Positions 1 to 64,000 of a stretch of 64,000 nucleotides of DNA are shown here, in pieces. A model generated the notes under the pieces. That model was not told the origin of the DNA. It worked only from the letters and a program-made list of their open reading frames with translations, and made no database searches. Numbering within the stretch: the stretch's first letter is position 1; the number at the start of each line of letters is the position of its first letter. The DNA is from Branchiostoma floridae (lineage: Eukaryota; Chordata; Leptocardii; Amphioxiformes; Branchiostomatidae), in NCBI RefSeq assembly GCF_000003815.2, contig NC_049989.1, forward strand, positions 9,303,724 to 9,367,723, read 5' to 3'. The position numbers and the translations under genes are program-made.

Positions 1-450
1 GTAAATGGAACAACTTAAATGAATCTGACAGCTGATTCAGTGACATCAAACTGAAGTATTCAGCGCTTGGACTGTAGACTTGTTAACTCCTAACGTTATA
101 TAACGTTATTTGCTTTATTCAACAGAATGGCACGGAACAAAGCTTCTCGTAAATCCGAACGTCTTGGTGAACAACTGGTGACTGTTACTACAGGTGTGCC
201 AGGTTTTGCAGACATAATACCAACCGCTAGGAGGCGTTGCTAGACTGTTCGTATAACAATGATGATGATCATGATGGCCGCCGCCATGTGCACTGAAAGT
301 CGTCTATGAAATGTTTCCATTTTATCCCTGAAAAATATCGTTTGTTGGGAATTTTAAGCACCACTGAGGTATAAGAACATTTTGCACAGGTTCCTAGACC
401 CATCTTACAGCGGAAACATGCGGCAAACGTTAGCAAAACTTGGTGAGGTT
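1..450. other. Region upstream of MRPS25, with a short palindrome and a small ORF
   Basis: No confident gene is visible. Positions 91-108 are a perfect 18-base palindrome (taacgttatataacgtta). A small + strand ORF at 127-243 (38 codons, ATG to TAG, basic, containing RKSERL and ending PTARRRC) follows an acceptor-like tract ending in acag at 123-126, so it could be the last exon of an upstream gene or a chance ORF. I do not recognise it. A second acceptor-like site (tgcacag, ending at 389) could mean that a 5' untranslated exon of MRPS25 is spliced to the exon holding its start codon. Confidence 0.3.
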
Positions 451-1702
451 ATGTTCAAGGGCCGCATGTTGGGCAAATACCCCATCCGAAGGACTCGTAC
501 TTTCTTAGAAAGCGGGGAGATCGTCTTTAAGGACAGAGTGAAGATTATGTCCGTGAACTACAACGTCTTTGAGAAGAACAGCGAAGGTGCGCGGGACTTC
601 GTCTTCTTCCACCTGCCTCAGGTCCAGTACAAGAACCCGGAAGTTCAAGTCGTGACTTTCAAGAACTTGACCCCATCACCTTTCCTCAAGTTTTACCTGG
701 ACGACGGAGAACAGGTAAACTTTTATATTCATCTGAATTTGTGATTGTGTTTCTTAGATTGTGGGTTTAAATCACAAAATAGTGTACTCAGTACATGCTT
801 CTATCTGCTGTTATAATATAGAACTTCACACCTACAAAAAGGGACATCCAATGAAATTTTAGGGCCTTGAAACTCGTTTTTCCAAATTCAATTTTCAAGG
901 CATTTTTACACACAATAAGTTTGATAATCGGAACGCACGTGTACATGACCAATGACTCCCAATTATGCTTCCGGAGATATCGTCAGGTTTCAGTACCCGA
1001 ATTCGCGTGTCAATTTGCTTGGTGACCTCATGCGTTCGGAAATCACCAAAAATTACAGAAACAGGAAACCGTTAGTTACTCAATCCTGTGCCCATTTATT
1101 GTGGGGCACGATAAAAAAAGGGGTCTGTTTGCGACATGTTTGTGTGTTCTTTCTGAATGCTCAAAGTACGAAATAATGATACAAACTTGCTTGTAGTATG
1201 GTGAAGTGAATGTCAATATCGTACCGATTGTCTTATTCAGAATATTTCAAATATGAATGCTCTATAATTGCTTTGGGTGCCTTTAATTAACATTAACCTT
1301 CATTCAGTCATGGAGGATACACAACATCTAACTTTTAATGTTATATGTTATATATATGAATAGCATTACATATAGATGGATATGTATGTGTTTTGAAGAT
1401 CTAATCTAAACTGAAATCTTCTGTCTTTCCTCTCTATGCAGGTTCTAGTAGATGTGGAGTACAAAAGTCGACAGGAAATCGTCAAACATGTGAAGAAAAT
1501 CCTGGGAAAGTCAGACAGAGAGTTGGAAGAGATAGCGAAGAGTCAGCAGCAGAGTATCCACATCGCCAACTTTGGAATCAAGTGGCCACGAAAGTGTATC
1601 TGCGAAATCGAGGGCCAGCTACCGTGTTCATCAACAGAGGACTTTCCCAAGGAACTTCGCGGAAAATATCAGATGAAAAAGAGAATGGAAGAGCGATATT
1701 GA
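451..1702 (+). CDS. MRPS25: Mitochondrial small-subunit ribosomal protein mS25 (two exons)
   Basis: Structural protein of the mitochondrial 28S ribosomal subunit. Coding exons are 451-714 and 1442-1702, with donor cag/gtaaac and acceptor tgcag/gtt; the join is between codons (phase 0). The ATG at 451 gives 174 residues, close to the 173 of human MRPS25; an in-frame ATG at 418 would add 11 residues and cannot be excluded. Recognised motifs are PIRRT near the N-terminus, [33 protein letters not shown] at the exon junction, ANFG, and the C-terminal [12 protein letters not shown]. These belong to the L51/S25/CI-B8 thioredoxin-like fold. Cysteines at about residues 140, 142 and 150 match the human cysteines reported to help bind an Fe-S cluster at the contact with bS16m. 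It is the only confident + strand gene in the window, and its 3' end faces the 3' end of the TMEM132 gene. Confidence 0.94.
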
Positions 1703-1731
1703 GAAACTTTGCAGTACTGTGACAAAGACAG

Positions 1732-1781
1732 TTGATTCAAACAAGGAGGTTATATCACATAACCTCCTTGATTCAAACAAG
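1732..1781. repeat. Short perfect hairpin flanked by a direct repeat
   Basis: A 12-bp perfect stem (1742-1753 with 1759-1770, starting caaggaggttat) has a 5-base loop. It overlaps and is flanked by a 14-bp direct repeat (ttgattcaaacaag at 1732-1745 and 1768-1781). It sits 30 bases after the MRPS25 stop codon, so it is probably transcribed in the 3' UTR. A longer hairpin with the same first ten bases lies at 39944-39989. Confidence 0.75.
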
Positions 1782-2092
1782 TATTGAAGCGTATATTAGT
1801 AAATGTTATAAGTAGTAAATGGTTCCAGCATTCTCAACTTGAAGTATGAAATGCAAATACTGTAAATCATGACATACTTGCAATAGTTTTATGTTCATTT
1901 TTTGAGGTCATTGACCTTTCATGCCAAGTCATCAAGCTGTTTGCTCAGAAATTACAGTATTTCTCCCATCATGAAGTTGGTACAAGGTGAACACCTCCTT
2001 TCTCTGCCTACTGTGGAATTAAAACCCTGTAAAGTTAAAATGATTTACAGTATTAAGTTCCCAGTGATCTTGAATTTTACAGCTGACAATAT

Positions 2093-2170
2093 TTAATGCT
2101 AACTGCCTTATCTTCTATCATAGATGATAAGCATCTATCATAGATGATAAGCATAGGCAGTTATCATTAA
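2093..2170. repeat. Miniature foldback element with an internal 20-bp tandem repeat
   Basis: Terminal arms 2093-2108 and 2155-2170 are inverted copies that match at 15 of 16 bases (ttaatgctaactgcct at the left). Between them a 20-bp unit, itself largely palindromic (ctatcatagatgataagcat), is repeated exactly twice at 2115-2134 and 2135-2154. Total length is 78 bp. It looks like a MITE or a hairpin remnant in MRPS25 downstream sequence. Confidence 0.7.
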
Positions 2171-3310
2171 AATAACAACATAAGACAGGTTGCCACTATT
2201 TTGCTTGTTCATTGTACCAAGGACTTTATATTACATTATATAACGTCTTTGGTTGTAAAGATTGAAGAAAACATGGTTCATGGAGATACAATTGTATGTA
2301 AAATACAACATTGCACAATTATTCATTATTACTATCTTACTGTATCACCACCTTGTTTGGGCTATGGCAAAATGAAACAGCAGTCACAAAGATAAAGATG
2401 ACACTTATATGATTACATGCATGTGTAAAGCCTTCAGCAGTGTTTTCTTAGCTCCATATACTGAAGTTTGTAGATAAAACCTATTGAGCTATATGGTAAC
2501 ATAAAGGAGTTTTAATGAAAACTACTGTTTTATAGTATGAACTCATCACACAGAATGCAGCACTGCATATAGACAGGTACATTATCTTACCATTATAAGA
2601 CTTAGAGATGCATCTCTGATAAAATGAAGGATCACAATAACTGAAATTTACAACAACAGACAACTTGTACATGTATCAGTTACAGCTAGCATAAAATACA
2701 ATGACTTGCAGTAACATACTTGGCTGTGTTAGTGTTAACATTTATATCAGTGGTTGCTGACAGCCAAGCGAGGTTTATTCCTCAATAGTTCAATGTCACC
2801 ATGATGGCTAATCTTGGATGTACCAGGACTGGTAATGTCCACGCAGATCAATCAGTTACGGGACGTCATTTTCTTGGTCTTTTACGACCTTTTCTCCATT
2901 TCTATGTCTCTAATGGTGCATGCTTTCTTGGGCCTTAGTAAGTCCCCAGGCAGATGGATCGGTCGAGGGTTGCTGTGTCGGTCTTTTACAACCTTTTCTG
3001 AATTTTTTGCTGCAGGAGTGTAGCCCAGACTTTCTTGAGGAAATAATCTTTTTTTTAACCTTTTGGAACACAAGGCTTGGAACAGATTCCCACCAACTCC
3101 CTCCAGACAGATTTCATCCGACCATATGCGATGCTTTCTCAAAGTTTCTGCCTTCCCGACAAGAAATCCCACAACATGAAGAACACCTATCATGTTAGAT
3201 ATGATCAGATGGTGTCATACTGTCATATTGATGTTTTTTCCCCACCATTAGGGCTTACTTCCATGGCTAGAATGAATAGGATCAAGGTTTTCATCGTATT
3301 TTAAGTTCAT

Positions 3311-3880
3311 AAGGCCACGGCAAGTAAATTCTATTAATGACATCCTCTGCAGACTGCAAAAATTGTGAGATGGGCCCAAAAAAACAAGATTGGTACAGAA
3401 AAACAAGATGGCTACAGTGTCAAAATAGACACCACAAGAATTGAAGCGACTAAAGATGGTAGCACAGCTAACAGGTCATTCATTCCTGTATTCAAGACGT
3501 GCACTGGTGTAGCAAAAGTGGCACTACTGTAGTGTAGTAGACGTATCATAATCACCAAGTTGGCAACCACACTCATGGCTTCCATATTGGTGCCACCTTT
3601 ACTACTATCCAACTTCTTTAACTGCAGTCATGGTTTCCTCGCCAGTGTCACTTCAACAAGTACCATCATTAGGCTACAACACAACCTATTAGCTCATTTT
3701 GGTAACCTCCGAGTCCAAAGAATAGAAAACCTTGAACGTGGACATCAGAGATGCCTTCACGGGTCGCAATGGATCCTTCTTCTCCACTCCATAGAAAAAT
3801 TCTGATTTTTTTTCTGAAAATAGGGTAAAGATTAATGAGTGCACTAATGTCATTCATAAAATTTACTTGCTGTGGCCTAA
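3311..3880. repeat. Non-autonomous TIR element, about 570 bp
   Basis: Arms at 3311-3343 and 3847-3880 are inverted and imperfect (aaggccacggcaagtaaatt at the left against ttacttgctgtggcctaa at the right, a few mismatches). The interior shows no transposase motif that I recognise, although several short ORFs occur. Most likely a MITE or foldback element; the class was not determined. Confidence 0.6.
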
Positions 3881-5198
3881 CAAACATTTCAAAATTCACA
3901 GTACTTGAAGAACACCTGTTAACGTACGTTATATGATCTCAAGCTGGCGCATGGTTTTCGAATCGAAACCCTGCCTATATATATCATAAAATCAAAGAAT
4001 GGAATCAAACCTGGCTTTCAATGATAAGCAACACACATTGCTCTGCTGTCACCTCAATCTCACCTGCGGGGAACAATTGCAATTTGACAACCATCAGCAG
4101 CACCAAGCTCTGCCTCTTTGATTTATTTGCTGGAAACATGAAACTGGCAAAAGCTTTATGATGTATGTTGCTCCATAACATGCTCATGTCAACTGATATG
4201 GAGAGCTCCCAAAGTGTAATAGATTATTTCTATTCTTGGAAAGCTATCAGAGTACATACTTCAACCAACTTCAAGGTAGAAACGTTCAAAATGGCCGCAA
4301 AAGATGAGGAATCCATTAAAACACGCTTTCAGAACTACAGTAGAAGCCAGTTTATTGCACAACGGATAACGGCGTACCCTTCTGTTAATTGCACAGAATC
4401 GGCACTTGGGACATAGCGTTCTAACGCACAGGAGAAAACATTTAGCTCCTATAAATAAAACAACAGGAGCTAATTGACCCATTTGCATCATTGCCTTGCC
4501 TTACCTTGTGTCTTATTGGCCAATTTAAAATTGTCTTCAGCTCTTTTGCATTAATAGTTATAAAAACCAATTTCTTCCATATCTCTTTAGTGTCACTGAT
4601 GAAAGATAGTGGATACAATCTGAAACGTCTGACCGTTTCAAAAAAACATATCCAGTTGCTTGAGTAACTGCTTTTTTAACATTAAACCTCTTGACAAGTT
4701 TTGCTTCTTAGACTGGGTACCCTGTAGCTTACTTGATATTGCACTTTTCTTTCAAATGGTAGAAAAATGGCAAGCTCACTGGCATTTACAGGCTCCCAGT
4801 GGAATATCCTTCATGCCCATGACATTTCAGTGTGCTATTAAGAGGGCAAAATGGCAAAGCCATTGGGAACTGCATTAAGAAACATTGATGTCCGCAAACG
4901 TTTTGAAAATTTATAACTACGTTTTACACAGTTTGAACTGTATATGGGTGTAAGATGTGGTTTCAGATGTGGAATCAAGATAGTAATTTTTATGAATTTA
5001 TGTTTGAAGTTTGGTAAGTGTAATGAAAACGTACCCATCTGTTTTGAACTTCTAGCATATATTGTGAGTGACTGCAAATTGTGAAATACCTGTTGTGTGC
5101 AATTTTCGCGAGGCTTGTGCTCATTACATGTGTGCATCTCTCACTCGATACACTGCTGTATCTTATATACTGTATTGTTTCACTCGCAAACTTTTAGC

Positions 5199-5277
5199 TA
5201 GCCTGAGTATCATCGGACATGGTTAGCAAGCGAAAGTCGTGAGCCAGCGGTCACTATGGAGGATGATACTCAGGCTA
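5199..5277. repeat. Palindromic MITE (family shared with 12876-12931)
   Basis: Perfect 16-bp terminal inverted repeats at 5199-5214 (tagcctgagtatcatc) and 5262-5277. Flanking bases aacttttag (5189-5197) and aacttttaa (5277-5285) look like a 9-bp target-site duplication with one difference. The right half (cactatggaggatgatactc) matches the element at 12.9 kb. Confidence 0.75.
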
Positions 5278-6064
5278 ACTTTTAACACCATAAATGACAT
5301 ATTTCCCACCCTGCTGCGAAACTTAAATTTACAATGTACAGTAGAATCTAATTCAGAAATGGGTGGTGTGAGGCATCTTTGGGTTGCATTTCATTTTCCT
5401 ATCATCTGAAGGCCTAAAAAAAGAACCATAAATGCATTTGCCTGGAGGACATCTTGTTTGAAACCAGACTTTAAACCAATTACAGCTGCTTCTTGTGATT
5501 GGTTGTTGAAAACCATTGATAAGGTGGATAAGGATTCTTTTTTTCAACACTTTGAACTGAAGCCCAAACTCGCAAATGTTAACCGCCAGCAGTTTTAAAA
5601 AAGATCATGTAGGAACAGTTCGGAGATTGTGGGGGATTTGTGACAGCAGTGCTTTTGAACCCTCAAAAGAGTCCAAGGTCATTCTGGCTCACTTTTAATG
5701 AGCGTAACCAATGCATCGCCATGACAAAGTAAAGACCATCCACTTCAGGGAATCAGACAGTGTTGAAATCTTTTAACCTTTCAAATGCAATATTCAGTTA
5801 TGTACACTCAGTGTACCACCACACAACACTATGTTTCAAACAATAGATTTTGAACTTGTAATGCATCAATAACTGTGGACACTCTAACAACCAACAAGAC
5901 AAGGGCTCTCCCCCAACTGTTTGGTGTCAAAGTGTTGAACGTTAACGGGTTGATTCATATTCTTTTTTTAAATCAGAAAAACCTCATTCGCAATCTGAGA
6001 GCCACTAAATTGAATTGTTATGACTTTACACAAGTTGGCATGAGCCATGACCTATTATCCTATA

Positions 6065-6077
6065 GGGGGGGGGGGGG
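6065..6077 (+). repeat. Homopolymer run of 13 G
   Basis: Thirteen consecutive G residues, a likely site of length polymorphism or base-calling error. No gene overlaps it. Confidence 0.9.
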
Positions 6078-6522
6078 TCCTTTCTATTTGCCAGTGTGAC
6101 TCAGCTGGCCGTAGGTCCTGTCCATTAACTGAGCACTCCCAGAGATAATGACTTCTCCAAGGCTACATGTCTCTCAACTAAGCAAGGAAGATATCTGTGG
6201 AGTTTTCTAGTTTGGGCTAGACAAGGGTAATACTGCAAATCATCCCTCTTACTTTGTGGAGGTTTCAGTTTGCAGCATTGTAAAACAAAACTTGTGGTAT
6301 CTTTGAGTTCACTGTTGAAAGAATATAAGATACAGCAGAAGAAACAACTTTTTTCGAAATTGAACCAGTGAATAGTACAGAATACCATGAATAGTCTGGT
6401 ATGTTGACATTTTGGCTCCTGTGGTAACTTTTGGGACTATACATTGTTTTCATTCATATTTTTCCCACTTGGTATATGATTCTCCTGTGAAAATCAGAGA
6501 TACAAGCAGTGTGGCTCAAACG

Positions 6523-6657
6523 TAGCCTCTACCAGGCTCCACAGGTCGCTGGAAAACTTTGTCACAAACTATTCTCCTCGGCCAGATACTACTCCTCTGT
6601 TATGCTAGATCTATCTGGCCAATTTCTACTATTTCTCCCACAACCTGTGGAGCCTGG
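6523..6657. repeat. Inverted-repeat element (family shared with 50591-50738)
   Basis: Perfect 15-bp inverted arms ccaggctccacaggt (6532-6546) and acctgtggagcctgg (6643-6657). The interior string ccaatttctactatttct (6619-6636) recurs exactly at 50591-50608, and the left-end tagcctctaccagg (6523-6536) recurs in reverse complement at 50723-50736. The two loci therefore derive from one dispersed repeat family. Confidence 0.65.
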
Positions 6658-6830
6658 CAGATGCAAGCTCAAATGTACCAGCTAAGAAACTGGATTGTGA
6701 ATCTCTTACATGTACTACTGCACATCTACATGTGTACATTGCTCTCTGTGGTACACACAGAGGAAGGCCATGCCTACTGACTGTATACTACATACGAGGG
6801 ACACTACAGACTGACAGAAGGGTTCTCGCT

Positions 6831-7219
6831 AAGGGTGGGTACTGGTACAGAAAATTCAGGTCCGGTTCAGGTCCCGGTCCGGACCTAATTCACTATGTGA
6901 ATAATACTCAGAACAATGGTCCATTCCGATACAAAGAAATCTGTTTGGTGGAGTATTTGAGTCCCACTGGCGTTTTAACATCTTACACGGCTAACTGCTC
7001 TATATGATTGACTGTAAAACTGGGTTGACATTACAATAAACTGTATTCTACTTCGCTCTTGCTATTTTCTTCAACCTGTAATCACCAAATATGTGAATTT
7101 TTGTCCATATAACCTCTTCATTTTCTAATAGGTCTAACATCCGGTCCACCAAATTTTTACAGGTCTGTTTTTTCTGGACCGGTCCAATAAGAAAAACCGG
7201 TTTTGTAACGGTACACCTA
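6831..7219. repeat. GGTCC-rich TIR element (family shared with 43023-43426)
   Basis: Begins aagggtgggtactggtac and ends with an inverted, diverged copy near 7200-7219. The interior is rich in ggtcc/ggacc motifs. Segments around 6917-6960 and 7140-7190 match the reverse complement of 43.26-43.31 kb and 43.03-43.11 kb (for example the shared string aggtctgttttttctggacc), so both are copies of one non-autonomous element in opposite orientations. No coding capacity. Confidence 0.7.
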
Positions 7220-9091
7220 GTTCTCCCAAGCCTTTTCACTTCAGCAAAGGGGCCCCCTACGCTGTGATTTGGATCCCCAGTATGCTTAGCCATGGCAATT
7301 GTTGACGGGGTTTCTTTTGCTTGCAGTCTCACATATTCGCTATAGGGACTACTATTTAAGTTGTGATGTTAGATAACACATATTGCCCTTCTTTACTTAA
7401 CAATGGAAAGTGAGTGACAATGTTGGTGATGTATGTATCCTTCCATGTACAAGGTCAGGTACCAAGCAACAGACAGCTGACAAAGATATTTTCCACCATG
7501 GAAAAATAAACATTTATTCAGTGGCAAATGACCTCTCACCCCACCTGCAGGTGACCAATCACATGTAAGCATACATGATTCAATTATCCTTTTTTTTCTC
7601 TGGTTGGTTGCTTGGCTCACATAGTACAATTCGATTGGTAGATGGCCACTTCCATCAGTACACATACTGATCTGATGCACTTTTTCTTCAAATACCTGGA
7701 CAAGATCTCTGGTCCACATGTTTAAGACAAGACTATTCTACTGCAATGCAACATTACCATCCTGTACAGTTAATTACAATTAAGCATGCCAGGCTTAAAT
7801 AATTACAAAAAGGCAGTACTTCATGTGATGAACCGATCCTATTACTCGATAGAATTGTGAACTCTTCTTATTTTCATGCCACTGCGTTACAATTCTGTTT
7901 CCATAATCTTGGTAAGAAACAAGTCGTAAAATGGCTATACAGTTTTCACATCATGTTAACTGCATTACATTTAGGACATTTTCATTTCCCTATTTTGCTC
8001 GTCCTTTTAACTCGAAGAAAGCTACATAGTAGTCAATCACAGTCTTGCTGCAAACCACATTTTTTCACTACTGTACAATATTATAATGGATACGAATATC
8101 CATTCATATATTCTTTAAAAACATTTCACCAGCTATACGGTAAGCGTTGCTATAAAATATGCATCTAACCAACTTTCATTGGTGCGTGAAGGAGTGGGAA
8201 TTTCCTTGGGGAAATCATTGCAGTGAGTCGAGAAATTTGATGGTTGAAAGATCAACAGATAATGACAAAAACAAAGGGCTCGTAAAAATATCAAGGGTAA
8301 GTCAAGGCAGCGACAAGATAACAATCTGTCCTTTCACGATTTCAAGATTTACACATTTGAGAATGCTTGCTGATTTGGGACAAGATTATATCGGTTGCTT
8401 TATGTGAACAGCATATGTGTCTATTTTGTGCAAAAAAATCATTTAAATGTGTCCCATGCTTATCTTGTTTTTTCCGTATACTTTGCTCATGATCCAAAGG
8501 GTAGACACATTTTTGGTTCTCATTGCTGTATTCAAATATAGCTGTGTGAGGGGGCATCCTATGGTTGGCCAATAGCAGGACTAGGAGCTTACATTACAAA
8601 TGGGTACTTTTGTGCATCACCATCCACAAAAAACTACACCATCTTTACTGCTTTTCTGGGCACATACAGTTACTGCTGTTTAGTGATGGTCTCATATATA
8701 CTTATAATATACATATATATATTTACACAGAAGCAAATTACCCACTCTCTGCAAAAAGGTTAGTTCTTTGCTAACACACCCTAATACGTTTACTGGTAAC
8801 CATGTTTTACGTCAACATCCCTACTCATTTCACCAACATGACGTCGAGCCACTTCTTTTACAAGTGAAATGCTGCTTCACAGAATATTTACACATTTTTA
8901 AATAGCACAATATAAATACACTTTTAATCTTTTTTTCTCACTAGGACACAAGCACATAACTATTAGACTTTGTTTAGTGGAACAAACATGCAAATGGCTA
9001 CGACTAACCACATGGGTTATGTACAAACACATGTCAAAGCCTTAGGCTTTAATAATTGGTTTAGCTTTACAGATTTGAAGCAGGCGCTACT

Positions 9092-10297
9092 CTATGCTGA
9101 GGATTCTTTTAAGTTTTCCAGGTATTCTGTCATATCGTCATCTGGTTTCAACCCCATTTGTCGATAGTCCCAGTCAAACTCGTCCTCCGTAGGAGGGCAG
9201 GGATTACTCGTTATTCTGATTGGGTCTTTAGGTGCCGCAAACGTGGTAAAGTTCACGGCGGGCATAGTGTCCTCTTCAGGTGTTTCAGTTTCCTTGTTTT
9301 CGTTCTCATCAGCAGTCATGATTGGTGGTGGTGGAGGAAGAACGTCTTCGTTCTCCTCTTCGTTGACGTTCTCCACCGATCCAGTTTGGGACGGCTCTTC
9401 CGACCCCTGGGTGCTGACGGTGTTGCTGGCAGGTGCCGGGCCCTCACCAGCCTTGCCCAACCACACCCAGTCATGGGCATGGGTCAGACTCTCATCACTT
9501 CCATTGGGTATTCTCTTCTGCTTGTATCTCGCAGCAAAGAGGATACAGTTCACCAGGAACACCATGATGGCCAGGCAGAACACTCCAAGGAGAGCGTACA
9601 TACCAATCTCGAGATCCGACAGCTTCCGCGGCTGTTCCACATAGTCTTGGTATGACTCTTCGCTCTCCACTGAGACCCGTTCCACTTCCTTCTTGCTGCT
9701 GCCTGGCAGATTACCAAAGTCTAAGTTGTCCAGAGGTATGATGATGTTCTCTTCCTTTCGTCTGTCCTCCACGGTGTCAACAATCATATCGTTTTGAACT
9801 TCCTCCTCTGTTGAGGTTGGGAGCATCTCCTCTGTCTCTTCATAGACATACTCTTCATCATTAGTGTCCTCCTTCTCTTCACCAAACTCGACACGAAGGA
9901 TGTTGGAATCTACTGTCAACTCGGGTTTTGTCTTCTTGATGTCATTGGGACGATTTTCTGCGTTGAGTTCGTCCTCTTCAGCTGGGGGGTCGCTGCTTTC
10001 TAGTTTGGGAATGCTGCTGGTGAGGTTCACGTTGATCTCTGTGCGAGTGAAAGCTAACTCGCTGCCTCGTTTGCGCCGCATGCACCCTTCAGGGATCCTT
10101 AGTTCCACCTCCAGGAGGTCACCTTTCCCGTGGCCTGTGGCGATGACACGTGGGATGGTGTGGGTTTTGCTGGGGCTGAGGGCCACCACACGTGGGTTCA
10201 GGGATGACACTTTGATGCTGTACTCATTGTCTTCGATTTCTCGCAGCCAGAATGCTGATCCATCACTGAAAGACACTGAGACATCCAGAACTCCCCG
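9092..10297 (-). CDS. TMEM132: TMEM132 terminal exon: juxtamembrane acidic linker, TM helix and cytoplasmic tail
   Basis: Largest coding exon (402 codons with the stop). It starts after an acceptor tacag at 10298 and ends at TAG 9092-9094. It encodes the end of the extracellular region, a strongly acidic linker (many D/E), the helix GMYALLGVFCLAIMVFLVNC, the family signature HAHDWVWLG, a run of six prolines (LPPPPPPI), the sequence NFTTFAAP and the conserved end DDMTEYLENLKE. FTTFAA fits the published WIRS consensus (hydrophobic-x-T/S-F-x-x) for binding the WAVE regulatory complex. Several open frames on the opposite strand (for example 9158-9655 and 9864-10349) are shadows of this exon. Confidence 0.95.
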   Translation of the reverse strand, partial: RGVLDVSVSFSDGSAFWLREIEDNEYSIKVSSLNPRVVALSPSKTHTIPRVIATGHGKGDLLEVELRIPEGCMRRKRGSELAFTRTEINVNLTSSIPKLESSDPPAEEDELNAENRPNDIKKTKPELTVDSNILRVEFGEEKEDTNDEEYVYEETEEMLPTSTEEEVQNDMIVDTVEDRRKEENIIIPLDNLDFGNLPGSSKKEVERVSVESEESYQDYVEQPRKLSDLEIGMYALLGVFCLAIMVFLVNCILFAARYKQKRIPNGSDESLTHAHDWVWLGKAGEGPAPASNTVSTQGSEEPSQTGSVENVNEEENEDVLPPPPPIMTADENENKETETPEEDTMPAVNFTTFAAPKDPIRITSNPCPPTEDEFDWDYRQMGLKPDDDMTEYLENLKESSA

Positions 10298-13200
10298 CTG
10301 TAAGAGAGATAACAAAACATTTTTACTCTCAAAGGTCATGACATTCTGAAAAAAGATCCAGGATATCTATCTCACACAAACTACATGACAAACTCTACAT
10401 AATCCATCATCTTCATACCTCAAATACTGATACGCATGCCATTTCTGAAACTCTCCAGAGGGCGTTTACTCTTATCGGGCTGTGCCAAAAGGAGTGGCCT
10501 GTATCCTACTTCAACATTGATTGGCCATTTTTCAAACCAAGATACCCATCTGCACCGACCCCATCATGAAACTACCTCAATAAGATCATAAAAAGAAGTC
10601 ATGAAGTCCTTTTAGTTTGTTCTGTTGGGCAGAGGTTAGATTTGCCAAATGCTAAATGTGTTTTGTGAGATATCCCAAGGGATGTTAGTGGGATTCTCCA
10701 GTTGTTTCAGGAACGTGACCAGCATCAAAGTCACAGTCCTTCGGTTTTGTCTTCGATGCAATCAGCGTTCTTTACAGCCACAGGAGTTAGAAATATTGCC
10801 ATGCTGAAATTAGCTACAATCCTCCTACTGCCCTCTATGCAACACGATGATGCAATTTCACCGATGAGGTCGGGGATGTAATTATCAGATCGACTTCTTG
10901 GAGTTCAACACGTGGCTTAGGGGCATGTCTTGCAGCAAGGACTCTGGGCAGTCTTTATCTTTGATTGGGTTGTAACGGTTGGCAGTCTGCCCAACACTGT
11001 GTGATACACCCAAAAGATATATCTAGTCATTCTTTGGTGGTGAAATGACTTGGGTCTATTGGGGGGAAAATCCATTTTAACCCTCTTGGCACTTTATTAG
11101 CTTGTGGTAGGCCAGACGAATTCCCTTCCCTAATCAAATTCTGCGATGAAACATGCCACAATCTAAGACAGCGTAGAGGGAAATCAAGATAAAGTGCTGA
11201 ACTCTCTATCCTTTGGGACATCCAATATCTGAAGTGAATCGTCTGACCGCCGTGAACCTAAAACAACGAATCATATCTGCCGTGACTTCACCTCTTGTTG
11301 TCATTTGATTTTCTGTGTGATTCACATGATACCTAACTGCAGCATTTTTGCCAGATTTTCTGAATACGTCTCTTATTTCTCAGAAAACTTGTCCAGCGAT
11401 ATGGATTGACTGAAGAAAAATGTGTCATGTTTGCCATGATTTTCGTTCTGTAAAATTATGTTTTTCGTCAGCAATAAAAAGAATGGTTAAAAAAAAGGCT
11501 AAGAACAACAGAACAAACTAGTGTCTTACCTGATATTGTCCTGTCATTGTCTGTTGTGCCGTTGTTGTGGCTGAGAAGATCTTGCCCCCGGAGGATGGTT
11601 CAGGTGTCAGTGACATGGTAATCCCAGCAACGACAATGGCCTTGATGCCCTTGATTGTGACCTTGTCATCAGCGACCATCAGTTCCTGAGCTCCCATCAG
11701 TCTGCCATTCAGTGGAGAGATGACCTAACACAAAAGGGTCAAGAGATTTTTTTAAACAATGCTAAAAAAAAGCTTGTATCCTCTAAATCTTGGGAGAAGA
11801 TTCTGACAAAAGTCAGACTGACCATTACTGACTATAACAGGCCAAAGTGGGCCATAGCCTTTGATTGTAATTTGTTTACCAGCGAACATAATTGTACCAT
11901 CAGGATACCATGTTTCTACCAAACTTCATAAAACGACACCCTACCCCCACTTACTCCCTTGCAATGCCCAGAATAGCCAGAAATTAACATTTCTGTGCAT
12001 CTTAGAAAAAAGAAATGCATCAGATCTTTAAAAATTAAGTTGCAAGTATTCTCCCTACGATTGTTGATATAATCCTGCAGAAGTGTACAGACAATGGTGT
12101 TGCACACTATGATAGAGCTACAACACATACCTGTATTTCTGTAGTCCCTGGCACTTTGGCGTTGACTGTCCTCCCCTTCAGGGATGCGATGGATTCGTCC
12201 GCAACACGGATAAAACTGGACACAAGTTCCGTAATCTGGAGGTACCTGTCACCCAGCAGGAACCGGTTTTCCCCGGCTGAAGAAAATCACCAGAAAAATA
12301 TAAGTATTAGATATGGTGGAGAAAGTCCTCTGAAACTTGGAATCAGAATTATCAATTTTTTTGTTTAATAAGTGTAATGCTGCGAAAATACAAAACAGAG
12401 TTGAAAACAACGCTTAAATCATGTGTCAAAACCACAATAACTTGTCCAAATTCCAACACGAAATGTTCTGATGTAGTTAACTTGTTCTTTGTTTTGCCGA
12501 CAAGTATCCACACGCCAAATATCAAATGAACCCACCTTGATCATGAGTTATGCTGTATGCAAACAAACAAACCTAACCACAAATGGAACCAACAACACAA
12601 CCTCATGGTTTAAAATATGTAATACATGTATCTGAAAACTCACCCAGGTCATCCTCTGGAGTGTAGAAACGAGTGAACACCTGCACCGTTGCATGCTGGT
12701 ACCGTAGTCGACAGGCTGCCCGTGCCTTCCCCTCAGTGGCACTGTCTGGCGAGACCTCCTCGCGGAGCAGCTGACGTGGGTCAAAGTTGAGCTTTGCTGC
12801 TGCACTACGTGACTGTCTACTGAGTGGGACAAGATGACAATATAAGTTTTGGTAACATTTCTTTGTTAACACCTTGCCTGAGTACCATCCTCCGTAGTGA
12901 CTATGGACACTACGGAGGATGGTACTCGGGCTAGTCAACACCACTGATTGCTATTGGACCCTACAACCTAAATTTGCCAACTATCAGACTAGTTTAGACA
13001 TGAAAAAACTTTATGATGGATTCAATCCAATTTCCTGACTGTCTCTGGCCTTATTCATACAGATAAAATAAATCACTGCATATTCTGAATGTAAACTGTT
13101 TAATTTCCTGCATTTCTACAGTACTCTAGAGATCTTTAGTCCCATTTGAAAAGCTGCAATCAAACTTCCGTTTCAAAATTCTTATTAAAACTTTAGATTG

Positions 13201-16200
13201 CCACAGGTAACTTCTGAAAGAAGAGTGACACTCCGGTCCATTGTGTGCTTTTCAAATTTCTATTCTTTTAGCACAAACAGTGTATAGTGTACACATGCAA
13301 GTAAAGACGAGTATTTCTGCCTGGGGATACTGAAAATCTATGGTATGTTTGAGTTCAAACAATCAGCAGCGACAAAATGGGAGCATATGTTTGCAGTGAG
13401 ATAACTTTCCAGTCAGAGGTCACCTTGTAAACGTTTTAAAAATCACAGAATAAGAAAATAAATAATTCATGACAGTAAAATGTGATAGTGAGAGAAGCAC
13501 ACCTGTTATAATTGTTGTCTGACACTAGCGCCACCTTCCATCCCTTGATCTGACTCAGTCGGGTGTCGCTGAGCTCTACGGTGAGGGGCAGCTCCGGCAT
13601 CCATACCGTGAAGTTCAGTTCCGTAAACACGTCTGCGTACGAGACAATGATGGTGGCGTGCTGTGATCCTCTCATTTCTGTGCCGTCAAGATACACCATG
13701 GAACAGTCGTGCATTACCTTAGATGAGGGGAGAGAAGCAAACTTTTATTGCATGATCATTTATATCTTGATTTCCTGAAACAAATTACATGTTCACACAT
13801 ATATACTTACCGGTATTCAATTGACAAAAAATCATCATGATGAGTACTTAAAATAAGTTTCCTACAAATTGCTAAAATACTTCAAGATAATCATTTTTAT
13901 AAAAACTATTTGGGACGAACGAACCCACTCAAATGCTATCACAGAAATATCAGTAAACGTGATGTCTTAACAGACTCAGCAGATAATTTGAATCTGCCAA
14001 AGGTTAATTACCTGCGCGCGGAGGCGTGAATTATTGACAAACAGACAGACTTCCCCGCTAAAATTGCTTTTCCGTAATTTGCCACACGGATGATTCTAAA
14101 TCTTATTTCCGAGCGGAATGGAGGCGAGAAATGTATGGAAGAACACGGGTCAGTCTGTAGGGCAATAACACCTACATGGTATGTTCACAATGGAGCCATT
14201 AACACAGTGAAATATGGCAGACTTCAGCACTCTGGTGCTGTAAAACATATAATAGCTTTCATATCAAAGTATACTACAGAGAGTGTATCATCCAAATGGC
14301 ATATAAAATGCGGGGGCGAAAGGGTATAGAAAAGTAACCCACGTTTCTTATGAATAATCAATGAGATGAACACGGATGCCTCAAGGGTTCAACAATAACA
14401 CATCTGGCAGTTTTAGAAAAGCTGATGCTGGTGTTTCTCAAAAACGCTTAGTGTTTTGATTGCATGCATGTCTTTTTCAAGCTCATAAGTGAAAAAAGAT
14501 TCCTTCATAGTCATACATTTCAAACAGTTATAGTTTAAAAAACTAATTTTCTATCTTGTATAACATGGGGAGGAGTATTGTGCGTGCATTGAAAACAAGT
14601 GTTTTATGACAATTTAGCCCATTACAGGAATTTTGTTTTGCAACAAGCAAAATATCTTTGCAGATGTTATTTTTCTACGTTATCTTTCATGAGCAGTTTC
14701 AGGTATCCTTATCTCAGCATTGAGTATTCCGCACCATAGTCAAGCTGAAATTTTTACCTTGATAACATCAGTGCCTGGCGACGTGCACGTCGCCTTATCG
14801 CTGATATCAATCACCTTCCCAGACCGCATCACGGCAAGCACACGCAGCGGTGTCGACACATGCAGCCCATTCAAGACTGCTGTATTCAAGAGCTGAGTAT
14901 GCTGTTAAGTAGAAAACAACAAGAAAAACGATTAACACAACATGAACATGTCATAAAAACAATCAATAATGTTTTCTTCTAATTTCTGTCAGGTCATACA
15001 TAATGGGATATTCTCGTAATCCTCTTTACTTCCATTAGGCCATTTCTTTGTACAGGTAAGTTTGTAATGCTTATCCAAACAATCTAACAAGGTGGTCTTC
15101 AGCACAGCAAAGCTCATGTCAGTTATTTTAGCAACTGTGCTATAAGTCTTTACCTAAAATGGCAAACGAGAATAGCTCTTAAAATACACAACTCAATCTT
15201 TTGATTCTACTTCTGTCCTATGAGTAAGTCTGTAATTATTGTTTTTGTTGGTTTTCTGAGTATTACAGTTGGTCTTCAATTGAAAGATCTACCATTAATA
15301 ATAATAAACAAGATGTCGGATGGCTATAGAATTGTGTGTGGCCAAGTCTCCATGCTCTAGTAATCAATCAAGTTCACATGTATTGACAGCAGCTGTCACC
15401 TTAGCAATGGGGACAAGGATGGGTCTCTCTTCCTCCGAACTTTCCTCGCTGTCCTCCCGAATTTCTAGATGGGTGATGATCTTCTGGTTCGGGGTGAAGA
15501 CCTCCCGCTGCATGTCCTTGACCTCGTATTCGATGCGCCAGTTGATGCGAGGACCACCATGTTCAAGGCTCGACACGTTACCCGCCAGGAGGTCCCACTC
15601 GAAAATTGGTCTGGGGGGAATTTCTCTGCAAAAACAAAAGATTTTGTCAGACCGACTTATTTTAAAAAATGAGAATATATTGATATAACCAAAGACATAA
15701 AATATTTCCATAAAAGCCTACAAAATCTAATTTCTCTTCTACATTAAGTTTGTCAAGTGCAAAAGGTCACTCCTATCCAAGGAAATAATTTTTCTTCTAA
15801 TCCTATCACAAGTAAGCAAAGACTGCTTTATTTCAAATGTCAAATCCATATAAAAATATTAAAGTGCCACATAAAATCAACCAAGTGTTATAGACAAAAT
15901 AAAGTATACTGGTATATAAGAAGAAGTATATTGATAGATATATTGTTACTATGAAGAAGTATATTGAAATTTTTGATACAACACGACGTGTAGACCAGAT
16001 TTTAAGGGCTAAGTAAGGCACTGATTTTATTGTTTGAAACTAATAACATTGCATTGACTTTGACGGAGTAACCAAAATGAATTGTATACATTAGAGAAAA
16101 TTACATAGGGCCCCTATTAACAGCACGTATTGCATCCTCCCAATTTAGTGATGGGTTGTACAAACCCAGACTTATTATCTTCCAGAATATCTATGTGAGA

Positions 16201-19200
16201 TCATTACCCAGTCTGTCACTGGGAGGGCTAAATGTACCTACTGGGAAATTGATGGGCTACATGAGACTGAGGCTGAACATGTGCAGGCATTCCGCAGGGG
16301 TTCTCAATTTTTCATGAGCCTGTTTACACAGTAACTCCATCTAACAATGAATCACACATTTAGACATGAAAATTACTCCACTATCCTGACCTCCCTGAGA
16401 TGTCTGGTCGTTTAACAACCACCAAAATGGCTTTGGAGATATCCTCTGTCAAATATGCTTTGATGTCCCCCACATACAAGTGCCTCAATCGTTGGCAACA
16501 ATTTGTCCCAAACATAGCAGTCATAGCCTGGTAAGGACCAGGGATTTTGGACTCCATGTTGGGTTTCAACCAAATAGTCTCTTTGACCCCATGGAAGGAC
16601 AAGCCGATCACTATTTCAGCACTGTACCCACTTAGCATTGGGATAACATCCATTTTTGGAGACTAAATCCGAGGGACAAATTAGGAAGGGGCCATTATTT
16701 GGGAGGAAAATTGGAAAAAATTCTCCAGGGCGCAGTTCATCATTTAATCCATGCACACAGACAGAAATGAGCTCATGTTTCATAGTAATGTTGGTAATGA
16801 GAATCTATAGACCTAATTCCACAACCTGTCACTTAGTCCAAAACTTGGCTTGCTGATATCTTATTCTCATATTACAGGTAATATTACACCCTGCTACCCG
16901 TTATGTCTGTATTTGAGTGGCGTGCATGTGAGCATGGATATAGATTTTTTACTAATATGGTAATATTTATTCTGCAATGCAATGGAATCCTGTCATATCA
17001 AATATTCAATTTCTGGTCCAAGAAAATTATGGTACAATTCTGCACATTCAACTAATGTGAAGCCTTACCTCTAGTCACCAAATGCATATTTTTGACACTA
17101 CATTATTTGAAAGTTTTCCTTATCTACACAATTATCTCATTTCCCTTTCAAAAATCAATGACATGTTTCATACACAAATTTTAGGCAGCTCATTTCAGAT
17201 AAGCCACAGGACAGCAGCATTTTCTTTGGCTCCATGGGGCAAAATTTAATTACAAAGTGTGTTACTCTATAAAAAAAGACAGATGTGTATACAAAACACA
17301 ATTTTTGCTGTCCCCATTATCATATATAAACACTAATGAATGATAAGAAGACCATGAAAGATAGCTGTTTTAGTGTGAAAAAGTCATTCTTTATGAGGGA
17401 GGTGCAACATGCATATACTTTTTTCTATGAACTATGTATAAATGTCATCTGCTTTATGACTTAAAATGGACTTCAAGTGCATATAAAGATCAAAGAGATC
17501 CCAATAATGATGTCCATTACACAATGAATGACCAACCCTAAGCCATATAAGCACTCTGGTCCCACCATTTCAATTGCATAGAAAAGGGGGCCAAGAATTA
17601 ATCTAGGCTAGGATTAGGGTTTGCCATTCAATATGGCTAAGTACACAGTGGGACTGATTCTGATACTGTAAACAATTTAAGCTGAAAGTTGTGAAACCTC
17701 TGACACTTGGTGAAATCTGTACCAAAGCCACCTGTACTTTTGCCCCATTGTACCAAAGAAGTTTGACTGCCATGGAGGGACAAGTGTGAGCATGATTCTT
17801 CACATTCTGTTGTACAGGAAATTCCAACTCAAAACTTTCCAAACACTGTTCACATTCAAGAGGGCTTTGAAATGCTATTAGCGTCCTGAGTCTGTGGCCC
17901 GAACTTCAGGAGGGACAAAAGGAGGGAGAGGTACGGCGAGCACGGCAAGACTCTGGAGTGTGGTTTCTAAACACAGCTGCCTGCGTGGTCTTCTCTCCGA
18001 TAACCCAAAGTTTGTTGACGTTTCTGCTTGGAGGGTATCGCGCCTCCTCTGGCTGAATACGCTGGCGGAACGTGACACCACACCAGCTGTCTTGATTACA
18101 CTAATTAAAGAATCTACTGGAGCATTCAAGACTGGCTGCCAGTGTTCAAATATTGATACTCGAAAGGTGGACGGACGTAGCGTCCATTTTGGTGAGCGCA
18201 CTTCACCCCCCTCCCCGTGTCTGAGGATCAAGCTGGTCACACATGCCCGGCACCCCTTCGGGCCCTTGTGTGTTTAGACTGAGCGTGTGTCGAAGGTGTG
18301 CATGGAAGTTTGCTGCACCACGTTTGCAATGATGACTCACTCTCCAAATAATGCTCTTACACCACGTGTTTCATTTATGTCCAAGAGCATTGAAATATTT
18401 CTTATAAAATTTTTGTTAATTCACAGTTTAGCCCAAAGTTACTTTCAAAATTTTATGGAGAAGACTTGTAAAAATGCAAACAATTGTCGCTTTGCTTCTT
18501 CTCCAAAGGAACATCATGTATCTGTAACACCTTTATCCATTCTCTCCAGAACACTGTAGAACGCAAAATCTCATTAGCAAGTACTGCCCTTACTGTTCAA
18601 TGTTTACAAGCTAGGATTAGCTAAAGCACCCCCAATCCACACCGGGCAGCCTGTTTGACTTTGAACTTTTCGCCTAATCGGTCTGAAGACTTTGCCCCCT
18701 CTCGAGAAATGTTGTAATTATACCCAAAAGAAATTACAGCGTGCTTCGCTCTGTTCAGTTGCCTCCCAGGTTGGATTTTCTCCCCTCTTACAATCTTTCC
18801 TTTCAAGCACTTCCTCCCGAAATTGCATTCCATGTAAAGCTTGATTCCACCGCAGTCTACCAGTGCACTAATTAGGCACCTATCAATGGAGTTTTGACGG
18901 TTGTGGCCATGGCCATTTCAGAAGAAAGAAAGCAATTTCTGCCTTTAAATCTAATTATTTCTCTAACCAACACATGATAGCTCTGGGCAAACACTATATG
19001 GGCACCAAGGACTAGTTTCAGATATAGATACTTCACTGTAACACAACAGCTTCAAAAGCAAACAATAGTAACATGTATACAAGCATTTAACACACAGTAC
19101 TTCCATACTGTTGTTGGACCAGACTGCTTTGTTTTAACATATAACATTAACTTACACCCTTTTTGAAGATTACATTGAAAGGTGTGTGCTAAAAAGAACC

Positions 19201-22200
19201 CCCTTTCCGGTGCAAATTGTTACAAAATTCCACGGAACCCCATTGGATTAATATCTATGGGGCAGTAATCGTGGATGCAAGGTTTCTTCTAAGCCTTCCT
19301 GGCTAGAGTTTGCAATGCAAATTGCTATCGACCATCAACAAGATTAGTGCGTTCTACACTCTGCAGTTTAACAAATGAACCAGTTATTAAAGAGAACCTT
19401 TCCTAGGGAATGGCAAGCTGGCGGGATGTTTTGAAATCAAGCAATCAATGGAAAACATGCTGGCCAGTCCTAATTGAAAGGCATTTGCCGTGCAGAGTCC
19501 TTCATGATTGGATAGGTCTACCGGAAAGAAGTATTTTCTAAAACCTACTGCTCAGGAATATCGTATCTATACCAGTGCTCTATGTTTGGGGAACCTAAAT
19601 CATTCAAATTCCTTTTATCTATTCAAGTAATACTTGCTCCCAACACACAAAATCTGATTTGCATATCTCCTCTTTTGATAGGGATCATCTGGAAGGTAAA
19701 ATGCATTTTAGCTATGGGCAAAGATAAACGATATAAAGGTAAACCGAGTAATTTTTATATCTTTGAGAGAAATCTTTACCTTCCTCATATACAATACATA
19801 ATTCCGGGTTTCATGTATTGCTTCCTTCCAACCTTAGAATTCCAGAAGCTTTGTTAACAGAATTTCAGCAAAATGGCTCCCGTTTTTTCCTACTGTGCAG
19901 GCATGTTATAATTGGGCAACTTGTCAACCCCCAGGAGTATTGGCAGGCCCTGGAATCCTGACAGGAATGCCCAGTATTTTGCCTGACCCCTGGGGCTTGT
20001 TATGTCTGACAGGTGCGGAGTCCCATGCTGAGATCCCCACCACCCCTGGGTATGTAGTGGGGAAAGCTGCAAGTCAACTCCAGACACCCACATTTCATCA
20101 CCTCTAACTACACAAAATTGCCGCTAGCTTGTAGCCCAGAATTTTTTTAAGCAAAATTCTAGCACAAAGCACCTCTGTATAAATACATTCTAAATGAACA
20201 CTGACGTCATTGTGCACAGGGAAAGCTATTTTTCTTGACTAATGCACCAGAAAAGAAATGAAAACATGGAAAGGAACACATTTTCCATGGCTAGTACTAA
20301 AAATGTAATACTGAGAGCAGTAAGACATCTAATAAGGGAAACATTTGGGTTGCCGAGAGTTCTTAAAATCCAACAAAATCCCTCAGAATCCTGCCACCAC
20401 GCAGGATCCTTTGTTCTCCTCTCCGTACTGGGGCAGTTTTGCTATGTGATAAACGTAAACCAATCCTGACTTGAAAAGGGAATATCACTTTCACAGGAAA
20501 ACATGTCCAAGTAATCTCTCTATCTCCCTGGATGGTTGGAGACTCTACACATGGAAGGGCTTCCTTCACAACCGAGACAAAATAAGAGTGAGTGGCTACA
20601 CCATTTTCTCCCAGTTCAAGCAGGTCACCTCGTGGTCTCGACAGATTGCAGTTTCCGACATATAAACATGTAATTGATCCGTGAGGAAACAGAACACACA
20701 GTGCAACCGCCTGCGTTATTTGGGGAACTACGTTTCGAAGAGCACTGCTTAACCCGCTCGTAAAAATCCACCTCTCTAGTAGGTACCAAGTTGTCCTTGC
20801 ACATCATTTCAAAACCACATATCAACAATGACAGAAATGTAATGATTAAGGAAATCTTTCTTTCACATTCAGATGGTCAAACCAATAAAGTACTGACCCA
20901 TAACCTTGATATCTGCTGAAAATGCACTAGGAGTCAATAATCATCCATTGTGTAACATCAGGTCATCAGTTATATCTGCTGCACATGCATAAAATCCATG
21001 ACCCAAAGGAAACACTGTGTACTTAAATTTTGTCAGATCTGCAAATTGCAGTGAAATGCAATAAGGTAGAGAAGTCCTTAACAAACTCTTAACCTGAAAA
21101 TCTCAAAAAGAGTAGAGCATATATAAAAATAATTTTACAGTTTCTTATTAACATAAATAATATATCAATGATCTGCTTTAAAACAGTATTTTTTGTGTAA
21201 TGTTACTGAATGATGTTTGCTATAACAAGTCATAAATAAAAACCAAATTTCATGTCACTTTGAAGACTCTACAAGCACAATTGCAAATTCAGAATTCTCT
21301 GATTCAAATCAATATTCTGGTGACAACACCTCTCACAATGGAATATCTCGAAGCTGTTATGACCAAATCTTTCTACCCTATGATGCAGATTCTGTACCCT
21401 TCCCATGCATTGCCTATTCTCTGTGGAGTAATAAACCAGTGCATCAGGATACCTATTAGGCTTTAGGTGGCTCTTACCAGGAAAAGCGAGACTCAATCTT
21501 TTCACCCGCATTCCATATCAACTGCAAAAATCTAGCTTTAGAACAGAACATTTCTCTGCAATCCTCACCGTCATGATAAATATCTATGGTTTAAATATCA
21601 ATTCCAAAGGCATGCTGATATTAAAGCAAGAAAGCTATTCTGGTACTGGTAGCTTCTCTTTTTTTATTAAAAAAATGGTTATGAGACCAGTAACATCCAA
21701 GAGGAAAATCCTCCCCCCCAGGCCACAGGAAATAACAGTCTATAATAATTGTACATTCATACACAAATGTCAGTCACAAAGGACCAGGCAGCAATACATC
21801 ATTTACATTATGCCATCAAGATAGAAGTACATGCCAATGATTAAATAAAGTCAATGAAGCAAAGCTGTTTTAACCTTCCCACATAGCTTGCTTTTAAACA
21901 TTTGAACATGTGTGATAACACCATTTTGCAGTCTTCTTTATTTTCTGACTTTTCAATCAGCATGGGGTGTTATGTTTCTGTCTGTTTCAGACAAAACACA
22001 GCCACTGGTTTGAGCTTCCCCTCTTTAATCCTTCCAACATACACCTAAGCTTCCAGGCCAGATGTGTGGTAGGGATGGCCCTTTCTTGCTAAAAGTCTAG
22101 TGCCTGAAAAAAATCAACTATTGATGAACTGCAATATCCCAGGCAATAAATTATAGCGGGCAAGGGGTTACGTACCTCTGCATTGCGATTTGTTGCTGCC

Positions 22201-25200
22201 ATTGTCTTTCAGCTTCTGCTCGCTGTGGGTCCATGCTTGCGGTAACGGTCATGCTTCCATGTTTCTGGTTGCTCGAAGTAGTGATCTGCCATCTTGTGGG
22301 GTCCAAGGGCCTTGCTCCAAGTACCTGAATGCCATTTTTGGGTTTAGCCCTGAAACAACAACAAAATATACAAAATCTTTCTCACAAAAAGGTGAAGAAA
22401 TATTTACAAATGTTCCTAAAATTTCCACCTTTGAAGCATTCATATGAAAAATTTCTAATCCCATTAAAATCATGTTTAACCAAGGATTCTCTATTGCTCT
22501 TAATTAATTTTTTGATTCTACCTGCTATGGTGTATTTATGGTACCACACTTGCATTATAAATAACACATCCAAGCTTTGCAATAGCATGTTTATAAGATA
22601 ACCACATATCATATAGCTTTTAATAAATTATGTTCTTTAAAAAAATTTCTATTTTTACCCGTTACAGGGTTAGCTTTTAACAGAATTTTTCTTTGACACA
22701 AGTGAATAAAAGCAACAAAATTTGTACACATGAAAAGGACTGGAGATCTTGTGAGCTCAAACAGCAAGTCTTTGATCTCTGACCTTGTTTCCATATCAAA
22801 CAAGGTATCGGTAACCTACACCCTTTGATGTATTTTTCTTTCTCAAAGCAGAGACAAATGTATTAATTTACACTGGCACACTGCTGGAGCTTTACAAAGG
22901 CTTGTTTGCACAAGATTGTTCACATGGATAGAAAGACTCTTTTTAGTATTCTGTACTTGCAACTTGTGGTCCCCATGTGTATCTGCTTTTCTTTTTGTCA
23001 ATGGTCTTGATCAATGCTACATAAGATTATTCATGGCCTAAATCTAAATGTAAGCTTGTACAGTGGAACAGTGGCATTTCATGTGACAGTAAAAACAAAC
23101 TCTCGCTTGTGAAAGCACATGTATACAATGACAGGATAAGCATTTTTCAAAGAGTAAAATCCTGTATTCACATGCAACAACACTACAACCATTACTATTG
23201 GTTGATAAATAGCATTTTTTTTCTTATTTTGTAATTTTTCAAAGAGGATTTACAATGCAGCATTATTTGCTGTATTATCCCTGTGCAATGCACATGTGAC
23301 TTCAAATATCCAAATGACATTCTTGATACGGCCTCAAGTATACCCTTTTTTAATGAGGATCTTAAAGTACCTGCCAGGATGATCAGATATGAACTTACAT
23401 TACTGCAATCAGTTATAAAATTGCTTTGTTCTGACTACATCATGCCTGTGGCATACACCGCGTAAAACAAGATTTATCTACATTTGCAGCTGGAAATTTT
23501 ACAAAAATTCACAAAGGAAATCATGTGTTGGAAACATCAGTGTTGCCGGTTCACAACCCCAACTTCTCTGATTGCCCTCCCAGCTTCAATTATTGATCTA
23601 TGCGAACGCCAGACAGCCATTTTGCCCTTGAGACGACATTGTCAGCCATCATCACTTGGTGGGGCGACACCTCAATGTCAAATAGATTTGACCCTCCTTC
23701 CTTGCCTGTATTTCAGTAGTATCCTCTTGCCCTTTTATCAGCTTTACACACACTTTAGGATGCAGAATCAGGGTATTAAATGTCAGAACCAGAGGTGATT
23801 ACATTTAATACAATTGCAGGCTACTAGCAAGGACCTTTTTGAACCTTCTGAAGATAGGAAATGGGTGATAAGGAATTGCTCAGTCAGTGGCCTAAATTTC
23901 TTATTTCAATGACATGTTATAAATTGTATGGTGAGATCTGTTTATTCATCACTTATATTATAAATTTTGGCAAGGAGATTATGCAGAAAGCAAACTCCAT
24001 GACATTTTAAAACCATGCCTTTGTAAATCCAACGGAAATGGGTGATAAGGAATTGCTCAGTCAGTGGCCTAAATTTCTTATTTCAATGACATGTTATAAA
24101 TTGTATGGTGAGATCTGTTTATTCATCACTTATATTATAAATTTTGGCAAGGAGATTATGCAGAAAGCAAACTCCATGACATTTTAAAACCATGCCTTTG
24201 TAAATCCAACGTTAGATTACACAGTGTCTGCAATCACATCTCAATTTATCTTCCAGATATCATTATCTGTGTTTATCTTATACTCTCAAGGGAATGTTTC
24301 TGACAGTCTTATAACATAATGGATTGGGACCAGAATTTGTCCTTTAGAAATGCTGATTAATGAGCCCCTAATGCTGCAGAGTTTATAACTCCTTTCACTT
24401 TTCATAAACATTCACATATAAAGCAATATGAGGGTAATATATAAGCAACTTCTATTATTTTCAAGTTGAAAAAGGCCTATTAACCATTGTGAATCACAAT
24501 ATTACGTATACAGCAGTTACCAAAACACCTGTTTTTTTGGCATGATGGGTTTAATTTTTGTAAATTGCAAGTGCCCGAGTTGCATAAAAATGATGCTGCT
24601 TTTTAGAATATGGGAAACAGCCTTTTCAGAGTTAGAAACCCCCTAGATTTTTCCTGGTTTGGAAACTTTGGTTTCTCCTTTCCACAGTAAAAGCCTTCTA
24701 CAGCAGTGCTGGACTTGCAGTTCGAGTCCAATACACCTATTGAACTGCATACAGCCTATTACAGGGAGGTAGAATTCAGGGGCCAAGCAATGGCAGCCTC
24801 CTTTTAATAATACAGGAGATCAATATCTACATCACAGATCAAAAGGCTGCTACAGCAGACATCCATTCTGATACTGAACAAATCTGATGACTAAGTTTGA
24901 TCCCAGGATGTAACATACCAGCGTTTCAATAAATGTAGTAATGTATATACTGCTCTGTGATCGGACTTGTTACATGTAATTATTAATTTGTAACCTATCC
25001 CAATGGAAAAGTTATTTTAGTCCCCACACATGCCATAATGAAACATTGGGAAGATAGGAATTCAGGCATACTAAGTGGTATCAAATTTTCTCAGGTACTG
25101 GAGATGAAAAATTTCGTGAACAACAAAGATGGCTACACAATCACTGGCAAAGCATCATGGGTATTGAATGGAAATGCAGGCCATCTCTGTTCCCAGGGAG

Positions 25201-28200
25201 AGTGTAGCCTCGCATAAATTCCGCCTCATAAATTTGAACCGACTTGCTGGCAAAACCTTTCTGCCAGGAAGGGCTCCAGGACAAAGGCCGATGCTTGAGA
25301 ACCCATTAGAATATCAAAACGATATTCCGTGGCCTAAAAAACACACCACTTGGAAATCGCAACCATTTATGCACAATTCTGGCTGCAGGTCATCCCTTTG
25401 AAAATGCAGAAATGTTGCTCTTTGGGGCCATCAATGCACTTTCCCGGAGGTAAAAGGATGCATTGTAAGACCTTTTAGACCTCATTTATGTATTCTAGTC
25501 AGGGCAACTAGGCTATTGGTATGCAAGTGCGTGGTGCAAAGCATGCGAAATGGGCACAGGCCATGTTGGCAAGGGCAGGTTCTGCCCGGAGATGCAGCCG
25601 ACCATGCTAAATGATTACAGTTGGGCAGAATGAACGTAATAAATTATTGAAGGTGAAAACAGACCACATGGAGTCCGACATGACTTGCCTTCATACACTC
25701 GCTTTACACTAGGTTTTTCTGAGACGTCTTGGCCAATACCGTCTCAGCCAAGACCTTTAACGAGAGCTTTACACACGCTGTGACAAGCTGTCTTGGACTC
25801 CCTGCAGAGCAGGCTTGCAGACATTATTCTGTGTCTCTGCATTTAACCACACACTTTCCTCTGTAATAAGTAGGCAGTTTTTCCACAAATGCAGGGGAAA
25901 TATAGATGGTTGGATTGTAGTGGACTCCAACAACTATCAGAAAAAAACAGTCCCTGTTTAAAGAGGTAAAAAAAGGTGTCGAAAATAAGAAAAAAAAAAT
26001 TACAATGAAAAACAACCTCCTAGTAAACACAGATCCAAAATGCTGTAGAGATTGCACTTGGTAGGCTCAATGATACATACCCTTTGACCTACAAATACCG
26101 CTCAAAGTTGGCCCTAAGCAGGCTCTGAGACGAATTTTCTAAGACCGTTCTCTTTACACAGTAAAAAATGGGTCTTGGCACTCCTGCTGTGCGTCTTCAC
26201 ACCCCTGCTGAGCGTCTTGAGACCACATCTGATGTGGTCTCAAGACGCACAGCAGGAAATCTGGTCTTGAGACCCCAAATCGCTCTTTACACTGTGGCTG
26301 AGACGTCTTGGCTGAGACGGTCTTGAGACGGTCTTGGCCAAGACGTCTCAGAAAAACCTAGTGTAAAGCGTGTGAAAATAACCATTGACAAGTTTTCATG
26401 CCACATCTGGATTACTTGATGATTTTACCATGCCAGAAAAATGCTGAATATCATGTCAATTATGCATATGTTTGGCAATTAATATGCCGTGTTTTCTGCC
26501 AGTTCTATAACCTTCATATCTGGGATCTCATCACAGATTGGGAGCAAAAACTATATTTTCTTACCAGAACACACCACAAGGACTAAAATATTCTATGGAT
26601 GACAGCTTTAGGCATGTGGCTCCCAGACAGCATTGTTGAACAGGGCAGATGGTTTATTGTTTGACAGAGAACCAGTTGAAAGGATATTGTCCTGCTTTTG
26701 GCCATCTGCACCCTGAAAATACTGCAGCTTCTGACCCTGGCTTGCAACATTTTTTTACTGCATTCATCCACATTTTTCCATGACTATTTCATGCCACTGT
26801 ACTGGGAATTTCTTTCACTGCTTTTAAATACTACTAAATAATTGATTAATCCACCATGGTTACTGTCAGATACCTATGCACTCAGCAACAATTTCCCAGA
26901 CACTGACTGTACTTCCATTCTGATTTCTTTGACAACTCGTCTGTGGTGACTTTTCGTGCATGCTTGCATGCAAGACACTTTCCAGGTACTGGATTCGGTA
27001 TTCATATTTAATGGCAAATGGTCTACATTAACAATATTCTCACCTGTCAAACAAAAAAGAAAAATCCCAATGTCCTTACCTGATATCAAATGTCTGCAGG
27101 GTAGAATTTCCACTCAGAAGCACTGGGACGGAGAACTGCTGCCCGGGCGTCAGGACTTTCTTCGGAACTTTCAACACTAGATTCGAGCCGTCCCCAACTT
27201 CTTTATATTGCACTGCTGGTATGGTCAGGAATACTGCACCCACATGTCTCAGTTCAGGAATCTCTCCCCGCAATCTTTCTTGTCTAATTGAGTTCAAATT
27301 CTCTTCTGGACACTGCAAGCTTTCGTCGAGGGGCACCAAACTGTAAAAAACTTGTACTTCCTTGTCCTGCCACTTGCCCTGTTGCATGGGGCTCTTTTCC
27401 GTCGCCGAATCTTTCCACCAGTGTAGCGGGAGCTCTGTCTCCGCGATACAAAGGCGTTCAGGTCCGTCTGGTTGACATGTGGCCTTTGCTTCTTTCCCGT
27501 CCATCGTTACATGAAGAACGATACACGGTAAGGGTCCAGAGCCCTCATTTCTTGACAAGTCGCTTTCCACAATATGAAATAACACCCCCAGTCTGGATTT
27601 CTCGGGAGTTAGACTTTTATCTAAGAGGTGCGCCCGAATGTCCAGTTTATAAAACTGGCCGGGGCTTGTCCGATTTAGGCCAGGAAACAAAAACTCATGT
27701 GGCACACTCTGTTGCACTTTGAAGGGGCCGTAGCTGGCTCGGACAACTGCCGGCTCCCTGGGTCGGAGAAGTGCAAACTGGTCGATTTGCACTGTCTCAC
27801 TCCCATTGGAGAAAAGGCTACTAAAGTCATCTTGTAGGAAGTAGGCAGAGTCTGCATGCTCGTAGGTTAAATGGGCAGGGAAGCTCACAGGGACAGGAAA
27901 CACCTCCTCTTGTAATGCCTCCTCTGCTATACTGCGGGCTGCTCCTGCATAAACCAACACACAAAAAAGCAGTACATTACTATAAAGTATAATGCTTTTT
28001 CTTTGACTTACTCTCAGTCTTGCTTTACACACATCAAACACATAACATTAATTTCAAGGCTATATAATTTGAAGGCTGTAGGTCAAGCCTTTATTCCAAA
28101 CTTCTTTGCTAAAGAAAGCATGAACGAAAGCCAATAACACATTATCAATATCAATATCAAACTTTCAAAGCCATCAACACAATACATAATGAATAAACAT

Positions 28201-31200
28201 TGCACAGGAGAGTAATCATACTATATGTTGGGAATTCGGTGCACAAACCAGATTTTTTGTTAGAGCTATGAGACCTCAATATGTTAGATACAATGAGGCA
28301 ACTATCATGTTTAATGTGTGTCAACTGTATTTGGCATAAGATTTATTTTAAACCTGAAACTTGGGACATTCAAGAGCTAGGTCAATATCAAGTGGTCATC
28401 GAGCGGCAGCCTGACTCAGGTGAGAGGATAGCTTCACCTGCGTTGGTGGTCTCGGATCACTACCAACACTGAATAGGACACCTATGTCTGCCATTGTTGG
28501 AAGCAGGCCCCCTAACGTACCACACAGCTTGTATCCGTCCTTGAGGTAACTTTTGTGACCCCCAGACACCAAACTACAAGCAAAGCACGGTTTTGATTGG
28601 CCGAACCATGCGCTGCACCCAAAATACACTTTGGCAACTTGACTCCTGTAAGGGGATAATGTAAACAATCAGCTACCCCTGCGCCAGAATAGCCGAGTTG
28701 ACACTGTAACTCTAACTGGCCAGTAGTGTAAACTCAACACAAGCTCGCTCTGTTTGGAGTTACCCGAAAGGAAAAAATTTACACTTTGTGATATGTAACC
28801 GCTTTGCTTGGGATGAAGTGCATGCTAACACCACGCAGTGTCTGCGTCGCGTCCCTTCGAAAGGATCCAGTTGTTTATACTGTCCGCGATTGGCTCAGTG
28901 AGCATGTAGATGCAAACTGTCATCTGCTCTGCACATTTTGAATGGCTAGACTTTCACTGAGAGTGCCTACCGGGCCACTTGTGTATTGAAGACACTCAAG
29001 AACTATATAGTCCATTACAGATAGCAATGGTACATCAGTTACAAGTAGGACTCTTTCTCAAAACACTACCTGTGATGATAGGAGGGTGGGGGAGATGTTA
29101 GCCCTAAAGGTTTTATGGCTTCCCAATCTGCAATTAACACTTAACAACAGTATATTCTCACATTCAGTCTATATAAATATGCCAGACCACATTACAACAC
29201 AGTTAGCTACAAAGCAGCATCTTCATTTTGGTAAGCTTGACTCCAGATTGGATGTTCACAAAGTATCAAGGGAGAGTGTACTTGTGCAACCATGTATAGA
29301 TGTCATGTGATATTCTGAATATTGAATGTCCTAATCTTATAACAGAATATTGAAATCCATATTGCATTACAGCATGGACTATACAATTTGAAATTTGAAC
29401 AGACAACGACAATGCTTTATTCTTCTTTTCACCTTTTCAATAGTCTCTGGAGAAAATAAATCCTACTATGATGTGATAAAATAATCTCGATCTTGCATTG
29501 CGAGATCACATGGGAAATCAACTCTTTATAACCTTGGCCCATCATGATGATAGCAAGTCTTCTAATGTTTCCCATTTGCGAACAAGTTACATTGTTCTCA
29601 CCAAAGTAATTACAATGATGTTGGATATCTCCCTCCCAAAGCTCATAATACATTTCAAAAAAGCAGACAAATAACAAGATCTGATGTCTAACAGGTGATA
29701 AAGTTTGCAAATGGAATCAAGTGGTAGGTTTCAATTCAGACATGCCCAGCCCTTTGGGAAAGGAAGTGAGTGCTCTTTATAACATGAGAGCGAACCACTC
29801 AAAAAGCCCCCAGAAGTAGTAGTGAAAGCTGTGTCTACAGTGTAACGGTGAGGTCTGTTTTCTTCGCTCCCCTGCTTTGCCTTCAAGAGGTGTGTAAACA
29901 CCAGTTGAAGGAACTTGCTTCCAACACAAAGACTTGGAACACATATGTAGTTTGCTGCGGTCCCTTTGGCAGCCATTTTTTTTGTTCACCCCGTGTTCAA
30001 AGAGTTTGCTTGAATTAATCATTAACTAACCCACCTTTTTTACAACCTTTGAAGATTAAAGTTTACAGCCTAATGGCTAGATCTAATAGACCTTGCCGCA
30101 GTAGATAAATAACCGATTTTCACACATGGAGTTGTGTAAACTTCTTGTAATCATTCCAAGTTTGGGGAGAAAACAGAGGCTACACATGTGGATGTGTGCA
30201 CACAGTCTACGATTGCAAGCCACTCCAGGCTACCTGTTTGCTTTTATTCCTTCAAACGTATACTTCCAAACACAGGCGATTATATAGGACTGGGAGATAG
30301 GCAATATTTAGGGTTGAGCTCCATTGTATGTGTATGTTGTTGCCTGATGGTGGCATTTCAAAGCATGTTTGTTGACATTATGATCGACCAATGGACCGTC
30401 TACCTCCCACGCTTGGCTGCCTTTTCGCAACCTGCCAGCCAACCCTCCACCAAACCAGCCAGGAACTCCTATCTAAACATCACAAACATTTCCCCCTGCC
30501 AACTGTCTTTCCTAAGAGTAGGATCAGCGGGGGAAGCCTCTTGACAATGCTGTCGATAAGCCTTGTTTTGTCGCTCTCTTCTAACAGGGTATTTAGCCGC
30601 CGGCCACCAGGCAAAAGTCTCTGGTTACTTGTGCCAGATTACATGGCCATTTTTCGGTGCAAGTGATCCGAGGCATCTTACATGCAGCCTATTGTTCCAA
30701 CCCACCAACCCTTTTCAAACAATATTAAAATCAAGCCGGGTTTGTTAGTTTATATTTCAGCGCCGACTCAGCCTGAATGAATCGTCAACGTTTACGCCCA
30801 GGATACTAAACAGCAACTTTGGTGCTGATTTCAGTATTTTGCAAATTTCCTCCATTGTTTATGCCTATAAAGGAAAAGCGGTTAGTGGGCGAATCCCCAC
30901 GCCAACCAGGACGAGTTAGCCACACAGAATGGAATGTCTTTCCAGTTTAGGCATATCTTTGACCTCAAAGGACTCTGAAGGATAAACACAAGCAATCATG
31001 GCAGAAACACAATCACACTGGTCCTTTCAACATCCGCCTGATTAGATTAAGGTTCCATTAGCCTCGCGATGATGAGGCCCGAGAATGTAGACTGCAGGAA
31101 ACACACGCTGCCGAATGAGTCAGAAACCAATCAGTGGACTGTTCTCTCCATAACCTAGCGGGACAGAACTTGCGGCCCATTTGCGCCTATAGGCCTAGGA

Positions 31201-34200
31201 AAACATTTAGCACCCATTACATCCATCAGCATGAATCATGACCAAAAAGATGTTCTCCCCATCTATGTTGTTAGACACCTCCCTTTCAGCAGATAGGAGA
31301 GGATAGTTCATGATAACAGTCCAAGGCATGGCTAGATAGTAAGGATACTTGTAGAGGTATTTTGTTAATTCAAATGCTAGGCAGTGCCTACTGTTTTGAG
31401 CGGCTTATCAGACAATGGTGAGAAGTATATAAATCACATGGAAGGCCATAACTCAGCTGCAATGTAACTATTTTCCTCTCTCCTTTGTCAAATAAAAAAC
31501 AGTTAAGATGAACTGAACAGAAAAACAGTATTTTTTCTTTGTATTGCACATTTGTTTTTCCCTTTTTTCTACCTTTTTACTGCTTCAAAAATTCATATCT
31601 TTTCAGTCCCTCAACCAGAGATAAAAACTGATAAGATATTATAATAGAAGTAAAGCATAAAATGTGGCAAATTAATAAACATGACTTCCTCATACATGTG
31701 CTAAACCTATTTCTCTATGCAGCAGAGGACACCTTCATTTGCTAGTTTTCCCGGAAGGTTGCTGAAACATGTTTATGGAAATAGATTGAGATCACAGATG
31801 CACCTCCAGATTTATCCTCGCATTCTGATTGAAATCTATCATCAGGACAAAAACTGCTCTCTCGGGATATAATATTTGTACCAGTCAGGAGGGGGAAACT
31901 GCAGTCATGCTACCACCTGATAAACCTTGAACTGTGGTGGATTATCAGTGTGTGATCTTGCTTTTATTGGGTGGAGTCAGCGTAGGCAAACATTCTATTA
32001 GTACAATACATTGTTGTCTGAAAATCGACCAAGCCATGGTCTTCATGAAATAAGGTCGTTATAATGTACTGCAATTTAACAGTCAGCAACTTGAAATTCT
32101 GAGATCACCACTCAAGCTTTTTATCACCTTAAGTTTCTAACTTCTTGGCTCCTTTCTTTATATAATTATTGATTATAGCATTTGGATTTATTCCTCTGAA
32201 AAGAAAATGATGTCACAATCATACCATTGCAATGATCTACTGTATTCTACTATTTCTACATTCACAGAGAATATGATGATGTAGGAATTTTAGTAAAATT
32301 TATAACTGCCATAATGAGGAAATATCTATGCTGCAGAGGCAGGACCAGCAGCCATATTGATTTTCTGGGGGCGCAGCTAACCCTCCTTTTCAGTAGGTCA
32401 TTTACTTTCACCCCGATCAATAATGCATTCCAAAAGGGGCTGTCAAGAACATGGAGTTTTGCTATTTGGTACGTCGCCAACGTTACCCATGAATCGGATG
32501 CCTTTTTCGTTCCAGACAACATTTCAAATTATCTGTTACTGTATCATGACTGGCCGCCAGAGTATTATCAATAAGAAAAAATTTCTCTGCAGACATCTAT
32601 TTTGTGTCAAATGATGACAATAGCAATACAATGGATCTTATCTATTGATTTGACCAGTTGTATAATTCATTATTCAATTATGTACCTACTCAGCAAATCC
32701 TTTTCCCACTTGCGCGACCAAACATGCTCCTTAGCAGAATCTCCGTTCAAATGCAGTTTTATTTTTACAGTCGTCACCACGAGCAATTCCGAATCAAGTC
32801 TGGTATTATGTGACGATTTCTCCTACATCTCTGGCATTTGTATTGATTTTTCAGTCCTACAAACACACCGACCATCTCGAACAAACCGGTGCCAACAAAT
32901 TATTGACAGAAATAGTTTTGTACCTGTGGATATACATCCACCAGATAATGATCAAATAACTGGCCAGCTGACTGTGTTCTCAAAAGTATTGATTGAACTG
33001 AACCATTCTTGCCTGCCATTGTTTTTTTTACAGTATTGGATCCTTTTTTACGGCACTGATATGAGATTTTACACGCTAACCAAATGGTAATCACACGCTC
33101 CAGGTGACAATGCAATTTTAGCTTTCTGCAAGAGGTGACAAAGGTCTAAAGTGAACTGCTACTGTTTCTAGTAGTCACATATATTAATCAATGTTGTTGG
33201 CATCTTTGTATTTTGATTATTTGTTAATGTATTTTGATTGTTTTTGTTTTGAAATCTGTGAGGAATGCATTTGAAACAATGAAATGATGGAGGACATCTG
33301 TGATAAAAGTGAATTTTGGATAATTTTTATGTATTTTGCATGGTAAATCTGGATCTAAAATCCCTATGAATGACTGTTCATGCAAAATCTGCTATATGCT
33401 ATATAAAGCATTCTTCCCATATATAAGTGCATATACATGAATATTAAATCATTTGGTATATATTCAAGGATCAAGGGTATAATATTGTAACTTTTTAATT
33501 CTCCAAAAAGAAATCCAATTTTCATATCTACACATCCATAAGCTAATTTTCTCTCATAGAATATTACATTATCAACATGAATATAACATTATAGGATGGC
33601 TGGAAACTACAAGCCCCTCAACAGAAGGGCCACTTCAGCGAGATTATAGGGCCAGAATCAGCAGTTTATCATTCATGGCAGCATAATCTTAATTAGCTTT
33701 AAGTATGGATCAATATGGACCATAAGGCATTAACAGTGAGATGCGTCTGACCACCTTTCAAAATTCATTTCAAGCAGGGTGGACATTTCAAATTTGCATT
33801 TCTCTTTGACTTATAACGTTATTGATTACAATATTTTATAAATGGACATGAATACCTTTTCGGTTTCAATGTACATGTATAAGCTGTGTACTGTCCAACT
33901 CATATGGCTGTTTGTAAGCCAAATTTTGAAGCCACTTGGCAAATGTGGCACCGCTTTCAGATCTCAGACCCAGAGTCAAACTTGGATGGGAGTCAGAAAA
34001 GGCCTTGCCTCCTCTGCCCTTTTTGGCACAGTATCGCCCCTCCTGGGAGGAACAACCTGGGGGTTGTGATCAGCACCTCCCTACCAACAGAAATGTGTTT
34101 CTCATCTTCTGCAGTGCATATTTGTGTTCCAGCACATTACAGACCAGCCATTTGGACTGGCAGGGGGAATTGCCAATGACCCTGCAAAATGGAATCAGCC

Positions 34201-37200
34201 GTCCATGTCACCAGATCCCCCTGCTCCGCTTTCCAGGTGCCTAATTGATTGCAAATGTGGGAAGGAAGGGAAAGAGTCCTCCAGTCAGTCTCCCCACACA
34301 TGCCCCAGAGTACCAAATCTGGACTCTCTTTGCAAAGTGAGTGTATTCACCTAACCTGAATTCATCAAGTGTTTGAGCATAAACTTTGATTGACTGAACT
34401 TGGACTTCCCTGGCCTTGAATGTTTAACCCCAAGAAGATAAATAGCTTGGTGCAGTTTCAGACAACATCTTGGTGCTTGTAGTACTGCAATTGTTGTACA
34501 AGGCTAGACACCCTTATCATGTGGGTGTTATTGGCTTCAATACATACTGATTAATTCAGATAAGCCCCCCTCCCACCTACCAACCACACAGCATGCAGCT
34601 AAACTTTTCAATAGATGATCCCTTTAGACCAGTAGCCAATCACAACATGATGTTGTCACTCCCTGTGCAGTGCCTGATGTATCAATTCAGCTCAGGTCTG
34701 CTCCTGCAACCAGTCTCAAAATCCTGTCATTTATATGCGCATAATCATGAAGCCAGAGCCATTGAATCTACACCTGTCCATCCACACCCCGGGGTGAGGC
34801 TGAAAGGAGCCATTTCATTTGCAGTAAAAATTTTGCGTGATGCATATTTATGTGTCATCTGTTGGTGGAGTTGTAGTCTTGAAATGTAGCCTAGTCATTA
34901 TCGCTACAGGATCAAACACCACAACACATCATGTCGTATATTGTAACAGCAAACTTACTCCAATGGCCATAAAACCATACAGCATTTTACCGCTGGCGTG
35001 ACAGGCTTTCCCTTTTCTGTATGCTCAGATACATATCAACTGTCATAAACAAAAAGTATGATAGACCTGATATACAAAAGACCTGATAAATCAAACTTTC
35101 CACAGTACAGTGGCAACATATTTCTTACAACTTTATCTGCCATTCACGCAAACACACTATGAGCAACAGCAGGCCTCCTAAATAGTGTTATGTAGCCTAT
35201 AATATGTGTTCATTGGACATCTGTCTGTATTTGGGTAGGGCTTATCAAATATAGCCACACTGCCAAATGGTAGAATACAGCAGAAGGACCGTGAAATGAA
35301 ATATACCACAGCAAAGGATATTTCCAGAATGGTCACAACTTGATTGTTGACATAGCTACCAAGGTTTTACTTGTTAGTTATATTTTTCAGTTGGTGGCAA
35401 AGCAACCAACATCAATTTTTTCCTCAAAAAACAATCTGTAAAGTGTAATAGGGGCAGTAGAATCTCTATGTTTTCCATTAGATTCTAACATCCATGTAAT
35501 TTGTAAAACTGTGCAATGAACAGAATCATACAAACATCCAGAAAAAAATGGCAATTTTAATTCAATGCCATACAACAGTAGTCCCAGTTGGCTGGTATGC
35601 ACAAGAATGTTGCGACGATTTCGTAATGCGGGTGCGAAACAGAGATGTACCCTGACATGCAGACAAAGGGATAGTAGAATAATCACACTCATTTGATATT
35701 CACGGCGATGCCTACATGACACTTTGTATCCTGGATACTGGTCCATTGGGGAAAGGAAATGCACACCATCAAAATGCATGAGTGCCTTCTGGAATTTTAC
35801 GACCCATCTTTCGCTCCTCCCACATTTTATTGGCATTTATCTCATCTCTGCAAAAATTTCTGCAGAAACTTGCATGGACATCAAATTCATCATACACGAC
35901 AAAAAACTATTAAATCGTCCAACAATAAAATGTAGATACCTGATAAAAATACTAGTGCTGACCGTTCAACTATTCCATGCCTTTTTTAACACCTTGTTCG
36001 AAACATCTCAAGTCGCATTTTAGACAAAGTTCACTTTTCAATATGTTCTGTTGTTCAGTTACATTCCTGTTTTGAAAGTCAACTCATTTTGTTGTTGTTA
36101 TCCATTTAGAACTGCAATCAGGTGGCTATAAAAGCACTGAATATTCAATGATTCCTTTAATATTCATACACTTTATAAATTATCAAATTGTTTGATATGT
36201 GCGAAGGTAGTAAACTACCCTTGTTTAACAAGTCAACAAAGCGTTACAAATATATAGGCTTGTTTGGCGAAAACTTGTTTGGAGAAAGCTTTATAGTCTG
36301 CTACAACCTGATTTGAATAAGAAGCCTTTTCAATAGACATACATACAAATAGCGATGAAGGAAAACGTCGTTTGTTATGAAAATTTCTAATTTGAAGTGG
36401 ATTTAAGTTTCAATGGATACACGCTAATTGGGGTTGTTGCGTCTTTTGGCACTCTTTTGTTTTGAGGAAAACGTGTTAAAACTGGCGGGTTGGTGGAAAT
36501 TGAGACGGGCTCCTGTCAAATAGACAAAATCATTTACACACAAAGTAGTTTGGACAAGCCGCTAGATCCTCTACAACAATAGGTACAGATAAAACATCAA
36601 AACGCCTCGAGCCGCTTCCTCTGGTTTCCTCGAAAAACAAAAGCCCCCTCCAGTGTAGCAAAACTAGCGGCGACTTTAGAAGTATACAAGCCGATTTGGT
36701 CCATGTAACATGTGGAAATCTAAACCCTTGCAGTATTTGCTCTAAGAGGGCCAAATCGTGTCGTTTTCTCGATTAGTTACTCTGATTTCATGTACAGGAA
36801 TTTGTAGATACATCCTACTGTTTTTAGACTCATAAAATTTGAATCGAGACAGAAACGATCAAATTTTGACCATGTATTCCTGTTAATAATCCAAATTAGA
36901 AAGCAGGGCAAAGAGGGATTATATAAGGAAGCTGCACAACCATGCTGTCTGTAGTTTTAAGTACTCGTATCAAGCTACCGTCGTCCAATATTTGAAGTCA
37001 AGAAGCCATGTCAAGTTTGCTTTGACCGTGCCACTCTTGCAATACAATACCACTGAACCATTTTGTAACACCTCTGCTACTTTCCGCTACATGATCACGA
37101 CACAAAAAAAGGTGGATGACTCGTGTTGAAATCACAAGGATCCGTGGTCGTACCTGTGGTTATGAGACCCAGGAAGGCAGCTAGGAGGGCCGACCGGTAG

Positions 37201-37211
37201 ACGGCCCCCAT
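9092..37211 (-). CDS. TMEM132: TMEM132-family transmembrane protein, complete, ten coding exons
   Basis: Single-pass type I membrane protein of a family with neural and adhesion or cytoskeleton-linked roles. Coding exons on the minus strand: 37154-37211, 27080-27944, 22176-22349, 15400-15625, 14758-14901, 13503-13717, 12644-12819, 12131-12276, 11530-11724, 9092-10297. All have AG/GT borders and joining phases (1,2,2,0,0,2,1,0,0), giving 1134 residues. Exon 1 encodes a signal peptide. Exon 2 holds the N-terminal TMEM132 domain (ASYGPFKVQQSVPHEFLFPG). The middle exons match the family's cohesin-like and BIG2/Ig-like domains (for example WMPELPLTVELSDTRLSQIK in exon 6). Exon 10 carries an acidic linker, the membrane segment (about residues 964-990), HAHDWVWLG just inside the membrane, a proline run, and a C-terminal EYLENLKESSA. 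Vertebrates have five paralogues (A-E); which ones this gene corresponds to cannot be decided by eye, and it may be pro-orthologous to several. Confidence 0.95.
10298..11529 (-). other. TMEM132 intron 9
   Basis: Bounded by donor gtaaga (read at 11529) and acceptor tacag (10298-10302). No second gene or clear repeat was seen. Confidence 0.8.
12820..14757 (-). other. TMEM132 introns 6 and 5, flanking exon 6
   Basis: Intron 6 (12820-13502) contains the palindromic MITE. Intron 5 (13718-14757) is AT-rich and shows no gene. Exon 6 (13503-13717) between them codes for the Ig-like segment ending in DNNYNR. Confidence 0.75.
12876..12931. repeat. Palindromic MITE in TMEM132 intron 6
   Basis: Near-perfect hairpin: 24-bp arms 12876-12899 and 12908-12931 differ at one base, with an 8-base loop. 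Flanks gttaacacc (12865-12873) and gtcaacacc (12934-12942) look like a 9-bp target-site duplication with one difference. It belongs to the same family as 5199-5277 and lies 57 bp upstream of exon 7. Confidence 0.8.
15626..22175 (-). other. TMEM132 intron 3 (6.5 kb)
   Basis: No confident exon was found inside. A 90-codon minus-strand ORF at 16381-16653 has no recognisable family or matching splice phase. A GC-richer block at 17878-18277, listed separately, stands out from the AT-rich surroundings. Several stretches with little simple sequence (18.6-19.5 kb, 20.3-20.8 kb) could be non-coding regulatory DNA, but nothing in one sequence alone shows this. Confidence 0.6.
17878..18277. other. GC-rich block, open on both strands, inside TMEM132 intron 3
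   Basis: Overlapping ORFs of 127 codons (+, 17894-18277) and 120 codons (-, 17878-18240) cover the same 360 bases. Neither product resembles a known family. The block contains actaattaaa, an ATTA-type homeodomain-like core, and several CpG. It may be an intronic regulatory element, an unannotated exon, or chance. Confidence 0.3.
23857..24210 (+). repeat. Exact 177-bp tandem duplication
   Basis: Copy 1 (23857-24033) and copy 2 (24034-24210) read identical throughout, both starting ggaaatgggtgataaggaat and ending gtaaatccaac. Identity implies a very recent duplication or an assembly artefact from two haplotypes or overlapping reads. It is intronic and has no coding effect. Confidence 0.9.
25700..26370. 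mobile_element. Non-autonomous DNA transposon with 37-bp perfect TIRs
   Basis: Terminal inverted repeats 25700-25736 and 26334-26370 are perfect over 37 bp (left end cgctttacactaggtttttc). Inside are further copies of the agacgtcttgg/gtcttgagac motif and a large internal palindrome around 26203-26260 (gcgtcttgagaccacatctg then its inverse). No transposase ORF is present. Length 671 bp. It lies in TMEM132 intron 2. Confidence 0.85.
27080..27944 (-). CDS. TMEM132: TMEM132 exon 2: N-terminal extracellular domain
   Basis: An 865-base exon encoding residues 20-308. It opens after acceptor atgcag with the rest of the signal peptide and GAARSIAEE, then LPVYLP-like FPVPVSFPAHLTYEHADSAY, SYGPFKVQQSVPHEF, CPEENLNS and a final TLQTFDI before donor cag/gtaagg. 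An ATG about 33 codons upstream in the same frame (28041) belongs to intron sequence and is not the start, because exon 1 at 37.2 kb supplies a signal peptide in matching phase. Confidence 0.93.
27945..37153 (-). other. TMEM132 intron 1 (9.2 kb)
   Basis: Large first intron between the signal-peptide exon and exon 2. ORFs inside (for example 32602-33090, 30188-30544) lack family motifs and coherent splice signals. Parts such as 30.5-31.3 kb have mixed, non-repetitive composition that would suit conserved regulatory DNA, but this cannot be judged from one genome. No transposase or retrotransposon ORF was recognised. Confidence 0.6.
37154..37211 (-). CDS. TMEM132: TMEM132 exon 1: start codon and signal peptide
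   Basis: The ATG at 37211 (minus strand) starts MGAVYRSALLAAFLGLITT, a typical signal peptide core, and a donor cacag/gtacga follows at 37154. The exon ends with one base of the next codon, and exon 2 begins with the two bases that complete glycine, so phases agree. In-frame ORF sequence upstream of this ATG is rich in H, T and P and looks like 5' UTR. Confidence 0.85.
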
Positions 37212-37640
37212 GTCTTGGCCTGGGGTTGTCGCTGTACCGCTAGATGTGTGTGGCAAGCCGTCTGGATACACAGAAGCCGGCGGATGATCGGCGGTGTCCG
37301 GCGCGAGAGAGAGAGGTGTGTGTACGTGCTCTGGGTATGTATACACACGGTCTGTGTCTGCAACACCTCGGCTCAAGCAGTGCCCCGCTACGGACTCACA
37401 CCAGGGTGCCAGGGATCGGTGAACAGGCGTTCATCTCTCTCTCCCTCCATCTGTAAGCCCCCGCGCACATTGCATACATTTACTCCCCAATCACATCGAT
37501 TTCCAAAACAGGCCGAACCCAGGGCCAAACATGCGAATCGACCGGCCGAGCGGCGCGCTGATTGGCGGGCGGCGGGCAACAAAGGGCCAGCCTGATATTT
37601 GATATGGGTCCTGGCACTGAAGGAAGAGGGGGTAACAGGG
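37212..37640 (-). promoter_or_regulatory. CpG-rich putative promoter and 5' UTR of TMEM132
   Basis: The 430 bases upstream of the start codon are much richer in CpG than their surroundings, densest at about 37526-37580 (cgaccggccgagcggcgcgc). On the minus strand an inverted CCAAT box lies next to a GC box (cccgccaatcag, about 37557-37568). A (CT/GA)-type stretch, agagagagaggtgtgtgt, lies at about 37306-37323. No TATA box is evident. The transcription start is not located. Confidence 0.45.
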
Positions 37641-39236
37641 TCGGGCATGAAACGGCATAAATCAAGGAGCTTTTATCATAAATTAGCCACTGTCGCAGAC
37701 AATACATGGTATTGCAGACAGTACCTTTTTTCAACTACGCCCTTTTTGGTTTAGCTAACTGTTTCTGAAGGCGGGCTGAAATACGTTCGCTTATTCTTCT
37801 CAGTAAGCAAAGTAGGAAAGAATCATGCCTGTCGGAGTCTGCAACGGGGATTACATTGGTATCGTCCATGCAATTGAGGTACTAGTAAGCTTGCAGCAGC
37901 GGCCTCAAGCGCTAAAAGTAGATACTGCATAAAGGCAATGATGGCTGATTTTTTGTATGAACCAAAGAACTACTGATGACAACGTGCAGGTAGTACCCGT
38001 AACACGTTATTTAATTTCCTCAAATTTAAAAAATGAGACTAAATGTTACTTCCTATCTTGTCGCACATATCTACTTTTCTTGCAGGTAAAACCGAACAAT
38101 TTGAAATCAATCAATATACTTTGAAAGGCCAACTGGGAAATGGGCAACTTTAGTTAATAGCAACTGGAAATTGAATGTTTCCTGTATCTCCACACATTGA
38201 ACAAGGTTAATAGAGTAATCAAATGCCAAATTTGCCTCTCATATATGATTATGAAGGTCTGCATAGGGGGGTTCCAACAGTGCATAACACTAAGTTCACA
38301 AAGTTATGCCAATTTGGGCACATCTCTTCAAATCACTGGGATCAGATAGTTCTCCCATGATCTGGATTACAGGAAACTGAAGAATTTTCTCCACACTATC
38401 TTAGTAATGCAAATCCCCATACAACATATGCAAAATAGCATTGGTTCTGATTTGTATCTCATTAGCATGCCTTCCTCCTGTGCTTTGTGGTGGGTTATGT
38501 CAGTGCTAATTACCACTCCTGGAGTCCATAATGTCAAGACAGCAACATTTATTCTGCAGTTTATATTGTATTTTAACAAAATACACAATAGAAAGAACAA
38601 CGCATTTCCAGAAGTACACTTAAAGTATAGTATTCACCCAAAAACAAAATACCCAGGAAACATGATATGCTTTAATGGCAGTAGACAGCCATAACTTTGA
38701 AGCCTGCACACTTTCACACTTATCACCAATAGTGAACTGAGCGTTTTACTTCTACAACCAAGGAAGTTATATAATGTTACATTATATAATGTTCTTTGTA
38801 CAACTGTGTGGCCCAAGGGTTACAAAAACTGAGATGGGCACCACCCTTTTTACAAAAAGGTGTGGGAGGGGTTTTAACCACACATTCCCTAAAAGCAAGG
38901 ACATTACTACATAAGACACCACAGCTAATGTATGCCTTGTTACTACCTAGCCTTGGTTTAATATGTTGAATTCTTAGTCTTTCCCTTTCCATGGGTACAA
39001 GAAATACTTTGTGCGCTTAACAGTACAAATATGCACTTTCTACTATCACAGCAGCATTTTTAATACACACATTATTGTCCCAACACAGCCAGAATGTCAT
39101 TGCAATTCCCAACCTAGAAGAGCATACTGCGGCTGCTTAGGCCACATCAATTTGATTTGTTGGTTGTCAGATTGAAAAAAATATTGCTAGATTGAAAAAT
39201 CAACAAGAAACAGAATCTGAGGAGTTAGGCCCCGTT

Positions 39237-39941
39237 CATGATGCAAAAAATGAAACGGTTCTATCGGTTAGGCCAGCTGAAACGGATAAGTTTTGTCATC
39301 ATGAACGCTCCGAAACGGATCTGAAGCGATAGGAAACGTTTTTTTCGGAACCTCCTCGCGAGGTAGTATTGAAACGGTTTCTTCCTTATCTGGAGTCGCG
39401 AATTTGCATCATGAACGCAAAAGCGGCGCGATCCGTTTTACATCCGGGCATGTGCGTTCATATTTGTTGCCGCCACGGGGGAAAAGTACAATTTTTAATC
39501 TGTCATTCGGGTGTTTCGGCCGCATTTTCAATCGTAAAATTCGTTTTTATTATCGGGCTGCCTCCTGGTCGACTGAGGAGCCAGCAGTCCTGATATCGCA
39601 AGGGGGATATGTCAGGAGATCCAGTGGAAATGTCATAACATGGCATATATTGGGACCACAATGTTTTCAGAGGCATTTCCAAGGTCATAACAGAACCCAG
39701 CTTCGAATTCAGTAAGACATTGGTTCAATTTCGATCAAAGACCAATAATCTGACACAGAAGTACAAATTTGGGCAAGATCACAACAATCTCAGGGGTCAG
39801 AGGTCGCATCGCCATGCCTTTTCAAGGAACTGAAACGGTTTGCAAGTTTGCATCATGAACACAAAATGCAAACAGTTTCCTGTCGTTTGCTGTCGGATTT
39901 CCAGGCCTAACGGATAGAACCGTTTCATTTTTTGCATCATG
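39237..39941. mobile_element. Non-autonomous TIR element, 705 bp
   Basis: Terminal arms 39237-39274 and 39904-39941 are inverted and match at 37 of 38 bases (left end catgatgcaaaaaatgaaac). The motifs gaaacggt and gcatcatgaac recur inside near both ends (for example at about 39301, 39408 and 39849), giving sub-terminal repeats. No transposase was seen; ORFs inside are short and not recognisable. The class is uncertain (hAT-like by general appearance only). Confidence 0.8.
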
Positions 39942-39943
39942 CA

Positions 39944-39989
39944 CAAGGAGGTTGAAAAAAGGACTCCTTTCCTTTTTTCAACCTCCTTG
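39944..39989. repeat. Perfect 20-bp hairpin abutting the TIR element
   Basis: Arms 39944-39963 (caaggaggttgaaaaaagga) and 39970-39989 are perfect inverted copies with a 6-base loop. It starts two bases after the right TIR of the 39237-39941 element. The first ten bases match the hairpin at 1742-1770. Confidence 0.85.
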
Positions 39990-40981
39990 GTCTGCATACA
40001 TGGGTTCAGGGAGTGAACTGATGCATTTTTTTCTGCCTGATGTCCACTTGCTAAAATTTTATATGAAAATGTCCAAAAACCAATGAATTAAATTGGTGTG
40101 GCCTAAAAATATGTGCCATTAATATGTATACTCAAATATTTGACTTTTTTAAAATTATCTACTGATCTGTCAATTTCATTATTACACGTACAAACTAACC
40201 AAACAAGAAAACTCACTCAAATCTTATTGATGGATAAAAGGTCTTAATCCATCTGTTTTGCATACTTAAACAGGCTTCTTTTGACAAAATTACATGTTTT
40301 CTTTACAGAATGGGACGCACATTGCACATCAAAATCATCATGCAAAATACTCCAGAAAGGACAAATATTATACACAATGTACTTTTCAAGAATACAACAT
40401 GTAAATGGTATATCTTATCAAAAAAGCACTGATTAGTGCAATGTACTAAAGTACTAAATATCAATATCAACATCAAATTCTTTACTGTTATATAAACTGT
40501 TTGCTGTGCATACTCATGGCTTGAAATTCCCCCTCCGAAGTTTTGCCAACACATATATGTGTTCTTCTTAAATAGGTCTTTAATAATTTAAATCCCAAAG
40601 CTTTCTACATGATATATAAGGCAGCCATCCATGTCGTTTTCAAATTTGATTACAATTATAATTATTAGGATTGATATATATATAGTATGTACTAGATATA
40701 GATATATATATCCATATGTTTTTCCCTCTTTTCGAAGCACATACTTCATCATTATTAATATACACAATTGTATATGCTAATTAACTAATAACAAAACCTA
40801 TTTTTGGAGCAGTGAAACAAAGATGTTACAGTCTATGTGAATACAATTGGACTCATGCTTTAATACCACAGGCTCCTATTATGCTGCTATTTTTGGAGGA
40901 TTGAGTAAGGCAATTTCCCATCCAAAAGAAATTGTACAAAATGCAGTCTAAAGACATAAATAGAATCAAGGAGGTACTGCA

Positions 40982-43900
40982 TTACTCTACGTAACTACTT
41001 CTCTGCAAGTGTCTAGAACTAAACCCATTCCCAGCCTGCTGCTTTTGACGCTTCATCTTGGCGCGGTGAAATGAAACCGCCACAATGTTAAAAACGACAA
41101 ATGAGAGAAACTGCAGGCCACCCAGTACAAAGAAGTAGTAGTCAAGGTGCCCTTTGTTTATGTTGCCATGGTCAGCGTCCGTGACCCAGTTGAATTTCTT
41201 GACCAGTGCGAGAAGTCCGGAGCCGAGAAGCGATCCGATCCCGGATGTGAAGAAGAAGAGGCCCATGATGATGGAGTGCATGGAGCGAGGCGCAGCAGCA
41301 TACGCAAACTCCAGGCCTGGGTATGGGAAGAATGTGATTTTTCATCATAAAATTGTTGAGGTAGGGATCAAAATCCTTTTTTTTTTTTAAATTGCATCAT
41401 TCCAAAGTATCACATCAAATATTCTACATCAATTTTGCAACTTTTGTAATTGTAGACAGACAAGCCACTGAGTACCTGCCCATCTACAACCTTTGCCATG
41501 AAATATGACCTTTACTACTGTCTTACCTACAGTTACTAATATTAGTAGAAATTCAGGCTTTTGTCTAAAATACCACTCGGGTGACTTAAGGCCTGTGACA
41601 CGCGTGTAGCTATGTTAAAACGCTTAAATCCTCATAACTTTTTGCAGCGTAGTCGTATCAAGCTGCTGCTAAAAAGTATTATGCTTCTAGCTCAAGGAAA
41701 GAAGAAGATAGCTGATATTCACAAACAGATGATATTCACAAAATATATTGCTACTTTTCTAAAATCACTGGTGCAATGCTGCAAATACTAGCATATAAAA
41801 ACCTGGATAAGAGGGTTTGTGTCCACATACCTGCCACACTAGCAAACACCTCGCTGGCCCCTATGAGTGAGTACTGTGGTATCTGCCACCAGATCCACAA
41901 GTCTGCTGCATAAAACGAAGTACCACTGATGTTCTGTGTTATGGTGTGGTTCTGGACTAGCTGCAGTCTGGAACAGGGAAAAATACTGTGTTAGATTCTT
42001 CTCCAACCACTGACACCATCTGTTACACAATTTCAATAAGTTTCCATCATATTTTTATCTTAGTATGTAAAAAAGACTATCTATTAAGAATTGCTGCAAA
42101 CAATTTTTGCCATGGAATAAAGAGACTTTTTTCACACAACCGCTGCTTTATTTCCACCATGTTTCGCTGACCATCTGTCACCTTCCTCATTTTCTGACTG
42201 GTTGAAAGACGGTCACCAAAACGTCAGTGAAAATGAAGCAGTGGTTGTGTATTAAAAAAGACTCAGTCTCTTTATTCGGTGACATACCAACCTGATGAAA
42301 CTATTCAAAGATGTTTTTTGCTATGTTTGAAGTAGATTAGTTAGAGAATACTTTGTCAAACTTTGTACATGTACCTTGTATAAATGATGTACAATGAAGT
42401 TCATGTCTGAGTATATGAACAATCATAAAATGAAATACTGGCTGTGATTGTTACATACTCGAATTTCCATAACATACAGAATATACTAGTAATTACAGTA
42501 TGTAGATAGGTATAGCCAAACGACATACATTTACATTCTTCTTCTTCTGCAAGTCGACCCCACATCTTTCAAGAAGGTGCAAAATCCAAGATTGGGAGAT
42601 AAGCCAGATTTCTCATCTTTTCAATACAGCGTTTTAAACTATATTTGCTCACAAAACTTCCCGAATACATGTAGGTTTGAGAGGGGCAAACTACCTAACT
42701 AACCTGAACTAATAAACTAACCTGTAAGTCTCCAGGCCCCCGGCACACATGACTGCACAGAAGCCAAAGAACATGCCCAGACTGATCCTCTTCAGTACGG
42801 AGAAGTGGCACCCGCGCCGGTCCATCCACGGGTACACCACGCGGTCCATCACGGGAATCAGGATCAACAGGAGCAAAGCGTCAAACAGCGTCAGCCAGGC
42901 TGCTGGCATCTGATTGGATGATGATGTAACAATACTGTAAATTCTTCTTAATTTCGAACAACTTAAATTTGTTTAAGGTATCTTTGCTTTGCGGTTGAAA
43001 CAGCAGTATAGCAGTAACAATTAGGGGTGAGTACCGGTTTTTCATCTTGGACTGGTCCAGAAAAAACAGACCTGAAAAAATCAGTAGACCGGATTTTGGA
43101 CTGATTCGTAAATGAATAGATATTTGACAGGCCTTCATGCGTTTTACAGGTCCAAGAAAATAATGAGAGTGAAGTGAAGGAGAGTTTTTACAAAATTTCT
43201 ACATTCAAACCTTGTCTAAAACAGAGGCAGTTACTGAGTTAGTGTTGTTTACATGAGGATAGGATTTTAAAACTCCATCAAACAGATTCCTTTGTAGCGA
43301 AATGGACCAATATCGGCCATTCACAAGCTTACACAGATTATCAGGTCCAGGTTCAGCTTCAGACCTGGACCTGATCCCATCCTCTGGACCTGGACTGTAC
43401 CTGGACCTGTACCAGTAACCACCCCTAGTAATGATACAAGCCTGAGAAAATGTTTGTGGATGTGATTTAAGGTGAGAGGTCACCAAAAATGTGGACTTCA
43501 AGAAATTGTGAATATTTCAAGATTTACAGTATGGCTTGTGTGTAGGATTTATATGGACAATCTTAGAGCTGTAACAGAATTTGTTTCAAAATACAGAAGG
43601 TAAATAATATTCTACTTGGAGCCAAGATATGAATTTACTTAGTATTTAACTTAAGAGAAAAAAGGGTAAGAAAATGAATACATGTTTTTTGTGCCTTTTC
43701 CACAACATGAAAATTATCAATAATCCTATTTCAGAGCCTTAGGAATCTTTTAACAGTCAGTACTTGTTTTCTTTGCTCATTTTTCCTGTCCTTATGCTGT
43801 TTCAACTGTGTGCGTTTTACCAAAGGAAGTATATAACTTATAAATTCACAATCAATATTAAGCAATGGTGCATACAGAATCCCTGTGCTATGGCAATTTA

Positions 43901-46900
43901 TAACGTCTAAGACCAGATTTACATTTAGACACACCTGCATTTTGACCAGTCCACCACCATTGAGTTCTGAATTGTTCTGGCCAGCAGGTGTGTTCTGTCC
44001 TGGGTCGTTATTCTTGACCGTTATATTTAAGGGTGGGATCCGCATGTGGAGTCCTTGGAGTTGAAAGGTAGTCTGCATCTGTAGGGATACAGATAAACAC
44101 ATTTAACGTGTACATTATCAAAACTTAATGGTCAAACTAAATCATGTTTCTGATTATATGCAAATATAAAAGTATAATTAACATAACAATTGTGCCAAAT
44201 ACAAACTCAAGGGTTCTCATGATATATGTCTTAAAAAATCAGTGTAACAGGATTCCTGCCACCAGGTAATCAAATTATATGTTAAATGTCCGGTGTCACA
44301 GTGACCAGTTTAGAAGCGGGCAACATGGTTCACAGGAAAAGCAAATTGTTTACACAATTGCAAGATATCAATTTGAAATTATTTGCTTTGACAGCTTTCA
44401 AAAAATACACATACAAGTAGGTATTTTTGCAAGCCACTGGTACAGATTTTAAACTGGTTGCCTGAGAACAGATGTACTCTTATTACCTGGTAGTTCTTAA
44501 TCTTAGGCTCAGTCATATAAGAAATATGCATGGTACGAGGGGCGTTCAATAAGTAATAACTCTGACCCACTTTCAGTGGTTTGATCTAGATGAAATTTTG
44601 CACGTGTAATGATTCATATCTCTATAGATTATGTTGCAAAAAAGAGCTCTGAACTAATTGTGGTTACTGATTTACTGGTGTTTGAACTGAGGTAGGTGTG
44701 AAATGGACGAGGTGTGAAATGGAGCCAGTTGAGTGTCGCGCAGTGATCCGGTTTTTGTATTTGAAAGGACGCACACCAAAGGAGACTTTTGATGAAATGA
44801 AAGAAACTTATGGTGATGATGCCCCATCATATGACCTTGTAAAACGCTGGCATCCTGAATTCAAACATGGCCGGAAGTCTGTGGAAACAGCTCCCAGACC
44901 TGGTAGTTCCTCTTCTGCCATTGATGAGGCATCTGTTGGAGGACCAACCTGGGGTGTCCTACAAAAACGGTGTTCAGAGCTGCATCAAACGATGGGAGAA
45001 ATGCATAACTCTGGGTGGTTCCTATGAAGAGAAAGACTGATAACTGTGCCAAGTTTCATCAATCTCCTTCTATGGGAAATGAGTCAGAGTTACTACTTAT
45101 TGAACGCCCCTCGTACACATAAGTTAATTGTCAACACTACCTGGAAGTACACCATCCAATATGGGATGAGCACTATGAAGACAGGCAGGATTTTCCCAAG
45201 AGATTTCACATCCTCGACGTTGGATTCATGGAAGCTCCCACCGTACCGCACTTTCGCCATGTCCAGCCATGTAGGGTTGGGTAAGGGGTCCACCACTGTA
45301 TCAATGTCGCTGTCAAGGGAACAATCACAGATAAGTATCTTATTTACCTTCTCATGCTAGGCTTCAATTTCTTTCTTTTACCTGGAATATTCAAAACGGT
45401 CAAAGTCATTATCTTAATAACGACGAAGCTCAGATCCAGGTAATAAGTTTGTTTGTAAAATTCATATATTCTCAGGATGAAGGGCCCTTTATTATCAAAC
45501 TAGGCTCTTTATATCAAACTAGGCTCTAAAATGCTAAAATGCATTGACTCATCAAACCATAATGATGGGGGAGGGGGTTGAAAAGCCTAAGCCACAATTA
45601 GGACTGTATTTTTCTCAATTCTGCGCAACCTGGTAGCAAGAGGTATAACCAGTCACTATTGCCCTGCAGAAGGTAGCACACTGCAGGAATGTGTTCTTGC
45701 TAAAGTCAAGAGCAATTTTATTTGCAAGACTTTATTATCAATTAATTCAGCAACCTAATGTTCGCGGGGGATTAATGTTCGCAGTTTTCACGGTGACCAC
45801 TTCACCGCGAATTTAAAACCACCACGAACATTTTTTCTATTATGATATTAGATTGCAGTCAATGATGTTACCGCGAACTTAAATCCACCGCGAAAAGTCC
45901 TTTTTCCCGCGAACTTAAATACATTTACAGTATTCACTGACGCACATTTGTATGGCATTTATGTATCACCTTTGTAAATACGAAAAATCTCAACTTCCAC
46001 TAGCACATCATGAAAAGCATTTTCACACCTTGGTTGGCTATAATTTCTTCTCCGCCGCCTCCTGGACCTGCAAGCTTCCAAGATGATTCGGAACACGTTG
46101 GTCAGCACGCTCCCCGACGGTGACCTGCACACGTACGCGGGCTGTCCCAGCACGAACAGAATCAGCGCTACGCCAAGCGACACGGCGGGAATCAGGAAAC
46201 CGTAGAAGAAGCCCATGTTCTGCTGGATGAACGCGACAGCGCCGAGCGACAGTAGCACACCAGCGTTAATCGACCAATAGAACCAGTTGAAGAACATGCG
46301 CATCACTTCTGGCCCCTCATCTTTCACCTGAAATGTGAAAAAAAGCCAAAAAATTTTTCTGAAAATGACATGAATGTAATTAAACAGACTGCTGTACTAC
46401 GGTTAGTGAAAACCTCAGCATAAGGACCACCTGACAATTGAGGTCACTCTTTGGTGGTCTCTATGACTTAGATTATTTCCCAATTTATTTATTTATTGAT
46501 CTTATAGGGTGGTCCCTTCCATTGACTCAAGCATTATGATCATTATCAAAGTATAAGTCAAATCAAAGTATAGTTATTGTCTACATGAGCAAAATTGTGA
46601 TGGTTTGGGTCTGACCACTTTGTCCTGCCCCCCCATACCACGGGATGTCAGGCTGTCAGAAAACAAGGCAAATCAGGTCACAATCTTCCATTCCCATCCA
46701 ACCTCTGACCTCAATCTGACAATCACTACAGACAAGTTTGGCTGTATGTTAAGACAAAGTCCCACAGGCAATGTCCCACAAACATTTGTAGGGTATGAGA
46801 TGTTGGCATAACACACACTTTTCATGATATTTATTTTAAAATCTGCAATCATATATCATACATCTAAAAACTATTTAAAAACCTGCCTATATTCATGACC

Positions 46901-47865
46901 TACAAAGAGGTGAAGACCATTTTTCACATTACAATAAATGGGGCGGGGAAGACTTTAGACTTGATAAACAGGATGGGGTCCACACAGGTCTGGGCTATGC
47001 AGGAAAGAGATAAGATTTTTTTTTAAAACTTGGTCTAGCATATCATCAGCCTAAAGCTCAACTCAAAATCTCACCACTGTGAAGTAATCACATTAGTGTT
47101 CCCTTGATTGCCCTCTCTGAAACCTTGCACAGAGATGGTTCCAATTATTTGTACATTTAATCTTTCTGAGCACTTAACCCCTTTTATATCCATTTGTCCC
47201 GAGAACTATTTCAGTATTTGTCACATGATACAAGCATTGCCTAAACAAAATTGAGGCAATATACATGTATTACATAAGGCAAGAGTAATTTTTAAAAAAT
47301 GCTGACATTACATCAAAATATTATTTTTAACTAAACGTTATAATCTCACAAACTTTATTAAATGAATAACATTAATTCACAAAATAACATTTTTCTTGTA
47401 TTCACAATAATAGAGGTCACTTTAAATCTTAATTTTATGCTTACCTGATCAGCACCAAATGGCGCGATGTTCGCTTTCACCGACCCTGTTCCAATGGCGA
47501 TGACAGCTATGATTGGATAGATCAGAGAGTCGCAGTATTGCTCCTGATTGTCTGTTCCATCTTTCGTGGCGTTTATCGGCTGGATGATCCAGGCTCTACC
47601 TCCGCACAGCTTTCCCCTCATCCCATCATGTCCGAGCATGGGAAGAAACATGATACCAAGAATGTACACGACAAAGCTGATAACGATTGTCCGAAACCTT
47701 CCCAGTACGGTGTCTGCCAGCCAGCCTCCGAACACGCACATCAAGTACGACAGGCCCATGAAGATAAACAGAGCATTAGCAGCATTGTAGGACGTCCACA
47801 GGAAGTCCCCGCGGTTCAGGAACAGGACGAGATTGGCCGTGATGCCATAGAAAGCGATCTTCGAA
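40982..47865 (-). CDS. SLC15A4: SLC15A4-like proton-coupled peptide/histidine transporter, N-terminus in assembly gap
   Basis: Member of the POT/PTR (SLC15) family. Vertebrate SLC15A4 exports histidine and di/tripeptides from endolysosomes using protons and scaffolds TLR7/9 signalling. Visible coding exons on the minus strand: 47445-47865 (5' cut by N), 46029-46327, 45141-45309, 43935-44078, 42722-42909, 41831-41967, 40982-41316. All splice borders and phases agree (0,2,0,0,2,1), giving 563 residues against 577 for human SLC15A4. Motifs: [133 protein letters not shown]. They match SLC15A4/A3 rather than SLC15A1/A2, and the large extracellular domain of A1/A2 is absent. An SLC15A3 assignment is possible, since A3 and A4 are close. 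Confidence 0.93.
43023..43426. mobile_element. GGTCC-rich TIR element in SLC15A4 intron
   Basis: Starts aggggtgagtaccggttttt and ends gtaccagtaaccacccct, an imperfect inverted pair. The interior carries repeated ggtccagg/cctggacc motifs. It lies in the intron between exons 43935-44078 and 42722-42909 and is homologous in inverse orientation to 6831-7219. No ORF of note. Confidence 0.75.
44536..45113 (+). mobile_element. Internally deleted mariner-family transposon
   Basis: A 578-bp element with 31-bp terminal inverted repeats (left end cgaggggcgttcaataagta, 30 of 31 matching) flanked by a TA duplication (44534-44535 and 45114-45115), as expected for Tc1/mariner. It encodes the N-terminal helix-turn-helix region of a mariner transposase in a + strand frame opened at 44698 ([20 protein letters not shown], then [18 protein letters not shown]). 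The end of the transposase is present in another frame at about 44980-45040 ([18 protein letters not shown]). The whole DDD catalytic core is missing, so it cannot transpose by itself. It lies in the SLC15A4 intron between exons 45141-45309 and 43935-44078, 27 bp downstream of the former. Confidence 0.9.
45768..45932. repeat. MITE of the ttcgcggt/accgcgaa family, in SLC15A4 intron
   Basis: Contains gttcgcagttttcacggtga, cttcaccgcgaa, aaaccaccacgaac and ccaccgcgaaaagt, and ends in atttacagta. It matches the element at 62119-62263 along most of its length but lacks a clear left tactgtaaat end. A more degraded copy may lie near 50740-50830. Confidence 0.65.
46328..47444 (-). other. SLC15A4 intron between the first visible exon and VKDEGPE exon
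   Basis: Clean donor (gtaagc) and acceptor (tttcag). AT-rich; no nested gene or clear element recognised. Confidence 0.75.
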
Positions 47866-48169
47866 NNNNNNNNNNNNNNNNNNNNNNNNNNNNNNNNNNN
47901 NNNNNNNNNNNNNNNNNNNNNNNNNNNNNNNNNNNNNNNNNNNNNNNNNNNNNNNNNNNNNNNNNNNNNNNNNNNNNNNNNNNNNNNNNNNNNNNNNNNN
48001 NNNNNNNNNNNNNNNNNNNNNNNNNNNNNNNNNNNNNNNNNNNNNNNNNNNNNNNNNNNNNNNNNNNNNNNNNNNNNNNNNNNNNNNNNNNNNNNNNNNN
48101 NNNNNNNNNNNNNNNNNNNNNNNNNNNNNNNNNNNNNNNNNNNNNNNNNNNNNNNNNNNNNNNNNNNNN
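47866..48169. other. Assembly gap (304 N) at the SLC15A4 start
   Basis: The gap truncates the first coding exon at the sequence encoding S-K-I-A-F-Y-G. Human SLC15A4 has about 50 residues before this point, which would fit inside 304 bases together with the start codon. No coding sequence continues on the far side. Confidence 0.95.
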
Positions 48170-48587
48170 ATGGGATATAACTTATACGTTAAATCCCTGC
48201 AATGGGAATTGACACATCAAACGTTGCAGGAACTCCCTAGCCAGATAGTGGACTAAGAGGGCAGGAATAAAAGGGACACGCCATATCAGTACAATACAAT
48301 GAATGAAATTGTGAAATACGTAACGTTACTAAATTAATTGTCCCCTTCGAAGAGCGCTGACGTTGATACGAAACTCACTTCCGGGTTACTCGGGCCCTCC
48401 AGACCGCTTCTCACCACAGTTTGCAGAAGTGTTCTGAACATTGGGCGCGATTTGTACAATGCCACTCCGCAGAGTGGTGGCCAGGAATGTTTCCCATAGC
48501 ATAGGCTATATGAGACCGTGTATCGTCGCCGTACAGGGTATTTAGATGCGACTTTCGTGTGGGTATGCCCTGTGGCCGGCTATTCCG

Positions 48588-48713
48588 TACGGCGGAAAGG
48601 GACGGGTACGGCGAGATTTTTAGTGTACGGCGATATTTTTTAGCGGGTACGGCGAGCCTAGCGGGTACGGCGATATTTTTTAGCGGGTACGGCGATATTT
48701 TCGGCGTACGGCG
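48588..48713. repeat. Short minisatellite with core gtacggcga
   Basis: Seven copies of tacggcg begin at 48588, 48607, 48626, 48648, 48666, 48688 and 48707, spaced 18-22 bases, in units such as gcgggtacggcgatatttttt. It lies about 420 bp from the gap that hides the SLC15A4 start. It is CpG-rich and may be near the promoter, but no function is shown. Confidence 0.8.
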
Positions 48714-48787
48714 GAAAAGGAGTTTCATGGGGGTGTTGTTGTCATATGACTAGTCAGGTCACGTGGTGATCTCCAAGCAGATGTTGT

Positions 48788-48883
48788 GTGGAAGATTGTG
48801 ACGTTATCTGAGCAGCGCGAGGCCTCTTGGGGTGGGTGCCTCTCAGGGAAGCCAGTCGGTCAGAAAACGTTACGATCTTCCAC
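48788..48883. repeat. Small foldback, 18-bp arms
   Basis: Arms 48788-48805 (gtggaagattgtgacgtt) and 48866-48883 are inverted with two mismatches. No coding content. Confidence 0.6.
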
Positions 48884-49744
48884 CCCAAAGACCTTCTTGG
48901 AGATATATGTCACACAGGGATTTTATGCACAAGGAATTTTTTTTCATGCACACCATTCCAAGCAGAGGTTGGGCTTGGAGCAAGGACCTTGCTTGGAGTC
49001 ACCGAGTCTAAAAAATCTTACGACGAAATTCCAGGTGCCTTGATAAATCATTACATTTCCTGTTATATGTGTCAGGAGGTGTCCACTGTGCTTACACAAG
49101 ATTCATGCACAAGTTGCTATTGTGGTAACGTTGCTCAGTCAACTCGTTATGAAAGATGGTAATGCTACTTGCCTTGAATTATCAAAAGAAAGATTTTGCA
49201 AATGACTTTATCAGTCGGACATGACCCTCAAATTTTTTTGATACTTTTCTGGGGGGTTTTCTTCTTTAAATTAAGAAAATACTGGCTTTCTTACAAGCAC
49301 GGTGGTGAAATACGGGCTCAAAACCTCCCATGTCTAGCCGAATTCGAACCTTCTTCCATGATGTTCCATCTGACGTAATTCGAACCGAACCCGCGTTCTA
49401 TTTAGGTCATCTGCGGTCATTGCAGGTAAAACCGTGCTTTCTCGCATTTCCCCCCAACTAACTTGAATCAGGCGAAAAATATAGTTTTTAACCAGTATAA
49501 ACAATTTTCTGGACAGTACATCTATGCTTTCACTTTGTTTTGGACCTGTAATATGTAACGAAGCTACTGACGTTTTTGTTGGTGACCTTGAATATCATAA
49601 GTGTTGTTTACACCGTTATCAATTACACCCTACCGCTCTCCATGCGGCATGACATGCGTGTAAACATCGTTTAAGATCTCCACCAAGAAGAGTCCAACAT
49701 AATTCATTGACGGCTCAAAATGACCGCAACGGTTTTCCCGAGAT

Positions 49745-49880
49745 TTCTGTTTTTGGGATTTTTTAAAAATGCCTTAGATTTTGAATTATTGGTAATTGAG
49801 TGCGAAAAATGCCATTTTTACGCATATTTTTGACTGTAACTTTACTTAAAATTAAAAATTAAAAAATCCCAAAAACAGAA
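49745..49880. repeat. Foldback element with 22-bp perfect arms
   Basis: Inverted arms 49745-49766 and 49859-49880 are perfect over 22 bp (left arm starts ttctgtttttgggatttttt). The spacer also has an inverted pair, aaaatgcc near 49766 and aaaaatgccattttta near 49805. Total 136 bp. A MITE or other hairpin. Confidence 0.75.
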
Positions 49881-50590
49881 AGTTTTATTTGCCTCTCAGA
49901 TGACGAAAAATATAAAAATCGAGAATTTGCCATGGCACTTGCGGCCCATCTTATCAAGAGTATGGTCAAATTGAAGGCCTTCCTTGAAGCAGAAAATAAT
50001 AGTCTTTGGAAGCAAAATCGAAACAAAACAACTATCTCAATTCAAACGGGAAGATCAAAACTATCTAAAATTGCGAATTTAATCTTATTTTGAATACATT
50101 TTCCTTGTCATAACATCTTGTTTATTTTGAAATATTTTACGGTTAGCAAATAGTAGGCCTCTTGTAACCCGATACTCTGTCGAACTCGCATAGCAACGGG
50201 AAAGAACACCCTAGCAACCGACCGCCGTGAAGTTTACAAGTGTACATCACATTATATTCGAGGTATGCACAACTTCACCTTACCTTGGGTACTCGGATCG
50301 TCATGTGCCTATATGCAGGTAGACTGACGAGACTTAATACACAGTGACGAGACATCGAAGAATCTAACAAAATTAAGTTCTAAGTTCTAGCTGTAGATCT
50401 GCAACTTCCTACCACGCTCCGTGGATCACTGGTCAATTAGTAGACAGTTATCACGAGGGAATAGTGACCAATAGTATGCTAGCTCATTCGGTCGGCCAAA
50501 GAAGTCCGACAGTCTGTCAGTGCGTACCCGAGTACTGACTGCTGTGGCCTGGCCAGCCGACTCCCTTAACACACTATTCCCTCTGTTTGT

Positions 50591-50738
50591 CCAATTTCTA
50601 CTATTTCTGTATCTGTATCTGTATCTGTATCTATATAGCCGGTCTAATCGCCGTTCGGCGTAACACACCAGCTGTAACCTGCTATGACCTGCTGTGACCT
50701 ATTTGACCTGCTATCCGCGAAACCTGGTAGAGGCTATG
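50591..50738. repeat. Dispersed repeat with (ctgtat)n microsatellite
   Basis: ccaatttctactatttct (50591-50608) is followed by four ctgtat units (50607-50630), then ctatatagccggt, alternating gacctgct motifs, and cctggtagaggctatg (50723-50738). It shares two blocks with 6523-6657, so it is a copy of that family with an expanded microsatellite. Confidence 0.65.
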
Positions 50739-50890
50739 AAAATGAAATTCGCGATGTGATGCCAGAGTTCACGGTGTAAGCTCACCAAGTCAAGGAAACC
50801 GCGAACATAAAAATCGGTGCGGATATTTCATGATTAACACTTTTATAACAGTGAGCTACTGCTTCATTTATATCTCATCACATTCTTCAG

Positions 50891-51103
50891 GTGTACCGAA
50901 CCCGTCTGCAGGTGTTCAGGTTAGATTGGCAAATGGTCGATATCATCTCGAAGAGATGTCTAACGAGGATCAAGAATCACCGAACTACAAGATTTCCTCT
51001 GAGTCGCCGAAAGCAAATTCTTGACGACATGAAGCCAGAAGACGTCGGTGACAAAGGCGTCAGGATCTTCCTTGTTAGTGTTAAGGCTTTAATGGGTTTA
51101 TAA
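50891..51103 (+). other. Unassigned open stretch, possible exon
   Basis: A good acceptor tract (cattcttcag, 50881-50890) is followed by an open frame of about 70 codons, basic, containing RLDWQMVDIISKRCLTRIKN and ILDDMKPEDVGDKGVRIFL, ending at a stop at 51101. A second open frame overlaps it. I recognise neither. It could be the terminal exon of an unknown + strand gene, a degraded mobile-element fragment, or chance. Confidence 0.2.
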
Positions 51104-52618
51104 ACGTATAGACTTGGTAGAAGTCAAACGTCACATTCTGTGATATATCTATTAATGACTATTGGTTATTGCGTTGGGCTGACTTGAGAGGAATGGACGA
51201 TACCTTCTGTTGGAAAAATTTTAACTACAATTGAGTTTAAGCTTTCAACTTTAATACTAAATGTTGATCATTTTGGTGTATTTTGAAAGTACAGTGCATG
51301 CTTATGTGTTAGGTTGTGTATCTAATATTGATTTAATTGGTCCAGATTTGCGTGAATAGTTTCATCAGTTACTTTCCTTAGGGCTGTACTGAAACGTCGG
51401 CAGGTAAATGCCTTTTGGTGTGTAACAATGACCTGTAGCATCTAGTGTAGATTTTGTTTAAAGTAGTGCAAGCAGATCAACGTCATACTCAGGCAAACAA
51501 ATAAAGACATTTTCAAGGCGTTTCCAATGTTGATTATATATTTTTATGATACCATTTGCTAATATAGATACTATCAAACCGCATTCCTTTGCAAGATATA
51601 TGTAAATTAAATATGGGTCTTTGTAGTAAACTAGTGCTTGCATCTCTGTAACAGAAATAAGACCACTTTCATTGTCATTCTTTCGGTTTGTATACCATAC
51701 TGCTGGAACGTAAACCATCCGCAAATGCATTCTAAGCTCAGTCAATAGTTATAAAAATAGCATCTGGACTTATACATTTATTCTGTCTTGAAAACATAGC
51801 ATGTTCCTCAAAACATAGACGAATGCAACAAACGAGGAATCAATACATTTGTAAAAACCAGTTAGGCCTATGATTTTATATCTCGTGACTTAATCGGATA
51901 GAATGATATTGCAAGCACGCCGATTGCTTATAAACAAAATAATTATAAGGGGAATCGAGATCCCTGAAGAATCATCAATAAAATTCAATATATACATGTA
52001 CATGGATGTTGATACTGAAACCTTTTTGAATAAAGAATAATGGAATAACGGAGGGCTGGATTAAAAATTATTCCAGTTTAATTGCAATTCTGTATCAGTA
52101 GATTTCTACCTCCATACTGTGTACCATATCCATTGCAATAGTCTACAACATTCAGTATGTCAGGACTCAGAAACTTGTCGCAATAAAGATGGTTAACAAC
52201 CGTATACACGCCTGGAAAAGGGTTTAGTTTAACAGTAACTGTAACTTTTTAGTCATGACACCTCTAACGTTCTCCTCCAAAGATCACTATTGCTGCATCT
52301 AAAAACTGTTCCGGCGTCTTCAAATACAGTTACAAGTTATCTAAATGAAATGGATATCCATATACATTTTTAGATGAGTGTACAATTGCATGTGTTTATG
52401 AATACTTACGTGATCGATTATTTGTTTTCAAAGTATGTCTCCAATAAGTAGACTTCATCGAATTTGCCATTGTTTTGAAGATTTTAAAATACTGTCTTGT
52501 TTCACAAGAGGCGTTTAAAATCTAGTATAAAAACACGTTGTCGGTTCACAAGCGGTTAATCAATACACGTCAATGTAAATTTACTTCCCACGACTCTAGT
52601 GACCCAAACTTCAAGCAA

Positions 52619-55600
52619 CTAAGAAGAATCAAACAGCCATCTTTGTCTGGTTGTCGTTATCCCGTATTCTAGTCTGGGCTTATCTTCATCTGAGTAAATA
52701 TCCGTCATTTCTATAGCTGATTCCTCCAATAGTCTACGTATTTCGCCATTGGTTGCACGTGTCATGCTCTTCCTTACACGCTTTACTACTTTCCATAGCA
52801 AAATTGCCAGGAGGCAAATAGCAGGCACAGCAGTGGAAAACACGAAGTACCAAAACTGTTCTCCAGCCTTCTCAAAGAAGCACTCTATTCCACTGTTGTA
52901 AGATTGTACACTACTAGAAGTTGGCTTTACAGAAGAAATGTTATTTAAATTTGTAGTGTTTGTGACATTCGTACTTGGAATTTCGATTGCAGAGTCTACT
53001 TCATTCTGATCAAATGGTCTGACGCAGTTATGGATGAACACACCAAGGAAGGTAAACAGGGTGATCACAAATGCCCCGCCACAGATAACGATAAAGAGAG
53101 CTTGATTCATCTTCTTTGAAAACTTTCTGACAATTTTTGTGCTCCGAGACTCTGTCTTAAAAGTGAACCTGCACCTCTCGCTGTAGACCCTTTCTTGTTT
53201 ACCGTCTTCTGTTGTTGTCTCCACCACTGAAATGACGAAAAAATCATATTCTGTATTGTCCCGCAGGTGTTCTATTTTTGCCGAGTTGTTATACTGGCAA
53301 TCATGCTCACGTTCTCCCTCTTCGCCTGGTCCCTTGTACTTAACAATGTACCGGTACCTGTAGATATCTCGCTTTTGCTCTTCATCTATAGGCGGTGCCC
53401 AGGAGAATGTTACGCTCTCTATGCCCTCTTTTACCAGCCGGGGATCACGGGGAGGGTGTGGCTTTGTGCGCTCTTCCACAGAGACCACGTGGCTGAATTG
53501 ACCACCACTTTGTTTCTCTCCGCTTCTGGTCTGTGCTGAAATTTTGTATTTTGTTCGCGCCTTTATCGTGCCCTTTTCCCTGAAGGTGTATTTAAATGAC
53601 TGCCATGGCCGTGTTTCAGTGGATTCGTCTGTGATACCAGCGCCTTCATCATTGGGAGGCCCTGTCTTTTCAGCAAAAGTAGCTTTAATGAACCACTCCG
53701 GATCCTCTGCAACTTTCCTTATTTCCACCATATATTCATCTTGTACACCCACAGGGGAGTCCCAAGACACCGCAATACTTTCTGCAAAAGTTTCAACCCG
53801 GAAGCCTTCAGGTTTGTTCGGCTTTGTGTGTATTGTCTTGGTGGCTTCCGAACTTTTGTCATTTTCCTTGAATGTTACGATGGAAATATTGTATTTCTGT
53901 CCGGGGGTTAGATCGCTGAAAGTGTGCAGCAATTCATCGTCTGCTTTTATTTCAGCAGATGGTGATTTGACCACTGCAGTGTCGTCAGAGGAAGGATGTA
54001 TGGTGACTCTATAGATGTCCTTCTCACCTGCAGCTTGCGCCCATTCCAAGGTGACTGCATTTTCACTGACGTTCGTAAATACTATGGAGTTCTCATCTAC
54101 AGCCGCGACTTTTGTTCTCTTCCCTTCAAGTAAAACCACTTCACTGTCAGCCTCCTTGTTTCTTGTGAACATTCCGATTCTATATATTTTACCCGCAACT
54201 AGATTTTCGAATGTGCTTCTGTACACAACAGCTCCATCTAGTGACTCCTTTCCTATGTGTCTTGCAAAACCTTCATTCGGTGATATATTATGTTCGTAGG
54301 ACTCCCAATCTCCCCTGGCATCCTCCCATACTACATCCATACTGTGTTCAGTAACACTGTCTTGTGGAATCTTTACATTTCTCGGAGGAGAGACAATAGT
54401 TCTGAAAGGCATATTTCGTGGTAAACTTTCCATTTCACCACTCACTGTGACCACAGAAACTTCGTACATTCTACCAGGGATAAGAGTAGTGAACGTACGG
54501 GAGTATGGCAGTGACCGAGAATTAGTAGGGATGTTAAGGGGATTTTGTAAGGACATTTCACAGTTCATCTCTCTTATGGAAGCAATGTACGAACTCTTTT
54601 CACCCTTCGCGTCGTGCCATGTTATGGTTAAAGTACTTTCAGTTCGTTCCCTAACACTGATTTGTTCTATGCTACTGACAGTTGTTCTTTTCATGGTGGT
54701 GACAGGATAACTTTTGTCTCCACCGCTATCGGTCCACACGCTTAATTGATACTTGCGACCTGAAGTGAGTTTTTGGAAAGTATACTCCAAAGGTTGTCCT
54801 CTTTCTACCACATCAACAGGATTTTCTACCCCATATTTTGGGGCGATTGAAACATGGTAACGATCCTTGTCACAGTATGGTTCAGGCCACGTGATTCTGA
54901 TGCTATTTTCTTTGACGTCATTGTCTGCGATGATGATTTCTGTGGGTGGGCGAATTTTAGTTCGTACTGTTTCATGGACACATTCACTAAATTCTCCTCC
55001 GCTTTCTGTAGTAACCTCCACTCTATAGAGCCTTCCGGATACAAGGGATTCGAATGTCATCTCTAAGTCCTCATCGGCGTTTCTTACGTCTTCCCGTACA
55101 TATGTACTCCCTCCCTCTTCCCAGATTTTGATGTGGTAGCGATCCTTTACACCCTCTGCGTGCTTCCATATCACTTTGAGAGAGGTCTCGAATGGCTGAG
55201 GAGGTACAAGACTTGGTGGGCCTACAGTCATTCGCTGTTGCCGGACTACCTTGGCACTCTCGACATCTTTGCTTCTGGTGGAAATCTTGATGTCATACAG
55301 CTTTCCTAGCGTAACACCTGTAAAAGTATGAGAGGTTTCGTTGCCACTGGAGATGAGAACAGGAGATTGCAAATTTTCATTGGGGCAAATCTCCAGTGAA
55401 TACTCATCTTTGTCACCACTTGGTTCTAACCATTTCACTATGATTCCCGAGTCCACGGTGGACGTCCTAACATTTACCGGGCGAAGGGGCAGTGTTCTTA
55501 TTAGTCGTGTCTCAGGCTCGCTTGTTTCCCCTCCACTGTTAGTCCTGATGGCAATCTCATATTCCCGACCAGGCACCAAAGCACTGAAGCGATATTCGAG

Positions 55601-58600
55601 AGCAAAAGCGCTGGCAGATACATCCCCTATACAATTTGGCGCTCTGTCTTCAAGGGTAGTGTCAAATATAGCTGCAGTGTACTTATCTTTGTCTCCCTGT
55701 GCTTGTTCCCATGTGATTGTGACTTGTTGATTTTTTACGTTAAATATTCGAAGGCCTTCAGGTTTGTGGACTTTTGTACGATGAGTTGTCGTGGTGGGTT
55801 GACTTTTCCTATCCCCACTTACAGCTACAACAACTAAGCTGTACAGACGGCCCCCTGTTAGGTCATCAACTTGTACCGGGCGTTGGTCGGATAACTCAGT
55901 GACGTTCGTTTTGACGCAAACCTCTCGATGCATAGCACAATATTCATAGTTGTCCACGTCCCCCTCAGCATCATCCCACGTGAATGAAATTGACGAATGA
56001 GTACAATCCGAAACTCTTACTGCTTTGGCACTCGCAACCAATGTTCTTTCTTGTATTGATCTTGGAATCGATGTACTCCCCAAGTCTCCAACATATGTCC
56101 ACATAGAAATTGTGTACAGTCTACCGGGGGTTAGGTTTTCAAATAGGTACTCATGTGACGATGCAGAAATCTCGCGTCGGCTTACTTCGTTTCCATGAGA
56201 AATACTTATCCCGTATTGGTGTACTTCGCTCTCAGGTTCAGGCCAAAAAACACGTAGGCTTTTTCCCTGTACGTCTTCTTTATTGACATGAATTCTGTTT
56301 GGAGGACGCGCCATTGTCCTAAATTCTGTTCGTTCAGGTTTACTTGGGACGTCTCCGCTGATGGTGTAAACAGACACGAAGTGTAATCGTCCGGGGTACA
56401 GGTTGTCGAAGTCATACCTTAATTTCTGTTCTTGATCGATTTCTATTTCATAGACAGACAGTAAATTATTCTGTATCTTCACGGCGTACTTGTCTCTGTC
56501 ACCTTGCGCATGATTCCATTTGATGGTGGCTGTTGTTTCCGTTTTATGCGTTACTGATACATTCTTTGGATGGTCAACCGTCATCCTTAGTGATGCAGTC
56601 ACCGGTTCACTGTTGACATCGTCACTTCGAGTTGTGACATGTACATGGTACATTCTTCCAAATTCCAAACCCGGAAATATTTTCTCCGTAGGCTTTCCCG
56701 CCTGAACTTCACACCAAGTCTGATCAATGGTCTTGCCGGTGTGCTTGTCATGATAAAAAAGATTAAGGATGTATCTATCATTGTCTCCGATTGCTGGCTC
56801 CCAAGCGACAAGAATGCCTGATCCATGCACTGATGCTGTAATGGCTTGCGGGGGACTTGGAAGTGTTCTTCGGTTGACTCCTACTGCCAAACTTTTGTCT
56901 CCGCCGCTCTCGGTGACGACCCTGACTGCATAGAGCCTCCCAGGGGTCAGTTCTGTAAATGTGTGATAGTATGTCGATTCTTCAGTGCTCTTCAAAATTG
57001 AAGAAGGGTTATTTCCATCCTGTGGATCAATGCTGATGTGATAAGTATCCTTGTCTCCTTCTGCTTTGGTCCATGCCACACGAAGGCTATTGGTTTGTCT
57101 GTCTTCCACTTTTAGATTCACTGGCTTGCTGACCATAGTTCTTATCCTTGGCAGTGGCACGTCGTCACTGTGGTCTCCTTCCCGCACGGTTTTTATAGAT
57201 ATGTTGTATTGACGCCCCGGCACAAGATCTTCAAAAACATGCGATATCTGCCCTGTAGTGTGAGTTATCGGCACTTGGTCCTTCGATGTTTGAGAAGATA
57301 TCTGCAGAATATATCTGTCCACCTCACCAGGAGCACATGACCAGCTGACGGCAATGCTTTTCTCCTTAACATCCTTCTCAGCAAAGTTGGTTACTCTCGC
57401 AACTATTGTCCGTTTTTGTTTTGTGACAGGTTCGCTGTGACTGCCGTGGCTTCTCGTTTTGATTGTTACGTCGTAAACCCTCCCTGGAACTAGATCTGTC
57501 CATTCATACCGGTTTGTTTTTGAACTGCAAGTTTTCGGTTCTACCTCTGAGGCTGAATATATGCCTAAGGTATACCCGTCCTTGTCTCCATCAGCGTCTT
57601 CCCACGTCAACCTCAACGCTCCATCTCCCGACTGCTCCAACTGAACGTTCTTCGGCTGCCCGACAAGAGTTTGCTCTGTAACAACACATTCATTACTCTC
57701 CACATCTTCCCGAATTGTGACGATGGTCATTTTGTACAGTCTTCCCGGCACGAGCTCGTTAAACTGATGACATGTGTTACAGTTCTTCGGTACGACAACA
57801 GGTGCAGTTGAGGAGGGATCGTCTTTTGGCTCCAGATATACATGGTATTCATCGACCTCACCGTCAGCAGGATCCCATTGCAGCTTCAACGCAGTCAACG
57901 TTGCTTCGACCGCAGGGTTCTTTGGTTCACCTACTGCTGTCCTTACTGTCAGGACAGTCTCTTCGCTCTTACCATCCCCACTTACTGTGACCCCATGTAT
58001 TGTGTACAGCCTACCAGGGCAGAGTTTAGAAAACGTTTCCTGATACGATGGTTCCGTCTGAAGCTTTCCTTTTGGTTTGGGACAAGTCGTACGTTGTGGC
58101 ACGTCGTCAGGGTTGATGGACAAGGCGTATGCTGTTTTGTCTCCTTCAACATCTGGCCAAGACAACATAATACTCGTCTCACTTTTTCGAAGAATTTTTA
58201 TTGCAGGTTTCATTACTATTGTCTGTGCAGATCTACTCACTTCTTTGCTGTTCATTTCACGTCCATCTACTCTAATGATTGCCCGAAGCACGACAGTATA
58301 GGCCCGTCCTGCGACAAGCTTTTGGAAAGTACATAACGATGAATTGTAGAGAATATTTTTTTCATGCGTTTCAGACAACGAAGACAGCTTAACAACATAA
58401 CCGTCATTTTTGCCATAAGGGTGCTTCCACCCTATTGTTACCTCATGACCTTTTGTTGTGATTTCTACGTCTACAGGTGCATTTGGTAATGTTCTAAAAC
58501 GCACAGTACTTGGAGTACTCTTTTGGTCTCCCCGAACTGACCTAATGGAGATGTCATACCACGACCCAGGGACAAGGTTCGGTATCAACTGTTCGTGCTC

Positions 58601-61455
58601 TTTGCTTTCCTTACTTGTCCATACAATTATTTCCCTTTCTTTTGTTTCTTTGTTCTCTGCTTCTATTTCATAGTCATCCCAGTCTCCTTCCGAATGCTTC
58701 CAAAAGAGATGTATAGAAGTTTCATTCACCGATCGCGAAGACAGTGTTTCATCTACATGTGGCTGTGCAAGCTTCGTACAAAATGTATAAGACGTTTCTG
58801 CACTTTTGTCGGTTCCACTTATCGTTTGTATGGTCAAGATGTAACTCCNNNNNNNNNNNNNNNNNNNNNNNNNNNNNNNNNNNNNNNNNNNNNNNNNNNN
58901 NNNNNNNNNNNNNNNNNNNNNNNNNNNNNNNNNNNNNNNNNNNNNNNNTCTTTCACCAATACCACCCTCTTTGACTATTATCTCGGCAGGTTTCATGATA
59001 TCCATTCGAAAGGTCTTTGTAATGTCGACACTTTCGACTTTCCTACCTTGATGTTGTAAAAGGGTTGTGATTTTGACTTTGTACTTCCTACCTGGCACTA
59101 GATTGTGAAATGTTGTTTGAAGAAAGTCATCCTTTGAAACAAATTTGCTCTGTGATACTCTTTGCCTCTCACTCTGTAACACTCTTACTGTATATCCATC
59201 CTTGTGGCCCTGTGCATGTGACCATGATACCGTCGCCGATGTGAAAGATGTGTCTATTTTGATTTGCTTTGGTGTGTCAAGACATGTCATAACACTCAGT
59301 GGTTGAGATTCTTTGTCTATTGCCCTGCTATGAGCAGTGGCAAGTATTCTATATTCCTCTCCTGGTGTCAAATCTTCAAACGTGTGGTCCATATGCGATT
59401 GTGGGTCTTGTATCTCCACGTTTTTTATCATGTTGGAATCAATAGTGGAGAACAGTGCGATAACGCATTTGTCGCAATCACTCTTAGGAAGTTCGTAGTG
59501 TATGACAATGGACGTTGTGTTTACCTTTGCCTCTGGTGCACTGATTGTTGGAGGAATCAAATCAGTTTGAATGGTTAAGGTCTCTTTTTCACTGAACTGA
59601 TCTCCGCTTTTTGTACTAAGTTCGGCCTTATAGATGCGACCTGAAACAAGACCCTCAAACCTGTGCTTATTGGTGCCTGCTGGAAGCGACTTGTAATGAG
59701 GACTGTTATTCCCATAAGAAAGACCAAGGCGAATGTTATCAAAAGTGCCTGTCTTCGGGGGTTCCCAACTAACTTGGAAGCCTTTGGCAAATGTGTCATT
59801 GATTTGTAGGTTCCTAAGCGGAAGAGGGCGGGTGTAGAAGATCTTTGTTATCGGTGTACTCAATTTTGGTTTTCCATTCAGAACTTCTGATGCCATACTG
59901 AGTTTGTATCGTTGACCTGGGACCAGTGACGAATATGTATAGGTAGGCACATCGTTCCATAGAACGTATGAAGACTTACTTTCATCGGGTTCTATGGACA
60001 GCTTGTATCGGTCTACTTTTCCTTCAGGGTTACACCATCTAACAACCGCGTTGTCGGTACCTATATGTTCGAATATAACCATTTCTGGTGGAAGTGGATC
60101 TGTGACAACCTCTTTGTGGAATGGACTGCCGCTTCTTGATCCACAGCTTTCAGTTTCTAATTCTATTATGTACTTAGTGCCTGGAACGAGATTGTTGTAG
60201 GTCTCTGTGTGCCCTGGCGGATATATAGATAGCTCACCACTGTGAGATGAACAGAGTATGTACCTTTCCACACACCCTCCAGGGTGTTTCCATGATAGTT
60301 GAATATGTTTCGGTCCTGTTTGTACTTTTACATCAGATTCTATTATGGGAAGGACTTTGGTGCTTTGGATTATCTTGTCTGATGTGCTTTCATCGTCTCC
60401 ACTTTTCGAGGAAACAGAAACACTGTACGTTGTACCGGGTATTAGGTCGGTAAGCTCTACTTGCTGATGTTCTGGGGCAATCAGGAAGGGTTCGTATTGA
60501 CAATGACTTTGAGAGCTATAGCGCACGAAGTAACCACTTATTTCGCCGACTACCTTGTCCCATCTAACCATAAAACTGTGTGCAGTGATGCTTTCTTTGA
60601 TGACTGTTATGTTTTGAGGTGGCGGCACTGTCGTTCTTACAATCAAGACGCAGCGTTCACATTCTGCATCTTCGTAGATTGTAATGGCTGACACTTTATA
60701 TTCTTTACCTGGAACGAGGTTTTGAAACATATGCTGAAGCCTATTCTCATGGCATGGAATTTCTACATCAGATTCACCCTCACTTGGGCTTAGTGAAAGA
60801 ACGTACTTTTCTTTCTCGCCCTTTACATGTTCCCAAGAAATTGTGATAGAAGTTTCCGTCTTTTCGCACAGTTTTAGGTCAGGAGAACAAACTTTGGTCC
60901 TCTGTGTTATTTCAACCATCTCACTGCTTAGGTCTTGAAAATGAGATGAAATTGTTATTCTGTGTAGACTGCCCGGGTTAGTCGAAAGGGAATCAAATAC
61001 ACATTCGATACTGTCTTTGCCTTTAGTCTGGCTTTGTTCTGGCTTTTGGTTGTCACTCCTTGATTTGGTTTGGTCTTTACACCATATGTCTACTTTGTAA
61101 CAATCTATATTTCCAACAGGCGGTTGCCAAGCGACTGTTATGGAATAAGGGCTACATGAATTTACGTGAAAACCTTCAGGACGGGCAGGGCATGTAGAGG
61201 CAGTAGTTTTACATGGTCGACTTTCAACTTCTCTCCCGTCCTCAAATGTACGTTTTACTATTACACTTACATCATAACTAGTACCAGGGTCAAGCTCCTT
61301 AAAAACAAACGCTAAGTCTTTGTCTACTGGTATCGGGTCATGGCCTGTAATCTGTGCTAGGTACGTGACGTTATTGTCGATAGCAGCTGCCCATTTTACC
61401 TTGATGGTGCTTGTCGTTTGTTCAGTTACAGAGATCGATGTAATAGGACGAGGTC
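52619..61455 (-). CDS. Single 8.8-kb exon: about 30 FN3 domains, two hydrophobic segments, short tail
   Basis: Exon begins after acceptor tgttccag at 61456 (first residues after the split codon: PRPITSISVTEQ) and runs open to TAG 52619-52621, 2944 residues including 34 unknown. I count about 30 PG-[RKT]-x-Y signatures, one per FN3 domain of about 85-100 residues. After the last domain comes a basic segment (KIVRKFSKKMNQ), hydrophobic segment 1 (53033-53101, ALFIVICGGAFVITLFTFLG), a 59-residue loop with three N-glycosylation sequons and two cysteines (52856-53032), hydrophobic segment 2 (52784-52855), then KRVRKSMTR and a tail with EIRRLL, an acidic dileucine-type sorting motif. The ATG at 61513 is intronic and not the start. 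Plus-strand ORFs across this span are shadows. Confidence 0.92.
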
Positions 61456-63539
61456 CTGGAACACACAAAACAGTTTTGACCATCAAACACCTCACACTGG
61501 AAATAGTGTCCATGAAATTTCAAGGCGGAAAATGGGAAACACATTCCACACCTATTTAATCACTCACCCACAAAAGCGCGCGAAAAGTCTTTCTCACTTT
61601 CGTTTCAACGCCATTTGCTTCAGCAGAATAGCACTCATCTCAGCAGACGTTGCAATCAATTACAAGTTTACTGGTAGTAGTAGATGACAGCAATGGCAGA
61701 ACAATTAGAAGTGAACAACGGCTACTGTAAGAACGGAAAGCCCATCAAAATATGTAAGTGGCATTTTGCTCCAATACAGCTTGTCATATTTCATTTAATT
61801 TACTAACTTGTTGCACAGAGTATTGACGTTCTTTTTCCCTCTGTTCCTCCCCATCCTAACACAGCAACACGGATGGTGTAGTTGGACGCAGGACGAAGAT
61901 TCTCAAATCGTTTTGTGCTTGTTCCACCTAGTAGGTCATCTGACTTTTTCCATGTTTCATTTGGACCAGATGCCGAAATGTGGACGCGAACTTCAGGATC
62001 AGACAATGGCCACCAGCCTATAATAATTAAAATGGGACAATGATTGAGCAAGTTGCTATCAGCGTGATATGAATTGCTTAATACGGTGTTGCCGTATGTA
62101 TCATGTCTATGTTCCAAATACTGTAAATGCAGACTTTTGCGGTGGTTTAATGTTCGCGGTTTTCGTGGTGACCGCTTCACCGCGAACTTAAAACCACCGC
62201 GAAAAGTTATTTATCCCGCTACCGCGAAATTGAATCCCCTGGAACTTAAATGTATTTACAGTACCTTTTTCAGAACAATAAGTCTTATGACATGAATGGC
62301 ATCTGAAAGTACAATAGTTCTGTGCCAACGTTTTCCACAGAATGTGTGTACTGCAACGACAACTCCATACCTGTTACAGCCGTCCAACTGATTGAGATGG
62401 ATGTTGTGCCATAGGAAGTCACACAGAGTCCAGTTACCGTTGGAATCTCTGAAAGCGAAAGAAGAAATACTATTATGAATACTGACATATATATATCTAT
62501 AATGTACACTTTATTTTTTTCTGCGTCATATATCTCAAAGTGAGAGGTCTGTTTATGCCATATTGTAATGACTATCCGTATACAATTTGATGACCAAGTA
62601 GCAATATAATCATCGTACATCATCAGTGCACGTTTACACAGGTCCTGTATCAGAAGGTCCTCTTAATTTCTCTATTAGTGAGAGGATGATACTAATGGTG
62701 ATGACCGTACTTGATTAATTATAACAGATCATCGACTTGGAAACACTGGACGCTGGACTGGACAAATGTCATGGAAAATAATGCTCTTTGATAACCTGTT
62801 GTAACATTTTTTGATATGAATGAGCTCAGCACTGGTTCTTCCTGAGATCCAGCCATTGACATGACGGTAATTGTATACTTTGAGTTCGGCATTAAATCAT
62901 GAAATACACGTGAGTAGAGGATTCCTTTTCCTTCTTTGGTCCAAACGTCAAGGGTTTCGTTATACTGGGCTCGGGTCCGGCTAGCAGCAATACAATTCAA
63001 TCTGTATCCAATGATTTCTGTTGGGTCTGGCGGAGGTTGCCATGATACCCTGACAGAATTACTGGTGACTTAATCAGTAGAAATGCTCGTGATGGTTTGT
63101 GGCTCTGAAATAAAATTTTAAGTGATCGATGAGACCTGAGAAGATTGTAATACTTCTGGTTACCTTTTTCAAACGCATAGCATGGATCATTGACTCTTTT
63201 AGAATCCTAGAATACTTTGAGGACCGATACATAAACTGGATAATTCATCTGGACAATATTTATAAGTGTGCAGAATTGAAATAAAGACCAAGGAAGTGAC
63301 GAGGGTAGTATGCAGTTGGAATGTATGTGATAGCTTTATGGTCGTGATATATAGAAAGAATTGTTGCAGTGTAAGGAAATGTACATGTCTTACTTGTTAC
63401 AACGGAGCAAATATTCTGCTACAATCAGAGTTAGTTTATTGGCTTCATTTTACCATTACAAATTAACCAATTTACAGATTTGGGGGGATGGTCGACTTCC
63501 CATACTTAAAAAGACAACGTTGTCATGGACTCACTCACC
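52619..63539 (-). CDS. Giant fibronectin type III repeat membrane protein, 5' end beyond window
   Basis: Visible coding exons on the minus strand: 62796-63104, 62371-62448, 61808-62017 and 52619-61455, all joined in phase 1 with AG/GT borders. A further minisatellite exon ending at 63539 probably precedes them. Together they encode about 32 FN3 domains followed by two hydrophobic segments and a 54-residue tail. The domains share W-x-x-A-x-GD-K-D-x-Y early and L-x-PGRLY-x-V-x-V-x-T-x-SG late, a style like the FN3 ectodomains of R3-type receptor tyrosine phosphatases (PTPRB, PTPRQ), but no phosphatase domain follows. No known orthologue recognised. The role is unknown; FN3 arrays usually serve adhesion or act as spacers. 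One exon carries an in-frame stop (63070-63072) and the large exon carries a 100-N gap. Confidence 0.88.
58849..58948. other. Assembly gap (100 N) inside the FN3 array
   Basis: A round 100-base gap falls in the tenth FN3 domain of the large exon. The frame happens to continue across it. The 34 unknown residues are about 15 fewer than a normal domain needs between the flanking sequences (EGGIGER and SYILTIQT), so 100 is probably a placeholder and the true number of domains may be larger. Confidence 0.9.
61808..62448 (-). CDS. FN3 domain split over two exons
   Basis: Exons 62371-62448 (EIPTVTGLCVTSYGTTSISI then SWTAVT) and 61808-62017 (WWPLSDPEVRVHISASG ending GKRTSILCAT) together make one FN3 domain, with a phase 1 intron between the B and C strand regions. 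The donor of the second exon is gttagt at 61807. The intron holds the MITE at 62119-62263. These split domains contrast with the uninterrupted array downstream. Confidence 0.85.
62119..62263. repeat. MITE with tactgtaaat ends (family shared with 45768-45932)
   Basis: Ends are tactgtaaat (62119-62128) and atttacagta (62254-62263), a perfect 10-bp inverted pair. Inside, ttcgcggttttcgtggtga is followed by gcttcaccgcgaacttaaa and aaccaccgcgaa, again inverted. 145 bp. It lies in an intron of the FN3 gene. Confidence 0.8.
62796..63104 (-). pseudogene. FN3 exon with an in-frame stop codon
   Basis: Exon with acceptor atttcag at 63105 and donor cag/gttatc at 62795, phase 1 at both ends like its neighbours. 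It reads EPQTITSISTD, then TAA (63070-63072), then VTSNSVRVSWQPPPDPTEII and on through PNSKYTITVMSMAGS to NVTT, a clean FN3 domain. One base change would explain the stop, so it may be a sequencing error, a null allele, or true gene decay. It is marked as broken only for this exon, since the rest of the gene is open. Confidence 0.7.
63105..63538 (-). other. Intron of the FN3 gene
   Basis: Lies between the putative minisatellite exon (donor ctag/gtgagtgag) and the FN3 exon at 63104. No other features seen. Confidence 0.6.
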
Positions 63540-64000
63540 TAGACTTGATCCCATCCTTGTCCTAGGTGATCTCTCCACTGTCCCAGGTGATATTTCCCTT
63601 GTTCCATGTGATCTCTCTACTGTCCCAGGTGATCTCTCTACTATTCCAGGTGATCTCTCTACTGTCCCAGGTGATCTCTCTACTGTCCCAGGTGATCTCT
63701 CTACTGTCCCAGGTGATCTCTCTACTGTCCCAGGTGATCTCTCTACTGTCCCAGGTGATCTCTCTACTGTCCCAGGTGATCTTTCCCTTGTTCCATGTGA
63801 TCTCTCTACTGTTCCAGGTGATCTCTCTACTATTCCAGGTGATCTCTCTACTGTCCCAGGTGATCTCTCTACTGTCCCAGGTGATCTCTCTACTGTCCCA
63901 GGTGATCTCTCTACTGTCCCAGGTGATCTCTCTACTGTCCCAGGTGATCTCTCTACTATCCCAGGTGATCTCTCTACTGTCCCAGGTGATCTCTCTACGT
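63539..64000 (-). CDS. Probable exon encoding a PGTVERS heptad repeat (21-bp minisatellite)
   Basis: About 21 units of 21 bp run to the window edge (plus-strand unit ggtgatctctctactgtccca, units in register from 63544). On the minus strand each unit reads P-G-T-V-E-R-S with no stop in this frame over 460 bases, ending in PRTRMGSSL and a strong donor (ctag/gtgagtgag at 63539/63538). The exon ends in phase 1, exactly what the FN3 exon at 63104 needs. It would form a low-complexity hydrophilic stalk N-terminal to the FN3 domains. Two other frames across the units are also partly open (WDSREIT ends in a stop at the donor side), so coding is likely but not proven. The last three bases of the window deviate from the unit. 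Confidence 0.5.
63544..64000. repeat. 21-bp minisatellite with a nine-unit higher-order repeat
   Basis: Units start at 63565 and every 21 bases after that; 63544-63564 is a diverged first unit. Variant units (tttcccttgttcca, then tgtgatctc, then ctattcca) occur in the same order starting at 63586 and at 63775, 189 bases apart, followed each time by near-identical canonical units. The array continues beyond the right edge. Confidence 0.95.

Follow-up and report, generated by a model that had tools for sequence, protein, structure and literature searches.

Introduction

MUC1 is a coding minisatellite. So, reportedly, is the zinc-finger array of Prdm9 (PMC3890296). The array analysed here would share with both a tandem exonic unit of a length divisible by three; the proteins differ. 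The zebrafish NLR-B30.2 family carries N-terminal peptide repeats of about 30 residues (PMC4852459). The present family would be similar to it in having tandem peptide repeats N-terminal in NACHT proteins and shuffled among members, but its repeats are 7 residues long, and the C-terminal part encoded in the present window is FN3, not NACHT.

In amphioxus, PMC2575513 gives about 21 domain combinations with NACHT, and neither "fibronectin" nor "FN3" appears as a word in its main text. TRADD-N protein expansions in Branchiostoma are described with DED-TRADD-N and WD40 propellers (PMC8195603). In contrast to those, two FN3 domains here precede a domain with a weak resemblance to TRADD-like_N, and the linker is a regular array of 21 bp, or one heptad, per unit. 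No heptad minisatellite in such a family was described among the matches listed in a search of literature titles and abstract openings, a scope that holds few subscription journals.

The window is a stretch of 64,000 nucleotides of the Branchiostoma floridae genome (C11:9303724-9367723, in a genome of 513,431,437 bases and 431 contigs). A 21-bp minisatellite lies at its end. Judging from its sequence and from that of two paralogous loci, it is quite probably a coding exon, with (PGTVERS)n heptads forming a spacer between an N-terminal module and a paralog-specific C-terminal module.

Structure and Extent of the Array

Tandem Repeats Finder reported a single array at 63558-63998, with period 21, 21.0 copies, 91% matches and a score of 735. 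The array and its downstream end comprise the following features, where C3 denotes a contig with a paralogous locus:

63558..63998, minus strand: minisatellite array of 21 units of 21 bp, reading (VERSPGT)n, with a weak 9-unit higher-order period

63539..63557, minus strand: stretch between the last unit and the donor, presumed to close the array exon on its 3' side; encodes RMGSSL with one base left over (phase 1) and resembles the C3 exon end

63533..63538, minus strand: putative splice donor GTGAGT, identified by its donor-matrix score and its likeness to the C3 donor

When split on the minus strand, the array gave 21 full units, which fell into 8 types; the consensus GTAGAGAGATCACCTGGGACA (VERSPGT) accounted for 12 of the units. 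With up to three mismatches allowed, the consensus occurred 19 times in the window, always within the array, while the mean in shuffled controls (n = 100) was 0; two of the 21 units diverge more. These results confirmed the tandem array of 21-bp units that an earlier, sequence-only reading of the window had reported. Unit pairs nine apart were the most alike (7 of 12 identical; mean identity 0.956 versus 0.905-0.929 for the other spacings from 1 to 13), a pattern that would be expected of turnover by unequal exchange. An assembly gap of 1566 bases (L003:1725-3290) starts at window position 64001, directly after the array. The array is therefore cut off by the assembly, and 21 units is a lower bound.

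The translation of the array is hydrophilic and basic, a composition from which a spacer function of the heptads is predicted. When translated, the array gave Pfam matches to MINT_RAM7, a grass antifreeze roll and other families, which were rejected because all lay below their cut-offs.

The same earlier reading placed a consensus splice donor at the end of the array, and this held. The stretch ends CTAG/GTGAGT at 63539/63538, and on a donor matrix this site ranks in the top 0.2% of the 7541 GT sites of the window. The sequence AGGTGAGT occurs once in the window, at this donor, with 2.0 occurrences expected by chance. When the donor segment of the C3 array exon was compared with the same 7541 GT sites, the best match was 63538 (16 of 22 bases), followed by three sites with 15. 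This sequence similarity indicates that the 63538 donor is homologous to the donor of the C3 array exon. The acceptor and leader of the C11 exon would fall within or past the assembly gap.

Upstream of the array on the same strand follow the gap, a stretch of inverted repeats (13 pairs), another gap, and then an exon encoding a ~105-residue domain and two FN3 exons. Pfam FN3 matched the latter two with E 1.1e-4, below the cut-off, and 1.9e-7. The inverted repeats of that stretch are nested (L003:3469-4792) and possibly represent mobile-element sequence.

Elsewhere in the window, a 177-bp unit occurs twice in tandem (23857-24211; 100% matches), through either a recent duplication or an assembly artefact. 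An ORF on the plus strand (44686-45027) resembles what we take to be a candidate mariner-type transposase N-terminus. ORF pieces on the minus strand at about 41000-48190, with an N gap at 47866-48169, may represent a candidate SLC15-type peptide transporter.

Paralogous Loci

A DNA search of the genome with the C11 array found one further site, on C18. The C18 array in turn matched four other sites, two of which were the C11 array again (three matches) and two of which lay on C3. The C11, C18 and C3 loci (C3:1643735-1673734 for the last) have a common order, in which two FN3 exons and the exon of the ~105-residue domain are followed by a 21-bp array; the frame of the array is the same at all three. 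The array heptads read PGTTEKS at C18 and PGTTEMS at C3. Compared with C11, identities at C18 were 43/81 in the first FN3 domain, 56/101 in the second and 47/104 in the third domain; at C3, they were 53% and 55% for the two FN3 exons and 69% for the domain exon. Array length was about 11 heptads at both C18 and C3 and at least 21 at C11.

The C18 array sits in a single ORF of 602 aa and continues in frame into a coiled coil. Further downstream on the same strand lie NACHT (E 1.9e-31) and LRR_6 (E 3.4e-05) sequences, which may be transcribed together with the array. The coiled-coil exon of C3 has 45% identity with the C18 coiled coil over 273 columns. As judged from its splice sites, the C3 array exon would run from an acceptor AAAG/GTATAGGG to a donor TTTAG/GTGAGT and be symmetric, with phase 1 at both ends. 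Its flanking exons fit by eye: a phase-1 GTAAGT could close the preceding exon, and a phase-1 acceptor is available to open the coil exon. The array exons of C18 and C3 share the leader IGKRLP. Alternatively, the C18 coil could begin beyond the array, at acceptor 4609, which scores like the preceding acceptor but is in phase 0.

Three sequences at or near these loci, or similar to their arrays, were observed in addition. The coiled-coil ORF adjoining the C18 array contains a 234-bp (78-residue) internal repeat (L006:4954-5408). At the equivalent of L016:5203-8018 on C3, between the domain exon and the array exon on the minus strand, ORFs resemble what is presumably a candidate Ty3-type retrotransposon polyprotein. 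At C3:17963714 (L019:1-288), there is an array of similar sequence with period 20 and 14.4 copies; it was left out of the family, given its period and the lack of any FN3 or domain exon match in the 20 kb analysed.

For the domain of about 105 residues, the Pfam family PF20694 (TRADD-N) matched one of the three members with 13.9 bits (E 0.049), where the cut-off is 23.7. The other two members drew similar scores from unrelated families, and a profile of all three, compared with solved structures, found no TRADD structure. With PF20694 below its curated cut-off and no match to a solved TRADD, the TRADD-N label was not adopted.

Reading Frame and Substitution Pattern

The sequence-only reading argued from a unit length divisible by three and from an open minus-strand frame. 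Both were found, with no stop in the VERSPGT frame in any of the 21 units, but the argument is a weak one, since at period 21 an open unit remains open. The consensus is open in four of its six frames, two of which gain one stop over the whole array; VERSPGT (minus) and VPGDLST (plus) are stop-free throughout. Among random 21-mer tandems of the same composition (n = 20,000), at least four frames were open in 87.5%. With several frames open and such openness expected by chance, the open frame alone was rejected as proof of coding.

In the repeat units alone, no sense frame other than the VERSPGT-type one lacks stops at C11, C18 and C3 alike, and one antisense frame is likewise stop-free in all three arrays. 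Once the leader and tail of the C18 and C3 exons are included, the VERSPGT-type frame is the only one of six that is stop-free in all three arrays. The chance of finding no stop, given the observed number of variants, was 0.74 for C11, 0.47 for C3 and 1.0 for C18; the shared stop-free frame is suggestive but falls short of significance. Conservation of the unit between loci, compared by eye, does not single out the VERSPGT frame, other readings changing about as little.

A preference of substitutions between units for synonymous sites, which had been proposed as a test, was not borne out in the C11 array: three of nine distinct variants were synonymous, with 2.8 expected (P = 0.60). There was no synonymous excess in another register of the same array (3/8, P 0.47) or at the paralog arrays (C3, 5/17, P 0.48; C18, 0/1, its single variant being nonsynonymous).

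Downstream FN3 Exons and an In-Frame Stop Codon

Downstream of the donor, the following features were located:

62796..63104, minus strand: next exon, an FN3 domain, phase 1 in and out, with predicted borders; PF00041 matches with E 3.5e-08 on 62722-63069

63070..63072, minus strand: in-frame TAA in this FN3 exon, in the frame that continues from the array when 63539 is joined to 63104

62371..62448, minus strand: putative exon placed by eye, first part of an FN3 domain; no Pfam match on its ORF

61808..62017, minus strand: putative exon, second part of the FN3 domain begun in 62371..62448; weak Pfam match with E 0.04, below the cut-off

52619..61455, minus strand: giant exon with a predicted start; its 29 FN3 stretches precede two hydrophobic segments and a stop, and it contains a 100-base N run

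The predicted exons 62796-63104, 62371-62448, 61808-62017 and 52619-61455 were joined in phase 1. Their splice sites vary in strength, three of the seven scored reaching only the top 13-16%. The giant exon encodes 2944 residues. The minus-strand ORF to which it belongs (52619-61519; 2966 codons, 29 FN3 stretches) crosses the N run at 58849-58948, and because the length of this run is not a multiple of three, continuity of the ORF across it is nominal.

The earlier claim that the phase of the array exon matches that of the next FN3 exon was correct as to phase, which is 1 at both 63539 and 63104. The joined frame, however, reads EPQTITSISTD, then reaches the TAA (63072-63070), which had been overlooked, and resumes as VTSNSVRVSW. 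With this stop eleven codons in, the assembled array is not continuous with the FN3 chain. The residues before the TAA align by eye, without a gap, with the beginning of the giant exon's first FN3 domain, and exon 62796-63104 therefore looks as if it was once coding across the stop. The TAA may mean that the product is truncated, that the assembled haplotype carries a nonsense allele or an error, that a different exon follows the array exon, or that the gene is decaying.

Discussion

The idea that the array encodes heptads is strongly supported because two paralogous loci carry a repeat of this kind at the corresponding position and in the same frame. The shared position and donor across loci are stronger support for coding than the shared open frame. 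Of the PGTVERS stalk proposed in the sequence-only reading, the heptad coding thus gains from paralogs with an array in the same place and frame and from the matching donor, while the continuity of the C11 copy with what follows is broken by the TAA.

Under this explanation, a coding exon would have evolved by tandem duplication of a 21-bp unit and would be transcribed and spliced. The encoded spacer would link an N-terminal module, FN3-FN3 with the ~105-residue domain, to a paralog-dependent C-terminal module. It might act as a flexible or extended linker that sets the distance between the modules, and its length would change by unequal exchange.

An appreciable, if smaller, chance is that the array was ancestrally a coding exon and that its C11 copy is decaying, being now intronic or part of a pseudogene, an account that overlaps with the preferred explanation as regards the family. 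The downstream in-frame TAA at 63072-63070 fits such decay, as do the gaps and inverted repeats (L003:3469-4792) between the domain exon and the array. The missing synonymous excess fits it as well, and the near-identical units would then reflect a recent expansion without constraint. However, all 21 units keep the frame, the donor is strong and like the C3 donor, and the downstream FN3 exons are otherwise open, the giant exon of 2944 residues included.

It is also possible, though we are doubtful, that the C11 sequence holds two separate genes, one with FN3-FN3-domain-array and the other a giant FN3 gene. The array exon would then end the first gene or join an unrecognised exon, and the phase match at 63104 would be incidental. 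At C18 and C3 the array precedes a coiled coil, not FN3, and at C11 the TAA closes the frame after eleven codons, both of which point to separate genes. Against them, the donor is strong and in phase 1, an FN3 exon of the same phase starts 434 bases on, and no coiled-coil relative was seen by eye in the 434-base interval between the donor and 63104.

It is improbable that the array is an ordinary non-coding minisatellite in a spliced-out intron with a coincidental open frame and donor: four of six frames are open and random 21-mer tandems usually keep several open, an antisense frame, too, stays open throughout the three arrays, the neighbouring phase-1 exons could join without the array, and a similar array of period 20 exists at another place, with no homologous exons in the 20 kb analysed, but position, period and frame are common to the paralogs, the donor matches, and the C18 array is continuous with the coiled-coil ORF.

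If the array is a coding spacer exon, a more tentative extension is that the loci form a small immune-receptor-like family in which the minisatellite exon serves as a length-adjustable stalk. A fixed FN3-FN3-adaptor module might then be combined with interchangeable C-terminal modules swapped at phase-1 introns. Conceivably, these modules would be a coiled coil with NACHT-LRR at one locus and an FN3 chain with membrane segments at another, although we regard this joint claim as speculative.

Should the coding explanation be true, a hypermutable repeat would set the spacing of modules in receptor-like proteins, and the length of the spacer could differ between paralogs and perhaps between animals.
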